Source: Brevibacterium casei CIP 102111 (GTDB lineage Bacteria > Actinomycetota > Actinomycetes > Actinomycetales > Brevibacteriaceae). Taken from it: DNA of 64,000 nt. This document shows, in pieces, positions 1 to 64,000 of this stretch. Both the position numbers and the translations under genes were made by a program. Each line of letters starts with the position of its first letter. The stretch's first letter is position 1. The notes below the pieces were generated by a model. That model was not told where the DNA came from and ran no database searches. It saw only the letters and a list, made by a program, of their open reading frames with translations. The stretch lies in NCBI RefSeq assembly GCF_900169275.1, contig NZ_FXZC01000004.1, positions 310,001 through 374,000 of the forward strand, given 5' to 3'.

Positions 1-14
1 CAAGGAAAGAAACA

Positions 15-311
15 ATGTCACGTCGCGCTCGCGAATTAACAGTGGATCAGACAGCCCTGGTTGCGGCTGTGCGCAGAATTTCACGGCAGCGAACCAAGAT
101 CAACACGAACTACGTCATGTCCATCCTCCGCGCACGCGAGGAGGGAGCCACCTTCGGTGCCATCGCCGAGGCCGCAGGCACCTCCTCCCAGGCAGTGCAG
201 GAGATCGTGCGCAGGCACGGGCGTGTGCAGCGCTCCGAGGGATCGGGCGACGCTGCTCGGAAGCAGCCCGAATCGGTCGGCGCCGAAGCGCCGGCAGCAG
301 CCGCCGAGTGA
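15..311 (+). CDS. Small helix-turn-helix-like protein, hypothetical
   Basis: A 98-residue protein whose ATG follows an AAGGAAAG-like SD, so this start is well supported. Residues 40-67 (from RAREEGATFG through AIAEAAGTSSQAVQEIVRRH) look like a compact helix-turn-helix of the kind that scans for 'TSSQAVQ' recognition helices. The N-terminus is basic, and the last 25 residues are a low-complexity Ala/Pro/Glu tail that is probably disordered. No catalytic motif is seen. It could be a small DNA-binding protein, but I do not recognise a named family. A 9-bp stem terminator follows the stop, so it appears to be transcribed alone or as the last gene of an operon that begins outside the window. Confidence 0.7.
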   Translation: MSRRARELTVDQTALVAAVRRISRQRTKINTNYVMSILRAREEGATFGAIAEAAGTSSQAVQEIVRRHGRVQRSEGSGDAARKQPESVGAEAPAAAAE

Positions 312-327
312 CGCAGTCGGGCAGGGT

Positions 328-349
328 GACGGCGGGACGACCCGCCGTC
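328..349 (+). terminator. Hairpin after the first gene
   Basis: GACGGCGGG (328-336) and CCCGCCGTC (341-349) form a perfect 9-bp stem with a 4-nt loop, 17 nt after the stop codon at 311. There is no U-tract, as is common for actinobacterial terminators. Confidence 0.6.
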
Positions 350-705
350 GGCCTCCCCGTGTGCGTTGATGCGAGATGGGCGTAGTGCCCCGAGATCGTG
401 AATTTTTATAGGGTAAGGCAAATTGTAGCCATTCCGGTTTATCGGACAATTCGACCGGTGTTTACACGGTAAGTTGTCGAATTCTTCAATGAACAATTCG
501 GCTGGTCATCTTGTCTTTTCCCGCTGGCAGGGATCCCTCATTTCACTGCGGTCGCAGCGGGCCCGCCCCGTGCGGAATCCGCACCCCTGCCGGGGTGGGA
601 GTCGAGCCCATGCTGAAACCTCAGCCCGACCCCGGCCGGGGCATCGGCCGGACCCTCGGTGGGACGCGAACCGGACTCGCGGATCGTGCGCGTTAGAGTG
701 GCGGC
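350..705. other. Gene-free stretch with AT-rich island and short repeats
   Basis: No convincing gene. Positions 396-500 are much more AT-rich than anything nearby. They contain a 15-bp imperfect direct repeat (GGACAATTCGACCGG at 444-458, GAACAATTCGGCTGG at 491-505), and an inverted-sense relative reads TTGTCGAATTC at 474-484. This resembles a regulator-binding region or promoter. Further right, GTGCGGAATCCGCAC (570-584) is a perfect palindrome and CACCCC/GGGGTG form another hairpin at 582-597. Short ORFs here read as GC-rich noise. Confidence 0.4.
694..699 (+). promoter_or_regulatory. -10 element for a leaderless phosphatase mRNA
   Basis: TAGAGT fits the TAnnnT -10 consensus and is followed by exactly 6 nt and then the ATG at 706. 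Transcription would start at or next to the A of the start codon, and there is no SD sequence. A good -35 is not visible. Confidence 0.5.
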
Positions 706-1692
706 ATGAGCGCATCCACGCACCTGCCCGCCGACCTCGCCGCGGACCCTCTCGTCCGCATCGCCGCTGACCTGGCCGTCATCGCCTGGGAGCGGATGAC
801 GGCATGGCGGGCATCGCTCGGTGCCGATCTCGACGAGTCGGTCGTCGACACGAAGACCTCGCCGAACGACCTCGTCACCCTCGCCGACGCGCAGATCGAA
901 GCACTCGTGCGCGGGTACCTCAGCGCTGTGCGTCCCGGTGACCTCATGGTCGGCGAGGAGGGCGCCGAGGCGATCGACCCGGTGGAGTTCTTCGACCGCG
1001 ATCTGCTGCGCCGCCTCGCCGCGTTCGATCCTGTCGCCGGGACCCTCGCCGAGGTGACCGCGGGTGACGCCGAGGGCCGGTTCGAATGGCACGTCGACCC
1101 GATCGACGGCACCGTCAACTTCGTCCGCGGCATCGAGCACTTCGCCTTCTCCGTCGGCGTCCTCGACACTGCGACCGACGCCTGGGCAGTCGGACTCGTC
1201 GCCTCTCCCGGGCTCGGAGCCACATGGGTGGCCGGACGGTCTCGGGGTGCCTACCGCGTCGAGGGTCGGCTCTTCGACCGGATGCCGGAGCCGGATCTCA
1301 GCGCCGCCGGTGCCCCCGCCGCCGGCGTGCCCGCGGCGGCCACGTCCGCGACTCGGCTCTCGGGGGCGCCCGTCGGTCTCTCGGGACGGCTGCTCGCGAC
1401 CGGGTTCGCCTACCGCGGTGACAACCGCGGCCGACAGCTGGCCAAGCTGCCCGCTCTCATGGACGGCTATGACGACATCCGCCGCTGCGGGTCGGCCGCG
1501 CTCGATCTCTGCATGGTCGCCGAGGGGCGGGTCACGTGCTACGCCGAGCGCGGGCTCGGCATCTACGACTACGCCGGCGGCGCCCTCGTCGCCGAGGAGG
1601 CTGGAGCCTTCGTTCATCGCGGGGGCAGTGGCGGTCCGACGGCCGCGGCCGATTCGGCCGCAGAGCTCGCGCGCCTCATCGACACCATCTGA
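706..1692 (+). CDS. Inositol monophosphatase family protein
   Basis: A 328-residue Mg2+-dependent sugar-phosphatase-fold protein. The family hydrolyses myo-inositol-1-phosphate, histidinol phosphate, FBP or PAP, so the substrate is open. Diagnostic motifs are all present: a TKTSPNDLVTLAD segment (50-61), GEE metal ligands (83-85), DPIDGT (131-136), and the C-terminal D288 in IYDYAGGALVAEEAG, where the family usually has a WDxAAG motif. Length is above the usual 260-290 because of an Ala/Gly/Pro-rich insertion at about 198-225 between the two lobes. The start is leaderless, with a -10 element 6 nt upstream. It is monocistronic; the next gene has its own iron-box promoter. Confidence 0.85.
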   Translation: MSASTHLPADLAADPLVRIAADLAVIAWERMTAWRASLGADLDESVVDTKTSPNDLVTLADAQIEALVRGYLSAVRPGDLMVGEEGAEAIDPVEFFDRDLLRRLAAFDPVAGTLAEVTAGDAEGRFEWHVDPIDGTVNFVRGIEHFAFSVGVLDTATDAWAVGLVASPGLGATWVAGRSRGAYRVEGRLFDRMPEPDLSAAGAPAAGVPAAATSATRLSGAPVGLSGRLLATGFAYRGDNRGRQLAKLPALMDGYDDIRRCGSAALDLCMVAEGRVTCYAERGLGIYDYAGGALVAEEAGAFVHRGGSGGPTAAADSAAELARLIDTI

Positions 1693-1798
1693 GGCCGGGA
1701 CTCGACCCGGTCGACCTGCGCCGATACTCGTTCGAGAGCCTCGGCGCGGGAACTGTGACAGGGATAACGCAAGACAGGCGTCGTCTATTTCTGAGAGA

Positions 1799-1817
1799 TT
1801 AGGCTAAGCTAACTCAC
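1799..1817 (+). promoter_or_regulatory. DtxR/IdeR-type iron box
   Basis: TTAGGCTAAGCTAACTCAC matches 14 of 19 positions of the DtxR/IdeR consensus TTAGGTTAGGCTAACCTAA and keeps the TTAGG / CTAAC core halves. It lies 47 nt before the siderophore-binding lipoprotein gene and covers the plausible -10 (TAAGCT). An Fe2+-loaded repressor here would silence the whole importer operon when iron is replete. Confidence 0.75.
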
Positions 1818-1864
1818 AGATGGCTCACATCTGCGTACCGATCGCCTCAAGGAAGTAGAACACG

Positions 1865-2854
1865 ATGATCTCGACCCGCCTCCGCCTCGGCGCCGCCCTC
1901 GGTGTCCTGGCCCTGGCCCTGTCCGGCTGCTCCTCCGCGGAGTCCGAAGCCCAGGCCGACACCGCCGCCTCGAGCACGATCAAGGTCGAGGACAACAACG
2001 GCACGCAGACCGTGACGACCCCTCCGACCTCCGTCGTCGCCACGGACAACCGCACCTTCGAGACACTCGACGCGTGGGGCATCAAGCTGAGCGCGGGCGC
2101 CCGCGGCCTCATGCCGCAGGGGCTCTCCTACACGAGCGACGAGTCGATCCCCGACCTCGGCACCCACCGTGAGCCGGACCTCGAGCAGGTCGCCGCCGCC
2201 AAGCCCGACCTCATCGTCAACGGGCAGCGCTTCGCCCAGTTCCACGACGATCTGCAGAAGCTCGCCCCCGAGGCCGTTGTCCTCGAGCTCGACCCGCGCG
2301 ACGGCGAAGCCTTCGACGAGGAGCTGCGTCGTCAGACCACCGTCCTCGGTGAGGTCTTCGGCAAGCAGGACGAGGCGAAGAAGCTCGTCGAGGACTTCGA
2401 CGCCTCGATCGACCGCGCCAAGGCCGCCTACAACGGCAGCGACAAGGCGATGGGCGTCATCACCACCGCCGGCGACATCGGCTACGTCGCCCCGTCGGTC
2501 GGCCGCACCGTCGGACCGGTCTTCGACATCCTCGACCTCGATCCGGCCCTCGAGGTCGAAGGCGGCAGCGAAGGCGACAAGGGCGACGACATCTCCGTCG
2601 AGGCGATCGCCGAGTCCCAGCCTGACCTCATGATCGTCATGGACCGCGACGCCTCCTTCACCGCCGACCGGCGGGAGAAGGGATCGGCTCCGGCCGCCGA
2701 GGTGCTCGAGAAGTCCGAAGCCCTCAAGGACGTTCCCGCGGTGAAGAACGACAAGATCGTCTACTTCCCCGAGGACACCTACCTCAACGAGAGCATCCAG
2801 ACGTACACCGAGTTCTTCAACGGCTTCGCCGACAAGCTCGAAGCGCAGAAGTAA
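1865..2854 (+). CDS. Iron-siderophore ABC transporter, substrate-binding lipoprotein
   Basis: A 329-residue periplasmic-binding-type protein anchored by a lipobox (LALSGC, acylated C22) after a short signal peptide. The mature protein has the FepB/FatB/CeuE class III layout: an N-terminal lobe with TPPTSVVATDNRTFETLDAWG, then the EPDLEQVAAAKPDLI segment, a long linking helix, and a C-terminal lobe. It is most like binding proteins for catecholate or mixed siderophores (FatB/YclQ type); the exact ligand cannot be read from sequence. The start is fixed by the SD AAGGAAG 10 nt upstream. It is the first gene of the importer operon, downstream of an iron box. Confidence 0.9.
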   Translation: MISTRLRLGAALGVLALALSGCSSAESEAQADTAASSTIKVEDNNGTQTVTTPPTSVVATDNRTFETLDAWGIKLSAGARGLMPQGLSYTSDESIPDLGTHREPDLEQVAAAKPDLIVNGQRFAQFHDDLQKLAPEAVVLELDPRDGEAFDEELRRQTTVLGEVFGKQDEAKKLVEDFDASIDRAKAAYNGSDKAMGVITTAGDIGYVAPSVGRTVGPVFDILDLDPALEVEGGSEGDKGDDISVEAIAESQPDLMIVMDRDASFTADRREKGSAPAAEVLEKSEALKDVPAVKNDKIVYFPEDTYLNESIQTYTEFFNGFADKLEAQK

Positions 2855-2863
2855 GCAGAACCG

Positions 2864-2920
2864 GGTGCGGGTGAGACCCGCACCGGAACCACCGCGGCGG
2901 CGCCCACGCGCCGCCGCGGT
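2864..2920 (+). terminator. Two stacked hairpins between binding protein and permease
   Basis: GGTGCGGGT/ACCCGCACC (2864-2872 with 2876-2884) and ACCGCGGCGGCG/CGCCGCCGCGGT (2891-2902 with 2909-2920) are two perfect stems in the 84-nt gap. Such structures after a binding-protein gene usually attenuate read-through or protect upstream mRNA, giving more binding protein than permease. Confidence 0.55.
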
Positions 2921-2938
2921 GCGAGCGGGAACGGCAGC

Positions 2939-4021
2939 ATGACGAACTCAGGGACCACGGACGACCGGACGGCCGCCTCGGCGAACGACCGCCTCGGCGA
3001 GGACACGAACGAGCCCCAGGACACGGACGGCACCGGCAGGACCGGCAGGACCGGTCGCCCGGCGACGAGTCGGGGACCGCTCTTCAGCTGGCAGCTGGGA
3101 CTCGCGACCCTCGCGGTGGCGGGCCTCCTTGTCGCCTCCCTGCTCACCGGGGTCTACGACATCTTCGGCGCCGCCGACGGGGCGGAGATGTTCCAGATCA
3201 CCCGGGTCCCGCGGACCGTCGCGCTCGTCCTCGCCGGCGCGGCGATGGCGATGTGCGGGCTCGTCATGCAGCTGCTCACGCAGAACCGATTCGTCGAGCC
3301 GACGACGACGGGCACGACGGAATGGGCGGGCCTCGGGCTCATGCTCACCGTCATCATCTACCCCGAGGCGACGATCGTGCAGCGGATGATCGGCGCGATC
3401 CTCGCCGCCTTCATCGGCACCCTCGTCTTCTTCCTCTTCCTCCGCCGCGTCTCCCTGAAGTCCTCGCTCATCGTCCCCATCGTCGGGATCATGCTCGGCG
3501 CCGTCGTCGGAGCGGTCTCGACCTTCATCGCTGTGTCCACGGACATGCTCCAGAGCCTCGGGATCTGGTTCGCCGGCAGCTTCACCTCGATCCTGCGCGG
3601 ACAGTACGAGGTCCTCTGGATCGTCGCGATCGTCGTCGTCGCCGTGTTCATCACCGCCGACCGATTCACCGTCGCGGGCCTGGGCAAGGAGATCTCGACG
3701 AGCGTCGGACTCAAGTACAACCAGATCATCCTCATCGGCACCGTCCTCGTGGCCATTGCCACCGGCGTCGTCACCGTCGTCGTCGGCAACCTCCCCTTCC
3801 TCGGGCTCATCGTGCCCAACATCGTCTCGATGATGCGCGGCGACGACCTGCGCTCGAACCTGCCGTGGGTGTGCCTGCTCGGGATCGCGATCGTCACCGT
3901 CTGCGACCTCATCGGCCGGCTCATCATCGCCCCCTTCGAGATCCCCGTCTCCCTCATCCTCGGCATCGTCGGGGCCGCCGTCTTCATCGTCCTGCTGCTG
4001 CGGCAGCGGAGGAGGAGCTGA
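2939..4021 (+). CDS. FecCD-family siderophore permease 1
   Basis: A 360-residue inner-membrane permease of the BtuC/FecCD family. A hydrophilic, Asp/Thr/Gly-rich N-terminal tail of about 45 residues precedes roughly nine to ten membrane helices. Family landmarks include PRTVALVLAGAAMAMCGLVMQ near the front, a TTGTTEWAGLG segment, and NLPFLGLIVPNIVSMMRG, the cytoplasmic coupling region contacting the ATPase. It pairs with the next permease to form the import channel. The ATG is 84 nt after the lipoprotein stop. Resemblance is to YclN/FatD/CeuB-type subunits. Confidence 0.88.
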   Translation: MTNSGTTDDRTAASANDRLGEDTNEPQDTDGTGRTGRTGRPATSRGPLFSWQLGLATLAVAGLLVASLLTGVYDIFGAADGAEMFQITRVPRTVALVLAGAAMAMCGLVMQLLTQNRFVEPTTTGTTEWAGLGLMLTVIIYPEATIVQRMIGAILAAFIGTLVFFLFLRRVSLKSSLIVPIVGIMLGAVVGAVSTFIAVSTDMLQSLGIWFAGSFTSILRGQYEVLWIVAIVVVAVFITADRFTVAGLGKEISTSVGLKYNQIILIGTVLVAIATGVVTVVVGNLPFLGLIVPNIVSMMRGDDLRSNLPWVCLLGIAIVTVCDLIGRLIIAPFEIPVSLILGIVGAAVFIVLLLRQRRRS

Positions 4022-4022
4022 C

Positions 4023-5108
4023 ATGCGCAGCATGGACGCCGACGACCGCGGTGCGGAACCGCGCACTTCCGAGACCACCCCGGCAGCCGCCTCGGCGAGG
4101 ACGACCGGACGCCATTCGGGGGCACTGACGACGGCTGCGGCCCGTCGACGGTACTGGACGATCATGGGCGTGCTCGCGGCGGCCGCGCTCGGGATCGCCT
4201 TCGGACTCCTCGCGTGGGACAACCCGCTGCCGATCACGGACGAAGGCTTCTGGCTCATCGCGGGCCTGCGCGGACGCAGCCTCGTCGTCCTCATCATCGT
4301 CGCCCTGTGCCAGGCGTTCGCGACGGTCGCGTTCCAGACGGTGACGAACAACCGGATCATCACGCCCTCGATCATGGGCTTCGAGTCGCTCTACGTTGCG
4401 ATCCAGACGGCGACGATGTACTTCTTCGGGGTGACCGCACTCGTCGAGCTGCGCGGGGTGCTGCCCTTCACGATGCAGCTGGTCGCGATGATCGGGCTCT
4501 CGCTCGCCCTCTACGGCTGGCTGCTCTCGGGGAAGTACGCGAACGTCGAGGTCATGCTCCTCGTCGGCATCGTCATCGGCGGCGGACTCGGAGCGGTGGC
4601 GACGTTCATGCAGCGCACGCTCACCCCGAGCGAGTTCGACGTCCTCTCCGCCCGCCTCTTCGGCTCGATCGCGAACTCCGATGCGACCTACCTGCCGGTG
4701 GCGATCCCCCTCTGCCTCATCGCATGTGCGGCCATCTACCTGTCCGCGCCGCGGCTCAACGTGCTCGCGCTGGGCAAGGACGTGACCGGCAACCTCGGGC
4801 TCAGCCACAGGGCCGCGACGATCACAATCCTCTTCTTCGTCTCGATCCTCATGGCGGTGTCGGTGTCGATGATCGGGCCGATGATCTTCCTCGGCTTCCT
4901 CGTCGCGATGCTCTCCTACCAGTTCTCCGACACCTACGACCATCGGTACGTGCTGCCGATGGCGGGCCTGCTCGGGTTCGTCATCCTCGGCGGGGCGTAC
5001 TTCATCCTCAAGAACATCTTCTACGCCGAAGGCGTGGTCTCCATCATCATCGAAGTCATCGGCGGAGGCGTGTTCCTCTTCGTCATCATGCGGAAGGGTC
5101 GACTGTGA
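4023..5108 (+). CDS. FecCD-family siderophore permease 2
   Basis: A 361-residue second FecCD permease (YclO/FatC/CeuC type) with a polar N-terminal tail of about 40 residues and the same multi-helix core. Markers are FATVAFQTVTNNRIITPSIMG, the LGKDVTGNLGLSH loop and MIGPMIFLGFLVAMLSYQ. It starts one base after the preceding stop, and AGGAGGAG at the end of the first permease serves as its SD. Its own stop overlaps the GTG of the ATPase gene, so the three cytoplasmic-facing subunits are translationally coupled. Confidence 0.88.
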   Translation: MRSMDADDRGAEPRTSETTPAAASARTTGRHSGALTTAAARRRYWTIMGVLAAAALGIAFGLLAWDNPLPITDEGFWLIAGLRGRSLVVLIIVALCQAFATVAFQTVTNNRIITPSIMGFESLYVAIQTATMYFFGVTALVELRGVLPFTMQLVAMIGLSLALYGWLLSGKYANVEVMLLVGIVIGGGLGAVATFMQRTLTPSEFDVLSARLFGSIANSDATYLPVAIPLCLIACAAIYLSAPRLNVLALGKDVTGNLGLSHRAATITILFFVSILMAVSVSMIGPMIFLGFLVAMLSYQFSDTYDHRYVLPMAGLLGFVILGGAYFILKNIFYAEGVVSIIIEVIGGGVFLFVIMRKGRL

Positions 5109-5860
5109 TCACACTCGGCGACGTGGCCAAGAACTACAGCGAGACCGTGCAGATCGGTCCCGTCGACGTGACGATCCCCGCCGGCGGGGTGACCGCGCTC
5201 GTCGGACCCAACGGGGCGGGGAAGTCGACGCTGCTGACGATGATCGGGCGCCTGCTCGACATCGATTCCGGGGCGATCGAGATCGCCGGATACGACGTCG
5301 CCTCGACGAAGTCGAAGGACCTCGCGAAGATCGTCTCCATCCTCCGCCAGGAGAACCACTTCATCACCCGGCTGACGATCCGCCAGCTCGTCGGCTTCGG
5401 CCGCTTCCCCTACTCGAAGGGGCGTCTGACCACGGCGGATGAGGAGATCATCTCCCGGGCGATCGACTTCCTCGAACTCGGCGAGCTCGAGAACCGCTTC
5501 ATCGACGAGCTCTCCGGCGGACAGCGGCAGCGCGCCTACGTCGCGATGGTGCTCGCCCAGGACACCGACTACGTCCTCCTCGACGAGCCGCTCAACAACC
5601 TCGACATGAAGCACTCCGTGCAGATGATGCAGCACCTGCGCCGAGCCGCGACCGAGATGGGGCGCACGATCGTCATCGTCATCCACGACATCAACTTCGC
5701 CGGCCACTACGCCGACCACATCTGCGCGGTGAAGAACGGGAAGGTCGCCGAGTTCGGCACCCCCGAGGAGATCATGACCGCCGAGGTGCTCACCCGGGTC
5801 TTCGACACCCCCGTCGACGTCGTCGACGGCCCCCGCGGCCGCCTCGCCGTCTACTACTGA
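5105..5860 (+). CDS. Siderophore ABC transporter ATPase
   Basis: A 251-residue ABC ATPase that energises the FecCD permease pair. It has Walker A GPNGAGKST (34-42), a Q-loop region at LRQENHF, signature LSGGQRQR (136-143), Walker B YVLLDEP (156-162) and an H-loop at VIVIHD. Length is typical for FepC/YclP-type subunits. I chose GTG 5105 because it overlaps the upstream stop (GTGA) and the protein then begins MITLGDVAKNY, the expected first beta strand. The same reading frame is open upstream, but that part overlaps permease 2 and is Arg/Pro-rich noise. Confidence 0.88.
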   Translation: MITLGDVAKNYSETVQIGPVDVTIPAGGVTALVGPNGAGKSTLLTMIGRLLDIDSGAIEIAGYDVASTKSKDLAKIVSILRQENHFITRLTIRQLVGFGRFPYSKGRLTTADEEIISRAIDFLELGELENRFIDELSGGQRQRAYVAMVLAQDTDYVLLDEPLNNLDMKHSVQMMQHLRRAATEMGRTIVIVIHDINFAGHYADHICAVKNGKVAEFGTPEEIMTAEVLTRVFDTPVDVVDGPRGRLAVYY

Positions 5861-5936
5861 GAGATGGTGGCCTGAGCGGTGGTGATCGTCCGCTGCTGAG
5901 CGGCGCCACCGCCGTGATGGCTGGCGCCGCCCGCGT

Positions 5937-6195
5937 TTGTGGTCGAAGAACCGAGGGTTTCAGGCCGAATCGGCGATTTTCCCTCGGTTCTTCGACCACA
6001 ACTCGCTGCAGCGCCGCAGTGCTTCTGAAGAACGTTGCAGCCCGCCCGCTGCTTGGGGATGCTGCCGCTCTCCTGCTGCTGAAGTTCACCGCAGCCCGCG
6101 CTCGTGGCTGGAGGGTTCCCCGCCCGCGTTTGTGGTCAATAAACCGAGGGTTTCAGGCCGAATCGGCGATTTTCCCTCGGTTCTTCGACCACAAA
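5937..6195. repeat. Pair of 65-bp palindromic elements, family P1
   Basis: Copy 1 has perfect 21-bp inverted arms at 5937-5957 and 5981-6001 with a 23-nt centre. Copy 2 (6129-6150 and 6174-6195) has the same 23-nt centre base for base and the same right arm, while its left arm differs at three positions. Both are preceded by CGCCCGCG. The centre itself holds GCCGAATCGGC. They lie 128 nt apart between the convergent siderophore ATPase and the membrane-protein gene; the DNA between them carries no gene. They could act as bidirectional terminators or be copies of a REP/MITE-like element. Confidence 0.8.
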
Positions 6196-6222
6196 CTCGC
6201 CGCGACCCGGCCCAAGAGCCCC

Positions 6223-6723
6223 TCAGCGGTCAATGGAACCGGGGGCGGCCGCCTCGGCGGGGACGCGGATCCACTTGCGTGCTCCGACGACGATGAGGGT
6301 GATGAGGCCGAGGATGAGCAGCCCGTCGGCGGCGATGTAGACGAGATGCATGGCCGATCCGCCGTCGTCGATGCCGGCGAGCACGGCGTCCGTGCGCTGG
6401 TTGAGCAGGGGTCGGACGAATGCGACCTTGAGGATGAGCACGCCGATGATTCCGCTGGTGAGACCGCGGAAGAGCGGTCCGACTCCGTCCTTGAGGATCG
6501 CCCAGAGGAGGATGACGGCGATGACGATCTCGACCCAGTTCATCGCCGTGAACACGAGGCGGCCGATGCCCAGTCCCAGCGGGATCGTGATGCCCGGAGC
6601 CTGGAACTTCAGCGGCGCCTCGATGAGCGAGATGCCGATGATGAGACCGAGCCACACCGCCGGGAGGATGAGACGCGCCGAGGCGGCGAGCCGGGAGTCC
6701 TGGGAACCGAGAGCATTGACCAT
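6223..6723 (-). CDS. Conserved four-helix membrane protein, unknown function
   Basis: A 166-residue integral membrane protein with about four predicted helices (around 15-38, 52-80, 88-105, 130-152). A conserved-looking LIGISLIEAPLKFQAPG stretch follows helix 1, with Glu and Pro inside the hydrophobic region, a pattern also seen in DUF4149-like proteins. No catalytic residues are evident. It begins 9 nt after the CPBP protease stop on the same strand, so the two are probably co-transcribed. Its stop lies just beyond palindromic repeat P1. The assignment beyond 'membrane protein' is tentative. Confidence 0.65.
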   Translation of the reverse strand: MVNALGSQDSRLAASARLILPAVWLGLIIGISLIEAPLKFQAPGITIPLGLGIGRLVFTAMNWVEIVIAVILLWAILKDGVGPLFRGLTSGIIGVLILKVAFVRPLLNQRTDAVLAGIDDGGSAMHLVYIAADGLLILGLITLIVVGARKWIRVPAEAAAPGSIDR

Positions 6724-6732
6724 GCCTGAATT

Positions 6733-7665
6733 CTACGCCTCGTAGAAGTCGCGTCCTCGGCCGGCACCGCCTCGGCGACGGTAGAGGAGGATGCCGAGCA
6801 CGATCGCTCCGAGGGCGAAGAACGGGGTCGAGGCGATGTCGGGAACCGAGAGGTTCGCGGTGTCGCCGACATCGCGGAGGCCGAGCCCGCGCTGGTCGAC
6901 GGCGAAGAAGACGACGTTGTACCCGCCGTGGACGCCGATCGCACCCCACAGATGGCGCTGCCAGACGACGAGCAGGCCCGCGAAGATCGCATAGGAGAGG
7001 ACGAAGGCGCCGTAGAGCGGGGTGAAGCCGGGGTTGCCGACGTGAATTGCGAGGAAGAAGAGCGCCTGGAGGACGACGGCGGGGCCGAGTCCGATCCACC
7101 ACGAAGTCCCGCGCAGGAGCAGGCCGCGGGCGACGACCTCCTCGCCGGCGCCCTGGGCGATGTAGGTGACGAGGTAGAGCACGGCGACGACGGCGAGGAC
7201 GATCCCGGAGGGGAGGGTGGCCGGCTCGGCCGGGCGCACCCATCCGCCGCTCCAGGCGATCGCTGTGCCGCCGGCGCTCACAGCCGCACCGACGAGCAGG
7301 CCGATGACCGCGGATCCCCAGCGCGGGCGGGTGACCCCGATCGCCTTCAAACCGACTCCGAGCCGCCGCCGGAGGTAGATCGCGATGATCCCGACGGTGG
7401 CGACGATCGCGACGAGGTAGCCGAGGGCGCGACCCGATCCGTCTGGGAGGGTCCACGGCTGGGTGTCGGTGATGCCGAGCGCGAGGAGCGGGAGGATGCC
7501 GATGGCGTTGAACGCGAAGCCGAACACCGAGAGGAGGCCGGCGATGACGAGGATCTCGACGACTCCGATGACTCGGCGGGTCGGGCGGGCATCGCGGGCT
7601 CCGGTGGGGACGGGGAGGCCGTGGCCAGGGGAATCTGCGGGGGAGGGGTGCTGGGAAGCGGGCAT
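6733..7665 (-). CDS. CPBP-family intramembrane metalloprotease
   Basis: A 310-residue membrane protein of the CAAX-protease/bacteriocin-processing (CPBP, Abi) superfamily. The four motifs are visible: E175-E176-xxx-R180 (GEEVVARGLL), FLAIH with H208, HGGYN with H246 and N250, and helices around them. These residues form the glutamyl/zinc-type active site in the family; substrates are usually unknown. I favour ATG 7665, which has AGGAC 9 nt upstream. ATG 7686 is possible, and the longer frame to 7869 would run into the divergent amidohydrolase start. The N-terminal 30 residues are polar. Confidence 0.82.
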   Translation of the reverse strand: MPASQHPSPADSPGHGLPVPTGARDARPTRRVIGVVEILVIAGLLSVFGFAFNAIGILPLLALGITDTQPWTLPDGSGRALGYLVAIVATVGIIAIYLRRRLGVGLKAIGVTRPRWGSAVIGLLVGAAVSAGGTAIAWSGGWVRPAEPATLPSGIVLAVVAVLYLVTYIAQGAGEEVVARGLLLRGTSWWIGLGPAVVLQALFFLAIHVGNPGFTPLYGAFVLSYAIFAGLLVVWQRHLWGAIGVHGGYNVVFFAVDQRGLGLRDVGDTANLSVPDIASTPFFALGAIVLGILLYRRRGGAGRGRDFYEA

Positions 7666-7839
7666 GCCACCATTGTCCTGAGTCATCGTTTGCAACCACA
7701 ACTGACGGGTCGGCCGGGAGGTCGGAACGCGTATCTGGGTCGGGCCGGTGGTGCGGTCGGACCGGGCCTCTGTACCGTGCCGACGAGGCAGTCGGAACGC
7801 GGCTCGCGGCGGGGTCGACAGAGCGGTGGAATCGCGCCT

Positions 7840-7845
7840 TAGACT
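7840..7845 (+). promoter_or_regulatory. -10 element for a leaderless amidohydrolase mRNA
   Basis: TAGACT is followed by 6 nt and the ATG at 7852, with no SD sequence. The spacing puts the transcription start at the initiation codon. Confidence 0.5.
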
Positions 7846-7851
7846 GGGCGA

Positions 7852-9711
7852 ATGCGCCTGTTCTCCCATGCCGTCGTGCGTTCATTCGCGCCCGACGACG
7901 ACCCCTCCGCGACCCCGCCCGACGCGATCCTCGTCGACGGGGAGACGATCGTCGCCGTAGGCACCCGCGATGACCTCCTCGACATCGCCGCCGCGCAGAC
8001 GTCGTCGACGGCGGCGCTCGCCTCGGCGGGCGGGGTCGGGGCGACCGCGGTCATCCCGGGAGCCGCCGTCGAGGAGATCGACTGCGGGGGCCGGGTCATC
8101 CTCCCCGGCCTCATCGACGCCCACATGCATTCGGTCGCGTACGCGGATTCGCTGACGAACCTCGATCTCTCCGGTTCCCGCTCCCTCGCCGAGGCGGTCG
8201 CCGCCATCCGCGAACGTGCCCAGACGCTGCCGGTGGGCAGCTGGGTCGTCGGCGCCGGCTGGGACCTCAACCGCTGGGACGACCCGCGCTACCCCGACCG
8301 GCAGCTGCTCGACCGCGAGGTCCCCGACCACCCGGTCGCGATGTGGTCGATCGACCTGCACACGGTGTGGGCGAACGGCAGCGCGCTCGAGATCGCCGGC
8401 ATCGACGACGACGCCCCTGACCCGTCCGGCGGTGAGATCGTCCGCGGACCCGACGGCGTGGCCACTGGTCTGATCAGGGAGGATGCCGCGGATCTGCTCA
8501 TGCGCTACATCCCGGAACCGACGCGGGAGGAGCAGGCCGAACGGCTCGAGGCGACCCAGCGGCTCTTCCTCTCGCTCGGACTCACCGGCATCCACGACTT
8601 CGACGGAATCGCCTCGACGCTGGGGTGGAACGATCTGCGGGAGGCCGGTCGGCAGGATCTGCGGGTGACGAAGTTCCTCCGCCAGCCCGAGGTGCCGTGG
8701 GCGATCGAGACCGGGTGGGTGACCGGCGGCGGGGACGACTGGCTGCAACGCGGTGGGGTCAAGCTCTTCGCCGACGGTGCGCTCGGCTCGCACACGAGCC
8801 ACATGTCCTCGCCCTATCCCGAACCGGAGCCGGCGGGCGTCGGCGTCCACGGGGCCGAGGTGCGCGAGGCCGCGGCCGAGGCGTCGGTCGGAACCGAAGA
8901 CGGCGGCCCTGCGCTGCCGGTTGCCGAGTCCCACCTCAACTACGGGATAGCACAGATGAGCGAGGACGAGCTCTTCGAGCAGGCGCGGATCGCGACCGAG
9001 GTGGGTATCTCCGTGGCGATCCACGCGATCGGCGACCAGGCCAACCACCACGTGCTCAACGTCTTCGAGCGGCTGCGGCCGATCACTCTCGCCGTCGAGG
9101 AGAAGACCGGGCGGCGTCTGCGCCACCGCATCGAGCACGCCCAGTTCATCCAGCCCGAGGACGTTGCGCGCTTCGCCGAACTCGACGTCACCGCCTCGAT
9201 GCAGCCGCGGCACTGCATCTCCGACCTCCATCTCCTCCACCTCGTCGACGAGTCCGCTCAGCTCGCCGCGTACGCGTGGCCGGATCTCGTGCACTCGGGT
9301 GCGCAGGTGATCTTCGGCTCGGACGGGCCGGTCGAGCATGCGAACCCGTTCGCGGCGATCTACGCGGCGATGACGAGGGCCGACATCTCCGGGGATGCGA
9401 GCACGAGCTTCCAGCCGTGGCGTCGGCTCTCGGCGGTCGAGGCGCTGCGACTGCACACGCACGCCCCTTCGGTGGCCGCCGGTCTCGGTGATCGACGCGG
9501 GTATCTGGCGCCGGGCATGGACGCGGACTTCATCGTCGTCGACGTCGACCCGTTCGTCGCTAAGGGCCTCATCGACGATGAGGCGGAGGCCGGGCCGGAG
9601 GGTCTGCTCGGCTACGAGTCCGAGGAGGCGCTCTTCGCCCACGCCGAGGCGATCCGCGAGGCGCGGGTGTTCCTCACGGTCGTCGGCGGCGAGATCAAGC
9701 ACTCGGTGTAG
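7852..9711 (+). CDS. Amidohydrolase family protein, YtcJ/AmiD type
   Basis: A 619-residue cytosolic metal-dependent hydrolase of the amidohydrolase-3 group. The first metal motif LIDAHMHS gives H91 and H93; later landmarks are GGVKLFADGALGSH, VAIHAIGDQANHH, RHRIEHAQF and FGSDGPVEHANPF, matching the YtcJ-type N-formimidoyl/urea-bond hydrolase layout. The beta-sandwich is split between the N-terminus (1-88) and a C-terminal part (from about 550). Two low-complexity stretches (about 47-75 and 325-355) lengthen it beyond the usual 530-550. It appears monocistronic and leaderless, divergent from the CPBP gene. Confidence 0.85.
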   Translation: MRLFSHAVVRSFAPDDDPSATPPDAILVDGETIVAVGTRDDLLDIAAAQTSSTAALASAGGVGATAVIPGAAVEEIDCGGRVILPGLIDAHMHSVAYADSLTNLDLSGSRSLAEAVAAIRERAQTLPVGSWVVGAGWDLNRWDDPRYPDRQLLDREVPDHPVAMWSIDLHTVWANGSALEIAGIDDDAPDPSGGEIVRGPDGVATGLIREDAADLLMRYIPEPTREEQAERLEATQRLFLSLGLTGIHDFDGIASTLGWNDLREAGRQDLRVTKFLRQPEVPWAIETGWVTGGGDDWLQRGGVKLFADGALGSHTSHMSSPYPEPEPAGVGVHGAEVREAAAEASVGTEDGGPALPVAESHLNYGIAQMSEDELFEQARIATEVGISVAIHAIGDQANHHVLNVFERLRPITLAVEEKTGRRLRHRIEHAQFIQPEDVARFAELDVTASMQPRHCISDLHLLHLVDESAQLAAYAWPDLVHSGAQVIFGSDGPVEHANPFAAIYAAMTRADISGDASTSFQPWRRLSAVEALRLHTHAPSVAAGLGDRRGYLAPGMDADFIVVDVDPFVAKGLIDDEAEAGPEGLLGYESEEALFAHAEAIREARVFLTVVGGEIKHSV

Positions 9712-9764
9712 TGGCGGGAGGCGATGTCCTGTTCGTTGCTCGGGCAGGCAGCCCGTCTGACTGC

Positions 9765-9880
9765 CGCAACGAGTCACATTCCGCCCGACCGATCGGTTTC
9801 CGACACCTGCCGGCCGCGACGAGTCACATTCCGCCCGATCAGTCGGAAAAAGAACCGACTGATCGGGCGGAAAGTGACTC
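9765..9880. repeat. Palindromic repeat element, family P2 (two and a half copies)
   Basis: GAGTCACATTCCGCCCGATC at 9821-9840 continues to 9846 as a 26-bp arm, matched by an inverted arm at 9855-9880 with one mismatch and an 8-nt loop. A diverged direct copy of the left arm lies at 9765-9796. The right arm plus flank (9852-9884) recurs almost base for base at 34695-34727. It separates the convergent amidohydrolase and DUF1990 genes; the rest of 9712-10006 shows no gene. Confidence 0.8.
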
Positions 9881-10006
9881 AGACGCAGGCGTTTCGTCGA
9901 CCTCGACGCGACATCGCAAGGCAGTGAGCACAGCGGGATCGCGATCGGTGGAGGTCTCAGTAGCTGCCACGCGACGGAACTCGTCCAGTGCGAACCCTGG
10001 TAACGC

Positions 10007-10492
10007 TCAGTCCCCGTGCTGCGCGAGCAGGCGTTCGAGACCGGCAGCGTAGCGGGCGGCCATCATCTTCTGCGCCGCAACGGACAGGGGAGCGGCCGCT
10101 TTGAGCAGGGGATGTCCCGGCAGCGAGCGAGAGGTGATCGAGACGACGAGCCGATCGTCATCGTCGATGGAGACGAGGAACGTCTGCACGCCCGACTCCA
10201 GATGCCCAGGCCGCGTGCGGTAGACGAAGCCCGCCTGCCGTTCGGTGTCGATGACATCGACGACGATGCACGAACCGACCGGGATGACGAGGTCCTCACC
10301 GCGCTGCCGCAGCGGCGGAGCCGGCCACCGCGGATTGAGCCAGAGGTCGACGACCATTCCCGGCCGCACCCGACGCTGCGGGCGGGCGATGACGCCGGCG
10401 CCCTCCTGCAACTGCCACGTGAGAATCGCTTCGCTGGCCAGCGGGAACAGCTCGGCCGGCCCGATGTCGCGGACGTGCTCGAGGTGGTTCAT
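10007..10492 (-). CDS. DUF1990 (UPF0548) family protein
   Basis: A 161-residue cytosolic protein with the DUF1990 pattern: EAILTWQLQEGAGV near residue 27, VIDTERQAGFVYRTRPGHLESG around 78-100, and a C-terminal MMAARYAAGLERLL helix. The fold is thought to be a small ligand-binding barrel; no biochemical role is established. Its ATG overlaps the stop of the TetR gene by four bases (ATGA), so the pair is translationally coupled. This links it to regulation of the divergent acyl-CoA operon rather than to a separate pathway. Confidence 0.75.
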   Translation of the reverse strand: MNHLEHVRDIGPAELFPLASEAILTWQLQEGAGVIARPQRRVRPGMVVDLWLNPRWPAPPLRQRGEDLVIPVGSCIVVDVIDTERQAGFVYRTRPGHLESGVQTFLVSIDDDDRLVVSITSRSLPGHPLLKAAAPLSVAAQKMMAARYAAGLERLLAQHGD

Positions 10493-11136
10493 TGCGATCC
10501 CTTCGAAGCAGTGCGCGGCCAGGTGCCGCCGCCGGCAGAACCGGCACCCTGTCCGGCGGCGTGACGGCAGATCTCGCCATACCGTGACGCAACGCCTTCG
10601 GGATCGAGCTCACCGTCGGGCCGATACCACTGCGCCACTCCCGTGCAGATCGTCGTGATCGCTCGCGCGGCGTCCCGCGGGTACGGCGTTGAGAACACGT
10701 CGGCGTCGACGCATGCGACGACGCAGTCATCGAGAAGCATCTGCTGCCGGTCCCGGGCCGCGATGTGCGAGTCGCGTGCCTCTGTGGGGAGGCTGCGGAT
10801 CTCGCTGAACGCGATGAAGGCGATGTCGGCCTGGTGCGCGTGGAAGAGGAGGAGGCACTCGACGAGGCGGTCGAACCGCGGCAGCGGCTCCTGCGGGCCG
10901 TCCGCGAGCGCCGCGGTGCTCCGCTCCCAGAGATCGGCCATGGCCAACCGGTCGATCTCGGTGAGGATCGCCTGCTTCGACGCGAAGTGGTGGTAGAGGC
11001 CGGGAACCGAGAGTCCGGCCGCCTGGGCGACCTGGCGGATCGACGTGCCGTGGAACCCGCCGCGGACGAAGCAGTCGAGAGCAGCCCGCAGCAGCGGGGG
11101 GAGGAGGGGAGTGTCGTACGTTCTCCACGGTGCCAC
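10489..11136 (-). CDS. TetR-family transcriptional regulator
   Basis: A 215-residue repressor. Residues 31-52 (GTSIRQVAQAAGLSVPGLYHHF) form the TetR helix-turn-helix, followed by a helical ligand domain. The GTG at 11136 is chosen because AAGGA sits 7 nt upstream; the open frame continues to 11424 but the extra residues are repeat-derived. The gene is divergent from an acyl-CoA ligase operon whose upstream region carries a perfect 8-2-8 palindrome, the likely target. By analogy with FadR/PaaR-like TetR proteins, an acyl-CoA product may be the inducer; this is inference. Confidence 0.85.
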   Translation of the reverse strand: MAPWRTYDTPLLPPLLRAALDCFVRGGFHGTSIRQVAQAAGLSVPGLYHHFASKQAILTEIDRLAMADLWERSTAALADGPQEPLPRFDRLVECLLLFHAHQADIAFIAFSEIRSLPTEARDSHIAARDRQQMLLDDCVVACVDADVFSTPYPRDAARAITTICTGVAQWYRPDGELDPEGVASRYGEICRHAAGQGAGSAGGGTWPRTASKGSQ

Positions 11137-11246
11137 GGCGTCATCCTTGTCTCGTGCCGGCAGGGGGATTCCGCCGACGGGCGTGCTTGGGCAGTCGCCG
11201 AAGTCCGACCCGAACGCTGCCCCGGGTACCAATCTAGTGTGCTGAG

Positions 11247-11322
11247 GCCGTGTTCCGTCCGAAGTCCCGGAGCCGAGTTCCGTCCGATTTCCCGGGGCCG
11301 AGTTTCGTGTGGGCGCCCGGAG
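11247..11322. repeat. Three 25-bp direct repeats
   Basis: Three tandem units of about 25 bp begin at 11247, 11272 and 11298, each built on GCCGAGTTCCGTCCGATTTC followed by CCCGG; the third is the most diverged. They sit in the 421-bp gap between the TetR gene and the acyl-CoA ligase gene. Confidence 0.7.
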
Positions 11323-11374
11323 AGGACTCACCCGGAGAGAATTCACTGCTGCCTGCAGCCGCGGCTCACGCGAC

Positions 11375-11443
11375 GACGTGCGCCAAACCCTAAGACGTGT
11401 GCCACACCCTGCCACGAGCCCCAAACCCTGCGACGAGTACCAG
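11375..11443. repeat. 19-bp tandem repeats, three and a half units
   Basis: GACGTGCGCCAAACCCTAA (11375-11393), GACGTGTGCCACACCCTGC (11394-11412) and CACGAGCCCCAAACCCTGC (11413-11431), then a partial unit to 11443. The period is exactly 19 bp, so the copies are offset on the helix face. They lie 46 bp before the TetR-type palindrome. Confidence 0.7.
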
Positions 11444-11488
11444 TCGTGCCCTTGTGCCTCTCGAGGATGTGACCTAAGCTACATGAAA

Positions 11489-11506
11489 ACCGAGCGAGCG
11501 CTCGGT
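11489..11506 (+). promoter_or_regulatory. TetR-type operator palindrome
   Basis: ACCGAGCG-AG-CGCTCGGT is a perfect 8-2-8 inverted repeat. A -10-like TAAGCT lies at 11475-11480, so a bound repressor would cover the start site of the acyl-CoA ligase operon. Half-sites of this ACCG...CGGT type are common for TetR regulators of acyl-CoA metabolism. Confidence 0.7.
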
Positions 11507-11557
11507 CGGGCGCAGCGGCGATGTGCCGAGGTGCCCGAGACAACGGAGTGGACAACG

Positions 11558-13414
11558 ATGACGACGGACCAGCCGATGACGGCAACTGCACCCGTGTGGA
11601 CGGCGCTCTACCCCGAGACGGTCGATCCGCAGACCGATCTGCCGTGGGACTCGGTCGCCCACGCCTGGCACGACCGGGTCGCCGCACACCCGGAGGCCAC
11701 AGCGATCCTCTACCGCGGCCGACGCCTGACCGTGGGCGAAGTCGACCGCGACGCCGAGGCGCTCGCCACCGGCTTCCTCGACCACGGACTCGACCGGGGC
11801 GGGATCGTGGGCATCTGCCTCCAGAACGTCCCCCAGTTCGCCGTCGCCCTCCTCGCGGCGTGGAAGATCGGCGCCGTCCCGCTCGTCCTCAACCCCATGT
11901 ACCGCGGCCGCGAGCTCCGCGCCCTCATCGACGACTCCCGTGCCCTCGGGTTCATCTGCGATGCCTCCGACGCCGAGGCGGTCGCCCAGTCCCTGTCCGG
12001 GAGCTCGGTGTCGTGGATCATCACGACGACCGACGACGAGTACGCCGCTGCATGCCCTGACCCCGGCGGCGAGGCGGCGGGCCCCGGCGGCGAGGCGGTC
12101 GACGCCGTCTCGTCCGACTCCCCGTCGGCACGGACGACCCGAACGCCTCACTGGACCGAGATCCCCACGACCGGGTGGGCCGAGGTGCTCGGGACTCGTC
12201 GTCCCACCTCGGCGAGGGATGCTGAACTCCGCGACGACCTGCTCCCCGGCCTCGACGATCCGGCGCTGCTCACCTACACTTCGGGGACGACGGGACCGGC
12301 GAAGGGTGCGGTCGCCACGCACTGGAATCTGCTCAGCGTCGCGCAGACCTGCGGACAGTGGTTCGGTCTGGGCAGCGGTGATGTCATGCTCGCCGTCGCC
12401 CCGCTCTTCCACATCACCGGCGCCGTCGCGTGTGCGACGACCTCGCTCATCCATCCGATCGTCCTCGACTTCGTCGGACGCCCCGATGCGGAGAAGATCG
12501 TCACCGCAATCCGCGAGGACGGTGTGACCGTGACGATCGGGTCGATCACGGTCTTCAACGCCCTCCTCGAACATCCGGGGGCCACCTCGGCGGACTTCGG
12601 AAGCATCCGCCTCCTCTACTCCGGTGGCGCACCGGTGCCCCCGGCGACGGTCGCGAAGTTCCGGGACCGCTTCGGCCACTACGTCCACAACATCTACGGG
12701 ATGACGGAGACGGCCTCGGCGGTCATCGGCGTGCCGGCGGGGATCGAGGCACCGGTCGACCAGGCGACCGACACGCTCGCGATCGGGGTGCCATTCCCCG
12801 GACTCGACGCGCGCATCGTCGACATCGCCACAGGTGAGGTCGTCACCGACGGGACCGCAGGGGAACTCCAGCTCCGCGGCCCGCAGGTCACTCCCGGTTA
12901 CCTCGGCCGTCCCGACGCGAACGAGCGCGCCTTCGATGACGGCTGGCTGCGCACCGGCGACGTCGGGGTCATGGACTCCGCGGGATGGATCTACCTCGTC
13001 GACCGGATCAAGGACCAGATCAACGTCTCCGGGTACAAGGTCTGGCCACGCGAAGTCGAGGACGCCCTCTACGAACACCCGGCCGTGCTCGAGGCGGCCG
13101 TCGTCGGCCAGCCCCACGACTACCGGGGCGAGACCGTCGTCGCCTACGTCTCCCTCCGCGCCGGACAGACCGTCAGCGCGCCGGACCTCATCGCCTTCGC
13201 CCGCGAACGCTTGGCCGCATACAAGTCCCCGCGTATCGTCCACATCATCGCCGACCTCCCGAAGACCCACACCGGCAAGATCCAACGGCGACTGCTGCGG
13301 GACCAGAGACCGCCGACCGCGCCGGACGCAAACCGACCGGACGCGAACCCGCCGGAGGCGAACCCGCCCACCTCAGCCCCGACAGCCCCAGCCCCGACAG
13401 AGGAGACATCATGA
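11558..13414 (+). CDS. AMP-forming acyl-CoA synthetase / acid-CoA ligase
   Basis: A 618-residue ANL-superfamily enzyme that adenylates a carboxylic acid and transfers it to CoA. The P-loop YTSGTTGPAKG is at 240-250, YGMTETAS follows, then GWLRTGDVG, and the C-terminal lysine motif LPKTHTGK. It is longer than the usual 510-550 because of a Gly/Ala/Ser-rich insertion (about 166-195) and a Pro/Asn/Glu-repetitive tail after the catalytic lysine. The start at 11558 follows GGAG and gives the expected N-terminus; the frame upstream is repeat sequence. It is first in a four-gene operon; which acid it activates is unknown (medium-chain or aromatic are both possible). Confidence 0.85.
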   Translation: MTTDQPMTATAPVWTALYPETVDPQTDLPWDSVAHAWHDRVAAHPEATAILYRGRRLTVGEVDRDAEALATGFLDHGLDRGGIVGICLQNVPQFAVALLAAWKIGAVPLVLNPMYRGRELRALIDDSRALGFICDASDAEAVAQSLSGSSVSWIITTTDDEYAAACPDPGGEAAGPGGEAVDAVSSDSPSARTTRTPHWTEIPTTGWAEVLGTRRPTSARDAELRDDLLPGLDDPALLTYTSGTTGPAKGAVATHWNLLSVAQTCGQWFGLGSGDVMLAVAPLFHITGAVACATTSLIHPIVLDFVGRPDAEKIVTAIREDGVTVTIGSITVFNALLEHPGATSADFGSIRLLYSGGAPVPPATVAKFRDRFGHYVHNIYGMTETASAVIGVPAGIEAPVDQATDTLAIGVPFPGLDARIVDIATGEVVTDGTAGELQLRGPQVTPGYLGRPDANERAFDDGWLRTGDVGVMDSAGWIYLVDRIKDQINVSGYKVWPREVEDALYEHPAVLEAAVVGQPHDYRGETVVAYVSLRAGQTVSAPDLIAFARERLAAYKSPRIVHIIADLPKTHTGKIQRRLLRDQRPPTAPDANRPDANPPEANPPTSAPTAPAPTEETS

Positions 13415-14190
13415 GTGCACCCATCACCGGTCGCAGGTTCGAGGGGCAGGTCGCCCTCGTCACCGGAGCCAGCCGCGGCATCGGGCTCGGCATCGCCGAG
13501 CGCCTCGCCGCCGAGGGGGCGAGCGTCGTCCTCACCGCACGCAGACCCGACCCCCTCGCCGAGGCGGTCACCTCCTTCCCCGCGGGTACCGCCCTCGGCA
13601 TCGCCGGAAAGTCCGATGACCCCGCGCACCGAGCCGAAGTCTTCGACACCATCGCCGAGCGGTTCGGCCGCCTCGACGTCCTCATCACCAACGTCGGGAT
13701 CAACCCCGTCTACGGCCCGACGATCGACATCGACCTCGACGCCGCACGGAAGATCCTCGACGTCAACGTCATCGGCACGCTCGCGTGGGTGCAGGGCGCC
13801 GTCGGACACGCCGGCCTGCACTTCCGCGAGAACCGTGGCCGGATCGTCTCAGTCTCCTCGGTCGCCGGGGAGGTGCCGAGCCCAGGCATCGGCTTCTACG
13901 GCGTCTCGAAGGCCGCGGTCTCGCACCTCACGCGCACGCTCGCCGTCGAACTCGGACCCGACATCAGGGTCAACGCCGTCGCGCCCGCCGTCGTCAAAAC
14001 GCAGTTCGCGACCGCTCTCTACGAAGGCCGGGAGGACGAGGTCGCCCAGGCCTACCCGGTGGGCCGCCTCGGCACCCCTGAGGACATCGGGGCTGCCGTC
14101 GCCTACCTCGCCTCGGCCGACGCCGACTGGATCACCGCCCAGGTGCTCACCGCCGACGGGGGACTCATCACGGCAGGAGGCACGGCATGA
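13411..14190 (+). CDS. Short-chain dehydrogenase/reductase
   Basis: A 259-residue classical SDR: nucleotide motif TGASRGIG (18-25), a TNVG variant of the NNAG motif (93-96), catalytic S149/S150, Y163 and K167 (YGVSK). The NAD(H)/NADP(H) preference is not clear. In this operon it probably oxidises a 3-hydroxyacyl-CoA or related alcohol formed after the dehydrogenase step. It starts within an ATGA overlap with the ligase stop and has AGGAGA as SD. Confidence 0.87.
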   Translation: MSAPITGRRFEGQVALVTGASRGIGLGIAERLAAEGASVVLTARRPDPLAEAVTSFPAGTALGIAGKSDDPAHRAEVFDTIAERFGRLDVLITNVGINPVYGPTIDIDLDAARKILDVNVIGTLAWVQGAVGHAGLHFRENRGRIVSVSSVAGEVPSPGIGFYGVSKAAVSHLTRTLAVELGPDIRVNAVAPAVVKTQFATALYEGREDEVAQAYPVGRLGTPEDIGAAVAYLASADADWITAQVLTADGGLITAGGTA

Positions 14191-15500
14191 GCGCGCTGCC
14201 GCCCGAGGTCGAGGACATCCGGCAGCGGACCCGGACCTTCATCCGCGAGGTCGTCGTCCCGTCCGAGCCGAGGCCGGGAGCGACACTCGACGAGGCGGTC
14301 CTCGCCGACCTGCAGGCCAGAGCGAAGACCGCCGGCGTCTTCGCCCCGCACGTGCCCACGGAGTGGGGCGGCCTCGGGGTGCCCATCGAGCACTGGTCGC
14401 CGATCTTCCAGGAGGCGGGGTACTCGCCGATCGGGCCGGCGGTGCTGGGCTGCATGGCTCCCGACGAGGGCAACATGCACATGCTCGCCCGCATCGGCAC
14501 CGCAGCCCAGAAGGAGCGGTACCTGCGACCGCTCGCGGCCGGCGAGGTCCGGTCGAGCTTCGCGATGACCGAACCCCACCCCGGAGCCGGATCCGATCCG
14601 GCAGCTCTGTCGACCCGCGCCGTCCGCGACGGCGAGGACTGGGTGATCACCGGCGACAAGCGCTTCATCTCCGGGGCCGAGCTCTGCGACTTCTTCATCG
14701 TCATGGCCGCCACCGGTGACGGTGATCCGGAGGAGTCCGGCGCCGAGGCGGCCGGGAGTCCCGCTGACAACGGGAGTTCGGCTGGGGCCGGGAAGCGCCG
14801 CGGTCAGGAGGCGACGATGTTCCTCGTCGACCGCAGTGCCCCGGGCGTCGAGGTCGGACGGTCGATCCACACGGTCGACACGACGATCGCCGGCGGTCAC
14901 CCCTATGTCCGTTTCGAGGGCGTCCGCGTGCCCGAGTCTGCTGTGCTCGGCGAACCGGGCAAGGGGTTCGCCTACGCCCAGGTGCGACTCGCTCCCGCCC
15001 GCCTCACGCACTGCATGCGCTGGCTCGGTCTGGCCAGGCGGGCACTCGACATCGCCCTCGACCGGGCTGAGCACCGCTCCGTCTTCGGCGACGTCCTCGC
15101 CCGACAGGGACTCGCCCAGGAGCTCATCGCCGCCTCGGTCATCGACATCGAGACCTCTGATGCGATCATCGCGAAGACCTCCCTCGTCCTCGACGGCGAC
15201 CAACACGAGGCGAACTCGCTGTCGTCGATCGCGAAGGTCCACTGCTCGGAGGCCATCTATCGTGTCATCGATCGGGCCGTCCAGCTCACCGGCGGCGACG
15301 GGATCTCCGACGAGCTGCCGCTCATCCAGTACCTCAACGAAGTGCGGCCCTTCCGGATCTACGACGGATCGACCGAGACCCACAAGTTCGCGATCTCGCG
15401 CCGAGCGTCCTCGCGCCGCCGCAAGGAGGTCGCCGCCGGCGCCCCGCGCCTCGACGTCGTCGCCGGCCCGCGGACGGAAACCGAGGAGGACGCGCGATGA
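14187..15500 (+). CDS. Acyl-CoA dehydrogenase
   Basis: A 437-residue FAD enzyme of the acyl-CoA dehydrogenase family. AMTEPHPGAGSDPAAL marks the FAD/substrate region, MRWLGLARRALDIALDR the C-terminal helical domain, and IYDGSTETHKFAISRR the conserved end. Sequence and neighbours resemble ACAD10/ACAD11 and FadE-type partners that work with an APH-like kinase. A Gly/Ser/Ala/Glu-rich insertion of about 30 residues (around 190-220) interrupts the beta domain. It overlaps the SDR stop by four bases and the next gene likewise. Confidence 0.85.
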   Translation: MSALPPEVEDIRQRTRTFIREVVVPSEPRPGATLDEAVLADLQARAKTAGVFAPHVPTEWGGLGVPIEHWSPIFQEAGYSPIGPAVLGCMAPDEGNMHMLARIGTAAQKERYLRPLAAGEVRSSFAMTEPHPGAGSDPAALSTRAVRDGEDWVITGDKRFISGAELCDFFIVMAATGDGDPEESGAEAAGSPADNGSSAGAGKRRGQEATMFLVDRSAPGVEVGRSIHTVDTTIAGGHPYVRFEGVRVPESAVLGEPGKGFAYAQVRLAPARLTHCMRWLGLARRALDIALDRAEHRSVFGDVLARQGLAQELIAASVIDIETSDAIIAKTSLVLDGDQHEANSLSSIAKVHCSEAIYRVIDRAVQLTGGDGISDELPLIQYLNEVRPFRIYDGSTETHKFAISRRASSRRRKEVAAGAPRLDVVAGPRTETEEDAR

Positions 15501-16579
15501 CCGCCCAGCTCGTCGACGTCGTCGAGACCTCAGCCGAAGCCGCGGCCCTCGACATCCCGCCGCTGCTCGTCCTCGACGCGCTCGCGCGCCACCTCGACGA
15601 TCGCGGAATCGGCACCGGTCCCATCCGCTGGGAGCGGATCGGTGAGGGCCAGTCGAACGTCACCTACCGGATCCGCCGCGACGGCGCCGACGTCGTGCTC
15701 CGGCGCGGACCCCGACCGCCCCTTCCCCGGTCGACCCACGACATGGTCCGCGAGGCACGCATCCAGAACGTGCTGCGCGGCCAGGGAGTCGCGGTGCCGC
15801 AGATCATCGACGTCTGCGAGGACGAGACCGTCCTCGGCGTCCCCTTCTACCTCATGGACTTCGTGCCCGGAACCGTCGTCACCGACACTTTGCCGGAGAT
15901 CCTCGCCCCCGCCGAGGCGCGGCAGGCGTTCGGGGAGGAGCTCGTCGACCAGCTCGCCTCCCTCCACGACGTCGACACCACCGCTGCCGAGGTCGCCGCC
16001 CTCGGGCGCCCCGAGGGTTACCTCGAACGCCAGGTCGCGCTCTTCTCCACACTCTGGGAGAAGAACACCCGGCGTGCGCTGCCCGCGGTCGGCCGCCTCG
16101 GCGAGTGGCTCGAGGTCAACCGGCCGGAGACTCAGCGTCATTCCGTCGTCCACGGCGACTATCGGGCGGGGAACGCGATGCTCGCGCCGACCGCGCCGGT
16201 GCGGGTCACGGCGATCCTCGACTGGGAGATGTCGACGCTCGGGGATCCGCTCGCCGACCTCGGATACTTCCTCGCGACCTACACCGATGGGCGGCATCCG
16301 CGCACGGTCATGGACCTCACCCCGGTGACCTCCGGGCCGGGATTCCCCGATCGTGCCGAGCTCACCGCGCGCTACCGGGACCGGACGGGACTCGATCTGA
16401 CGAGTCTGCCCTGGTACCAGGCGCTGGCGCTGTGGAAGGCCGCGATCTTCTCCGAGGCGATCTACACCCGGTGGCTCGCCGGGGAGGCTCCCGCTGCAGG
16501 GGGTTTCACCGGGGCGCTCGAGCAGGGAGTGCCGGCCCTCCTCGACGTCGCAGGGGAGGTGGCGGCGACTCTCAAATAG
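15497..16579 (+). CDS. APH-like phosphotransferase of the ACAD10/11 type
   Basis: A 360-residue protein-kinase-like enzyme of the aminoglycoside phosphotransferase fold. The Brenner-type motif VVHGDYRAGN is at 217-226 and the metal motif DWEMSTLGDP at 242-251; an ATP-binding lysine region lies around 50-70. In mammals ACAD10/ACAD11 fuse such a kinase to an acyl-CoA dehydrogenase to phosphorylate 4-hydroxyacyl-CoAs before dehydration. Here the two are adjacent, overlapping genes, which supports degradation of hydroxy-acids. Antibiotic resistance is unlikely. Confidence 0.82.
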   Translation: MTAQLVDVVETSAEAAALDIPPLLVLDALARHLDDRGIGTGPIRWERIGEGQSNVTYRIRRDGADVVLRRGPRPPLPRSTHDMVREARIQNVLRGQGVAVPQIIDVCEDETVLGVPFYLMDFVPGTVVTDTLPEILAPAEARQAFGEELVDQLASLHDVDTTAAEVAALGRPEGYLERQVALFSTLWEKNTRRALPAVGRLGEWLEVNRPETQRHSVVHGDYRAGNAMLAPTAPVRVTAILDWEMSTLGDPLADLGYFLATYTDGRHPRTVMDLTPVTSGPGFPDRAELTARYRDRTGLDLTSLPWYQALALWKAAIFSEAIYTRWLAGEAPAAGGFTGALEQGVPALLDVAGEVAATLK

Positions 16580-16680
16580 GCGGCCGAGCCGCTGACGACC
16601 CGGCCGCCCTGCGCCTCTGGGGGCAACCGCCCCCGCCCCGCGGCCACGCGACCCCGGGGCGAGGTTCCCTCCTCGAGTGC

Positions 16681-16770
16681 GCCCGATTTCGACCCGATTC
16701 CGCCCCCGATCCCGACCCGATTCCGGGGTCGACTCCGCCCGATTCCGCACCCGAATCCGAACCCGAACCA
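16681..16770. repeat. Degenerate CCCGATTCCG repeats
   Basis: The 262-nt gap before the carrier gene holds about eight imperfect copies of a roughly 10-bp unit, CCCGATTCCG or CCCGAATCCG. No gene is seen in 16580-16841. Confidence 0.6.
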
Positions 16771-16841
16771 CCCGCTGGGCCGCCTCCCTCGGTCACGGCG
16801 AACCCACCTACCCACCACCACCCAGCACGGGAAAGGCAGAC

Positions 16842-18164
16842 ATGACTGCACAGACGACAGGGACGATGGTGACCCTGCGCGAGAAGCGGCGATCGGTCGT
16901 CGCGAGCACCGTCGGCAACATCCTCGAATGGTACGAGTGGAGCGCATACGCGGTCTTCACCCCTTTCATCGCCGCTGCGATGTTCGACAGCGACGATCCG
17001 GTCTCAGCGGTGCTCGCGACCCTCGGCGTCTTCGCCGTCGGCTTCCTCATGCGCCCGCTCGGCGGCATCGTCTTCGGACGCATCGCCGACCGCAGGGGAC
17101 GCAAGTTCGTCCTCATCACGACGATGCTCATCATGGCGGCAGGCTCCTTCCTCATCGCGGTCATGCCTGGGTACGCGCAGATCGGGGCGGCAGCGTCGTT
17201 CGTCCTCCTCATCGTCCGCGTGGCCCAGGGCTTCGCCCACGGCGGGGAGTCGGCGACGGCGAACTCGTACATCGCCGAGATCGCCCCCGCCCACCGCCGC
17301 GGCCTCTGGGGCAGCATCGTCTTCGCCGCGATCTTCGGCGGTTCGGTCCTCGCCTACACCGTCGGCGGTGCCGTGACGAACCTCTTCCCCGAATCCGCGG
17401 TCACCGACTGGGCCTGGCGAATCCCGTTCGCCCTCGGTGCCCTCCTCGCCCTCGTCGCACTGTGGATGCGGCGGGGCATGATCGAAAGCGAGGTCTTCGC
17501 GGCCGAGGACGCCACCCTCGCCGAGGCGGCCGCCGACACCGCCGACCCGACCCCGGCGCTTCCTCCCGCCCTCGACCGCCGCCGGGTCGCCCGGTCGATC
17601 GTCCTCGTCGTCCTCATGACCGCCGGCATCACCGCCGCCCACTACACGTGGTCGTCGTACGCCTCGACGCTCGCCATCACCGAACGCGGGATGGATCCGC
17701 AGGCCGCCTACTGGGCGACGGTCGGTGCGCAGGTCATCGCACTCGTCTCGCTGCCGTTCTGGGGAGCCCTGTCGGATCGGATCGGTCGGCGCCCCGTCCT
17801 CATCGGATTCGGGGTGCTCATGGCGGCCCTCCAGTACCCGCTCATGGGGATGATCACCTCGGCAGGATGGACGCTCTTCCTCGCCTCGTCGATCGCTCTC
17901 CTCGTCGTCGCGATGGCCGGAGCCCTGCTCTCCGCGGTCCTGTCCGAGGCGTTTCCGACGACCGTCCGCACGCAGGGCATCGGCTTCGCCTACTCGATCT
18001 CCGTCGCGGTCTTCGGCGGGACCGCGCCCTACCTCAACGGACTGTTCAATTCGTTCGGACTGCCGTGGCTCTCGAGCGGGTGGGTCATTCTCCTGTGCGG
18101 CTGCACGATCGCCGCCGTCGCGCTCCTGCCGGAGACGAAGGGCACGGACCTCGCCGAGGTGTGA
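16842..18164 (+). CDS. MFS transporter, metabolite:H+ symporter type
   Basis: A 440-residue inner-membrane carrier with twelve predicted helices. The MHS subfamily signature is clear: VGNILEWYEWSAYAVF at the first helix, FLMRPLGGIVFGRIADRRGRK between helices 2 and 3, and the second-half motif GALSDRIGRRPVL. Members import organic acids such as citrate, shikimate, alpha-ketoglutarate or aromatic acids with protons. Its position after the acyl-CoA operon suggests it imports the acid those enzymes degrade. The ATG at 16842 has an AAAGG-type SD. A polar Ala-rich loop of about 25 residues lies mid-protein. Confidence 0.85.
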   Translation: MTAQTTGTMVTLREKRRSVVASTVGNILEWYEWSAYAVFTPFIAAAMFDSDDPVSAVLATLGVFAVGFLMRPLGGIVFGRIADRRGRKFVLITTMLIMAAGSFLIAVMPGYAQIGAAASFVLLIVRVAQGFAHGGESATANSYIAEIAPAHRRGLWGSIVFAAIFGGSVLAYTVGGAVTNLFPESAVTDWAWRIPFALGALLALVALWMRRGMIESEVFAAEDATLAEAAADTADPTPALPPALDRRRVARSIVLVVLMTAGITAAHYTWSSYASTLAITERGMDPQAAYWATVGAQVIALVSLPFWGALSDRIGRRPVLIGFGVLMAALQYPLMGMITSAGWTLFLASSIALLVVAMAGALLSAVLSEAFPTTVRTQGIGFAYSISVAVFGGTAPYLNGLFNSFGLPWLSSGWVILLCGCTIAAVALLPETKGTDLAEV

Positions 18165-18171
18165 GTCCCGA

Positions 18172-18229
18172 GCAACCCTCCGGGCGCTCGGCAACCCGGC
18201 GCAGGGTTGCTGAGCGCCCGGAGGGTTGC
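18172..18229. repeat. Long intergenic hairpin, family P3 copy 1
   Basis: 26-bp arms (18172-18197 and 18204-18229) with one mismatch and a 6-nt loop, starting 7 nt after the carrier stop. A close relative lies at 57141-57198. It probably terminates the carrier transcript before the glycine riboswitch promoter. Confidence 0.8.
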
Positions 18230-18259
18230 CGGCAGCGGTCGCCCCCGCCACCTCGCCGG

Positions 18260-18289
18260 TTGTCGCCGAGTGCGCCATGCCACTAGAAT
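18260..18289 (+). promoter_or_regulatory. Promoter of the glycine riboswitch / gcv operon
   Basis: TTGTCG (18260-18265) and TAGAAT (18284-18289) are separated by 18 bp. A start near 18296 would place the aptamer about 30 nt into the RNA. Confidence 0.6.
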
Positions 18290-18324
18290 GAATGCGGACA
18301 ATTTCATACGCCGTTAAGACATGA

Positions 18325-18440
18325 CGTGGGAGAGCTGCCCGGTCTCCGCGATCGCTCCTCGGACACCCTCCGAGCCTGCGACCCGGACCGCAGTGCAGCG
18401 CCGTAGGTGCAATTCCCTCCCCGGGAAACTCTCAGGCCCA
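18325..18440 (+). promoter_or_regulatory. Glycine riboswitch aptamer
   Basis: The region shows the conserved glycine-aptamer strings: GTGGGAGAG at the 5' side, GCGCCGTAGGTGCAA in the core, and the GGAAACTCTCAGG close (18423-18435), ending about 145 nt before gcvP. A clear second tandem aptamer is not visible, so it looks like a singlet. Glycine binding would be expected to switch the glycine cleavage operon on. Confidence 0.85.
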
Positions 18441-18520
18441 GTACCACCGATTGCAGGCATATCTGGAGGACCGCTTCCTCGCAGCATCCCGTGCCGCGAG
18501 CTCGTGATCCGACAGATCGG

Positions 18521-18550
18521 GGAGGACCCTCACTGTTCAGTGCGTCCTCC
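18521..18550 (+). promoter_or_regulatory. Hairpin of the riboswitch expression platform
   Basis: GGAGGAC/GTCCTCC arms (18521-18527, 18544-18550) enclose a second CACTG/CAGTG stem. It lies 33 nt before gcvP, and the inner stem with the outer arms would form a stable hairpin that could compete with the leader or occlude translation. No U-tract follows. Confidence 0.45.
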
Positions 18551-18582
18551 ACAGGTGGGCGCGACACCGATCAAGGACGGCC

Positions 18583-21536
<2,954 letters not shown>

Positions 21537-21537
<1 letters not shown>

Positions 21538-22742
21538 TGACCGCTGAGATCAAAGAGACCCCGCTCCACGACACCCACGCGAAGCTCGGCGCGACGTTCA
21601 CCGACTTCGGCGGCTGGGACATGCCGCTCAAGTACGGCTCCGAACTCGCCGAACACCGCGCCGTGCGCGAGGCCGCCGGCATCTTCGACCTCTCCCACAT
21701 GGGCGAGGTCCGCATCACCGGTGCCGGTGCCGCAGCCTTCCTCGACTACGCGCTCGTCGCGAAGTACTCGTCGATGAAGGTCGGGAAGGCGAAGTACGGA
21801 GTCATCGTCAACGAGCAGGGGTATCTGCTCGACGATCTCATCACGTACCGCCTCGGCGAGGAGGAGTTCCTCATCGTCCCCAACGCCTCGAACACGCCTG
21901 CCGTCGTCGAGGCCCTGCAGGACCGTCTGCAGACCTTCCTCACCGAGGTCGAACCCGGCGCCGACGTCCGCATGTTCGACGAGTCCGGGGACACCGCGCT
22001 CATCGCGGTGCAGGGACCGCACTCGCAGGCCATCATCCTCGCCGCCCTCGACGAGGGTGCCAAGGGGGAGTTCGGGCCGCGGACGACGACGAGCGACGAG
22101 GATCCCTCCGGGACGATCACCGTCGGCGAGGCCGTCGACCAGCTCGGCTACTACGCGTGGATGCCGCTGACGATCGCCGGCATCGACCTCATCCTCGCCC
22201 GCACCGGCTACACCGGTGAGGACGGGTTCGAACTCTACGTGCCCAACATCGGGGCCGAGCGCCTGTGGGACACGCTCGTCACCGCCGGTGCCGACCACGG
22301 GCTCGTGCCCTGCGGTCTCGCGGCGAGGGACTCGCTGCGCCTCGAGGCGGGCATGCCGCTCTACGGCAACGAGCTCACCCTCTCGACGACCCCGTACGAC
22401 GCGGGCCTCGGCCGGATGATCGGGTTCAAGACCAAGGGTGAGTTCGTCGCCCGGGACGCGCTGGCCGCCCTCGGGGAGACCGAACCCGAGCGCATCCTCG
22501 TCGGCCTCACCGCGACGGGACGTCGCGCTGCCCGGTCGGGTTCGGTGATCCTCTCCGACGGCGCCGAGGTGGGTGTCGTCACCTCGGGACAGCCCTCCCC
22601 GACGCTCGGCCATCCCATCGCGCTCGCGTACCTCGACCGTGGCCTGGCGGTGCCGGGCACCGAGGTCGAAGTCGACATCCGCGGCAAGGCCCACGAGTTC
22701 ACCGTGGTCGAGCTGCCGTTCTACCGGCGTTCGGAAAACTGA
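21537..22742 (+). CDS. gcvT: Glycine cleavage T-protein (aminomethyltransferase)
   Basis: A 401-residue tetrahydrofolate-dependent aminomethyltransferase that releases ammonia and forms 5,10-methylene-THF from the GcvH-bound intermediate. Recognisable segments are [11 protein letters not shown] (about 22-32), [26 protein letters not shown] in the middle and [18 protein letters not shown] towards the folate site. It is slightly longer than the usual 360-375, with an acidic loop at about 175-195. The start is set by a TGATG overlap with the gcvP stop. Confidence 0.95.
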
Positions 22743-22834
22743 CCTGTCGGAACCGGTGAGACTTGCCCGCGCGGCTCGTACACTGGTCACACCTGCTCGC
22801 CACAACCGCTGTTCGACAGCAGAAAGGGAAGATC

Positions 22835-23233
22835 ATGGCTGATCTGCCTGCACTTCCGAAGGACTTCTCGTACTCCGCTGAGCACGAATGGGTCAACCAG
22901 GGCCCCGACACGATCGCCGGACAGACCGTGAAGATCGGCATCACCGCCGTCGCCGCCGATGCCCTCGGCGAAGTCGTCTACCTCGATCTGCCGAGCGTCG
23001 GCGACGGCGTCAAGGCCGGCGAGACCTGCGGCGAGGTCGAGTCGACGAAGTCGGTCTCCGACCTCTACTCGCCCGTCGGCGGCGAGGTCACCTCGATCAA
23101 CCAGAAGGTCCTCGACTCTCCCGGGCTCGTCAACTCCGATCCCTACGGCGAGGGCTGGCTCTTCGAGGTCAACGTCGACGAGGTCGGTGTCGTCATGGAC
23201 GCCGACAGCTACGCGAAGAACAACTCGCTGTAG
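22835..23233 (+). CDS. gcvH: Glycine cleavage H-protein
   Basis: A 132-residue lipoyl carrier protein. The lipoylated lysine is K72 in [12 protein letters not shown], flanked by the two half-barrel strands typical of GcvH. It shuttles the aminomethyl arm between GcvP and GcvT. The ATG at 22835 has AGAAAGGGAAG as SD. The gap of 92 nt after gcvT contains a TACACT -10-like string (22779-22784), so a separate promoter is possible in addition to read-through. Confidence 0.95.
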
Positions 23234-23331
23234 ACCAGCAGGGTGGGTGGGACGCCGCAGCGCCCACCCCACCGTGCGGAACCCGTGCCAGGCGGCCCCA
23301 GCGCCGTCGGAAGCGGGTTCTGCGAACCGAA

Positions 23332-23385
23332 AACGACAGGGTCGGTCATATCCGCAAGCGTCCGGATGCGGCCGACCTTGTCGTT
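23332..23385. repeat. Intergenic palindrome between gcvH and sdaA
   Basis: The outer arms, AACGACAGGGTCGG at the left and its near-complement ending at 23385, differ at two positions. An inner ATCCG/CGGAT stem closes over a short loop. An additional GGGTGGG/CCCACCC hairpin just after the gcvH stop (about 23241-23272) is the better terminator candidate. Confidence 0.6.
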
Positions 23386-23416
23386 CCCGCACATGACCGT
23401 TCCAGGGAAGGACACC

Positions 23417-24955
23417 ATGCCTCTGAGCGTCTTCGACCTCTTCACCGTCGGCATCGGCCCGTCGAGCTCCCACACCGTGGGTCCGATGCGCGCGGCCGCG
23501 AGCTTCCTCGACCTCCTCGGCGAGAAGCTCGAGTCCGTCGCGAGCATCCGCGTCGACGTCTTCGGTTCCCTGGCTGCCACCGGTGCCGGTCACGGGACCT
23601 TCGACGCGATCCTCCTCGGCCTCGAGGGGTGCCGTCCCGACACGGTCGAGGGCAACGAGCTCACCGCCCGCCGCACCCGGATGGCCGAGACCGGCGAGAT
23701 CATCCTCGGCGACTCCACCGGCCACGGCGTCGAGCTCCCCTTCACCGAGGCTGACATGGTCAAACGCCCCCTCACCGTCCTTCCCCGGCACACGAATGCG
23801 CTCACCCTCGCCGCCTTCGACGAGGCGGGGGAGACCCTGGCGGAGGAGACGTACTACTCCGTCGGCGGCGGATTCGTCACCTCGGAGACCGAGTTCGTCG
23901 AGAAGGAGAGGGCCGCCGAGGCGGTCGTGACCACCGAGGCCGCCCTCGTCGAGGACGCCGACGAAGGGTTCGACGACGAGGTCGACGACCCGTCGAACGC
24001 CGACGAGGACCAGGAGTTCGCCGTCGCCGAGGCAGTCATCGACGCCGAACTCGAAGCCGCCAGCGAAGAGCTGCCCTACCCGTTCCACTCCGCCGCCGAC
24101 CTCCTCGAGCAGTGCCGGAAGAACGAACTCTCGGTCGCAGAGGTGATGCTCGGCAACGAGCTGACGATGCGCGACGACGACGAGATCCGTCACGGGCTCC
24201 TCCACATCTACTCGGTGATGGAGGAGTGCGCGGCGAATTCGCTCGACCGCTCCGGGCATCTGCCAGGGGGCCTCAAGGTGCGCCGGCGCGCGCACGACTG
24301 GTACCTCAAGCTCAAGGCCGAGGACCCCGACCGGGATCCCCGCTACTACCTCGAGTGGGTCAACCTCGTCGCGATGGCCGTCAACGAGGAGAACGCCTCG
24401 GGCGGCCGGGTCGTCACCGCCCCGACCAACGGTGCGGCCGGCATCATCCCCGCCGTCCTCCACTACGCGCTCAACTACGTCGACTCCGTCGTCGACGGGG
24501 GAGAACGCGCGAAGCACGAGGCGATCATGACCTTCCTCCTCACCGCCGCCGCGATCGGCGTCCTCTATAAGGAGCGGGCTTCGATCTCCGGCGCCGAGGT
24601 GGGCTGCCAGGGCGAGGTCGGATCCGCCTCGTCGATGGCCGCCGGAGGACTGGCCGCCGTCATGGGCGGCACCCCCGAGCAGGTCGAGAACGCCGCCGAG
24701 ATCGCGATGGAGCACAACCTCGGACTCACGTGCGATCCGATCGCCGGGCTCGTCCAGGTCCCCTGCATCGAACGCAACGCGATCGCCGCGGGCAAGGCGA
24801 TCAACGCCTCCCGGATGGCGCTCTGGGGCGACGGACAGCACCGGGTCAGCCTCGACGAGGTCATCGAGACGATGCGCCAGACCGGTGCGGACATGAGTTC
24901 GAAGTACAAGGAGACAGCGCTCGGCGGACTCGCCGTCAACGTCGTCGAGTGCTGA
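23417..24955 (+). CDS. sdaA: L-serine ammonia-lyase, single-chain iron-sulfur type
   Basis: A 512-residue enzyme converting L-serine to pyruvate and ammonia. It begins with the family hallmark [17 protein letters not shown]; the cluster-binding cysteines occur in [17 protein letters not shown] and [18 protein letters not shown]. Usual length is 450-460; the excess is one acidic insertion at about 160-218, between the beta and alpha domains, where single-chain enzymes normally have a short linker. AAGGAC SD fixes ATG 23417. Placed after gcvPTH, it would consume serine made from glycine-derived one-carbon units. Confidence 0.94.
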
Positions 24956-25347
24956 TCCGCGCGGGCACCTCGGCGACCGTCCGCGGCCGTCGACGACCGT
25001 CCGGCCAAGTTCGACGACTGTCCGGAGGAGGATCGAGTTCGAGAACGGGTCGATTTTCGCATCGGATCCTCCTCGGGAGGGGCCGCCCCTGAGGAGAGCG
25101 GCCCGTCCGGGGATCGGGCGGGCGTCTCGGTGACGCCGCCGGCCGCTCCCAGCGCCTGGAACTCGAGTTCCATGTCACGATAAATGTAACGAACCGATAA
25201 CGAAGACGTCCGCCGAGGCGGCCTCGACGACTCGATCCGGCGATCCCCAGAGATGCTCTGGGGAAGCTCCGCTGCGCTCGCGGCGCGATCGTCGTGACAT
25301 CCCCGACTACGACGGGGCGAATCGGGGGTGAAATCGCCGAGGCGAGA
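24956..25347. other. Repeat-bearing gap before ectABC
   Basis: No gene is supported. Three GACGACCGTCCGG-like direct repeats lie at about 24974-25024. A GAGGAGGATC/GGATCCTCCTC inverted pair lies at about 25025-25078. CCCCAGAG-atg-CTCTGGGG (25245-25263) is a perfect 8-bp-arm hairpin. The AT-rich part (about 25170-25200) may hold a distal promoter. Two copies of the CGCCGAGGCG string are present. Confidence 0.45.
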
Positions 25348-25375
25348 TTGACGCTGGAAGTCATCTCGTTAGGTT
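25348..25375 (+). promoter_or_regulatory. ectABC promoter, leaderless
   Basis: TTGACG and TAGGTT are spaced by 16 bp. The -10 is followed by 7 nt and then GTG 25383, so the mRNA would start at the initiation codon. A perfect 8-bp-arm hairpin at 25245-25263 lies about 85 bp upstream. Confidence 0.6.
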
Positions 25376-25382
25376 GGTGGGC

Positions 25383-25877
25383 GTGAGAAACGCACTCGCT
25401 CAACCGAAGACGGAAACCGACGTTCGGACTCCCTCGCTGGAGGACGGACAGCATCTGTGGCGGCTGGCGAAGGATTCGGCCGTCCTCGATCTCAACTCCT
25501 CGTACTCGTACCTGCTGTGGTGCCGGGACTTCGCGGACACCTCGGCGATCGCGTGGATCGAGAACGAACCCGCAGGGTTCGTCACCGGGTACACGCGACC
25601 CGAGTCACTGGACACCCTGATGATCTGGCAGGTCGCCGTCTCCGAGCGCTTCCGCGGCCGCGGGCTGGCCTCGACGATGCTCCACGCACTCGCCGACCGG
25701 ACCGGTGCCCTGCGCCTGGAGACGACGATCACCGACGACAACGCGGCCTCGAACCGCCTGTTCCAGGCCTTCGCCGAGCAGCGCGGAGCCGGCTTCGACC
25801 GGCGGCCGCTCTTCACCCCGGACCTCTATCCGGACGGCCACGACACCGAATACCTCTACGAGATCGCCCCGCTCTGA
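25383..25877 (+). CDS. ectA: L-2,4-diaminobutyric acid acetyltransferase
   Basis: A 164-residue GNAT-fold enzyme that acetylates L-2,4-diaminobutyrate on the gamma-amino group, the second step of ectoine synthesis. EctA features are [14 protein letters not shown] near the substrate site, the acetyl-CoA motif [15 protein letters not shown], and [15 protein letters not shown]. The start is judged leaderless at GTG 25383; TTG 25374 and GTG 25377 are in-frame alternatives. It is first of ectABC. Confidence 0.93.
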
Positions 25878-26032
25878 CCGCGGAGGGGTGGCGCACACCT
25901 CGCCGAGGCGGTGGTCTGGAACGCTCCGACCGCCTCGGCGACCATCCACGCACCATTGCCGGGCCCGACGCCCGCACCCGCAGACGACCGGCGACCCGTC
26001 GGCCTGCATCAGCAGTCGAAAGGAATCACACG

Positions 26033-27346
26033 ATGACGACGACCAGCACTGATACGACGACCGAGACCACCCCTGACATCTTCGAGACGCGCGAATCGGC
26101 GGTGCGCGGATACTCGCGCTCGTGGCCGGCGACCTTCGCCCGCGCCGAGGGCCCCAAGCAGTGGGACGAGGACGGCAACGAGTACCTCGACTTCTTCTCC
26201 GGCGCCGGCGCGCTCAACTACGGGCACAACAACCCGGCCGTGATGGCCCCGCTCGTCGAGTACCTGCAGTCGGGCGCCGTGCTCCACTCGCTCGACATGA
26301 AGACTCCGGCCAAACGGGAGTTCCTCGAGACCTTCGAAGAGCTCATCCTCAAGCCGCGGGGACTCGACTACACGGTGATGTTCCCCGGCCCGACGGGCAC
26401 GAACACCGTCGAGGCGGCGCTCAAGCTCGCCCGCAAGGTCACCGGGCGCCAGCACCTGCTCTCGTTCACGAACGCGTTCCACGGGATGACGCTCGGGTCG
26501 CTGTCGGTGACCGGGAACTCGATGAAGCGCGAGGGTGCGGGCATCCCGCTGACGAACAGTTCGAAGATCCCCTATGACGACTACCTCGACGGGGAGACCC
26601 CGGACTTCCTCTGGCTCGAGCGGGTGCTTGAGGACTCGGGCTCCGGTGTCGACAAGCCCGCGGCGATCATCGTCGAGACCGTCCAGGGCGAAGGCGGCGT
26701 GCGCGCTGCCCGGGCCGAGTGGCTGCGTGAGCTCTCGGCGCTGTGCAGGAAGCACGACATCCTCCTCATCGTCGACGACGTCCAGGCCGGCTGCGGTCGC
26801 ACGGGCACGTTCTTCAGCTTCGAGGACGCCGGCATCGAACCCGACATCGTGTGCCTGTCGAAGTCGATCTCCGGCTCAGGCCTGCCGATGGCGCTCACCC
26901 TCTTCCGCCCCGAGCTCGACGCCTGGGAGCCCGGTGAGCACAACGGGACGTTCCGCGGCAACAACCCCGCCTTCGTCACCGCGACCGCTGCGCTGAAGAC
27001 CTTCTGGGCCGACAACGGCTTCCAGAATCAGCTCGCCGACACGATCGCCCACCTCCACCAGCGCCTCGACCAGATCGCTGAGAAGGCCGAGGGGGCGACG
27101 GTCCGCGGGCGCGGCATGCTCGCCGGTCTGCTCTTCGACGACCCCGAGGTCGCCGGCCAGGTCGCGGCCGATGCCTTTGCAGGCGGCCTGCTCATCGAGA
27201 CCTCCGGTCCGCGCGACGAGGTCGTCAAGATCATGCCGCCGCTGACGATCTCGGAGGCCGACCTCACCGCCGGACTCGACATCCTCGAAGCCTCGGTGCT
27301 CAAGGTCGCTCCGGCTGGAGCTGAGGCTGCGCCGGCGATGGCCTGA
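26033..27346 (+). CDS. ectB: L-2,4-diaminobutyric acid transaminase
   Basis: A 437-residue class III aminotransferase that turns aspartate semialdehyde into L-2,4-diaminobutyrate using glutamate. The PLP lysine is K277 in [13 protein letters not shown]; the PLP-contact segment is [14 protein letters not shown]. The start at 26033 follows AAAGGAA and gives an EctB-like N-terminus ([17 protein letters not shown]), with a short Thr-rich tag before it. A 155-nt gap after ectA contains no gene. Confidence 0.95.
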
Positions 27347-27397
27347 GGCCAGAACGCTGGGCAGGACCGCAGACTTACCACTTCGAAAGGACTCTCC

Positions 27398-27799
27398 ATG
27401 TACGTGATCAACCGTGACGACCTCAACGACACCGACCGCGACGTCCAGTCCGAGACGTGGCGCAGCCGCCGGATGGTGCTCGGACGTGAGGGCGTCGGCT
27501 TCTCCTTCCACGACACCGTCATCTACGCCGGCACACGCTCGACGTTCCACTACCAGAACCACATCGAAGCCGTGTACTGCGTGCAAGGCGAGGGGACGCT
27601 CACCGACGAGGAGACGGGCAAGACCTACCCGCTCTCGGACGGAACGATGTATCTCCTCGACGGGCACGAGAAGCACACCGTCGTCGCCAACACCGAGTTG
27701 CGCATGGCGTGCGTGTTCAACCCGCCGGTCACCGGCCGCGAGGTCCACGACGAGAACGGCGTCTACCCGCTCATCGTCGAGGAGACCGCCGCAGTGTGA
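27398..27799 (+). CDS. ectC: L-ectoine synthase
   Basis: A 133-residue cupin-fold enzyme that cyclises N-gamma-acetyl-diaminobutyrate to ectoine. [18 protein letters not shown] and [10 protein letters not shown] carry the metal and substrate residues. GAAAGGAC SD is 6-12 nt upstream. No ectD hydroxylase or aspartate kinase follows, so this locus makes ectoine only. A 72-bp palindrome ends the operon. Confidence 0.96.
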
Positions 27800-27852
27800 G
27801 GCGCTGAGGGACTCTGAGGCGCTCGGGGGCTCTCTGCCGAAATCCTCACGCG

Positions 27853-27924
27853 CAGAAGTGACCAGTTTTCGCCGGATCGGTCAGGTCGCAACCTGACCAT
27901 CTCGGCGGAAACTGGTCACTTCTG
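27853..27924. repeat. 72-bp palindrome between ectC and the symporter gene
   Basis: CAGAAGTGACCAGTTTTCGC begins the left arm at 27853, paired with the right arm ending at 27924; inner CGGTCAGGT/ACCTGACC arms enclose a 4-nt loop. TTTGC after the right arm gives a short U-tract on the plus strand. It lies between convergent genes, so it can terminate both. The left arm resembles family P2 elements at 9821 and 34671. Confidence 0.8.
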
Positions 27925-27991
27925 TTTGCAACACCGTCGGGCTGCACGCCAGCGCGCCGCCGGCCCGCACCCGCGACCGGCCGGAACCCTC

Positions 27992-29521
27992 TCAGCGGGT
28001 CTTCGCGCCCTTCGCAGCGTCCTTCTTCTCCCAGTACGCGCGGGTCGTCACTTCGTCAGAACCGTCCCACGCGTCGATGCCGGTGACACCGGGCAGGTCA
28101 TCGCGGTTGAAGACCGGCTCGAGTCCCTGCTTGCGCTGAGCGGTGTAGTTCTTGAGCACCTTGAGCGCGATGCGTCCGAGGAGGAAGACGGCGACGAGGT
28201 TCGTCAGCGCCATGATCGACATGAACACGTCGGCTGCCGACCAGGCCAGCGGCAGGGCGATGACTGAGCCGGTGAACACGGCCGCCATGACGATGAGACG
28301 GTACGTCATGATCGCCGGGCGCGCGTTCTTCTTGAACAGGTAGGAGATGTTCGCCTCGCCGTAGTAGTAGTTGCCGAGGATCGAGGAGAACGCGAAGAGG
28401 AAGATCGCCACGGTGAGGAAGTGCACCGCCCACGTGCCCAGCTGCGAGGCCAGTGCGGTCTGGGTGAGGGAGGCGCCCTGGGCCTCGTCGTAGACGGGGT
28501 TGGACAGGAGGACGATGAACGCGGTGATCGAGCAGACGAGGATGGTGTCGAAGTAGACGCCGAGGCTCTGCACGAGACCCTGCTTGGCCGGGTGCGACAC
28601 CGACGAGGTGGCTGCGGCGTTGGGGACCGAACCCATGCCGGCCTCGTTGGAGAAGAGGCCGCGGCGGATGCCCTGGAGGATGACGATGCCGATGCCGCCG
28701 CCGACGACGGACTGGATGCCGAACGCGTTCTCGAAGATGAGCGCGATCATCGCGGGGACCTCGGTGATGTTCATCGCGACGACGAGGAGGCCGAGCAGCA
28801 GGTAGGCCCCGGCCATGACCGGGACGATGACCGAGGACCATGCTGAGATCCGCTGCACTCCGCCGAGGAAGACCGCGCCGGTGACGAGGGCGAGGAAGAT
28901 GCCGAGGCCGACCGGCAGCCAGAAGCTCTGCGTCGTGTCGACGTTGAGGCTCGTCGCGGTGGCGTCGACGATCGAGTTCGCCTGAAGCGAGTTGAACACG
29001 AGGCCGTAGGTGACGGTGATGATGACGGCGAAGAACGCGCCCATCCACGGCTGCTTGAGCCCGACGCTCATGTAGTAGGCAGGACCGCCGCGGTAGGAGT
29101 CCTTGTCCTTGACCTTGTAGAGCTGACCGAGAGTGGATTCGACGAACGCGGTGGCCGCGCCGAAGATCGCCATCAGCCACATCCAGAAGATCGCGCCCGG
29201 ACCGCCGATCGAGATCGCGAGCGCGATGCCGGCGATGTTGCCGGTGCCCACGCGCGAGGCCGCGGAGATCCAGAAGGCCTTGAACGAGGAGATCGACTTC
29301 GTGCCGTCCTTGTTCTCCCCGGGGCTCTCGCCGATGACGCGGAACATCTCCGGCAGCATCCGCAGCTGGACGACGCCGGTGCGGATGGTCAGGTAGAGGG
29401 CGACGGCAATGAGGACGACGATGAGCACCCAGCCGAGCCTGTCATTGACGAGTGCGATGAGGTCCTGGAGGGTTTGCATGCGATGGTCCAATTCGTCAGG
29501 AGTTCTTGAGAGTTTCCTCAC
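27992..29521 (-). CDS. Alanine/glycine:cation symporter (AGCS family)
   Basis: A 509-residue Na+/amino-acid symporter with about eleven membrane helices. AGCS landmarks are KAFWISAASRVGTGNIAGIALAI near the front, GGPAYYMSVGL, and RRGLFSNEAGMGSVPNAAA in the centre. It probably imports alanine, glycine or a related amino acid; proximity to glycine and serine catabolism and ectoine genes fits but does not prove this. I keep ATG 29521 because GGAG lies 7 nt upstream; ATG 29479 is possible but has no SD. The C-terminal 60 residues are cytosolic and charged. Confidence 0.88.
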   Translation of the reverse strand: MRKLSRTPDELDHRMQTLQDLIALVNDRLGWVLIVVLIAVALYLTIRTGVVQLRMLPEMFRVIGESPGENKDGTKSISSFKAFWISAASRVGTGNIAGIALAISIGGPGAIFWMWLMAIFGAATAFVESTLGQLYKVKDKDSYRGGPAYYMSVGLKQPWMGAFFAVIITVTYGLVFNSLQANSIVDATATSLNVDTTQSFWLPVGLGIFLALVTGAVFLGGVQRISAWSSVIVPVMAGAYLLLGLLVVAMNITEVPAMIALIFENAFGIQSVVGGGIGIVILQGIRRGLFSNEAGMGSVPNAAATSSVSHPAKQGLVQSLGVYFDTILVCSITAFIVLLSNPVYDEAQGASLTQTALASQLGTWAVHFLTVAIFLFAFSSILGNYYYGEANISYLFKKNARPAIMTYRLIVMAAVFTGSVIALPLAWSAADVFMSIMALTNLVAVFLLGRIALKVLKNYTAQRKQGLEPVFNRDDLPGVTGIDAWDGSDEVTTRAYWEKKDAAKGAKTR

Positions 29522-29771
29522 CTCATTGTGCCACTCCGCTGTGAGCCGTGCCGCACCTGGGGAGAGTTCCGAAGGTGCGGTGATCCTTCCGTGCCGAGGT
29601 CAGGGCACCCCCGCCGAGGCGGTCGGTGACTGAGATCACGGCCGTGCACTTCAGGCGTGGTACGCTTCGATGGATTCGACCCGAAGACATCGTGACGCAA
29701 CCTGCCGACGCATACCTCTGAGACTCCTACTCCGGCACCCACCCTGTTCAGTTCCCCTTGATGGAGTCTCC

Positions 29772-30479
29772 GTGAAACTCATCCGTCGCGCCGCCATGTC
29801 CGCGCTCGTCGCCGTTGCCCTCGTCATCGCCCCCGCCGCCTCGGCGGACGCCGCGAATGTCTCGTTCGACGTCACCAAGCTGTCCGCGGACAACGTCGTG
29901 GTGTCGAGCTGGGACTGCATCAACACCGATGTCCGTATGACGCACAAGAAGTCCGGCATCGATGACTGGTCGGTCGACACAGATGTACACGGCAGGAACG
30001 GCCTGAGCACATGGGCGAGCTTCGCCTCCTACAGCGGAGGGACGAAGGATCGGGTGCAGATCTGCCCGTCGAGCGACGGCCCGGGCAAGTACACGCTGGG
30101 GCCGTCGGAGGTCCGCGCCTACTCCTACGGCGACTACAGCGACTACCAGGAGATCGAACGCGCCGACCACACCAAGGGCAGCTTCTATGTCCGCGGCAAG
30201 GCCTACGCCTCACTGTCCGCCAAGCGCAGCGGGAAGACGGTTACCCTGACGTCGACGACCAAGGTCTACAGCCCGGAGGACTACGGCAAGGTCAACTACA
30301 ACCCGAAGGTGAAGTTCCAGGTCAAGTCCGGCAGCACGTGGAAGACCATCAAGACCGTCTCCGCCAAGAAGGGAAAGACGACGCTCAAGGTGACGTCGAA
30401 GGGCAAGAAGACCTACCGCGTCACGTTCGATCAGGTCAGCTGGGCGACCGGGGCGACGTCGAAGACCGCGAAACGCTGA
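29772..30479 (+). CDS. Exported protein of unknown function
   Basis: A 235-residue secreted protein. GTG 29772 follows GGAG and opens a standard signal peptide ending at ASADAA (about residue 25). The mature part is beta-rich: SFDVTKLSADNVVVSSWDCINTD, and at the C-terminus a Lys-rich SGSTWKTIKTVSAKKGKTT segment that resembles the repeats of bacterial surface/Ig-like modules. Two cysteines (about residues 45 and 97) could form a disulfide. I do not recognise a named family. It stands alone between convergent and co-directional neighbours. Confidence 0.72.
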   Translation: MKLIRRAAMSALVAVALVIAPAASADAANVSFDVTKLSADNVVVSSWDCINTDVRMTHKKSGIDDWSVDTDVHGRNGLSTWASFASYSGGTKDRVQICPSSDGPGKYTLGPSEVRAYSYGDYSDYQEIERADHTKGSFYVRGKAYASLSAKRSGKTVTLTSTTKVYSPEDYGKVNYNPKVKFQVKSGSTWKTIKTVSAKKGKTTLKVTSKGKKTYRVTFDQVSWATGATSKTAKR

Positions 30480-30678
30480 CGCGGCCGTTCGCGAGATCCG
30501 TCCAGCGTCGATTCTCCCGGAAGTCAGCTCGCTCCGATCCAGGATTCACGTGCGCGCAACCCAAACATCACTCGCACATCGCCTCCCGAGACTAGGCTGA
30601 TCCGCAATCGCCCTTGAGGTACCACGATGACGGCACCACCGGCACCGCCTCGGCGATCATCCCCGAAGGAGTCTCCCC

Positions 30679-31494
30679 ATGCCCATCACCGTCCTCACCC
30701 ATCCGCCGAAGGGCGGTGTGCGCACCCCGGTGCCGCCGCTCGTCATCGCACATCGAGGTGCGTCCGCGGGCTGGCCTGAGAACACGATCCCGGCGTTCGT
30801 CGCCGGGATCGATCAGGGGGCGGACATGATCGAGGTCGACGTGCACCTGAGTGCGGACGGCGAACTCGTCGTCGTCCACGATGTCACCCTCGATCGGACG
30901 ACGAACATCCGCACCCTCCACCCCGAGCGCACCGACACGAGAGTGAAGTCCCTGACCGCGGCCGAGATCGCCGAACTCGACGCGGGCAGCTGGAAGGACG
31001 AGTCGTTCGTCGGTCTGCAGGTCCCCACCCTCGCCGAGGTGCTCGCACTCGTCCACACGACCCGCACCGGTCTGCTCCTCGAGGTCAAGCACCCGAACCT
31101 CTATCCCGGCATCGGCGAGGCGATCGTCCGTGCCTGCGATGAGCTGCCCGACTACCTCGACCGCTCTCTTGCCGCCGGCCTCCTCGTCGTCCAGTCCGCC
31201 GACTGGGACTTCGTCCGCGAGTTCCACGAGCTCGCGCCCGAGGTGCCCGTCGGTCTCCTCGGCCGCCCGACGCTCGAGCAGCTGCGCGAGTTCGCCGCGT
31301 GGGTCGACCAGATCAATCCCGAGCACATCGATGCTGATGCCGAGTACCTGACGACCGTCCATGAGCTCGGTATGTCGAGCCTCGTGTGGACAGTCGACGC
31401 CGTCACCGACATGGAGAAGTCGATCGAGTACGGCGCCGACGGGATCATCACCAACGTCCCCGACGTCCTCGTCGAGGTCGTCGAGGAGCTGTAG
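30679..31494 (+). CDS. Glycerophosphodiester phosphodiesterase
   Basis: A 271-residue GDPD-family TIM-barrel enzyme that splits glycerophosphodiesters into glycerol-3-phosphate and an alcohol. AHRGASAGWPENT gives H25, R26 and E34; MIEVDVHLSADGELVVVHD gives E52, D54 and catalytic H68. There is no signal peptide, so it is cytosolic. SD AAGGAG precedes ATG 30679. It is convergent with the FMN-binding-split gene, with 7 nt between the stops. Confidence 0.9.
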   Translation: MPITVLTHPPKGGVRTPVPPLVIAHRGASAGWPENTIPAFVAGIDQGADMIEVDVHLSADGELVVVHDVTLDRTTNIRTLHPERTDTRVKSLTAAEIAELDAGSWKDESFVGLQVPTLAEVLALVHTTRTGLLLEVKHPNLYPGIGEAIVRACDELPDYLDRSLAAGLLVVQSADWDFVREFHELAPEVPVGLLGRPTLEQLREFAAWVDQINPEHIDADAEYLTTVHELGMSSLVWTVDAVTDMEKSIEYGADGIITNVPDVLVEVVEEL

Positions 31495-31501
31495 GCGCCG
31501 C

Positions 31502-31972
31502 TCACTCCCGCGGAGCGCGAAGCTTTCCGCTCAGCGGGGTGTCCCACTCCGCCGGCTCGGCGACGGGAAAGCTCAGGCCGGTGATCTCGCCGGTGTGGAT
31601 GCGGACGAACCGGTTCTTCCTGCCGCCCTGCCACGGGGTGACGTCGAGGGAGATCGTGTCGAGCAGCTCATCGGTGCGGTTGATCGGCTTCGCCGTGCCC
31701 TTGACGACGACGCTCCACGCGGTGCCGGTCTCCGGATCGAATCCGTCGACCTCGAAGGCGACCTGCGGATGGTCGTGGATCGCCTCGACCTTCGTGCCTT
31801 CCCCGGAGCGGAAGACGACCGAGGCGTGATCGACGGCGTAGTTGACGGGGAAGATCTCCGGGTGGAGATCAGCGTCGTCGCCGACGATGACGGCCAGGCA
31901 TCCGATCGACGTGCTCCGCAGTCGATCCCAGCACTCGTTGACACCGAGGACCATGGTCGGGTCTGCATTCAT
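31502..31972 (-). CDS. Pyridoxamine 5'-phosphate oxidase-like (FMN-binding split barrel) protein
   Basis: A 156-residue protein of the PNPOx-like/F420-dependent reductase superfamily. It shows CLAVIVGDDADLHPEIFPVNYAV, VVFRSGEGTKVEAI and VAFEVDGFDPETGTAWSVVVKG, the arrangement common in general stress or nitroreductase-like actinobacterial members. The flavin or F420 preference is undetermined. AGGAGG 8 nt upstream strongly sets ATG 31972. The 5' region, shared with the divergent YyaL gene, holds a perfect 17-bp palindrome. Confidence 0.82.
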   Translation of the reverse strand: MNADPTMVLGVNECWDRLRSTSIGCLAVIVGDDADLHPEIFPVNYAVDHASVVFRSGEGTKVEAIHDHPQVAFEVDGFDPETGTAWSVVVKGTAKPINRTDELLDTISLDVTPWQGGRKNRFVRIHTGEITGLSFPVAEPAEWDTPLSGKLRAPRE

Positions 31973-32031
31973 CGCGCTGCCTCCTGTCTGGCCCGGCGGC
32001 CGTCGCCGGATGCGACTGCCGTCCCGGGTTC

Positions 32032-32048
32032 TTCTACACAGTGTAGAA
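32032..32048. promoter_or_regulatory. Perfect 17-bp operator-like palindrome
   Basis: TTCTACAC-A-GTGTAGAA in the divergent promoter region between the FMN-binding-split gene and the YyaL gene. It is the only AT-containing perfect palindrome in this gap and is well placed to control both genes. The cognate regulator is not in the immediate neighbourhood. Confidence 0.6.
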
Positions 32049-32162
32049 AAGCTGTCGGCGGTGAGGCGCAGTCCGCCGCGATGCGGCACCCGACGTCTCA
32101 TCGCGGGCACAGGTGCGATTGCCGCCCTCGCGGTCCCCGCGCGGAGATGAGACGCTGGAGAC

Positions 32163-34550
32163 ATGGCCAACGAACTCGCAGCATCGACGAGCCCCTACCT
32201 CCGCGCGCACGCCGAGAACCCCGTCGACTGGCGGATGTGGACGAAGGAGTCCCTCGCCGAGGCGGCCGACCGCGACCTCCCCCTCCTCATCTCCATCGGC
32301 TACTCCACGTGCCACTGGTGCCACGTCATGGCCCACGAATCCTTCGAGGATCCCCAGGTCGCCGCCCTCATCAACGACCGCTTCGTCCCGATCAAGATCG
32401 ACCGGGAGGAGCTGCCCGACATCGACGCCCACTACATGAACGCCCTCCAGGCGATGCGCGGGCAGGGCGGCTGGCCGATGACGATCTTCGCGACCCCGAC
32501 CGGCAGCCCCTTCTACGCCGGCACGTACTTCCCGCCGACCCCGCGCGGCAACCTTCCCTCCTTCACCCAGGTCCTCGACGCCGTGTCCCAGACCTGGACG
32601 GACCGCCGCGCCGAGGTGACCGAGATGTCCCAGCGCATGGACCGGGGGCTTGCCGAGATGGCCACCGCCGTCACCGACGCCCTCCCCGCCGAGGCGGTCG
32701 CCGAGTCCCTGACGGCCGATGAGCTCGACGCGGCCGCCGCTGCGCTCCTCGACTCCTACGACCCCGCGTGGGGTGGCTTCGGCAGCGCCCCGAAGTTCCC
32801 GCCGTCGATGAACCTCCTCCAACTCCTCTCCACTTTCGTCCGCTTGGGCGGGACCACCTCGGCGGGGGAGGGATCCGATGACGGAGACCCCGTCGCTGAG
32901 GCGAAGCGGACAGGACGGCTGAACGTCCTCGGCGCGGACGGCCACCTCACCGGTGAGCTCGTCCTCGACTGCCTCGTCGCCGTCCGGTCGACGTTCGCCC
33001 ACATCGCCGCGGGCGGAATGCGCGACCAGATCCGCGGCGGCATCGCCCGCTACAGCGTCGACCGGCAGTGGTTCGTCCCGCACTTCGAGAAGATGCTCTA
33101 CGACAACGCCCTTTACCTGCGCGCTGCCGTCGCGTGGGCCAAGGTCGAGCGCAGCCTCGACCCGACCTCGAAGTGGCTCGCCCTCGCCGAACGCGAGATC
33201 GACGACACCGCCGAGTTCATGCTCGCCGACCTCTCCGACGGCGACCGCTTCATCGCCGCCCTTGACGCGGACTCGTTGGGCGCCGACGGGACGCTCGAGG
33301 AGGGGGCCGCCTACGTCGTCACGCCGGAGGAGTTCGCACCGGTCGACGGTGTCGGGGTGCTCCAGCTCGTCGATTCTCCGGCCGCCGCCGAGCTGCCGGG
33401 CCAGGTCATCGGGGCACCGCGGATCGTCGACTGGCTCGGAATAGACGACGTGCCCTTCGACGCCGATCACCCCGCGCCGTGGGCGACCGAGGGCACTGAG
33501 AGGCAGCGGTTGGCGCTGCGGGACCTCCTCGATGAGCGGCCTCGTCCGGCGCGGGATGAGAAGACGATCACCGAATGGAATGCCCTGGCCATCACGGCCC
33601 TCTCCGAGGCGGCCCTCTACCGTCACCCGGATCAACGCGCCTCCGTGTGGGGGAGTGCCGCTGCGTTCTTCTGGGAGGAGATGCACAATCGGTTCGTCAC
33701 CGGAGTCGGAGACATCGACGCGGCCCCAGACGAGGTCGAAGTTCCGGCCGTTCGCGACCTCGACGTCCGGCGCAGCTTCACCGGCAACGATCCCGGGCCC
33801 GGTGCCGCTGGCTTGGCCGACTGGGCGCAAATGCTCGTCGCCGGCCTCACCGTTCTCCAGTTGCGCAACGCCGGGCTGGCCGATGGTGCGGGCGAGCATA
33901 CGCGGCCGCAGGTGAGCTTCGACGATGGCGCGCTCTCGCCGGCGGGGCTGACCGAGATGGCCGCGGTCATGCTCGAGAGGTTCACCTCGCGGAACGAGGA
34001 CGGCACTCTCACAGTCGTCGACTCGGCCCCCGATGACCTCATCGGCGTCCGCGGCTCCGATCCGGTCGACAACGCCCTGCCCTCAGCGCGGGCAGCGGCC
34101 GCCGAGGCGATGCTCCTCCTCGGCGAACTCGGAGTCGAGGGCAGTGCTGGGTCGGAGGGGCGCCTCGGCGACGGTGATCGAGACGATGCGGTCACCGGGC
34201 GGACCGACGGGCACCAGTCTCTGACGACGGGGACGATCCTCGAGGTGCGCGACCGCCTGCTCGGGGTCTATCGGGCGCTCGCCCAGCGGGCACCGCGCGG
34301 GTGCGGGCACGCGCTCTGGCAGGCCGAACGGGCGCTCGCCCCGGTCCGCGTCGCGAGTCGCGACGATGCTCTGCGCACTCTCGCGTCGAAGCATCCCGCG
34401 GTCACGGTGCTCACCGATTCGACGGGGGTGCCGGATGAGAACGGGGAAGAGGTCGCCGTCCCCGAGGGCGCGGCGATCGTCTGCCGGGGATCGGCATGCT
34501 CGCTGCCGGTGAGGACGGCCGAGGAGCTGGCCAAGCTGCTGGACGGATGA
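32163..34550 (+). CDS. Thioredoxin-domain protein, YyaL/SSP411 (DUF255) family
   Basis: A 795-residue protein with an N-terminal thioredoxin-like DUF255 domain (about 1-165) and a long alpha/alpha-barrel (six-hairpin glycosidase-like) C-terminal part. The redox motif is C50-HW-C53 in YSTCHWCHVMAHESFED; GGWPMTIFATPTGSPFYAGTYFPP is also conserved. The family is widespread, but its substrate is unknown; a role as redox-linked sugar epimerase or protein-modifying enzyme has been proposed only by fold. Length is above the common 660-700, mainly from low-complexity loops. Start: ATG with GGAG 3-6 nt upstream. Confidence 0.88.
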   Translation: MANELAASTSPYLRAHAENPVDWRMWTKESLAEAADRDLPLLISIGYSTCHWCHVMAHESFEDPQVAALINDRFVPIKIDREELPDIDAHYMNALQAMRGQGGWPMTIFATPTGSPFYAGTYFPPTPRGNLPSFTQVLDAVSQTWTDRRAEVTEMSQRMDRGLAEMATAVTDALPAEAVAESLTADELDAAAAALLDSYDPAWGGFGSAPKFPPSMNLLQLLSTFVRLGGTTSAGEGSDDGDPVAEAKRTGRLNVLGADGHLTGELVLDCLVAVRSTFAHIAAGGMRDQIRGGIARYSVDRQWFVPHFEKMLYDNALYLRAAVAWAKVERSLDPTSKWLALAEREIDDTAEFMLADLSDGDRFIAALDADSLGADGTLEEGAAYVVTPEEFAPVDGVGVLQLVDSPAAAELPGQVIGAPRIVDWLGIDDVPFDADHPAPWATEGTERQRLALRDLLDERPRPARDEKTITEWNALAITALSEAALYRHPDQRASVWGSAAAFFWEEMHNRFVTGVGDIDAAPDEVEVPAVRDLDVRRSFTGNDPGPGAAGLADWAQMLVAGLTVLQLRNAGLADGAGEHTRPQVSFDDGALSPAGLTEMAAVMLERFTSRNEDGTLTVVDSAPDDLIGVRGSDPVDNALPSARAAAAEAMLLLGELGVEGSAGSEGRLGDGDRDDAVTGRTDGHQSLTTGTILEVRDRLLGVYRALAQRAPRGCGHALWQAERALAPVRVASRDDALRTLASKHPAVTVLTDSTGVPDENGEEVAVPEGAAIVCRGSACSLPVRTAEELAKLLDG

Positions 34551-34670
34551 GATCGGGAATCGCTTCGGCGCCAGGGTCAGTCGCCTCGGTGGCCGGGGGA
34601 TCCCACCCAGCAGAGGGCGGTCCCCGGTCGCTGAAACCCTTAGTGAAGACCCCTCATCCATGTGATTCGC

Positions 34671-34716
34671 TTTTCGCCCGATCGCTCGGTTCAAGAACCG
34701 ACTGATCGGGCGAAAA
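34671..34716. repeat. Palindromic repeat element, family P2 distant copy
   Basis: 22-bp arms (34671-34692, 34695-34716) with two mismatches and a 2-nt loop, followed by GTGACTCAGAC. The right arm plus flank (34695-34727) is 32/33 identical to 9852-9884. It lies between convergent YyaL and bacteriocin-operon genes and would terminate both. Confidence 0.8.
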
Positions 34717-34744
34717 GTGACTCAGACTGGCCTGCTGGCGTCGA

Positions 34745-35419
34745 TCACAACGTGTTGTCTGCCGAATCGCACAGGTGGCTGTCGCTCAGATGCAGAATCC
34801 TGTCGCAGCGCTCGGCGACCCGTTCACTGTGGGTGGCGATGATCAGGCTCGTGCCCATGCTCTTCACGATCTCGAAGACCCCGAGGATGCGATCTTCGGA
34901 TTCTGGGTCCAGCGAGCCGGTGGGCTCGTCGGCAAGGATGACTCTGGGCCGTTTCACCATGGCCCGTGCGATGGCGACTCGCTGAGCTTCGCCGCCGGAG
35001 AGCTGCTTGACCCGCTTGCGTGCAAGTGAGCCGATCCCCAGGCGTTCGAGGCACTCCTGAGATCGTTCCTTCGCCGTTCGTCGGTCCGGGCAGCCGAACA
35101 TCACATTGCGCAGAGCACTGCGATCGTCGAGGAGATCGAACCTCTGTGTCACATAGCCGATCGATGACCAGCGAAGGCGCGACAGACGAATCGCATCCCG
35201 GTCGACGGTTTCACCCTCGAACGTGTATGTTCCCGTATACCCCGTGTCGAGACCCGCGATGATGCGCAGCAGCGACGTCTTGCCGGAGCCGCTTCTGCCC
35301 ATGATCGCGACGGCGCTCGGAGGCCGGCCGAGACGGAAGTCGAGATCGTCGAAGAGTACTCGAGTCTCCCCGTTCGGTTCTTTGATGCGCTTGCCCACTG
35401 ACAGCAGTTCCACGGTCAT
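34745..35419 (-). CDS. ABC ATPase of a lactococcin-972-type bacteriocin locus
   Basis: A 224-residue ABC ATPase of the MacB/LolD-like class. Walker A GRSGSGKTS is at 41-49, signature LSGGEAQR at 140-147, Walker B ILADEPTGSLD at 161-171 and the H-loop at IIATHS. Proteins of this length form the nucleotide-binding part of exporters or immunity pumps beside lactococcin-972 peptides. Its ATG overlaps the stop of the preceding half-permease (ATGA). It is last in the four-gene operon. Composition is less GC-rich than in flanking genes, suggesting acquisition. Confidence 0.85.
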   Translation of the reverse strand: MTVELLSVGKRIKEPNGETRVLFDDLDFRLGRPPSAVAIMGRSGSGKTSLLRIIAGLDTGYTGTYTFEGETVDRDAIRLSRLRWSSIGYVTQRFDLLDDRSALRNVMFGCPDRRTAKERSQECLERLGIGSLARKRVKQLSGGEAQRVAIARAMVKRPRVILADEPTGSLDPESEDRILGVFEIVKSMGTSLIIATHSERVAERCDRILHLSDSHLCDSADNTL

Positions 35420-36699
35420 GATTCCTCTCCTTCCAGAAGATGCCTGCGTATGTTGTTTGTGCGCAGCAGAGCCTGTAGTGCACTGTCAATGACGAGACAG
35501 GCCACCGCGATGAGCGCGACCGGTGCCAATGCGGCGAGATTCATCTGCGGAACGGACAGAAGAAGAAGCGCGAACGCGATCAGCAGACATGCGTATTCGA
35601 CCGCAGTCACCGTGATGATCCGGGTCAGTGTCACGCGGCTGCTGACGCCGAGCAGATGCTCGATCTTCTGGATGCGCCAACGTCGCCTGGCGACGTGTGC
35701 GCCGATGATTCCGTTCGACAGTCCCACGCAGATCATCAGCAGCACCGCGATACCGGTGAGCAGGGCCGTGTTGTCCTGGATGAGTTGCCTCGTCAACTGG
35801 AACTGCACCAGGTACGTCGGTGCGTTGAGAACGGTGAAGTCGTCGAATCCTGCACGCGTGGAGACCTCTCCAAGATGACGCAGCACCTCGTCCGAATCGG
35901 CCTCGGTGTCGACTGCAAGGTCACCGGCGATCATCGCGAATGCGAGTATCCCGAAGAAGTACTGACTTGCTTCGGTCGTCCGCTCCATCACTGGCGGATA
36001 CGGAACGATGACTGCATCATCGAGGAACGTATTGAGTTCCCCCTGGTAGTAGATCGACGAATCGGGGGGAAGGAAACCACTGACGACGAGTGAGAAGTCC
36101 TCGAAGTAGTAGCTGGCCTCCACGACGTCGCCGACGGCGTAGATCCCCGAGTAGTCCGCGCCGAGAATCACGGGAATCGTCCGCGTCGAATAGTCGACCT
36201 CCGACCAGTCGATTCCTGGACCGTCCACCGCCTCGAGTGAATAGAAGTCGAAAGCCCGCTCATTCATCTGAAATGATCTGACGTCAGTCAGGAGCTGTCC
36301 GGTCTCGTCATCGACATACTCGCCGCCAGCGTCCAAGCCACCCTCGAGCGAGGCGTCGAATTCGGGTCCTCCTCGGAAGTCAGGGATTGAAACGGGCTGA
36401 TCGAACACTGAGAGGAACGGCATCTCGGTACTGCCGTTGAGCTCGTTGTAGAAACGAGCGACAGTATCAAGCCGCTCCCCTGATTCGCGGAACGAGGAGA
36501 ACGCATCAGGGTCGGCCAGAGTATCGGTGACCCCGTACGTGTCGACTTCGGCATCGCTTGAGAAGCTTCGCGAGATCTCGCTCTTGCTGATTCCGGCGAA
36601 CGCCACCACTTGGTAGATCAACGTCAGCACGAGCCCGAGAATGATCATCTTCATCACAACGAAGACCCAGTTCTGTCTGAGATCGCGAACTATCTCCAT
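35416..36699 (-). CDS. FtsX/MacB-like half-permease B of the bacteriocin operon
   Basis: A 427-residue membrane protein: one N-terminal helix (about 13-36), a large extracytoplasmic domain of about 240 residues rich in Tyr/Asp/Phe, then three helices (about 310-335, 365-388, 392-410). This 1+3 helix layout is that of MacB/FtsX permeases. Lactococcin-972 loci normally carry one integral membrane protein near 650-750 residues with two such halves; this and the upstream gene together give 736. It overlaps the upstream half by 10 nt and the ATPase by 4 nt. Confidence 0.75.
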   Translation of the reverse strand: MEIVRDLRQNWVFVVMKMIILGLVLTLIYQVVAFAGISKSEISRSFSSDAEVDTYGVTDTLADPDAFSSFRESGERLDTVARFYNELNGSTEMPFLSVFDQPVSIPDFRGGPEFDASLEGGLDAGGEYVDDETGQLLTDVRSFQMNERAFDFYSLEAVDGPGIDWSEVDYSTRTIPVILGADYSGIYAVGDVVEASYYFEDFSLVVSGFLPPDSSIYYQGELNTFLDDAVIVPYPPVMERTTEASQYFFGILAFAMIAGDLAVDTEADSDEVLRHLGEVSTRAGFDDFTVLNAPTYLVQFQLTRQLIQDNTALLTGIAVLLMICVGLSNGIIGAHVARRRWRIQKIEHLLGVSSRVTLTRIITVTAVEYACLLIAFALLLLSVPQMNLAALAPVALIAVACLVIDSALQALLRTNNIRRHLLEGEES

Positions 36700-37619
36700 T
36701 TCCGCATCCTTAGGTATTCGATGGACGACCCGCCAGTGAACGCCAGAACCGCAATGACCACGGGCATAACCACTGTGATTCCCGAGCTGCTTCGGAGTTC
36801 AGTGAACAAGTGCTGTCCGGCGGTGAGGCTGAGTCCGGCTCCCACGGCCGCGGTCAACAGGAGTGCCATGAGAGCAACCGTGAACATCCGCAGCGGGCTG
36901 CGCCCGACCAGGAACCCGACCCGAAAGGTCCGCCGCGAGAGCTGACTGGCGAGGATCCCGGTGAACACCGCGCAGATTCCCACAACAGCGACAACGACGA
37001 AGTCGACGACCGGCGAGACGAGGTCAACCCTGGCTCGGCGATTGACACTGGCATCACTCCTCGTCACCTTGTCAGCCGGCAGCGCTGCTGCCTGTTCCTC
37101 CATTGCAGGCCCGTCGAGAATGACTCCACTCTGAAGATCCGGAGAGTCCACGATGTCGCGATCGGCGACGATGACGTCATCGGCCAGGAGACTGCGACTG
37201 TCTCGACCCAGTCGACCGATCACCTCGTATCCGACTCCGTCGAGTTCGTAGACGGACACCCCGTTCTCGCGTGTCACAGGCACCTGATCGCCGACCAGTG
37301 CCACGTGCTGCTCACCACGGCGAAAGCTGCGCCCCTCGTGGATAGGAAGCTCGAGAAGATCGAGGCGATCGCTGTCGACGGCGCGAATTGCTCCGCCATC
37401 GTCGAGGTCGCGGAAGATGGAATAGTGCCCCAAGGATTCGTCAAGGAGGGTACGTGCCTCTTGGGCCGTGCCCGAGAAGGCAACCATGTGCTGCGTGAGC
37501 AGATGGTTGCCCTCTCGGGTGATTTCGGACTGCCGGGTGTCATAGATCCGGACCCCCAGGAGAGCCACCGACATGACGACGAACAACAGTCCCACAATCA
37601 GATACTGGTAGGACCTCAT
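36690..37619 (-). CDS. FtsX/MacB-like half-permease A of the bacteriocin operon
   Basis: A 309-residue protein with the same plan as half B: a membrane helix at residues 5-24, an extracytoplasmic domain of about 180 residues, and three C-terminal helices (about 205-230, 245-265, 275-295). ATG 37619 is selected because it overlaps the peptide gene stop (ATGA) and removes an unlikely polar extension. A SQLSRRTFRVGFLVGRSP loop between helices is the likely coupling site to the ATPase. Alone it would be half a transporter, so pairing with half B is expected. Confidence 0.75.
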   Translation of the reverse strand: MRSYQYLIVGLLFVVMSVALLGVRIYDTRQSEITREGNHLLTQHMVAFSGTAQEARTLLDESLGHYSIFRDLDDGGAIRAVDSDRLDLLELPIHEGRSFRRGEQHVALVGDQVPVTRENGVSVYELDGVGYEVIGRLGRDSRSLLADDVIVADRDIVDSPDLQSGVILDGPAMEEQAAALPADKVTRSDASVNRRARVDLVSPVVDFVVVAVVGICAVFTGILASQLSRRTFRVGFLVGRSPLRMFTVALMALLLTAAVGAGLSLTAGQHLFTELRSSSGITVVMPVVIAVLAFTGGSSIEYLRMRKWR

Positions 37620-37972
37620 CGTCCGTAGTAGGTGCGAGCCTTGCCGTAGCCGTTGCTCTTGGCATTTGGATTGAACGGAACCCACTTAGTCACCGCTTGT
37701 GATTTTCCTGTCCCGTATTTCCTGCCCGAGCTTGTAATGACACCCTTGTTCGGCCAGTAGTGTTCCAGACGGGCAGTCGTATAGTGTTTCACGCCCTTCC
37801 ACGTCGTCCATCCATGCGACCGCTTATTGGTCGTGCCCTTGATTGTCTTCTCTTCGGACCAGCCTCCATACACTTGAGGCTGTTGTTCACTTGCAGACAC
37901 AGCCGTTGCGGATGCGACAGAGACCACTACGGCAATCGCAACGCCATTGGCAGGTTTCATGAGGAAACTCAT
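37616..37972 (-). CDS. Lactococcin-972-family bacteriocin precursor (candidate)
   Basis: A 118-residue exported peptide. ATG 37972 follows AAAGGATGAA; the first 28 residues are a classical signal peptide (MKPANGVAIAVVVSVASATA, cleaved near VSA). The mature peptide of about 90 residues has no cysteine, is basic and aromatic, and follows the lactococcin-972 layout: an early GGW, a central HYTT block, then SSGRKYGTGKSQAV and a terminal KARTYYG. Lactococcin 972 itself binds lipid II and blocks septum formation; activity here is inference. Length is somewhat above the family average. It heads the operon, coupled to the half-permease genes. Confidence 0.72.
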   Translation of the reverse strand: MSFLMKPANGVAIAVVVSVASATAVSASEQQPQVYGGWSEEKTIKGTTNKRSHGWTTWKGVKHYTTARLEHYWPNKGVITSSGRKYGTGKSQAVTKWVPFNPNAKSNGYGKARTYYGR

Positions 37973-38473
37973 TTCATCCTTTTGATTGATTCTTCTACTA
38001 TTGTCAACTGATATGCATGTGTAGTAGAGCACTTCTTCCTCGCCGCGAAGCAAGTGAGGCGCACAGCAGCGAGAGCCACGATAGCGGGGATGACGAGTTT
38101 CGTCTTCATGCTTCAGAGGTAGATTTTCGGTTTGATTCTTGGCGGCGGTGATGATAGCTCTGCGATGCTTGGTCAAGATTTATGGACGCATTTATCACGC
38201 CGATCTTCGCAGAGGAAATTATGTGTACGTGTCGTTCATCTCTGGAGTCGCGTGACCAATTTGAGAACACCCCGACGCCGCGATTGAACTGCCTGTCACG
38301 TGCACCCGAAAGCGGCGCTGCGCGATCGAAGCTGCAATTGGGGTCGGAAGCCGTCGGCTTCGAGCAACGATCGCCTCGGTGGCCTGGGTCTCGTCTTCGG
38401 TGCGGTCGCCGCGGCGAATACCTTGCTCATCTACGTCGGACCGTTCGCGCGCTGAACGATGAGCTTCACGAGG
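37973..38473. other. AT-richer gene-poor stretch upstream of the bacteriocin operon
   Basis: No supported gene. On the minus strand, a TTGACA string (38002-38007) and an inverted pair CTACTA (37995-38000) / TAGTAG (38022-38027) lie 23-56 bp before the peptide start and are promoter or operator candidates. ATATGCAT (38011-38018) is a further palindrome. Beyond 38150 the sequence reads like decayed coding DNA: short ORFs on the plus strand (38182 onward) are Arg/Ser-rich with no start signal. Confidence 0.4.
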
Positions 38474-38773
38474 CTAAGCGTTCGTTCCCTCGCAGATGAT
38501 CGACGTCTGGTTGTCGACTTCGCAGTGAATTGGCGCGCCGTGGTATGCGACGTCCTCGATCGCGACGCCAGTAGGGAGCCCGGTCGCTACAGCGACACGA
38601 CATTGCTCCAATTCGTCCGCGACGACGTGGCAGGATTCGGCCCTTTGCTGTGTGCGGCTCAACTCTGCCGTGTCTCGAGTATCGACCACTGTGCAGCCGA
38701 AGAATGCAGAGCCTCGCACGAACGATTCGCACGCGTCGTTGATCGAATCATGGATGGGGCGCGACACCTGCAC
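38474..38773 (-). CDS. Hypothetical protein, uncertain
   Basis: A 99-residue frame starting at GTG 38773 with GC-biased third positions and balanced composition, which overlapping frames lack. It contains five cysteines and the string VAIEDVAYHGAPIHCEVDNQ. No family is recognised, no convincing SD is seen, and a hairpin lies between it and the upstream PheRS-like gene. It may be a small real gene, or a remnant of a longer one. Confidence 0.35.
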   Translation of the reverse strand: MQVSRPIHDSINDACESFVRGSAFFGCTVVDTRDTAELSRTQQRAESCHVVADELEQCRVAVATGLPTGVAIEDVAYHGAPIHCEVDNQTSIICEGTNA

Positions 38774-38778
38774 AATCC

Positions 38779-38809
38779 AGAGGAACCGGGTCGAGGTCGC
38801 GGTTCCTCT
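38779..38809 (-). terminator. Hairpin after the PheRS-like gene
   Basis: AGAGGAACCG (38779-38788) and CGGTTCCTCT (38800-38809) are perfect 10-bp arms with an 11-nt loop, starting one base after the PheRS-like stop codon. Confidence 0.6.
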
Positions 38810-38810
38810 G

Positions 38811-39983
38811 TCAGATCAGCTCCATCACCGGCCCTTCGTGGATTGCGGTGTAGATCCGATTGCGGATGGCGTTGGCCTCGTCCGAGGTCAGTGTGCGGTC
38901 GAGGGGGCGCAGGATGAGTCGCACCAGTACGTTGGCCTGCCCATCGCGAGTGCGCAGCCGGTCACGGGCCGACTGAGGCAGGTCATGGTGGAGGGTGCGG
39001 GAGAGAACCGTGACGGATTCGACGACTTCAGCATCCTCGCCGAGGCGGTCGCGAACGCGATCGCCGAGAGTCTCTTCATCCTCGTCCTCGGCCACGACCA
39101 CCGAGAGATCTCGTCGGGCGGGCGGGAGCGTTGAGACGTGCTTCCAGGGGTGGAGATTGCGCATCTGCTCCGCGATCCGCGGTTCGCTCGCGCGCAGGCA
39201 GCGGATGTCCGGGATTCCTTTGCGGAGCATGAGGGCGCGCTCGAGCCCCAGGCCGAGCGCGAGACCTGACCATCCTGTGGGATCGAGTCCCGAACCGTGG
39301 AGGACGTCCGGGTGGATCCGGCCGCATTCGGCGAGTTCAAGCCACGTGCCGTCATGGAGGACGTCGATCTGCAGGCCGCCAGTCGTATATGGATGGGCTG
39401 CGTCGGTGACCCGCCATTGGGCTCCCGGGAGCACCACTTCGACGAGGGTGCTGACCATGGTGAGTAAGTCGTCGTGGCTTGTCGACGGTGAGTTGCGCAC
39501 GCGCCACAGATCGACCTGATGCGGCTCGCCGACGTGCGAGCGGTCGACCGCGTCTCGGCGGTAGACCATGCCGGGGGCAACGATGAGTTCGTCGACTGTG
39601 GGTGGGAGTGTGCGAGCAGTGGTCTCGTCGCTGTCGGGACGCGAATATCGATCCAGTGCGGTGGGGATCATGGCGCTTGTGTGGCTGCGCAGCATCACGG
39701 TGGAGCTGACATACCGGGTGTAGCGGCGGGCACGGGTGACATCGTCTGCTCGATAGCCCAGGCGGTCGTAGTTCTCGGCAACCGGCACGAGGGGTGAAGC
39801 GCGGACGAGGTTCGTTGTCGATTGCCAGACCGTGTGAAGTGCTTCGACGATCTCATTGAGGAGTGTCTGCATCGCGTGCGGACCTTGGTCCGGATCGGTG
39901 AGGTCACGCAGGCTCAGTGCGCGGGAAAGCTGATCAGTGCTGAGGTAGGAATCGCGGATGGCATGTGCGGTCAGGTGTGACAT
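38811..39983 (-). CDS. Single-chain phenylalanyl-tRNA synthetase-like protein
   Basis: A 390-residue class II synthetase homologue. The PheS-type catalytic core is intact: LRSHTS (98-103) of motif 2, VYRRDAVDRSHVGEPHQV (140-157), and motif 3 GLGLERALMLRKGIPDIR (244-261). A C-terminal FDX-ACB anticodon-binding-like domain (288-380, RRDLSVVV...) follows, which in bacteria normally sits at the end of PheT. This is the mitochondrial-PheRS plan, not the bacterial alpha2beta2 enzyme. No PheT, coiled-coil N-terminus or editing domain is present. It could be a functional second PheRS, or an aminoacyl-transfer enzyme of unknown role. The SD (GGAG, 39995-39992) lies inside a hairpin. Confidence 0.8.
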   Translation of the reverse strand: MSHLTAHAIRDSYLSTDQLSRALSLRDLTDPDQGPHAMQTLLNEIVEALHTVWQSTTNLVRASPLVPVAENYDRLGYRADDVTRARRYTRYVSSTVMLRSHTSAMIPTALDRYSRPDSDETTARTLPPTVDELIVAPGMVYRRDAVDRSHVGEPHQVDLWRVRNSPSTSHDDLLTMVSTLVEVVLPGAQWRVTDAAHPYTTGGLQIDVLHDGTWLELAECGRIHPDVLHGSGLDPTGWSGLALGLGLERALMLRKGIPDIRCLRASEPRIAEQMRNLHPWKHVSTLPPARRDLSVVVAEDEDEETLGDRVRDRLGEDAEVVESVTVLSRTLHHDLPQSARDRLRTRDGQANVLVRLILRPLDRTLTSDEANAIRNRIYTAIHEGPVMELI

Positions 39984-39986
39984 GAG

Positions 39987-40055
39987 GGAGTCTCCGATTC
40001 GGTGCAGGCTGGTCGGTGAGGATGCTGTGCCCCCGACCGTGCCTGCGGAGACTCC
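39987..40055 (-). promoter_or_regulatory. SD-sequestering hairpin before the PheRS-like gene
   Basis: Three nested stems: GGAGTCTCCG/CGGAGACTCC (39987-39996, 40046-40055), GCAGGC/GCCTGC (40004-40009, 40041-40046) and GGTCGG/CCGACC (40011-40016, 40033-40038). Read on the minus strand, the last arm contains the gene's own SD, so the folded leader would block initiation. Confidence 0.6.
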
Positions 40056-40058
40056 GTG

Positions 40059-40130
40059 CTACATGGGCACGACGATGACCCCGCCGCCGTTGCCCGGCCG
40101 GGGGTGTGGAAATCGCTGGTGCCACCTCAT
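40059..40130 (-). CDS. Possible 23-codon leader peptide
   Basis: ATG 40130 to TAG 40059 encodes 23 residues including one Trp, one Phe and two His codons, ending 3 nt before the sequestering hairpin. TAGTCT lies 6 nt before the ATG, so it could be leaderless. It may be a regulatory upstream reading frame, but it is short and could be chance. Confidence 0.3.
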   Translation of the reverse strand: MRWHQRFPHPRPGNGGGVIVVPM

Positions 40131-40155
40131 GATCACAGACTACCCGCCCGCAGCT

Positions 40156-41853
40156 TCACTCGACCAGGCGCAGACCCCGGTAGCGGTTGAGGGCGGCCGC
40201 CATCTCCTGCGGGCGCGGCCTCGCCACGTGCCCGGGATGCCTGCGATGGCCGGTGAGCCCGTCGATGCCCTGCGCGTCGAGCATCTCCTCGATCTCCGCC
40301 AGCGCCTCGACGACCGAGGTGCGACCGTCGAAGATCTTCGCCATGTACTCCAGGGCCTCGGCCACGCCGTTCGTCTGCTCGGGATCGACGAGCTGGGAGA
40401 CCGCGGCGAGATCGATGAAGGACTTGCCGAACTGGATGAGGTCGAGGCCCTTCGCCTTCGCTCCCTTGGTCTTCGCCGCCGGTTTGAGCGCATCGGCGGT
40501 GGGGATCCTGGCAGGCGGATCGCCGAAGACGTCGTCACCGGACTCGGCGTCAGCGACGAGATCGGCGGCATCGACCCCTACGAGCTCGTGCGCCTTCTCC
40601 GTGACGTTGCTCGGCACATAGGCGTCCATCGCAATGACGAGGTCGGCGACCTCGAAGAATGCGCTCGACCCACCGGCGACGAGCACCGTCGAGACGCCCC
40701 GTTCGGCGAGCAGCGGGCGGACGCGTTCGACGAAGGGTGTGATCGGCTCCCGGTTCGCAGGAATGAGGGCACGCATCCGCTCGTCGCGGATCATGAAGTT
40801 CGTCGCCGAGGTGTCCTCGTCGATGAGCAGCGTCTGCGCAGACGCCTCGACGGCCTCGACGAGGTTGGCCGCCTGCGAGGTCGAGCCGCTCGCGTTCGTC
40901 GTCGAGAAGAATCTCGTGTCAGTGCCGGATGGCAGATTGTTGATGAACGGCGAGATGTCGTCACCGGTCACCGCGCGGCCGTCTTCGGCCCGGATCGCCG
41001 TCGCGGTCGGCTCGGTGATGACCCATTCGCGCCCGTCGCCGGCCACGTGCGGGTAGACGCCGCGTTCGAGCGCGCGCAGGATCGTCGACTTGCCGTGGTA
41101 GCCGCCGCCGACGATGACGGTGACACCGCGGGGGATCGCCATGCCTGTGACCCTGCGACCGCTGGAGAGGTCGAAGGTCCGCTCGAGGCTCTCGGGACTG
41201 CGGAAGGGCACGGCCACCTCGGCGTCCATCGGACGATCCGAGTCGCCCGACCGGCGGGGCAGGATCGCACCGTTGCCGACGAATCCGAGCAGATCCTCCT
41301 CGCCGAGGCGGCCCTGCAGCTCAGTCTGATCGCGCAGCAGCTGCACGTGGTCGGCCAGCGCCTCGCCGTCGACGTTGGCGAAGAGGAACATCTGCCGGGC
41401 GAGTTCGACGACGTCGCGGGTGACGGTGTCGGCGGCCTGGTGCCCGAGGATGCGCCGCCCGCGGGCGGGCAGGTTGACGAGCAGACGCGCCTCGAACCCG
41501 GCGTCGTCGATGATGACGTTCGTCCGCTCGAGGACCTCCTGGCCGGGATGGCCGAGGTTGATCGCGCGCCCATGCTGCTTCCGCAGCACGGCATTGCCGG
41601 CCCGCAGGAGGAAGTCGGAGACTCCGATCCGGTCGAGGCGATCGGTCGTGAGGTCGGCCGGGAACCCGGCGTCGGCGCGGTCGACGCGCACCCGCACCTT
41701 CGAGGGGGAGGCGAAGGGATCGACCTGGACCCGATCGACGATGAGCGTGACCGGTCCGAACCGGTACTGCCCGGTGATCTGCTTGTAGTTGCCGTAGCTT
41801 CTGCCGTCGAGACCGTGGAGCGTCTCAGCGAGCGGGGACCGTTGAGGACTCAT
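40156..41853 (-). CDS. P-loop ATPase of the PF09818 ABC-ATPase family
   Basis: A 565-residue soluble protein. It has an N-terminal domain (about 1-235, YKQITGQYRFG...), then Walker A GGGYHGKST (249-257), a UvrA-like long inserted signature region, and Walker B AQTLLIDEDTSATNFM. The PF09818 family was once annotated as an isomerase; it includes MRB1590 of trypanosome RNA editing, and an RNA-binding role for bacterial members is plausible but unproven. The C-terminal part is Lys/Ala-rich then helical. It lies upstream of the PheRS-like gene on the same strand (172-nt gap). Confidence 0.82.
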   Translation of the reverse strand: MSPQRSPLAETLHGLDGRSYGNYKQITGQYRFGPVTLIVDRVQVDPFASPSKVRVRVDRADAGFPADLTTDRLDRIGVSDFLLRAGNAVLRKQHGRAINLGHPGQEVLERTNVIIDDAGFEARLLVNLPARGRRILGHQAADTVTRDVVELARQMFLFANVDGEALADHVQLLRDQTELQGRLGEEDLLGFVGNGAILPRRSGDSDRPMDAEVAVPFRSPESLERTFDLSSGRRVTGMAIPRGVTVIVGGGYHGKSTILRALERGVYPHVAGDGREWVITEPTATAIRAEDGRAVTGDDISPFINNLPSGTDTRFFSTTNASGSTSQAANLVEAVEASAQTLLIDEDTSATNFMIRDERMRALIPANREPITPFVERVRPLLAERGVSTVLVAGGSSAFFEVADLVIAMDAYVPSNVTEKAHELVGVDAADLVADAESGDDVFGDPPARIPTADALKPAAKTKGAKAKGLDLIQFGKSFIDLAAVSQLVDPEQTNGVAEALEYMAKIFDGRTSVVEALAEIEEMLDAQGIDGLTGHRRHPGHVARPRPQEMAAALNRYRGLRLVE

Positions 41854-41912
41854 CTGTGAATGCTACGTGACGACGCGCCGCTGTGGGGCTCGCTCAGCCG
41901 CTGGAAAAATCT

Positions 41913-41953
41913 GGTGTCATTGACTCTTGCATATGACACCAGAATGGTGTCAT
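41913..41953 (+). promoter_or_regulatory. Three half-site operator of the ribbon-helix-helix gene
   Basis: GGTGTCAT (41913-41920), ATGACACC (41933-41940) and GGTGTCAT (41946-41953). The last two form an inverted repeat with a 5-bp spacer, and the first two are also inverted. It lies 10 nt before ATG 41963, typical for RHH autorepression. Confidence 0.75.
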
Positions 41954-41962
41954 CATGGATGC

Positions 41963-42466
41963 ATGAACATCACACGACATGTCGAACAGCTGCAGAATCA
42001 GCTCGCGACGGCTGCCGCGGCCGGCGATGACACCACGCGCGAAGTCGCCGGTCGTCTCGCTTCGGCCCTCGAACCCGCCGCACGGGTGACGATCCTCGAC
42101 GCCCTCACCGACGCCAGCGCCGAACTGACGACGGCGATCGCACCGGCCTCGATCGACGTCCGACTCCGCGGCCGCGACATCGACTTCGTCGTCGACGGGC
42201 TGCCCGACGCGACGGAGCCGGCACCCGCCTCGGCGAGTCAGCCGCCCCCGTCCGACGATGCCGGCGAGGCTCCCGACCTCGACGAGGCGAGCACCTCCCG
42301 CACGACCCTGCGCCTGCCCGACACCATCAAAGCCCGCGCCGAGAAGGCGGCGAAGGCCGAAGGCCTGTCGCTCAATGCCTGGCTCGTGCGAGCCATCGCC
42401 GCCGGCCTCGACACCAGCGGCTCCGCCCGGACCCGAACCAGCCGAATCTCAGGATGGATGCGATGA
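41963..42466 (+). CDS. Ribbon-helix-helix regulator, HicB-antitoxin-like
   Basis: A 167-residue protein. The C-terminal segment from residue about 110 (TTLRLPDTIKARAEKAAKAE, then GLSLNAWLVRAIAAGLD) is an Arc/HicB-type RHH DNA-binding domain; the N-terminus (1-85) is a helical pair and a short beta segment, DVRLRGRDIDFVVDGL. No toxin gene is next to it, so a plain autoregulated transcription factor is more likely than a toxin-antitoxin pair. ATG 41963 is picked from the domain start; an in-frame-less ATG at 41955 opens a four-codon frame. It overlaps the next gene by ATGA. Confidence 0.75.
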   Translation: MNITRHVEQLQNQLATAAAAGDDTTREVAGRLASALEPAARVTILDALTDASAELTTAIAPASIDVRLRGRDIDFVVDGLPDATEPAPASASQPPPSDDAGEAPDLDEASTSRTTLRLPDTIKARAEKAAKAEGLSLNAWLVRAIAAGLDTSGSARTRTSRISGWMR

Positions 42467-43305
42467 CCGACACCACTGCCACAGTCCACCAGGCCGTGAC
42501 GATCGACGTTCCCGCGGCCGCACTGCTCGTCACCGCGAGCGACCGGGCCGACGTCGACGTGACGATCGAACCCTCCAACCCCGACCGCAGCGCCGACCGC
42601 GAGGCCGCCGAACGGATCACCGTCACCGAGACCGAGAACGGCATCGCCGTCACCGGCGAGAAGCGGCTGCTCCTCGGCGCGAACGGATCGGCCGACGTCC
42701 GGCTCGCGGTGCCCGCCGGCACCGACTTCGAGGCGACCATCTCTGCGGGGGCGGTGCGGCTGCGGGGTCACCTCGGCGCTGTTCGACTGAAGATCTCCGC
42801 CGGTGACGTCACAGGTGACACCATGGTGTCGATCCGTGCCAAGGTCAGCCACGGAAGCATCGCCCTCGCCGAGGTGGCCGACGGTGCCGATCTCCAGCTC
42901 TCCAGCGGTGAGGCCGAGATCGGTCGCATCGTGGGCGGCGAGACCAGGATCAAGTCGGGACACGGTTCGATCCGCATCGACGACTTCGCCGGTTCCGCCG
43001 AACTCATCACCGCGACCGGCGGCATCGCCCTCGGCGAGGTCGACGGCGACGTCTCGGCGACCTCGGGGCACGGCACCGTGCGGGTCAGCCGTGCCCGCGG
43101 CGGCCGTCTCGAGCTCGGCTCGAACTTCGGCGGCATCGACGTCGCCGTGGCACCGGGAGCACTGGTGTGGATCGACGCCGACTCGAAGCGGGGTGTCGTG
43201 CGCACCGACCTCGAATCCGACGCCGGCCCGCTCGGCGATGAGAAGCCCGTGGAGGTGCATGCGCACACGAAGTTCGGCGACATCGCCATCGACCGCGCGC
43301 GCTGA
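42463..43305 (+). CDS. DUF4097 (toast-rack) beta-repeat protein
   Basis: A 280-residue all-beta protein of the DUF4097/adhesin-like family: repeated GxxxI/VxxxSGxG strands (LKISAGDVTGD, IKSGHGSIRID, ATSGHGTVRVS) give a right-handed beta-helix or ladder. No signal peptide, so cytosolic. The function is unknown; such proteins often sit near membrane stress regulators. ATG 42463 overlaps the RHH stop (ATGA), so the pair is translationally coupled under the GGTGTCAT operator. Confidence 0.8.
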   Translation: MTDTTATVHQAVTIDVPAAALLVTASDRADVDVTIEPSNPDRSADREAAERITVTETENGIAVTGEKRLLLGANGSADVRLAVPAGTDFEATISAGAVRLRGHLGAVRLKISAGDVTGDTMVSIRAKVSHGSIALAEVADGADLQLSSGEAEIGRIVGGETRIKSGHGSIRIDDFAGSAELITATGGIALGEVDGDVSATSGHGTVRVSRARGGRLELGSNFGGIDVAVAPGALVWIDADSKRGVVRTDLESDAGPLGDEKPVEVHAHTKFGDIAIDRAR

Positions 43306-43440
43306 TGCGGCGCTGACCCCGCGCTGACGCTGCGCTGACCGCGCGCGCTGACTCAACGGACTGACGCCGCGCGCCGACTCAACGGACTGACGCAGCGCAC
43401 TGACTCAGCGGGCTGACATCGCGCACAGACCTCGGGGCGA
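43306..43440. repeat. Tandem GCGCTGACT-type repeats
   Basis: After the DUF4097 stop, about ten copies of a GCGCTGAC-like unit follow, including two near-perfect CGACTCAACGGACTGACGC copies around 43374-43395 and 43349-43366. The rest of the gap to 43689 (43441-43689) has no gene or clear structure. Confidence 0.65.
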
Positions 43441-43689
43441 CTCCCCAGGCCGCCTGGCGGATCATCGACCAGGGCACGCGGCCCATCCGACCGCCACTCT
43501 CACCCTTCATCGACCACCTGCCCTGGACGAACGCACCCGAAAACCGGCCCGGACCGCCGACCGCGGTCGAGCGCGCCCGAAAACAGGGTCAGAAACCAAG
43601 CATCACCCGTGACACCCCACACCCCACACATTCATCGACACCCAACCCACCCATCGACGGCTCATCGAGCCGGGAACCAGGAGGATCCC

Positions 43690-44718
43690 ATGTCGGATCT
43701 CGCGATCAGCACCACACGGCTGATGAAGTCCTACGGGGACAAGAGCGTCCTCGACGGCATCGACCTCGAGGTCGCCGCGGGGGAGGTGTTCGCCCTCCTC
43801 GGCCCCAACGGCGCCGGCAAGACGACGACGGTGAACATCCTCTCCACCCTGCAGCGACCTGACGGCGGTCGCGCCGAGGTGTTCGGCCTCGACGTCGTCC
43901 GCCAAGGCTCGCAGGTGAGGCCCCTCATCGGCCTGACCGGGCAGTTCTCTGCGATCGACGGCCTCCTCACCGGTCGCGAGAACCTCGCCCTCGTCGCCGC
44001 CCTCGCCCACCTGCCGAAGTCGCAGCAGCGCCAGCGCGTGGACGAGATGCTCGAGCGCTTCGACCTCGGCGATGCCGCATCGAAGCGGGCGTCGACGTAC
44101 TCCGGCGGCATGCGCAGGCGCCTCGATCTGGCGATGACGCTCATCGCCCGACCCCGACTCGTCTTCCTCGACGAGCCGACGACCGGTCTCGACCCGCGCA
44201 GTCGCCGCACGATGTGGGACATCGTCTCCGAGCTCGTCGCCTCCGGGGTGACGATCTTCCTCACCACCCAGTACCTCGACGAGGCCGACGCGCTCGCCGA
44301 CAGGATCGCCGTCCTCGACGGCGGACGCATCGTCGCGAACGACACCGCGGCCGGGCTCAAGCGGCTCATCCCCGGCGGGCACGTCGACCTCGCCTTCGCC
44401 TCGGCGACGGATTTCGACCGGGCCCGCAGCCTCTGGCCTGAGGCGAGCGCACGATCCGAGGCGCTGTCCCTGTCCGTGGCCGGCGACGGGGGAGCCGGAC
44501 ACCTGCGGCAGATCCTCACCGGCCTCGAAACGGCGGGGATCGAACCGCTCGGAATCACGGTCGAGACGCCGAGCCTCGACGACGTCTTCTTCGCCCTCAC
44601 CGGCCACGGTGCCGTCCCCGCGCAGCCCGATACGGCGCCCTCCGGGACCGCCCGCACCGGCCACGCCACCGCCCCCGCCACACAAGACCCCGCACCCACC
44701 GAGCCGAAGGACCGATGA
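43690..44718 (+). CDS. DrrA-like ABC exporter ATPase
   Basis: A 342-residue ABC ATPase of the DrrA (daunorubicin resistance) family: Walker A GPNGAGKTT (39-47), signature YSGGMRRRLDLAM, Walker B LVFLDEPTTGLDPRSR, and the DrrA-type regulatory C-terminus ending with SLDDVFFALTGHG, then a low-complexity Pro/Ala/Thr tail. AGGAGG SD fixes ATG 43690. It pairs with the following permease; drug or lipid export is the general role and the substrate is unknown. Confidence 0.9.
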   Translation: MSDLAISTTRLMKSYGDKSVLDGIDLEVAAGEVFALLGPNGAGKTTTVNILSTLQRPDGGRAEVFGLDVVRQGSQVRPLIGLTGQFSAIDGLLTGRENLALVAALAHLPKSQQRQRVDEMLERFDLGDAASKRASTYSGGMRRRLDLAMTLIARPRLVFLDEPTTGLDPRSRRTMWDIVSELVASGVTIFLTTQYLDEADALADRIAVLDGGRIVANDTAAGLKRLIPGGHVDLAFASATDFDRARSLWPEASARSEALSLSVAGDGGAGHLRQILTGLETAGIEPLGITVETPSLDDVFFALTGHGAVPAQPDTAPSGTARTGHATAPATQDPAPTEPKDR

Positions 44719-45539
44719 TGATGGCCACGACACTTTCTACCCCCGCCCCGCAGACGCACTCCCGCCCGCTTCGACATGCCTGGTCGGACACGGCGACGAT
44801 GGTGCGGCGGCAGTTCGTCCACGCCGCCCGCTACCCCGTCTGGATCTTCCTCGTCGTCGCCCCGGTCGCGATCCTCCTCCTCGCCGTCTTCGTCTTCGGC
44901 GGGACGCTCGGGCGCGGGCTCGGCGGCGACGCCGGGGACTATCTCGACTACATCATGCCGGGGATGATCGTGCTGACGATCGCCGGCGGCATGCAGCTGA
45001 CCGCGCTCTCGGTCTCCCAGGACATGAACGAGGGCATCGTCACCCGGTTCCGGTCGATGTCGATCTCGCGCGGCGCCGTCATGGCCGGCCACGTCATCGG
45101 CAACGGCCTCCAGCAGTGCGTCGCCATCGTCCTCGTCATCCTCGTCGGAGTGGCCATCGGCTTCCGCCCCCACGCCGACGCCGTCGGCTGGCTCGGTTTC
45201 GCCGGGTTCGCCGCGGCGATCATTCTCGCCCTCGGCTGGCTCTCCGTCGCCCTCGGCGTCACCGCGAAGTCCGTCGAATCCGCGAGCAACCTCCCGATGA
45301 TCTTCATGCTCCTGCCGATGATCGGCTCCGGATTCGTGCCCACCGACACGATGCCCGGGTGGATCCAGGCCTTCGCCGACTGGCAGCCGTTCACGCCCAT
45401 CATCGAAACCGTCCGCGGCCTGCTCATGGGCACCCCGATCGGCGCCGACTGGTGGATCGCACTGCTGTGGCTGGGCGGCATCGGCATCCTCGGCTACGTC
45501 CTCGCCCGCGTCGCGTACGAACGTCGGGCTGCGCAGTAG
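44715..45539 (+). CDS. DrrB-like ABC-2 permease
   Basis: A 274-residue ABC-2 type membrane protein with six helices: LVVAPVAILLLAVFVFGGT, PGMIVLTIAGGMQ, QQCVAIVLVILVGVAIG and so on. It carries the RFRSMSISRGAVMAG coupling helix. It starts inside the ATPase stop (ATGATGATGG; 44715, 44718 or 44721 are all possible) and ends the operon. A long palindrome follows. Confidence 0.9.
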   Translation: MMMATTLSTPAPQTHSRPLRHAWSDTATMVRRQFVHAARYPVWIFLVVAPVAILLLAVFVFGGTLGRGLGGDAGDYLDYIMPGMIVLTIAGGMQLTALSVSQDMNEGIVTRFRSMSISRGAVMAGHVIGNGLQQCVAIVLVILVGVAIGFRPHADAVGWLGFAGFAAAIILALGWLSVALGVTAKSVESASNLPMIFMLLPMIGSGFVPTDTMPGWIQAFADWQPFTPIIETVRGLLMGTPIGADWWIALLWLGGIGILGYVLARVAYERRAAQ

Positions 45540-45560
45540 GGCCTTCCCTCGCCGAGGCGG

Positions 45561-45611
45561 CCGCCGGGTCCCCGTCATCGTCGAGTCATCGACGGCGCCG
45601 GGGCCCGGCGG
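45561..45611. repeat. Nested palindrome between convergent exporter and amidohydrolase genes
   Basis: Stems CCGCCGGG/CCCGGCGG, CCCCG/CGGGG and CGTCGA/TCGACG are nested between 45561 and 45611, with the loop at about 45585-45588. It follows a CGCCGAGGCGG string at 45550-45560. It probably acts as a bidirectional terminator. Confidence 0.65.
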
Positions 45612-45734
45612 TCGTGCGATGTCGGAGGCTGCGCCGGTCCGAGGTCCGCACGCTCCCTGGCCGAAAGGTTGCCCCACCGGTGTTCCGCTCAGGGCCGGTG
45701 TTCAGCCCTGGCTGATGTCCTGTCACCCCGGTGT

Positions 45735-46559
45735 TCACTCCCGCGTCCCGACCTCCCCGAGGTAGAAGGCGGCGGCATTGTCCCAGAACACGGCGTCAGC
45801 CTCGGCGGGGGTGAGCACACTCTCGATGAGTCGCAGATCGTCGTCGGCGAACGGGCGCCGGGCCCGCGTCGAAGGCAGGTCGGTGCCGACCATGAGCGCC
45901 CTCGGGTCGGTGTCGACGATACGGCGGGCCGCCTCGGCGGGGTCGAGGTCGACGCGACCGAACCCGGTGGCCTTGACCTTGACTCCGCGCTCGACGAGTC
46001 GGAGCAGCGTCGGCAGGCCATCAGAGTGCATGCCGAGATGGTCGATGCTCACCGCCGGCAGCGCGACGATGCGACCGGCCAGTTCGGAGTCGATCGTCCG
46101 GGCGTCGATGTAGAGCTCGGTGTGCCACCCGGCGAGATCGTGGACCCGGCGGGCGAAGCGGTCGAGGTCGTCGAGCTGAGCTGAGCCGCCGCGGGCGACG
46201 TTGAACCGCACGGCGCGCACGCCCGCCTCGGCGAGCTCCAGGATCCGCGCATCAGGGGTGTCCGCCGGCAGCTGGGTGACCCCGACGAAGCTCGGACCCA
46301 GCGCGCGCAGAGCCTCGACGAGGTAGCCCTGATCGAAGGCCTGGAACGACCCGGACACGACGGCCCCGCCGCGGACAGCGAAGGCCGACTCCTCGGTCGT
46401 CGGTGACTCGCGGTCGGGCGTTGCCCCGAGGTGGGCGACGCGGGCGCGATAGTCGGCGACGGTGAACGGGTCCGGCAGGAAGCCGTCGTTCTCGACGAGC
46501 GGGTGTGCGGGATCGATGATGTGAAAGTGCGCGTCGAACACGCGCCGAGGGTCGGTCAT
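45735..46559 (-). CDS. Amidohydrolase-2 (metal-dependent TIM-barrel hydrolase)
   Basis: A 274-residue amidohydrolase related to 2-pyrone-4,6-dicarboxylate lactonase and ACMSD-like enzymes. It opens with VFDAHFHIIDP (metal-binding HxH), and has SIDHLGMH and LMVGTDLPS near the C-terminus. The substrate is unknown. ATG 46559 is chosen because it gives the conserved N-terminus; the frame upstream is open to 46871 but reads as a shadow of the epimerase gene's downstream part. Confidence 0.82.
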   Translation of the reverse strand: MTDPRRVFDAHFHIIDPAHPLVENDGFLPDPFTVADYRARVAHLGATPDRESPTTEESAFAVRGGAVVSGSFQAFDQGYLVEALRALGPSFVGVTQLPADTPDARILELAEAGVRAVRFNVARGGSAQLDDLDRFARRVHDLAGWHTELYIDARTIDSELAGRIVALPAVSIDHLGMHSDGLPTLLRLVERGVKVKATGFGRVDLDPAEAARRIVDTDPRALMVGTDLPSTRARRPFADDDLRLIESVLTPAEADAVFWDNAAAFYLGEVGTRE

Positions 46560-46653
46560 GACTCCAACGTACACAGAGGTCGCAGCCTGTACCCGTAGTG
46601 CCGCCTGTGCTGATCGCCGCCGACTGATGAACGGCCGATCGGGACCGGCCCGT

Positions 46654-48300
46654 TCACTCCGGGCGGACCGGTGACTGCGGGGAGTCCTGGTCGTGGACCT
46701 CGCTGTCGGAACGGAACGCTCGTGTACGGGCATAGTCATGGACGGCGTCAAGGGTGCGCAGCTGCCTGCGGGAGTTCTCGGCCAGGTCGTCGAACACCTC
46801 TGCTGCGAGCCCGAGAGCGTCGGCGTTGTCACGCAGCGTCTGCCACATCCCGAGTTTGCCCATGATCGCACTGCGCATCAGCTCGGTCTCGAGCACCAGC
46901 GTCATCGGCGAGCGGCGCAGGAGCCGACCGTTGGGTTTGAGCCGTCCCAATCGTTCGAGCGTCCACGTCGCGGCATCGACGAGGCGGCGACGCCGCAGAT
47001 CGAGGTCGGTGACGAGCTCAGCGACGAACCCGCGCTCCCGCCGGATCTCATCCGCCAGTTCAGAGAGCGGAGCATAGACAGGAGTGTCGATGAAGGCTTC
47101 GGCCATCCGCGCTATCCTCGCGGCTCCGGCAGTTGCTCCCGAGAGGTGGTCGCTGACGTAGAGACCGATGAGGTCCCAATCGACGGAGTCGGAGCGCGAG
47201 CGGGTCTCGCGGGCCGCCAGCGCGGATTCTGCGGTTGGTCCTGTTCGCGACACCTGGTCTGCGACGTCTCGATCGCGCAGTGGCACCGATGCCGCACCGG
47301 TGCCCTCACGGAGACCGTCGAGGAGGTCTCGGGCTGCGTCGGACGCGCTGTGCTCGGGACGCCAGCCGAGGTCCTGCTTCGCCTTGGCGTTGTCCATGAG
47401 AGGAACGCTCACCCCCATGTCGAGCCAGCCCTCGTCGGCTGCGACGAGGCGGGCATCGTGACCGATTCCGAGCGCCGCCCGCACCAGCGGTGTGGGTACG
47501 CGTACGGCGCGCCCGTGGTCGAGCAGGGTCGCGAGATCGGGAGGGCCGAGGACGTCGTCGGCGCAGATGTTGTACGCCCAGTGTCCGCCGCGGAGCACGG
47601 CGGCGACATAGGCGCGAGCGGCATCGCTGGAATGCACTGCCTGTACGCCGCGCAGTCCGCTGGGCACCGGAAGGAAGGGAAGCGATCCGGTTCGCAGCAT
47701 CTGCAGGGGCATCCACTCGCCGAGGAAGTAGCGCTGGATCTCGGAGGCGGCGTGGGCGGCGAAGATGAGAGCGGGACGCATCCGAGTCACTCGCACGTTC
47801 GGATGCTGGGAGGAGAAATCGTCGAGGACACGCTCCTGCGCGGCCTTGTCCACGCTGTAGTGCGAGGAGGGAATGCCGCCGGTGGGCCAGTCCTCGTCGC
47901 GCAGCTGGCGAGTGTCGTCGGGAGAGTAGGCGCCGACCGATGACGCGACGACGAGATGCGGGACCTGCGCCTCGGCGACGGCGGCCGCCACCCTCGCCGT
48001 GCCGTCGACGTTGACGCGTCTGAGCAGGGTGCGATCGCTGTTGGGCTGGATCAGCCACGCGAGATGGATGACGGCATCGGCGCCTGTGAAGGCGTCGGCG
48101 AGGCGGGCGATCGCGACGTCTTCAGTGACCGCTGCACCGATGTCGATCGATGCCCACTCGCTTTCGGAGTAGGGGGCGGCGTCGGTGTCGGGAAGGCGTC
48201 GGGCGATGCCGAGCACCGAGCTGACCTCGGGCGTGTGCGCAAGCTCATCGAGAACCGCCGTTCCGACGTTGCCCGTTGCCCCGACGACTGCGACGCGCAT
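46654..48300 (-). CDS. NAD-dependent epimerase/dehydratase with C-terminal helical extension
   Basis: A 548-residue protein. Residues 1-320 are an extended SDR/epimerase (GATGNVG at 7-13, VDKAAQERVLDDF for the active-site lysine region). After a Pro/Ser linker, residues about 370-548 form an all-helical module not seen in ordinary epimerases (about 330 aa). That module includes WDLIGLYVSDHLSGATAGAARI and ends in a polar tail. Ferritin-like helices of this sort occur in DUF892-type proteins, but I cannot assign it. AGAGGTGG upstream supports ATG 48300. Confidence 0.78.
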   Translation of the reverse strand: MRVAVVGATGNVGTAVLDELAHTPEVSSVLGIARRLPDTDAAPYSESEWASIDIGAAVTEDVAIARLADAFTGADAVIHLAWLIQPNSDRTLLRRVNVDGTARVAAAVAEAQVPHLVVASSVGAYSPDDTRQLRDEDWPTGGIPSSHYSVDKAAQERVLDDFSSQHPNVRVTRMRPALIFAAHAASEIQRYFLGEWMPLQMLRTGSLPFLPVPSGLRGVQAVHSSDAARAYVAAVLRGGHWAYNICADDVLGPPDLATLLDHGRAVRVPTPLVRAALGIGHDARLVAADEGWLDMGVSVPLMDNAKAKQDLGWRPEHSASDAARDLLDGLREGTGAASVPLRDRDVADQVSRTGPTAESALAARETRSRSDSVDWDLIGLYVSDHLSGATAGAARIARMAEAFIDTPVYAPLSELADEIRRERGFVAELVTDLDLRRRRLVDAATWTLERLGRLKPNGRLLRRSPMTLVLETELMRSAIMGKLGMWQTLRDNADALGLAAEVFDDLAENSRRQLRTLDAVHDYARTRAFRSDSEVHDQDSPQSPVRPE

Positions 48301-48721
48301 GGACCCACCTCTCCTCGAAATCACAAAGTGCCTTGCCATTCACGCTACTCGGCGGGCTGGTCGGTGTCCAGGGTCGAGCGCCGCCGGGCGGACGGAGATG
48401 ACAGCGGGAGTGTGGCCGGTGACGACCGTCGACGATCCGCGAGGTGTCTGCGGCCGAAGTCCCGAATAACGGCACTGCGGATAACGATCTCGCCAAACCG
48501 CGGCCGGTTCGCGTCGATCTGCGGAGAGCCGGCGGGCGACTGAGTATATTGTGAATCAGCTCACAATCGCGTGTGAGGGCAGAGGGCAATGACGTTCGAT
48601 CGCCCCGCGCACCCGAGCCTCCCGCACCAGCCCACCCAGCACCACCGCAACCGTCATCGCCGAATCCGAAACCACTGACCGCCCCCGCACCGCAGACACC
48701 AGAGAGAGCGAGAGGACACCG
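48301..48721. other. Regulatory region upstream of the TRAP transporter
   Basis: No gene is seen in 421 nt. TATATT at 48545-48550 is a good -10 and overlaps the CRP-like palindrome. The 48600-48715 leader is Pro/His-codon-like and C-rich without structure. GAGAGAGCGAGAGGAC just before 48722 supplies the SD. Confidence 0.55.
48549..48566 (+). promoter_or_regulatory. CRP/GlxR-type binding site
   Basis: TTGTGA-ATCAGC-TCACAA is a perfect palindrome with the CRP/GlxR spacing (TGTGA-N6-TCACA). It overlaps the end of TATATT (48545-48550), so a bound regulator would block RNA polymerase at this start, or activate another promoter downstream. Confidence 0.8.
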
Positions 48722-50860
48722 ATGTCCGAGCGTCCGTCCGGGACCGCCACGAGTCCGCTTCCCCAAGCGAACGTCGACGAACTCATCGCGCAGTACGACG
48801 AAGAGCTGCCGCAGCGCACGCTCACGCGCCGGCTCGACCTCGGTGTCTCCATCGTCTGCTTCCTCATCTCGCTCTACGTGCTCAACCAGGTGTTCTTCCC
48901 GCTCAGGCAGGGCAACCAGTACTACCTCATGTGGTTCCTCGCCTTCGTCCTCCCGCTCGTCTTCATCTGCTACCGGCCCGGCTTCGGCCGGAAGAAGGAG
49001 GTGGGGGAGCGGGCCTCGGACGCCGCCGAGGAGGTCGCCGCCTCGACGAGATCGTCGAAGCCCCAGCGCTCCACGGACAATCCCTCGGTCATCGACTGGA
49101 TCCTCGTCGTCGTCACCTTCCTCACCTGCGCCTATCCGGTGCTGCCGTTCTTCTCCGGCGGCTTCAACGAATTCCTCAACCGGCAGGGCTCGCTCTCGAC
49201 CCTCGACGTGACGATGGGCGGGATACTCCTGCTCCTCATCCTCGAAGCGACGCGGCGGACGACGGGCCTCATCCTCCCGATCTTCTGCGTCGTCTTCTTC
49301 CTCTACAGCTATTACGGGGCCTACATCCCCGTCGGCTGGCCCGGCGCGCACGCGGGACAGAACTTCGACCAGATCATCAACGCGCTCTACAACGACGCGT
49401 CGGGCTTCTACGGCATCCCGCTCGACGTCGCCGCGACCTACATCGTCCTCTTCACGATCTACGGCGCGGTGCTCGACAAGACGGGCGCGGCGAACTTCTT
49501 CATCGACCTCTCATTCTCACTCTTCAAGAAGTCGAAGGCCGCGCCGGGACGCACGGTCGCGCTCTCGGGCTTCCTCCTCGGCACGGTGTCGGGGTCGGGC
49601 ACGGCCACGGCCGTCTCGCTCGGCGCGGTGACCTGGCCGGTGCTCAAGAAGGCCGGCTACCCGAAGGAGAATGCCGGCGGCATGCTCGCGGCCTCGGGCA
49701 TCGGCGCGATCCTCTCTCCGCCGACTCTCGGCGCCGCGGCCTTCATCATCGCCGAGCTCCTCAACGTCTCCTACGGACTCGTCCTCCTCTGGGCGGTCGT
49801 CCCGACCCTGCTCTACTACTTGGGCATCTTCCTCGCCATCGAGATCGACTCGCGCAAGATCGACGTCGACTACCGCCCGCCGCCGGGCCTGCGCTCGTGG
49901 CCGATCCTCAAGAAGGGCTTCTACCACTTCATCTCGCTCGGCATCATCGTCGTCTTCCTCGCCCTCGGCATGGCCCCGTTCAAGGCCGTCGTCTACGCGA
50001 CGCTCGTCGGCATCGGCTTCGGCATCATCGAGATCGTCCTCACCCACCGCGGGCAGCCGACCGCGATCCTCCGGGCGATCTGGGACGTCATCTTCGGTGC
50101 CCTCTCGACGGGCATCCGCTCGGTCCTGCCGGTGACGAGCGTGTGCGCGGCCGCCGGCATCATCGTCTCGACGATCACGAAGACCGGGCTCGGCCAGGTC
50201 ATCTCCGACATCCTCGTCAAGGGCGCGCAGGCGATCTCGACGAACCCGACCGCCGTCCTCGTCTTCACGTGCATCTTCGCCGCGATCGCCGTGACCGTAC
50301 TCGGTCTCGCGGTGCCCGTGACCGCCTCGTTCATCATCAGCTGGGTCATCGTCGGTCCGGCCCTCATCACCCTCGGCGTCCCCGAGGCGGCGGCCGCGAT
50401 GTTCATCTTCTACTACGCCGTCCTCTCCGAGGTGTCCCCGCCGACCGCGCTCGCCGCCGTCGCCTCCTCGGCGATCACCGGGGGCCGGGTCATCGCGACG
50501 ATGTGGCAAGCGTGCAAGTATGCGATCCCCGCCTTCCTCGTCCCGCTCGCCTTCACCTTCACCCCCGAAGGCGCCTCCCTCGTCGCGCAGGGCGGATTCC
50601 TCGGGGCCCTGTGGACCGGTGCCGTGTCCGCGTGCGCCGTCGCCGCGCTCGCCGCCGGGGCCGGCGGCTGGATCATCCGCCGAGCCGGCTGGCCCGAACG
50701 CGTCCTCTGCTTCATCGCCGCCGGCGCGCTCCTCTACCTCCAGCCGCTGTCGATGACCATCGGCTTCGCCGCCCTCGCCCTCGCCGTCATCGTCCACCTC
50801 GTGCTCCGACGTCGTCCTCGGAGTCCGCGGGCCACCCCCGCCGAGGCGGCCCACCCATGA
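48722..50860 (+). CDS. TRAP transporter fused permease, TAXI type
   Basis: A 712-residue membrane protein with about 16-18 helices, the fused small (4TM) and large (12TM) TRAP subunits seen in TAXI-type systems. GASLMGG-type motifs are replaced by GTVSGSGTATAVSLGAVTWP and GGMLAASGIGAILSPP, diagnostic of the DctM-like part. Solute is unknown; the family imports dicarboxylates and amino acids with Na+. AGAGGAC SD. A CRP-like box lies about 155 nt upstream. It works with the following binding protein. Confidence 0.87.
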   Translation: MSERPSGTATSPLPQANVDELIAQYDEELPQRTLTRRLDLGVSIVCFLISLYVLNQVFFPLRQGNQYYLMWFLAFVLPLVFICYRPGFGRKKEVGERASDAAEEVAASTRSSKPQRSTDNPSVIDWILVVVTFLTCAYPVLPFFSGGFNEFLNRQGSLSTLDVTMGGILLLLILEATRRTTGLILPIFCVVFFLYSYYGAYIPVGWPGAHAGQNFDQIINALYNDASGFYGIPLDVAATYIVLFTIYGAVLDKTGAANFFIDLSFSLFKKSKAAPGRTVALSGFLLGTVSGSGTATAVSLGAVTWPVLKKAGYPKENAGGMLAASGIGAILSPPTLGAAAFIIAELLNVSYGLVLLWAVVPTLLYYLGIFLAIEIDSRKIDVDYRPPPGLRSWPILKKGFYHFISLGIIVVFLALGMAPFKAVVYATLVGIGFGIIEIVLTHRGQPTAILRAIWDVIFGALSTGIRSVLPVTSVCAAAGIIVSTITKTGLGQVISDILVKGAQAISTNPTAVLVFTCIFAAIAVTVLGLAVPVTASFIISWVIVGPALITLGVPEAAAAMFIFYYAVLSEVSPPTALAAVASSAITGGRVIATMWQACKYAIPAFLVPLAFTFTPEGASLVAQGGFLGALWTGAVSACAVAALAAGAGGWIIRRAGWPERVLCFIAAGALLYLQPLSMTIGFAALALAVIVHLVLRRRPRSPRATPAEAAHP

Positions 50861-51005
50861 CCTCGCACTTGACCTCCCAGCCCGGTGCGGGGACCGGACG
50901 GCCCAGCCGCCCAACCGCCGACGCCAACTGCTGGCACCCGATCGTCCATTGAAGCCGCTGTCACCGGACCTCCACTGAGACACCCACAAAGAAAGGGAAG
51001 AGCCC

Positions 51006-51998
51006 ATGAAGAGAACGAAGATGTTCACCGTCACCGCGGCCGCGATCGCCGCAGTCCTGGCCCTGAGTTCGTGCGGCGGCAAGCGCGAGAACACCCCGGC
51101 CGCCGAAGGCGGTGACGGCTGCACGGCGGCGTCGGGCCAGATCACGATCGCCACCGGCAACTCAACGGGCGTGTACTACGTCCTCGGCGGCGGTCTCGCG
51201 CAGCTGATCTCCGACAACACCGAGCTCAAGGCCACCGCCGCCGAGACCGGCGCCTCGGTGCAGAACCTCCAGCAGCTGGCGAAGGGCGACTACGACATCG
51301 CGTTCTCGCTCGCCGACACCGCAGCCGATGCCGTCACCGGCAACGCCGACTTCGACAAGCCCGAGGAGATCTCGGCGCTCACGCGCATCTACGACAACTA
51401 CACACACGTCATCGTCCGCAAGGATGCGAACATCAAGTCCGTCGAGGACTTCAAGGGCAAGACGATCTCGACCGGGTCGCCGAAGTCCGGCACCGAGGTC
51501 ATCGCCAACCGTCTCATCGAATCCGCGGGCCTCGCCGACGGTGATGTGACGAAGCAGCGGCTCGACCTGGCCAAGACGGTCGACGGGATGAAGGACGGGA
51601 CGATCGACGGCATGGTGTGGTCGGGCGGTCTGCCCACCGCAGGCGTCACCGACCTCTTCACCTCGAACGGCGGGGACGTCGAGTTCGTCGACATCTCCGG
51701 GCTCGAGAGCAAGATGAAGGAGCTCAACCCCGTCTACGAGGTGGCCGAGATCCCCGCCGACACCTACAAGGGCGCGGGCACGGTGAAGACGATCGTCACC
51801 CCGAACGTCCTCATGGTCCGCAACGACATGGATGAGGGCACGCAGTGCGCGCTGACGAAGCTCATCTATGACAAGAAGGCCGACCTCGAGAAGGTCCATG
51901 CGGCCGCGAAGGACATCACACTCGACACCGCGGTGCCGCCGGAGCCGATCACACTCGCCCCCGGCTCGCAGAAGGCCCTCGACGAGCTGCAGAAGTGA
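51006..51998 (+). CDS. TAXI-family TRAP solute-binding lipoprotein
   Basis: A 330-residue binding protein with a lipobox ALSSC (Cys about 22) after the signal peptide. The TAXI signature ITIATGNSTGVYYVLGGGLAQLI follows at about 40-62; ISTGSPKSGTEVIANRLIE and WSGGLPTAGVTDLF are the second-lobe landmarks. It delivers substrate to the fused permease. AAAGGGAAGAG SD sets ATG 51006, 145 nt after the permease gene; nothing is seen between them. Confidence 0.9.
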   Translation: MKRTKMFTVTAAAIAAVLALSSCGGKRENTPAAEGGDGCTAASGQITIATGNSTGVYYVLGGGLAQLISDNTELKATAAETGASVQNLQQLAKGDYDIAFSLADTAADAVTGNADFDKPEEISALTRIYDNYTHVIVRKDANIKSVEDFKGKTISTGSPKSGTEVIANRLIESAGLADGDVTKQRLDLAKTVDGMKDGTIDGMVWSGGLPTAGVTDLFTSNGGDVEFVDISGLESKMKELNPVYEVAEIPADTYKGAGTVKTIVTPNVLMVRNDMDEGTQCALTKLIYDKKADLEKVHAAAKDITLDTAVPPEPITLAPGSQKALDELQK

Positions 51999-52038
51999 GG
52001 GACTGAGTTCACCCGACGCTGGCAGCGCCCCCGGCCCC

Positions 52039-53935
<1,897 letters not shown>

Positions 53936-54031
53936 CAACGACTATCACAGTGTGCGCGTCGCCACAAAACAGCGCGTCTCGTCGACCGCCCGTCGACCGT
54001 TCGGCGACCACCTCGTCGACCGCTGAACGTC

Positions 54032-54204
54032 CTCGATCCACGCGTACCCGGTCGCGCTCGATCAACGCGGCGGGAGAAAATCGATGCTCCCGCGAAGTCG
54101 GTCGCTCTCGATCAACGCGCAGCCGGAATTCCGCGTCTTGGGCGACGCGGAATTCGGGCCCCGCGTGGATCGGGGCTGGAGGTGTCGGCTGCGCGTGGAT
54201 CGGC
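54032..54204. repeat. CTCGATCCACGCG inverted-repeat element, family P4 copy 1
   Basis: CTCGAT(C/A)AACGCG strings occur at 54032, 54057 and 54107, with the inverted CGCGTGGATCGG at 54162 and 54192; inner arms GGAATTCCGCGTC/GACGCGGAATTC lie around 54124-54156. A second copy is at 60714-60832. It sits in the 398-nt gap between thiC's leader and the M18 peptidase; no gene is present. Confidence 0.7.
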
Positions 54205-54227
54205 GTGCGGAGTGCCGGCGCCGGCCC

Positions 54228-55535
54228 CTACGCCCCCTGGAGGAAGGCCTTCGCGGCGGCACCGAGGGCGACGACGTCGCTGATCGCGCACATCTCCCGC
54301 GCCGAGTGCATCGAATAGAGCGCCGGTCCCACGTCGACGGTCGTCATCCCCATCCGCGTCGCCGTCAGCGGTCCGATCGTCGACCCGCACGGCACGGCGT
54401 TGTTCGACACGAAGTCCTGGTATTCGACCCCGGCCGCAGCGCACGCCTGCGCCCACACCGCGGTGCCCACGGCGTCGGTTGCATACCGCTGCTGGGCATT
54501 GTGCTTGAGCAGGGGTCCGCCGCCGAGGCGGGGCCGCACCTGCGGGTCGTGCCGCTCCTGATAGTTCGGGTGGACGGCATGACCGGCGTCCGAGGACACG
54601 CACACCGACCCGGCCAGCGCGGCGAGGTGGTCGCTGCGCGTCGCGTCGGGGTAGAGGGAGGCGACGATGCGCTCGGCGACGTCGGCGAGGAACGGTCCGC
54701 TCGCCCCGGACCGAGAGTTCGACCCGATCTCCTCGTGGTCGAACCCGGCGAAGAGGGCGAGGTGGTCGAGCGCCTCGGCGTCGAGCCCGACCATCGCGGT
54801 GACCCCGGCGTGGACGGAGAGGAGGTTGTCCAGCCTCGGCGAGGCGAAGAACTCGTCTGCGGCACCGAAGAGCGCAGGCTCCTGGACGGGGATCGTGTAG
54901 ACGTCGTGGCCGACGATGAGCTCGGGATCCACCTCGGCGGAGGCGGCGAGGAGCTCGAGGACGTCGGCCTCGGCGAGGTCGGCGAGACCGACGATCGGGG
55001 TCGTGTGCCGCTGCTTGTCGAGGGTGAGGCCCTCGTTGACCTGCCGGTCGAGGTGGATGGCCAGCTGCGGGATGCGCGCGATCGCCCCGGTGCGCGCGAG
55101 AACGACGGTGCCGTCGGCGAGGCTGAGGCGCCCGGCGAACGCGAGCTCCCGGTCGAGCCACGAGTTGAGCAGCGGCCCGCCGTAGATCTCGACGCCGACC
55201 TGGCGCACCCCGGCGGTCGCGAACTCCTCACCGGGCTTGAGCTTGAAGGCGGGGGAGTCGGTGTGCGACCCGAGGACGCGGAACGGCGGGATCACCGAGG
55301 TGGTCTCTGTCGGGGTCATCCACGCGATGATCGCACCGTCGCGGACGACGAAGTATCCGCGGCCGGGTTCGAGCGCCCAGGAGTCGCGTTCGTCGAGCCG
55401 GTGGAAGCCGGCGGCGCCGAGACGGTCGGCGGCGGCAGCGGTGGCATGATAGGAACTGGGAGAGGCAGAGACGAATTCCGAGAGATCGGCTGCGACCTGC
55501 GCGTTTGCTGTCTGGTCGGTGGGAGGAGTGCTCAT
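54228..55535 (-). CDS. M18-family aminopeptidase
   Basis: A 435-residue zinc aminopeptidase of the M18 (aspartyl/aminopeptidase I) family. VLGSHTDSPAFKLKP carries the first metal histidine and Asp; AGFDHEEIGSNSRSGASGPF and VSSDAGHAVHPNYQERH the remaining metal and catalytic residues. Length matches DAP-type enzymes that release acidic or neutral N-terminal residues. It looks leaderless: TAGGCT then 6 nt before ATG 55535. It is divergent from the DUF1684 gene. Confidence 0.9.
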   Translation of the reverse strand: MSTPPTDQTANAQVAADLSEFVSASPSSYHATAAAADRLGAAGFHRLDERDSWALEPGRGYFVVRDGAIIAWMTPTETTSVIPPFRVLGSHTDSPAFKLKPGEEFATAGVRQVGVEIYGGPLLNSWLDRELAFAGRLSLADGTVVLARTGAIARIPQLAIHLDRQVNEGLTLDKQRHTTPIVGLADLAEADVLELLAASAEVDPELIVGHDVYTIPVQEPALFGAADEFFASPRLDNLLSVHAGVTAMVGLDAEALDHLALFAGFDHEEIGSNSRSGASGPFLADVAERIVASLYPDATRSDHLAALAGSVCVSSDAGHAVHPNYQERHDPQVRPRLGGGPLLKHNAQQRYATDAVGTAVWAQACAAAGVEYQDFVSNNAVPCGSTIGPLTATRMGMTTVDVGPALYSMHSAREMCAISDVVALGAAAKAFLQGA

Positions 55536-55559
55536 TTTCTCAGCCTATCCTTTGCGGTA

Positions 55560-55587
55560 GCTTTGATCACAGGTGCTTTGATCACAG
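55560..55587. promoter_or_regulatory. Direct repeats in a divergent promoter
   Basis: GCTTTGATCACAG occurs twice (55560-55572, 55575-55587) with a 15-bp period, between the divergent M18 and DUF1684 genes. Each contains the palindrome TGATCA. A regulator acting on both genes is a plausible reading. Confidence 0.5.
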
Positions 55588-55639
55588 CTCCGAAGCGGCA
55601 GACCCGGGACGACGAATGAGATTGCGAGGGGACTTCGAC

Positions 55640-57118
55640 GTGAACCAATTCGTGGCCGAATGGAACACCTGGCGGGACTCGCGGAACTCGTCGTTGGCGA
55701 CACCCTTCGGCTGGCTCAGCGTCGTCGGCCTGCACTGGCTCGATGGGGAGTCGACCTGGCCCGACGCCCCTGGAACCTTCACCGTCGACGACGACGGCTG
55801 GGTGCGCCTCGCGCTCGACCCGAGCACGAAGGCCGGCCCCGCCGCACAGACCTTGGACCTCCTCTCCCGCCCCGCCGAGGACGGAGCTAACGCCGAGGAC
55901 GGAGCTACCGCCGGGGAGGCCCCCGCCGACGACTCGCCCCAGGTCAGGGTCGACGACACCGGTTTCAGTGCGAAGCTGCCGACGGGCGGTTCGCTCGGCT
56001 GGTTCACCGTCGGGCACGTGCTCTACGAGCTCATCGACCGCGGTGGGCGGATCGGTGTGAGGATCCGCGACGCGAAGTCGCCGCTGCTGAGCAAATTCGT
56101 CGAGGTCCCCGTCTACGACCCCAACCGTGAGTTCGTCTTCCTCGGTCGCTTCACCCCCTATGAGCAGCCGCAGGCACAACCGGTCTCCACCGCGCAGGAG
56201 GGTCTCGAGCTGACGACGACGGTCGTCGGCGAGGTCACGTTCACCGGCCCCGACGGCGAGGTCACGCTCATCGCCTCCGGGTGCCCGGCGACCGGACTCC
56301 AGCTCGACTTCCACGATGCCACGAACGGGAGGACCACCTCGGCGTGGCGGACGCTCGATCTGGGCATCCCCAACGCCGACGGATCGCTCGTCGTCGACTT
56401 CAACCGCGCGGTGAACTACCCGTTCGCGTTCTCCGCGTTCGCCACGTGCCCCGCCCCGGTGCCGGGCAACGTCGTGCCCTTCGCCGTCACCGCCGGAGAA
56501 CGGCGGCCCCCGTTCTTCTACTCGGAGGCCGGCATCAATGTCCCCTTCCTCTTCTACCGCTGGTGGGACGAGGCGAGCGCCGAGGCGACCCGACCGTGGT
56601 ACGCCCGGTTCGGCCTCGACATGACCGTCCTCAACCCCAACGAGGATGAGATCGACCAGTCGCTCGTCGGCTTCGACGGAGTCGCGATGTCCGGCGGCGA
56701 CCTCGCCCCGCTCACGCGCAAGGCGCGCTCGCGGCTCGTCAGGGTCGCCACCGATGCGCTCACCTCACGGCTGCCGGTCATCGGGATCGGGGCGTTCGCG
56801 GAGTTCGTCATCACCGCCCAACGGGAGCTGCGCGACCAGCAGGGCCACACCGAGGCGACCCCCGAACCGCGCGCGACGACACCCGGTCGGGTGCCGATCG
56901 TCATGAACAACGAACTCGACCCGGCCTCGGTGGGACTCGACGTCGTCGGCACCGACGCGACCGGACTCATCTACGCGGAGGCGGACATGACGCTGCCGCT
57001 CGAATCGACGTACCGCGAGATCGGCGAATTCGAGGCGGCGCTGGCGGCGAAGGCGCCGATCGGCAGCTGGGAGGAGTTCGACTTCCGCGTCGTCACGATG
57101 GTCCGCCGGCACCGCTAG
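55640..57118 (+). CDS. DUF1684 family protein, extended
   Basis: A 492-residue protein. The N-terminal 270 residues are DUF1684 (NTWRDSRNSSLATPFGWLSV, VVGLHWL; RFTPY; FNRAVNYPFAFSAFATCPAP), a family of unknown function with a beta-rich fold. The C-terminal 210 residues (from about RWWDEASAEATRPWYARFG) are extra and include a DALTSRLPVIGIGAF segment. I set GTG 55640 because GAGGGG is 8 nt upstream; ATG 55616 is in frame but has no SD. A repeat of ED/GA units lies at about 74-95. Confidence 0.78.
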   Translation: MNQFVAEWNTWRDSRNSSLATPFGWLSVVGLHWLDGESTWPDAPGTFTVDDDGWVRLALDPSTKAGPAAQTLDLLSRPAEDGANAEDGATAGEAPADDSPQVRVDDTGFSAKLPTGGSLGWFTVGHVLYELIDRGGRIGVRIRDAKSPLLSKFVEVPVYDPNREFVFLGRFTPYEQPQAQPVSTAQEGLELTTTVVGEVTFTGPDGEVTLIASGCPATGLQLDFHDATNGRTTSAWRTLDLGIPNADGSLVVDFNRAVNYPFAFSAFATCPAPVPGNVVPFAVTAGERRPPFFYSEAGINVPFLFYRWWDEASAEATRPWYARFGLDMTVLNPNEDEIDQSLVGFDGVAMSGGDLAPLTRKARSRLVRVATDALTSRLPVIGIGAFAEFVITAQRELRDQQGHTEATPEPRATTPGRVPIVMNNELDPASVGLDVVGTDATGLIYAEADMTLPLESTYREIGEFEAALAAKAPIGSWEEFDFRVVTMVRRHR

Positions 57119-57140
57119 AGGCGCGGCGACCCCGATTCCG

Positions 57141-57198
57141 GCATCCCTCCGGGCGCTCGGCAAACCCGCGCAGGGTTGCTCAGCGCCCGGAGGGCTGC
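57141..57198. repeat. Long intergenic hairpin, family P3 copy 2
   Basis: Arms 57141-57167 and 57173-57198 around a 5-nt loop. It has the same core as 18172-18229 (CTCCGGGCGCTCGGCAA then GGGTTGCT(G/C)AGCGCCCGG), with arm mismatches different from copy 1. It separates the convergent DUF1684 and M13 genes. Confidence 0.8.
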
Positions 57199-57209
57199 CG
57201 GGACGAGAT

Positions 57210-59207
57210 CTACCAGATCGTCACACGGGCCTCGGGCGCGAGGTACATGGCATCGGACTCGCTCACGCCGAAGGTGTCGTGGAACGCCGTCATGTTCTTC
57301 ACGACCTGGTTGCACCGGAACTCCTCCGGCGAATGCGGGTCGATGCTCAGCCTGCGGACGCGCTCCTCGGTGCGCATCTTCGTCCGCCACGCCTTCGCCC
57401 ATGCGGCGAAGAACTCCGCGGCCTCCGCTTCGGTGGGGGTGCGGCCGAGTTCGAGTTCGAGCGCCTTCCACCCGATCGACAGTCCGCCGAGGTCGCCGAT
57501 GTTCTCTCCCACGGTGAGCGCCCCGTTGACGTGCTGACCGGCCTCGAGACCGGCGGGAACGAGCGCGTCGTACTGGTCGATGAGGGCCTTCGTGCGCTCC
57601 TCGAAGCGCTCCCGATCCTCGGCCGTCCACCAGTCGACGAGGTTGCCGTCGCCGTCGTAGCGCGAGCCCTGATCGTCGAAGCCGTGTCCGATCTCGTGGC
57701 CGATGACCGCGCCGATCGCCCCGAAGTTCGCCGCCACCGAGCCCTCGGCGTCGAAGAACGGGGGCTGGAGGATCGCGGCGGGGAAGACGATCTCGTTCAT
57801 CACCGGGTGGTAGTAGGCGTTGACCGTCTGCGGGGTCATCAGCCACTCGGTGCGGTCGATCTCACCGCCGATGCGCGTGATCTGGCGGGCGTGCTCGGCT
57901 CGGGCGGCGCGGCGGACGTTGCCGACGAGGTCGTCGGCGGCCATCTCGGCCGGGTACTCGCGCCACTTGACCGGATAGCCGACCTTCGGCGTGAACTTCG
58001 AGAGCTTGACGAGCGCCCGCTGCTTCGTCTCCTCACTCATCCAGTCGAGTTCGGTGATCGACTTCTCGTACGCCTTGATGAGCATGTCGACGAGGTGGTC
58101 GATCGCGTCCTTCGCGGCAGGCGGGAACTCGGCCTCGACGTAGAGCTTGCCGACCGCCTCGCCGAGGAGGGACTCGACGAGCCCGACCCCGCGCTTCCAG
58201 CGGTCCCGCAGCGCCGGAGTGCCCGAGAGCGTGCGGGAGTTGAAGTCGAAGTCCTCTTCGACGATGTCGTCGGTGAGCAGGGACGCCGTCGAGGTGAGCA
58301 CCGACCACCGCAGCCACACCTTGAGCGTCTCGAGGTCGGTGTCCTCCCAGACCTGGGCCATGCCGGCAACGTACGAGGGCTGGCCGACGACGACGGTCTC
58401 GAGTTCGCCGTCGATGTCGGCGGCGACCGCGGCGAACCACGCATCGAAGTCGAACCCGGGGCCGAGCTCGCGCAGCTGCGCGATCGTGTGCTTGTTGTAC
58501 GTCTTCTCGGCATCACGGGTGGCCACGCGGTCCCAGTGGTGGCGGGCGAGTGCGGTCTCGAACGCCATGACCTTCGCGGCCACCTCGGCGTCGGTGATCC
58601 CTGCAGCCTCACCGAGGCCGGCGAATCCGGACATCCTCTGCACGTGCGCGAGGAACTTCTCACGCACCTCGGCGAAGTCGTCGTTGAAGTAGTAGTCCTC
58701 GTCGGGCAGGGAGATTCCGGCCTGGACGAGGTAGAGGGCGTAGATGTCGGAGTCCTTGGCGTCGGCGGTGACGTACCCGCCGAGCAGCCCCCCGATGCCC
58801 TCGGTCTCCAGCCGCCCGAGGAGGTTCGCGAGCTCCGTCTTCGACTCGGCTGAGTCGATGGCGGCGAACGTCGCCTCGAGCGGGGTGATGCCGAGCTCGT
58901 TGATCCGCTCGAGGTCCATGAACGAGGAGAAGAGGTCGGCGACCTTCTGACCCTCGCCGCCGGCCTCCTGCGGGTCGTCGACGACGGAGCGGATGATCGA
59001 GCGCACCTTCGTCTCCGCGGTGTCGAAGAGCTCGCGCATGGCTCCGTCGCCGGCGCGGTCGTCGGGGATCGTGAACGCGTCGATCCACCGCCCGTTGATG
59101 TGGCGGAAGAGGTCGTCCTGCGGGCGCACCGACTCGAGGGGAGCGATGTCGGCAGAGGCTCCCGCGGACTCGGGATTCACCGGTGACGTCGAGGTGTGAG
59201 AAGTCAT
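57210..59207 (-). CDS. M13-family metallopeptidase (neprilysin/PepO type)
   Basis: A 665-residue zinc endopeptidase. Its zinc motif HEIGHGFDD, the second-ligand motif GENIGDLGGL (E and D), and NAYYHPVMNEIVFPA identify M13 peptidases. No signal peptide or TM is seen, so the enzyme is cytosolic like PepO. The start at 59207 gives a Thr/Ser-rich tail before PQDDLFRHINGRW. GATACT lies 8 nt upstream of the ATG, so the mRNA may be leaderless. Confidence 0.92.
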   Translation of the reverse strand: MTSHTSTSPVNPESAGASADIAPLESVRPQDDLFRHINGRWIDAFTIPDDRAGDGAMRELFDTAETKVRSIIRSVVDDPQEAGGEGQKVADLFSSFMDLERINELGITPLEATFAAIDSAESKTELANLLGRLETEGIGGLLGGYVTADAKDSDIYALYLVQAGISLPDEDYYFNDDFAEVREKFLAHVQRMSGFAGLGEAAGITDAEVAAKVMAFETALARHHWDRVATRDAEKTYNKHTIAQLRELGPGFDFDAWFAAVAADIDGELETVVVGQPSYVAGMAQVWEDTDLETLKVWLRWSVLTSTASLLTDDIVEEDFDFNSRTLSGTPALRDRWKRGVGLVESLLGEAVGKLYVEAEFPPAAKDAIDHLVDMLIKAYEKSITELDWMSEETKQRALVKLSKFTPKVGYPVKWREYPAEMAADDLVGNVRRAARAEHARQITRIGGEIDRTEWLMTPQTVNAYYHPVMNEIVFPAAILQPPFFDAEGSVAANFGAIGAVIGHEIGHGFDDQGSRYDGDGNLVDWWTAEDRERFEERTKALIDQYDALVPAGLEAGQHVNGALTVGENIGDLGGLSIGWKALELELGRTPTEAEAAEFFAAWAKAWRTKMRTEERVRRLSIDPHSPEEFRCNQVVKNMTAFHDTFGVSESDAMYLAPEARVTIW

Positions 59208-59259
59208 GGTGCAACAGTATCGTGGACGGTGGCCTTGTCCCTGAGTGAGGAGTGAGAGT

Positions 59260-59832
59260 ATGGCTCTGCCGTCCGTCGTGTTCGTGTGCACCGGCAACAT
59301 CTGCCGGTCCGTCACCGCCGAACGCGTCCTCGAACGTCACTTGGAGACCATCGGCGCCGAGGCGGTCGTCGACTCCGCCGGCATCAGCGACGAGGAGGAG
59401 GGCAACCCCATCGACCCCCGGCAGGCGCGGGTGCTCGCCGCTGCCGGCTACCGCACCGACGACCATGCCGCCCGGCAGATCACCGCCGAATGGCTCGCCG
59501 ACCGGGACCTCGCCGTCGCGATGACCGCCCGCCACTACCGCGCCCTCGAGCGACTCATCGCCGACCTTCCCGCCGAGGCGCGCCCGGAGCTGCGGATGCT
59601 GCGGGAGTTCGACCCCGAGGCGTCGGCCGACCCCCGCCGAGGCGGGACGGCGGATCCGTACGGGAGCGGGGGTCGCCTCGGCGGGGGAGACGATGACGCA
59701 CCCGCTCCCGACGTCCCCGACCCGTGGTACGGCGGCCGATTGACCGATTTCGAAGAAACCCTTGAGACAATGGAGAGGTCTGTGACCGGCCTCACAGATC
59801 ACCTGCGCGCCGTCGCAGCGCACCCTCGGTGA
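59260..59832 (+). CDS. Low-molecular-weight protein tyrosine phosphatase
   Basis: A 190-residue LMW-PTP. The P-loop is C10-TGNICRS (nucleophile C10, R16) and the general acid is D154 in DPWYGG. A typical enzyme is about 150-160 residues; here an in-frame insertion of about 28 residues (121-148), Gly/Asp-rich, precedes the acid loop and is encoded by a perfect DNA inverted repeat. GAGGAG SD gives ATG 59260, 52 nt from the divergent M13 start. It probably acts on kinase-dependent exopolysaccharide or stress pathways. Confidence 0.9.
   Translation: MALPSVVFVCTGNICRSVTAERVLERHLETIGAEAVVDSAGISDEEEGNPIDPRQARVLAAAGYRTDDHAARQITAEWLADRDLAVAMTARHYRALERLIADLPAEARPELRMLREFDPEASADPRRGGTADPYGSGGRLGGGDDDAPAPDVPDPWYGGRLTDFEETLETMERSVTGLTDHLRAVAAHPR
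59631..59687. repeat. Inverted repeat inside the phosphatase gene
   Basis: CCCCCGCCGAGGCG (59631-59644) and CGCCTCGGCGGGGG (59674-59687) are perfect 14-bp inverted arms separated by 29 bp, encoding part of the insertion before the acid loop. The arms contain the window-wide CGCCGAGGCG string. Confidence 0.7.
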
Positions 59833-59917
59833 GGTCGGGATCTGGGATACTGGAGGGGGCGGGACTCGCCGATGGCGAAGTCCCCTTGCCGTGACAATCG
59901 TTGAAGGAGAATCGCAA

Positions 59918-60559
59918 ATGACTCGAACACAGTGGTCCGCTCTCAGGCTCGTGTTCGCCGCCCTCATCGTCGCCGCGCTCAGCGTCGTCGCGGCGGCACC
60001 GGCCAGCGCCCATGATCAGCTGATCTCGACGAACCCCGAGAACGGGGCACAGCTCGACAAGCAGCCGGAGTGGCTCGAGATGAAGTTCTCCGGCGAGATC
60101 CAGGCCGTGGGCTCCGAGGTCATGGTCAAGGTCGACGGCACCGACGTCTCCGCAGGTGAGCTCACCGCGGAAGGCACGACGCTCTCCGTCGCGCTGCCCG
60201 ACAACCTCAAGCCCGGCGCGTACACCGTGGTGTGGCGCGTCGTCTCCTCCGACGGCCACCCGATCTCCGGCGACTTCGCCTTCACCATCGGCGACGCCGA
60301 GGGCGCCGGCGGTTCGGTCGAGCAGTCCACGAAGGCCGGTCTCGGCGGAGCCGTCGTCGACGAACCCGGCAAGAACACCGAAGAGCGCGGTCAGATCGGC
60401 GAATCGACCGGCAGCGACACCGGCATGTCGATGCCGATGATCATCCTCCTCGGCGTCGGAGCGCTCGCCATCATCGTCATCGTCGTCCTCCTCATGCGCC
60501 GCAAGGCCCAGGGCCTGCCCGGGACCAAGGACGAGGGCAAGGGCGGCACGAACAGCTGA
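59918..60559 (+). CDS. CopC-domain copper-binding exported protein
   Basis: A 213-residue exported protein. A signal peptide (1-31, ending APASA) releases H32 of HDQLISTNPENGA as the CopC N-terminal Cu(II) ligand; WRVVSSDGHPISGDFAF is the second CopC site. After a disordered linker, a membrane helix (about 172-192) and a basic tail anchor the protein. AAGGAGA SD. There is no CopD gene here. It probably buffers copper at the cell surface. Confidence 0.9.
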   Translation: MTRTQWSALRLVFAALIVAALSVVAAAPASAHDQLISTNPENGAQLDKQPEWLEMKFSGEIQAVGSEVMVKVDGTDVSAGELTAEGTTLSVALPDNLKPGAYTVVWRVVSSDGHPISGDFAFTIGDAEGAGGSVEQSTKAGLGGAVVDEPGKNTEERGQIGESTGSDTGMSMPMIILLGVGALAIIVIVVLLMRRKAQGLPGTKDEGKGGTNS

Positions 60560-60606
60560 GACTCGTCACCGCGGGTCGCATCCCGCGCTGAGCCTCGACT
60601 CAGCAC

Positions 60607-60642
60607 AGCAGGTCCCCGGACGGAGGCGTCCGGGGACCTGCT
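60607..60642 (+). terminator. Terminator of the CopC-domain gene
   Basis: AGCAGGTCCCCGGACG (60607-60622) and CGTCCGGGGACCTGCT (60627-60642) are perfect 16-bp arms with a GAGG loop, followed by CTATT. Confidence 0.75.
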
Positions 60643-60713
60643 CTATTCATGGGTGGCGGCCGGTCGCATTCACGGGTGGTGGGGTGGAGATCGGTCGGCG
60701 GTGGGGCTCGGCT

Positions 60714-60832
60714 CTCGATCCACGCGGGGCTCGAATATCGACGCTCCGGCGAATCCCGGTTCTCTCGTTCCACGCGGGGCCGGAAATCCGCGTCGCCCGC
60801 GGCGCGGATTTCGAGTGTCGCGTGGATCGGGG
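60714..60832. repeat. CTCGATCCACGCG inverted-repeat element, family P4 copy 2
   Basis: CTCGATCCACGCG (60714) and CTCGTTCCACGCG (60764) with the inverted CGCGTGGATCGG at 60820-60831, and an inner GAAATCCGCG/CGCGGATTTC hairpin at 60783-60812. The arrangement equals 54032-54204. The rest of 60560-60901 contains no gene. Confidence 0.7.
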
Positions 60833-60901
60833 GTTGCGAGCGCTGATCGGGGGTTGCGAGCGTGGCTCGATGAGCTCGCCGTTGGCGGTTGGCGGCCAGG
60901 C

Positions 60902-61627
60902 TCAGGTGTCGGGCCAGGTCGAGGCGCGGGCCACCCGTGCCCCGGTCGCGGAGTCGCTTGTCGCGCTCGCGGTCTCGGTCGTGTGCTTCGCCGAGGCGGT
61001 CGCCGCCTCGAGGATGTCCCGGATCGGTGCGCTCGCCCATGCGGCCATCGCCACCTGCTGGGCGACCTTGTCATCCCAGGTCAGCGGCGGGGAGATCTGC
61101 CGGGCCGCCTCGGCGCCGTGGAGGAGCGCGATGATCGTGCCCGTGCGGACGTCGACCGACTCACCGCCGTCGAGGACGGCGCCGATCTCCGCGCGCAGCC
61201 GTTCCTCGGGTGCCGGGTCGAGCACCTGCCACGACGAGGTGGGGAAGAGTCCGAGGAAGCGGGAACTGCGGTGGTGGAGAACGCCGTGGTTGCCGAGCCG
61301 GACGAGGAGGACGTCGTCGAGGCGGGGGAGGAGGATCGGCAGCGCCGACGACAGCGGTCGCTCCTTCTGCCCGAGGAGCGCGATCGCGTTGACGAACATC
61401 GGATCGGTCGGGCGCGGCACCTCGGCGGGACGGACGAACGGCGAGGCCGGGTCGGAGCCGGGGAGGATGTCGATGAACCCCGCCTCGGCGAGGTCGACGA
61501 GGAGTGCCCCGGTGAGTGCGGACTCGAGTCCGGGGGTGATCTCGGGGATCTTCCCGGATTCGGGCAGGAGCAGGAGCATGAGGTCCTCGCTGATGAGGAG
61601 GTCGCGGCGATCGGGGCCTGCGGTCAT
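60902..61627 (-). CDS. GPP34/GOLPH3-family phosphoprotein
   Basis: A 241-residue protein of the GOLPH3/VPS74 fold found in actinobacteria. It has DLLISEDLMLLLLPESGKIP, the ALTGALLVDLAEAG helix and the RTGTIIALLHGAEAA helix. Eukaryotic members bind PI4P; the bacterial role is unknown but membrane or lipid association is likely. AAGGAC SD places ATG 61627. A Ser/Thr/Ala tail ends the protein. Confidence 0.85.
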   Translation of the reverse strand: MTAGPDRRDLLISEDLMLLLLPESGKIPEITPGLESALTGALLVDLAEAGFIDILPGSDPASPFVRPAEVPRPTDPMFVNAIALLGQKERPLSSALPILLPRLDDVLLVRLGNHGVLHHRSSRFLGLFPTSSWQVLDPAPEERLRAEIGAVLDGGESVDVRTGTIIALLHGAEAARQISPPLTWDDKVAQQVAMAAWASAPIRDILEAATASAKHTTETASATSDSATGARVARASTWPDT

Positions 61628-61953
61628 GGTCGGGTCCTTCCTCGGGGCGGGCAACCATTCGAACGGATGGTGCGGTGACCTGTGCCACGCAGTCTAGCCG
61701 CCAGGGCGCGACAGGTCAGCCGGCCGCGATGACGGCATCCGATCAAATAGCCCCTATCACTTGTTTACATCGTAAGGTAATGTTCGATCGGCAGGGTGTG
61801 TTGCTGCTCGTCCGTGCGCTGCCGCAAGTACGTGCATTGCCGCTTCTGCATGCGGGGACGACGGCCTGAGCACTGAGAAGACTGTGAGCGCCGAGGAGAC
61901 GGGACCGGCCGTTCTCAGCGTTCCGACCATGACGATTCGACGGAGGTGACAGG
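61628..61953. other. Gap with possible small peptide ORF
   Basis: About 326 nt with no clear large gene. An AT-rich patch (61743-61782) could hold a promoter for the glycosyltransferase pair; TTACATCGTAA at 61765-61775 is a small palindrome. ATG 61780 to TGA 61869 encodes a hydrophobic 29-residue peptide (MFDRQGVLLLVRALPQVR...) with a short SD-like AAGG; whether it is translated is unknown. Confidence 0.35.
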
Positions 61954-63219
61954 GTGACAGCGGAGAGGATCAGAGCGATCTCCCTTCCCGCCGATCACCC
62001 CTACGTTCTCGCGATCACGGACCCGACGGCGGTCGAGATCCTGCCCGCGCCGGGTGACGGATCCTCCGGTGCCGACGCCGTCGTCGAACAGTTCCTCATC
62101 GAGGCGTGGGACGAGGACCAGGCAGCGGACGCCGATCTCGTCCACGTTCACTTCGGCTTCGAACTCGTTCCTCTGTCCGCACTCGAGCGATTCGTCGCAG
62201 CCCTCGACAGGCTCGGACTGCCGCTCGTCCTCACGGTCCACGACCTCGAGAATCCGCAGCTGCCCGAGCATGCCCAGGACGACTTCGCTCGCCGACTCGA
62301 GGTCCTCCTCCGGCATGCCGTCCGTGTCATCACCCTCACCGAGGGCGCACGTGCGGAGATCATCCGGCGGTGGTCACGCGAGGTGTCCGTTGTGCCGCAC
62401 CCGCCGCTGGGCTCCGACGTCGCCGAGGCTGTGGTGGCGAGCACTCAACCGCCCGGCGCGCCCGTCGCGAACCGTCCGTCGTCGCCCGGCGCGCCCGTCG
62501 CGGCGCGGCAACCGTTCGCCGCACGGCGACCGTTCACCGCGCGGCGACCGTACACTGCCGGAATCCTCCTCAAGGATGCCCGCCCGTCGCTTGATCTCGC
62601 GGCGATCGCCGCCCTCGCCCGGGCCCTCGGGACCGATCCTCTCCGCAATGATGACTGGCGGCTCACCGTGATCCGGCGACCGACCGTGCGCGCCGGTCGG
62701 GAATCCGAGGTCGCCGAGCTCAAGCGCCTGCTCGACCGGTCCGAATCCGCCGACGTCGAGGTCTGGGCGTCGATGTCGGATCGCGAACTCGAGGACTGGC
62801 TCGCCCGTCTCGATGTCCTCGTCCTGCCCTACCGGCACGGAACTCACTCAGGGCTGCTCGATCTGGCCAACGACCTCGGCACGCGGGTCCTCTACGCCGA
62901 GGTCGGCCATCTCGCCGATCAGCGGCCCGGGACGAACCTCGGCGTGGACTTCCATGATGCCGACTCGCTGCGCGCTGGCCTGCACGCGATCGCCGAGGCG
63001 CCGCCGCTGCCACCCCGCTCCCGTGAGGACGGACTCCGCCTGCTCGCCGAGGTCCGTGACGCGCACACACGGCTCTACCGGTCGGTCGCGGCGAGACGGG
63101 CGAAGACGCCAGCCGCGGCTCCGGCAGTGACGCCGCCAACTGCGACACCGCCAGCCACTGCGGCAACTGCAACGACACCGGCAACGCCCTCACCCGCTGA
63201 CACGGCAGGTGCCCGGTGA
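61954..63219 (+). CDS. Glycosyltransferase (GT4-like), atypical
   Basis: A 421-residue GT-B-fold-like protein. ADADLVHVHFGFELVPLSALERF and PLVLTVHDLENPQLPEH form the N-domain; LARLDVLVLPYRHGTHSGLLDLANDLG is the C-domain donor-site region with GTHSGLLD in place of the usual EGFG. It lacks a clear EX7E pair, so activity is uncertain. A Pro/Ala/Arg low-complexity linker (about 165-205) is encoded partly by an 18-bp tandem repeat. Start GTG 61954 follows GGAGGTGACAG. It couples by GTGA overlap to the next glycosyltransferase gene, probably as a sugar-transfer pair. Confidence 0.75.
   Translation: MTAERIRAISLPADHPYVLAITDPTAVEILPAPGDGSSGADAVVEQFLIEAWDEDQAADADLVHVHFGFELVPLSALERFVAALDRLGLPLVLTVHDLENPQLPEHAQDDFARRLEVLLRHAVRVITLTEGARAEIIRRWSREVSVVPHPPLGSDVAEAVVASTQPPGAPVANRPSSPGAPVAARQPFAARRPFTARRPYTAGILLKDARPSLDLAAIAALARALGTDPLRNDDWRLTVIRRPTVRAGRESEVAELKRLLDRSESADVEVWASMSDRELEDWLARLDVLVLPYRHGTHSGLLDLANDLGTRVLYAEVGHLADQRPGTNLGVDFHDADSLRAGLHAIAEAPPLPPRSREDGLRLLAEVRDAHTRLYRSVAARRAKTPAAAPAVTPPTATPPATAATATTPATPSPADTAGAR
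62503..62556 (+). repeat. 18-bp tandem repeat inside the glycosyltransferase gene
   Basis: GCGCGGCAACCGTTCGCC (62503-62520), GCACGGCGACCGTTCACC (62521-62538) and GCGCGGCGACCGTACACT (62539-62556), three in-frame six-codon units of type A-R-R-P-F/Y-T. Confidence 0.75.
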
Positions 63220-64000
63220 ACCGGCCGCTGCGCATCCTCGTCATCGCCGACTACCGCTACCCGTTGCGCGAACCGCTGCGCGGCGGGCTCGAGACGCACG
63301 AGTGGAACCTCGTGCGGGAGCTGCGGCGGCGCGGCCACGACGTCACCCTCGCAGCGAAGGAGGGCTCCGACTTCCTCGAGAACTCGCCGCCGGCCCTCGT
63401 CTACCCCGAGCTGCCATGGCCGCTGAGCGCTCCCCGATCGGATGCGCACCTGCCCGACGAGGTCGCCGCTCACCAGGCCGCGTGCCTCCACACCGTCATG
63501 GACCACCTCGCGGTCGAAGGGCGAGGGTTCGACGTCGTCCACAACCACGCCGTGAGCACCGTCCCCCTCACCCGAGCGGCCGAGATCCCGGTGCCGCTGT
63601 TCACAACCCTCCACACCCCGCCGCGGATGGACCTCGTCGACGTCATCGACTCCGCCGGAGCGGAGCGGGTCTTCACCGTCTCCCGGTACGCCCAGTCCTC
63701 GTGGGCGAACGCCGGAGTCGCCACCGACGTCGTCACCAACGGTGCGGACGCGACCGTCTGGCCGCTGGGCGCGGGCGGTCCCGGCCTGTGCTGGTTCGGG
63801 CGGATCGTGCCCGAGAAGTACCCGCACCTCGCTGTCGACGTCGCCACCCGCATCGGGGTGCCGCTGCGGATCATCGGTCCGATCGGCGACCCCGACTACT
63901 TCGACGCCTACGTCGCCCCCGCGATCGCGCGCTCCCATGGACTCGTCGACTACCTCGGGTGCCTCAGCCAGCGGGAGACCGCCGAGGTCGTCGGCGCCTC
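63216..64000 (+). CDS. Glycosyltransferase, GT4 family, 3' end beyond window
   Basis: GTG 63216 overlaps the preceding stop (GTGA). The 261 codons present encode a GT4-type N-domain: ILVIADYRYPLREPLRGG, LETHEWNLVRELRRRGHDVTL, FDVVHNHAVSTVPLTRAA and FTVSRYAQSSWANAGV; the C-domain begins at GLCWFGRIVPEKYP. The partner gene and overlap suggest both sugars are added in one glycoconjugate pathway. It lacks a stop within the window and is truncated only by the window end. Confidence 0.85.
   Translation, partial: MNRPLRILVIADYRYPLREPLRGGLETHEWNLVRELRRRGHDVTLAAKEGSDFLENSPPALVYPELPWPLSAPRSDAHLPDEVAAHQAACLHTVMDHLAVEGRGFDVVHNHAVSTVPLTRAAEIPVPLFTTLHTPPRMDLVDVIDSAGAERVFTVSRYAQSSWANAGVATDVVTNGADATVWPLGAGGPGLCWFGRIVPEKYPHLAVDVATRIGVPLRIIGPIGDPDYFDAYVAPAIARSHGLVDYLGCLSQRETAEVVGA

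Follow-up and report, generated by a model that had tools for sequence, protein, structure and literature searches.

In the window (the whole 64,000-nt stretch of Brevibacterium casei CIP 102111 DNA that was analysed), four overlapping genes on the minus strand were identified. They encode a predicted secreted bacteriocin-like peptide precursor (37616..37972; 118 aa, 0 Cys), permease A, a putative MacB/FtsX-like half-permease with the smaller outer domain (36690..37619; 309 aa, 1+3 hydrophobic segments), permease B, a corresponding half-permease with the larger outer domain (35416..36699; 427 aa), and an ABC ATPase of MacB/LolD/L972 type (34745..35419; 224 aa), for which TIGR03608 was the best NCBIfam family. 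Successive genes overlap by 4, 10 and 4 nt (ATGA, 10 nt, ATGA) and the two permeases sum to 736 aa, all as described in the first-pass annotation. Its description of one operon in which an exported cysteine-free peptide is joined by an ABC ATPase and two permeases of 1+3 type was also supported, with the signal peptide assigned by eye (a hydrophobic stretch, then AVSA|SE).

The operon sits in an inserted segment of 4,260 nt (34551..38810) between convergent genes; in the relative G042 the site is empty and the same genes stand 59 nt apart. The GC content of the operon was 59.4%; the window as a whole has 67.9%, and the genes on either side have 70.6% and 64.6%, which agrees with the earlier description of DNA less GC-rich than its surroundings. 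Values below that of the operon were observed in 7 of 304 equally long stretches, all seven overlapping the operon. Between its downstream end and the convergent gene lies a strong palindrome (34670..34717); the region 34662-34725 folds at -38.7 kcal/mol (z -7.7), and none of 200 shuffles was as stable. The palindrome is possibly a two-way terminator and was not among the calls of a terminator scan. Three further ORFs that lie within the insert or extend into it were without Pfam match, and therefore no modification enzyme was seen.

The peptide consists of an N-terminal hydrophobic signal-like segment, a GGWSE motif and a conserved C-terminal region of about 80 residues with the pattern KRSHGWTTWKG.HYTTARLE...SGRK.G...A.TKW...GKA.TYYGR. 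A variable spacer after GGWSE is present in relatives and absent from the window peptide. The family was unrecognised by Pfam and NCBIfam (five members tested), the window peptide was unrecognised by PADLOC, and six accessions or locus tags of its members occurred in none of the papers searched. A PDB sequence search with the peptide profile A7 gave no match, and the AlphaFold2 model, built on an alignment of 2 sequences only, was too poor for use (pLDDT 40.4). A viral origin was rejected: the peptide and B profiles found nothing related in viral contigs, nor did one Bacillota B in phages. As judged from sequence comparison, the peptide appears to define its own family, separate from lactococcin 972, apparently unnamed and present in two bacterial phyla.

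At least 13 homologous loci, a lower bound since further relatives may exist, were found in Actinomycetota and Bacillota; Paenibacillus M1 and YT9, counted among them, are near-copies. In all cases the genes for A, B and the ATPase followed in that order, and at 11 of the 13 loci the peptide gene was intact, so that the bacteriocin-like neighbour for which homologous loci were checked had been kept. Because the four-gene order is conserved in other genomes, the operon is more than a chance arrangement. Three of the 13 loci are carried on plasmids of 11-37 kb, including the Sarcina p6 plasmid (11.3 kb, 6 annotated genes, 4 of them the operon) and a Vagococcus plasmid of 11.1 kb; for comparison, the available text of PMC4055356 gives 11 kb for the lactococcin 972 plasmid pBL1. 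The spread was patchy, with the operon found in 3 of 57 congeneric genomes and credibly in 5 of 396 genomes of the order, own genome included in both counts; the order search returned 11 genomes with matches, of which 6 were discarded as chance (E 0.003-0.009). In G138 a further weak peptide match (L021) had no operon adjoining. Profile A7 searched against 396 genomes of the phylum and profile A2 against 394 genomes of the class, with few candidates scored per genome, each returned the own genome only. A 5.6-kb Terrisporobacter plasmid was considered and not counted as a member, having only peptide-like and B-like genes (peptide hhalign 21%).

Hydropathy analysis (threshold 1.5) yielded a clear 1+3 pattern in A of the window, G053 and G038 and in B of G053 and G038. 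Fewer segments exceeded the threshold elsewhere, with 1+2 in window B and 1+1 in A of G138; the 1+3 helix layout proposed earlier for both permeases holds for the window's A, and for B it is clear in the G053 and G038 homologues and not in the window protein. The window's own A and B had no Pfam match. MacB_PCD was matched above the Pfam cut-off of 27 bits by Vagococcus A (38.6 bits) and Priestia B (36.1 bits), and the remaining MacB_PCD/FtsX matches in other members were below cut-off. At E<=1, FtsX and MacB_PCD were each matched by 4 of 11 aligned A proteins, and MacB_PCD by 7 of 13 aligned B proteins. A comparison by hhalign showed A and B to be related, at 84% over 60 columns. PDB profile searches returned, among unrelated proteins, MacB (E 0.029) and LolF (0.73) with B, and LolF (1.6), FtsX (2.8) and LolC (7.3-7.5) with A; an AlphaFold model of B was unusable (pLDDT 34.7). 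It is through their homologues that both permeases are placed in the type VII (MacB/FtsX) superfamily.

According to the first-pass annotation, the permease was one large protein split into two genes, and an actinobacterial member with this split looked unusual. Two permease genes were present at 13 of 13 loci (Priestia A being known from its first 166 codons only), and no fused form was found at any of them. The two-gene state is thus normal for the family and implies no fused ancestor; the deep ancestral state aside, a fusion that split in this lineage was rejected. Two membrane proteins also occur near lactococcin 972 peptides in the same genus. L041, a PF09683 locus, encodes a larger and a smaller membrane protein separately, and TIGR01654 was matched by the larger alone (104 bits, cut-off 189). 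According to the available text of PMC5719810, published in 2017, six Brevibacterium strains carry a pair of transmembrane proteins next to lactococcin-972-related peptides.

The locus had been labelled a lactococcin 972 operon, and the profile tests named with that label did not bear it out. PF09683/TIGR01653 was absent among matches at E<=10 for five family peptides, the window's included, in a search limited by HMMER filters that drop most weak matches. Permeases A and B matched neither TIGR01654 nor DUF1430, the profiles for the seven-TM immunity-type membrane protein of lactococcin 972, and genome G000 had 0 PF09683 and 0 TIGR01654 matches. Against lactococcin 972 peptides from its own order, the peptide reached 0.9% or less in hhalign, whereas these peptides found each other at 92-97% in six of seven positive controls, with 51.9% in the seventh. 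Profile-profile comparison of the peptide, A and B with their lactococcin 972 counterparts was negative, with positive controls working for the peptide and B and less well for A. Membership was rejected on Pfam/NCBIfam searches and on local and global hhalign runs, for which both full and trimmed profiles were used.

A rival reading is a true but strongly diverged lactococcin 972 system, which would share the beta-sandwich fold (2LGN) and the lipid II target but would have lost its sequence similarity and have an unfused permease. TIGR03608 was the best NCBIfam family in 4 of 4 family ATPases tested (166-224 bits; 166 bits for the window), all below the cut-off of 254.85, as were three true L972 ATPases at 218-244 bits. 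Its lead over the next family was, however, 9-23 bits here compared to 59-74 in the three true L972 loci. In a 35-row tree (a 42-row set minus 7 long or near-copy rows), the family was sister to L972 ATPases with support of 97/95, and the 42-row tree was consistent; grouping the family with MacB-type rows (AU p 0.070), or L972 with them (0.074), was not rejected. The sister relation, obtained with few comparators, was not recovered with 59 rows (10 family, 5 L972; one-clade AU p 0.356). There, 7 family rows grouped alone, 3 Bacillota rows joined BceA-like ATPases (labelled from gene layout), and family, L972 and BceA-like ATPases fell into one 18-row clade (96/91). Strong divergence would also fit the identical gene logic, the order of fused L972-type permeases (small-domain half then large-domain half, like A then B), and Mediterrocin, which the available text of PMC12345188 calls an L972-family bacteriocin; its predicted fold is similar, its identity only 18%. 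Set against the peptide values and the unmatched families above, this reading is considered unlikely.

Two loci bear on the role of the transporter. In G038 the peptide gene is interrupted by one in-frame stop codon, seen in one assembly, and on Sarcina plasmid p1 most of the peptide gene is lost; in both cases the transporter genes are intact. Between p1 and p6, pN/pS was 0.26 for A, 0.13 for B and 0.11 for the ATPase, values that include any time before the peptide loss. An intact transporter beside a broken peptide, at 2 of the 13 loci, favours immunity over export. Release or export of the peptide from the membrane by the ABC complex, in the manner of LolCDE or AS-48EFGH, would suit type VII relatives that include LolCDE, and AS-48H is included in the MacB review, with export of AS-48 as its possible role (PMC5985334, available text); given those two loci and the peptide's own Sec-type signal, assigned by eye, it is rated improbable. 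A non-antibacterial peptide, serving as a signal or as partner of a cell-wall-regulating FtsEX-like complex, would accord with FtsX-type permeases and is very doubtful in view of the sporadic distribution, carriage on small plasmids and loss of the peptide with retention of the transporter.

The four genes are plausibly a bacteriocin-immunity unit. The reading we favour, as somewhat the more probable, is a mobile operon of a distinct peptide family, in which an unmodified bacteriocin is exported by Sec and a heterodimeric ABC pump of type VII protects the producer. The peptide would leave by the general Sec route with removal of its signal peptide, giving a basic, aromatic-rich, unmodified mature form of roughly 90 residues that may act on the outside of the membrane of nearby bacteria, where a cell-wall precursor is a possible target. 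A putative A-B heterodimer with two ATPase copies would form a MacB/LolCDE-like complex whose ATP-driven outer-domain movement could dislodge the peptide from its target at the surface of the producing cell. As an analogy only, a strain comparison in the available text of PMC4055356 gives MIC values of 800-1600 AU/ml with the lactococcin 972 cluster and 12.5 AU/ml without it. A wider proposal, with slightly less than an even chance, is that the peptides form a hitherto unnamed family of antibacterial proteins, secreted without modification, which has its own fold and target, is carried on plasmids and islands in Actinomycetota and Bacillota, and is always paired with a heterodimeric type VII pump whose peptide specificity arose independently of, or sister to, lactococcin 972.

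The locus adds a peptide family outside Pfam, NCBIfam and PADLOC and, if active, would be a genetically simple antibacterial system of four genes. According to the available text of PMC11796350, the function of the ABC-protein genes is unverified in any lactococcin 972 locus, and the paired permeases offer a tractable case for how such ABC proteins work.

Like lactococcin 972 (PF09683/TIGR01653), the operon encodes a predicted secreted, apparently unmodified peptide ahead of its permease and ABC ATPase genes, occurs on small plasmids, and in some strains keeps the transporter without the peptide (compare scb in D39; PMC11796350, same text). Unlike lactococcin 972 (TIGR01654/DUF1430), it shows no detectable peptide or permease similarity, and its permease is always two genes. 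A peptide with two transmembrane proteins and an ATPase is shared with L041 and the Brevibacterium operons of PMC5719810, the latter likened by gene content, their peptides not having been compared with the window peptide; L041 differs in its PF09683 peptide (47 bits) and in the order peptide, large permease, ATPase, small permease. LolCDE, MacB and YbbAP of E. coli (type VII) share the outer domain and 1+3 layout, and LolCE is a heterodimer of separate units (PMC5985334, available text); the partner here is instead a secreted peptide, no lipoprotein role is expected, and the similarity is seen through homologues only. BceAB, whose ATPases share the 18-row clade and which protects from wall-active peptides according to the same review, differs from the window operon in having one ten-helix permease.

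The operon occupies the minus strand from 37972 to 34745 and comprises four genes, encoding in order a cysteine-free peptide precursor of 118 aa (from 37972), two permeases, A of 309 aa and B of 427 aa, and a 224-aa ABC ATPase (ending at 34745). Successive genes overlap by 4, 10 and 4 nt, and AAAAGG was seen by eye directly upstream of the peptide gene's ATG. The GC content was 59.4%, compared to 67.9% for the window; lower values were obtained in 7 of 304 sampled stretches, every one overlapping the operon. Both the overlapping gene arrangement and the reduced GC content described in the first-pass annotation were reproduced.

The operon is flanked by two convergent genes, one yyaL-like (stop at 34550) and one PheRS-like (stop at 38811). 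Since the 4,260 nt between them correspond to 59 nt between the same neighbours in the related genome G042, the segment is an insertion, as judged from this one empty site. A 48-nt palindrome was observed at its downstream end, with a 64-nt stretch reaching −38.7 kcal/mol (z −7.7). Neither flanking gene was found in the 12-kb stretches around the operons of relatives G053 and G038, which sit at other genomic places.

The PheRS-like protein itself (38811–39983) is single-chain, with tRNA-synt_2d and weak FDX-ACB matches, and occurs in 6 of 57 genomes of the genus. The adjoining gene (40159–41853) encodes a P-loop protein assigned to PF09818 (ABC_ATPase, 394 bits), which also occurs in the corresponding stretch of G042 (L069). 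Elsewhere in the window, a plus-strand glycine riboswitch preceding a 984-aa ORF (18317–18456) and a minus-strand TPP riboswitch (53826–53936) both exceeded their Rfam gathering scores.

The peptide had been assigned to the lactococcin 972 (L972) family. In Pfam/NCBIfam profile searches, neither the window peptide nor four further family peptides matched PF09683 or TIGR01653. To give this negative result meaning, L972 loci were gathered from the same order: PF09683 loci were present in 8 of 198 genomes, all above that profile's cut-off, and TIGR01654 matches in 7 of 198, none above its own. An L972 peptide (PF09683, 47 bits) also occurs in the window's genus, at locus L041 (G004 contig C11, 280–3799, minus strand). 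From nine PF09683 matches, the control excluded that of G175, covering half of the profile, and the second G110 peptide. In hhalign leave-one-out comparisons, six of seven L972 peptide cores were recovered at 92–97% and the seventh at 51.9%. The family peptide profile, in contrast, reached 0.9% against the L972 profile, and 0.4% once Vagococcus was added, which argues against L972 membership.

Permeases A and B had been regarded as the halves of the single large L972 permease. The order of the halves agrees, as fused L972-type permeases carry the small-domain half before the large-domain half, like A then B. However, neither A and B nor two Bacillota A/B pairs matched TIGR01654 or DUF1430, and hhalign against six fused L972-type permeases (three from PF09683 loci) yielded 8.8% for A and 0.7% for B. 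Leave-one-out values were 94.7–97.9% for five of the six and 0.2% for that of G105. The separate L041 permeases reached 96.5% (larger) and only 10.4% (smaller) against the fused set. Taken together, the control comparisons make the negative result dependable for the peptide and for B, but less so for A.

With respect to transporter class, A and B have a membrane region of the FtsX type in common, for which hhalign gave 84% over 60 columns. For MacB_PCD, Vagococcus A scored 38.6 bits and Priestia B 36.1, both over the Pfam cut-off (27), and at E ≤ 1 the domain was detected in 7 of 13 B proteins; among A proteins, FtsX and MacB_PCD each appeared at this level in 4 of 11. The window's own A and B had no Pfam match, even at E ≤ 1. 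In a 35-row ATPase tree, family ATPases were sister to L972 ATPases (97/95), with alternative placements not rejected (AU p 0.07). In a 59-row tree, both fell in an 18-row clade (96/91) that also held BceA-like ATPases and a single MacB-like one; here the sister relation was neither recovered nor rejected (AU p 0.356). The pump may thus share ancestry with the L972 pump.

Homologous peptide genes beside homologous A, B and ATPase genes were found in relatives G053, G270, G138 and G252 and in Kocuria polaris, while the G038 operon has a stop inside the peptide gene. Among Bacillota plasmids, operons were found in Paenibacillus polymyxa M1 and YT9 (near-copies in peptide, B and ATPase, which were compared), Sarcina sp. 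JB2 p6, Vagococcus fluvialis and Priestia megaterium, where A crosses the record start and only its first 166 codons were seen. Sarcina plasmid p1 (L057, 3649–6771) holds the strain's second copy, which has lost the greater part of its peptide gene but keeps an intact transporter. This yields at least 13 loci including the window, 11 of them with an intact peptide gene.

Three Bacillota peptides matched the actinobacterial peptide profile at 97.8–98.7% (hhalign), and the Vagococcus peptide more weakly at 70.6% (score 29.3 versus a maximum of 14.6 in 50 shuffles). An alignment of nine family peptides has 15 invariant columns, including the start Met; the window peptide lacks the variable spacer carried by its relatives after GGWSE. 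The conserved C-terminal cores of ten family peptides are free of cysteine. The family is rare: counting the window's own genome, it occurs in 3 of 57 genomes of the genus and credibly in 5 of 396 of the order, and window B matched 5 of 72,556 plasmid records.

Two further plasmids were noted. Terrisporobacter pTVTCOM3 (L060, 5.6 kb) carries at 3102–4776 a peptide-like gene (product ending VFYGK) and a B-like permease gene with a VanZ-family gene adjoining and no A or ATPase gene beside them; it looks like a decayed or minimal relative. On an Anaerococcus prevotii plasmid (L159, 1–9389), several genes for class III lanthipeptides stand in a row with one for a radical SAM protein and others for BceAB-like transporters.

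Export of the peptide by the pump is the less favoured reading. The best evidence for protection is that intact transporter genes outlast a broken peptide gene at two loci (G038 and Sarcina p1). Between p1 and p6, moreover, the transporter genes differ mainly at silent sites (pN/pS 0.26, 0.13 and 0.11). The favoured reading from these sequences is a candidate bacteriocin that would be exported via Sec, with an A–B heterodimer and the ATPase probably forming a type VII ABC complex that protects the producer itself.

The novelty lies in the peptide family and not in the split permease, which the first-pass annotation had considered unusual. Five family peptides are unnamed by Pfam and NCBIfam, and the window's peptide also by PADLOC; their sole weak Pfam match was RPS31 (E 0.12, far below cut-off). 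Six accession or locus-tag terms of family members had no mention in the literature searched, and absence beyond it is not claimed.

Two membrane proteins are not news, because a 2017 report on six Brevibacterium strains (PMC5719810) already describes two transmembrane proteins adjoining lactococcin-972-related peptides, and L041 has two as well. Nor do two permease genes need special explanation, since type VII permeases, according to PMC5985334, occur as homodimers, heterodimers and fusions. L041 resembles the window operon in its two separate membrane proteins, but its peptide belongs to PF09683 and its gene order differs: peptide, larger permease (TIGR01654 positions 328–649), ATPase and smaller membrane protein without profile match. 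A parallel to G038 and Sarcina p1 in gene retention is streptococcin B, for which PMC11796350 reports scbBC retained in strains without a functional peptide.
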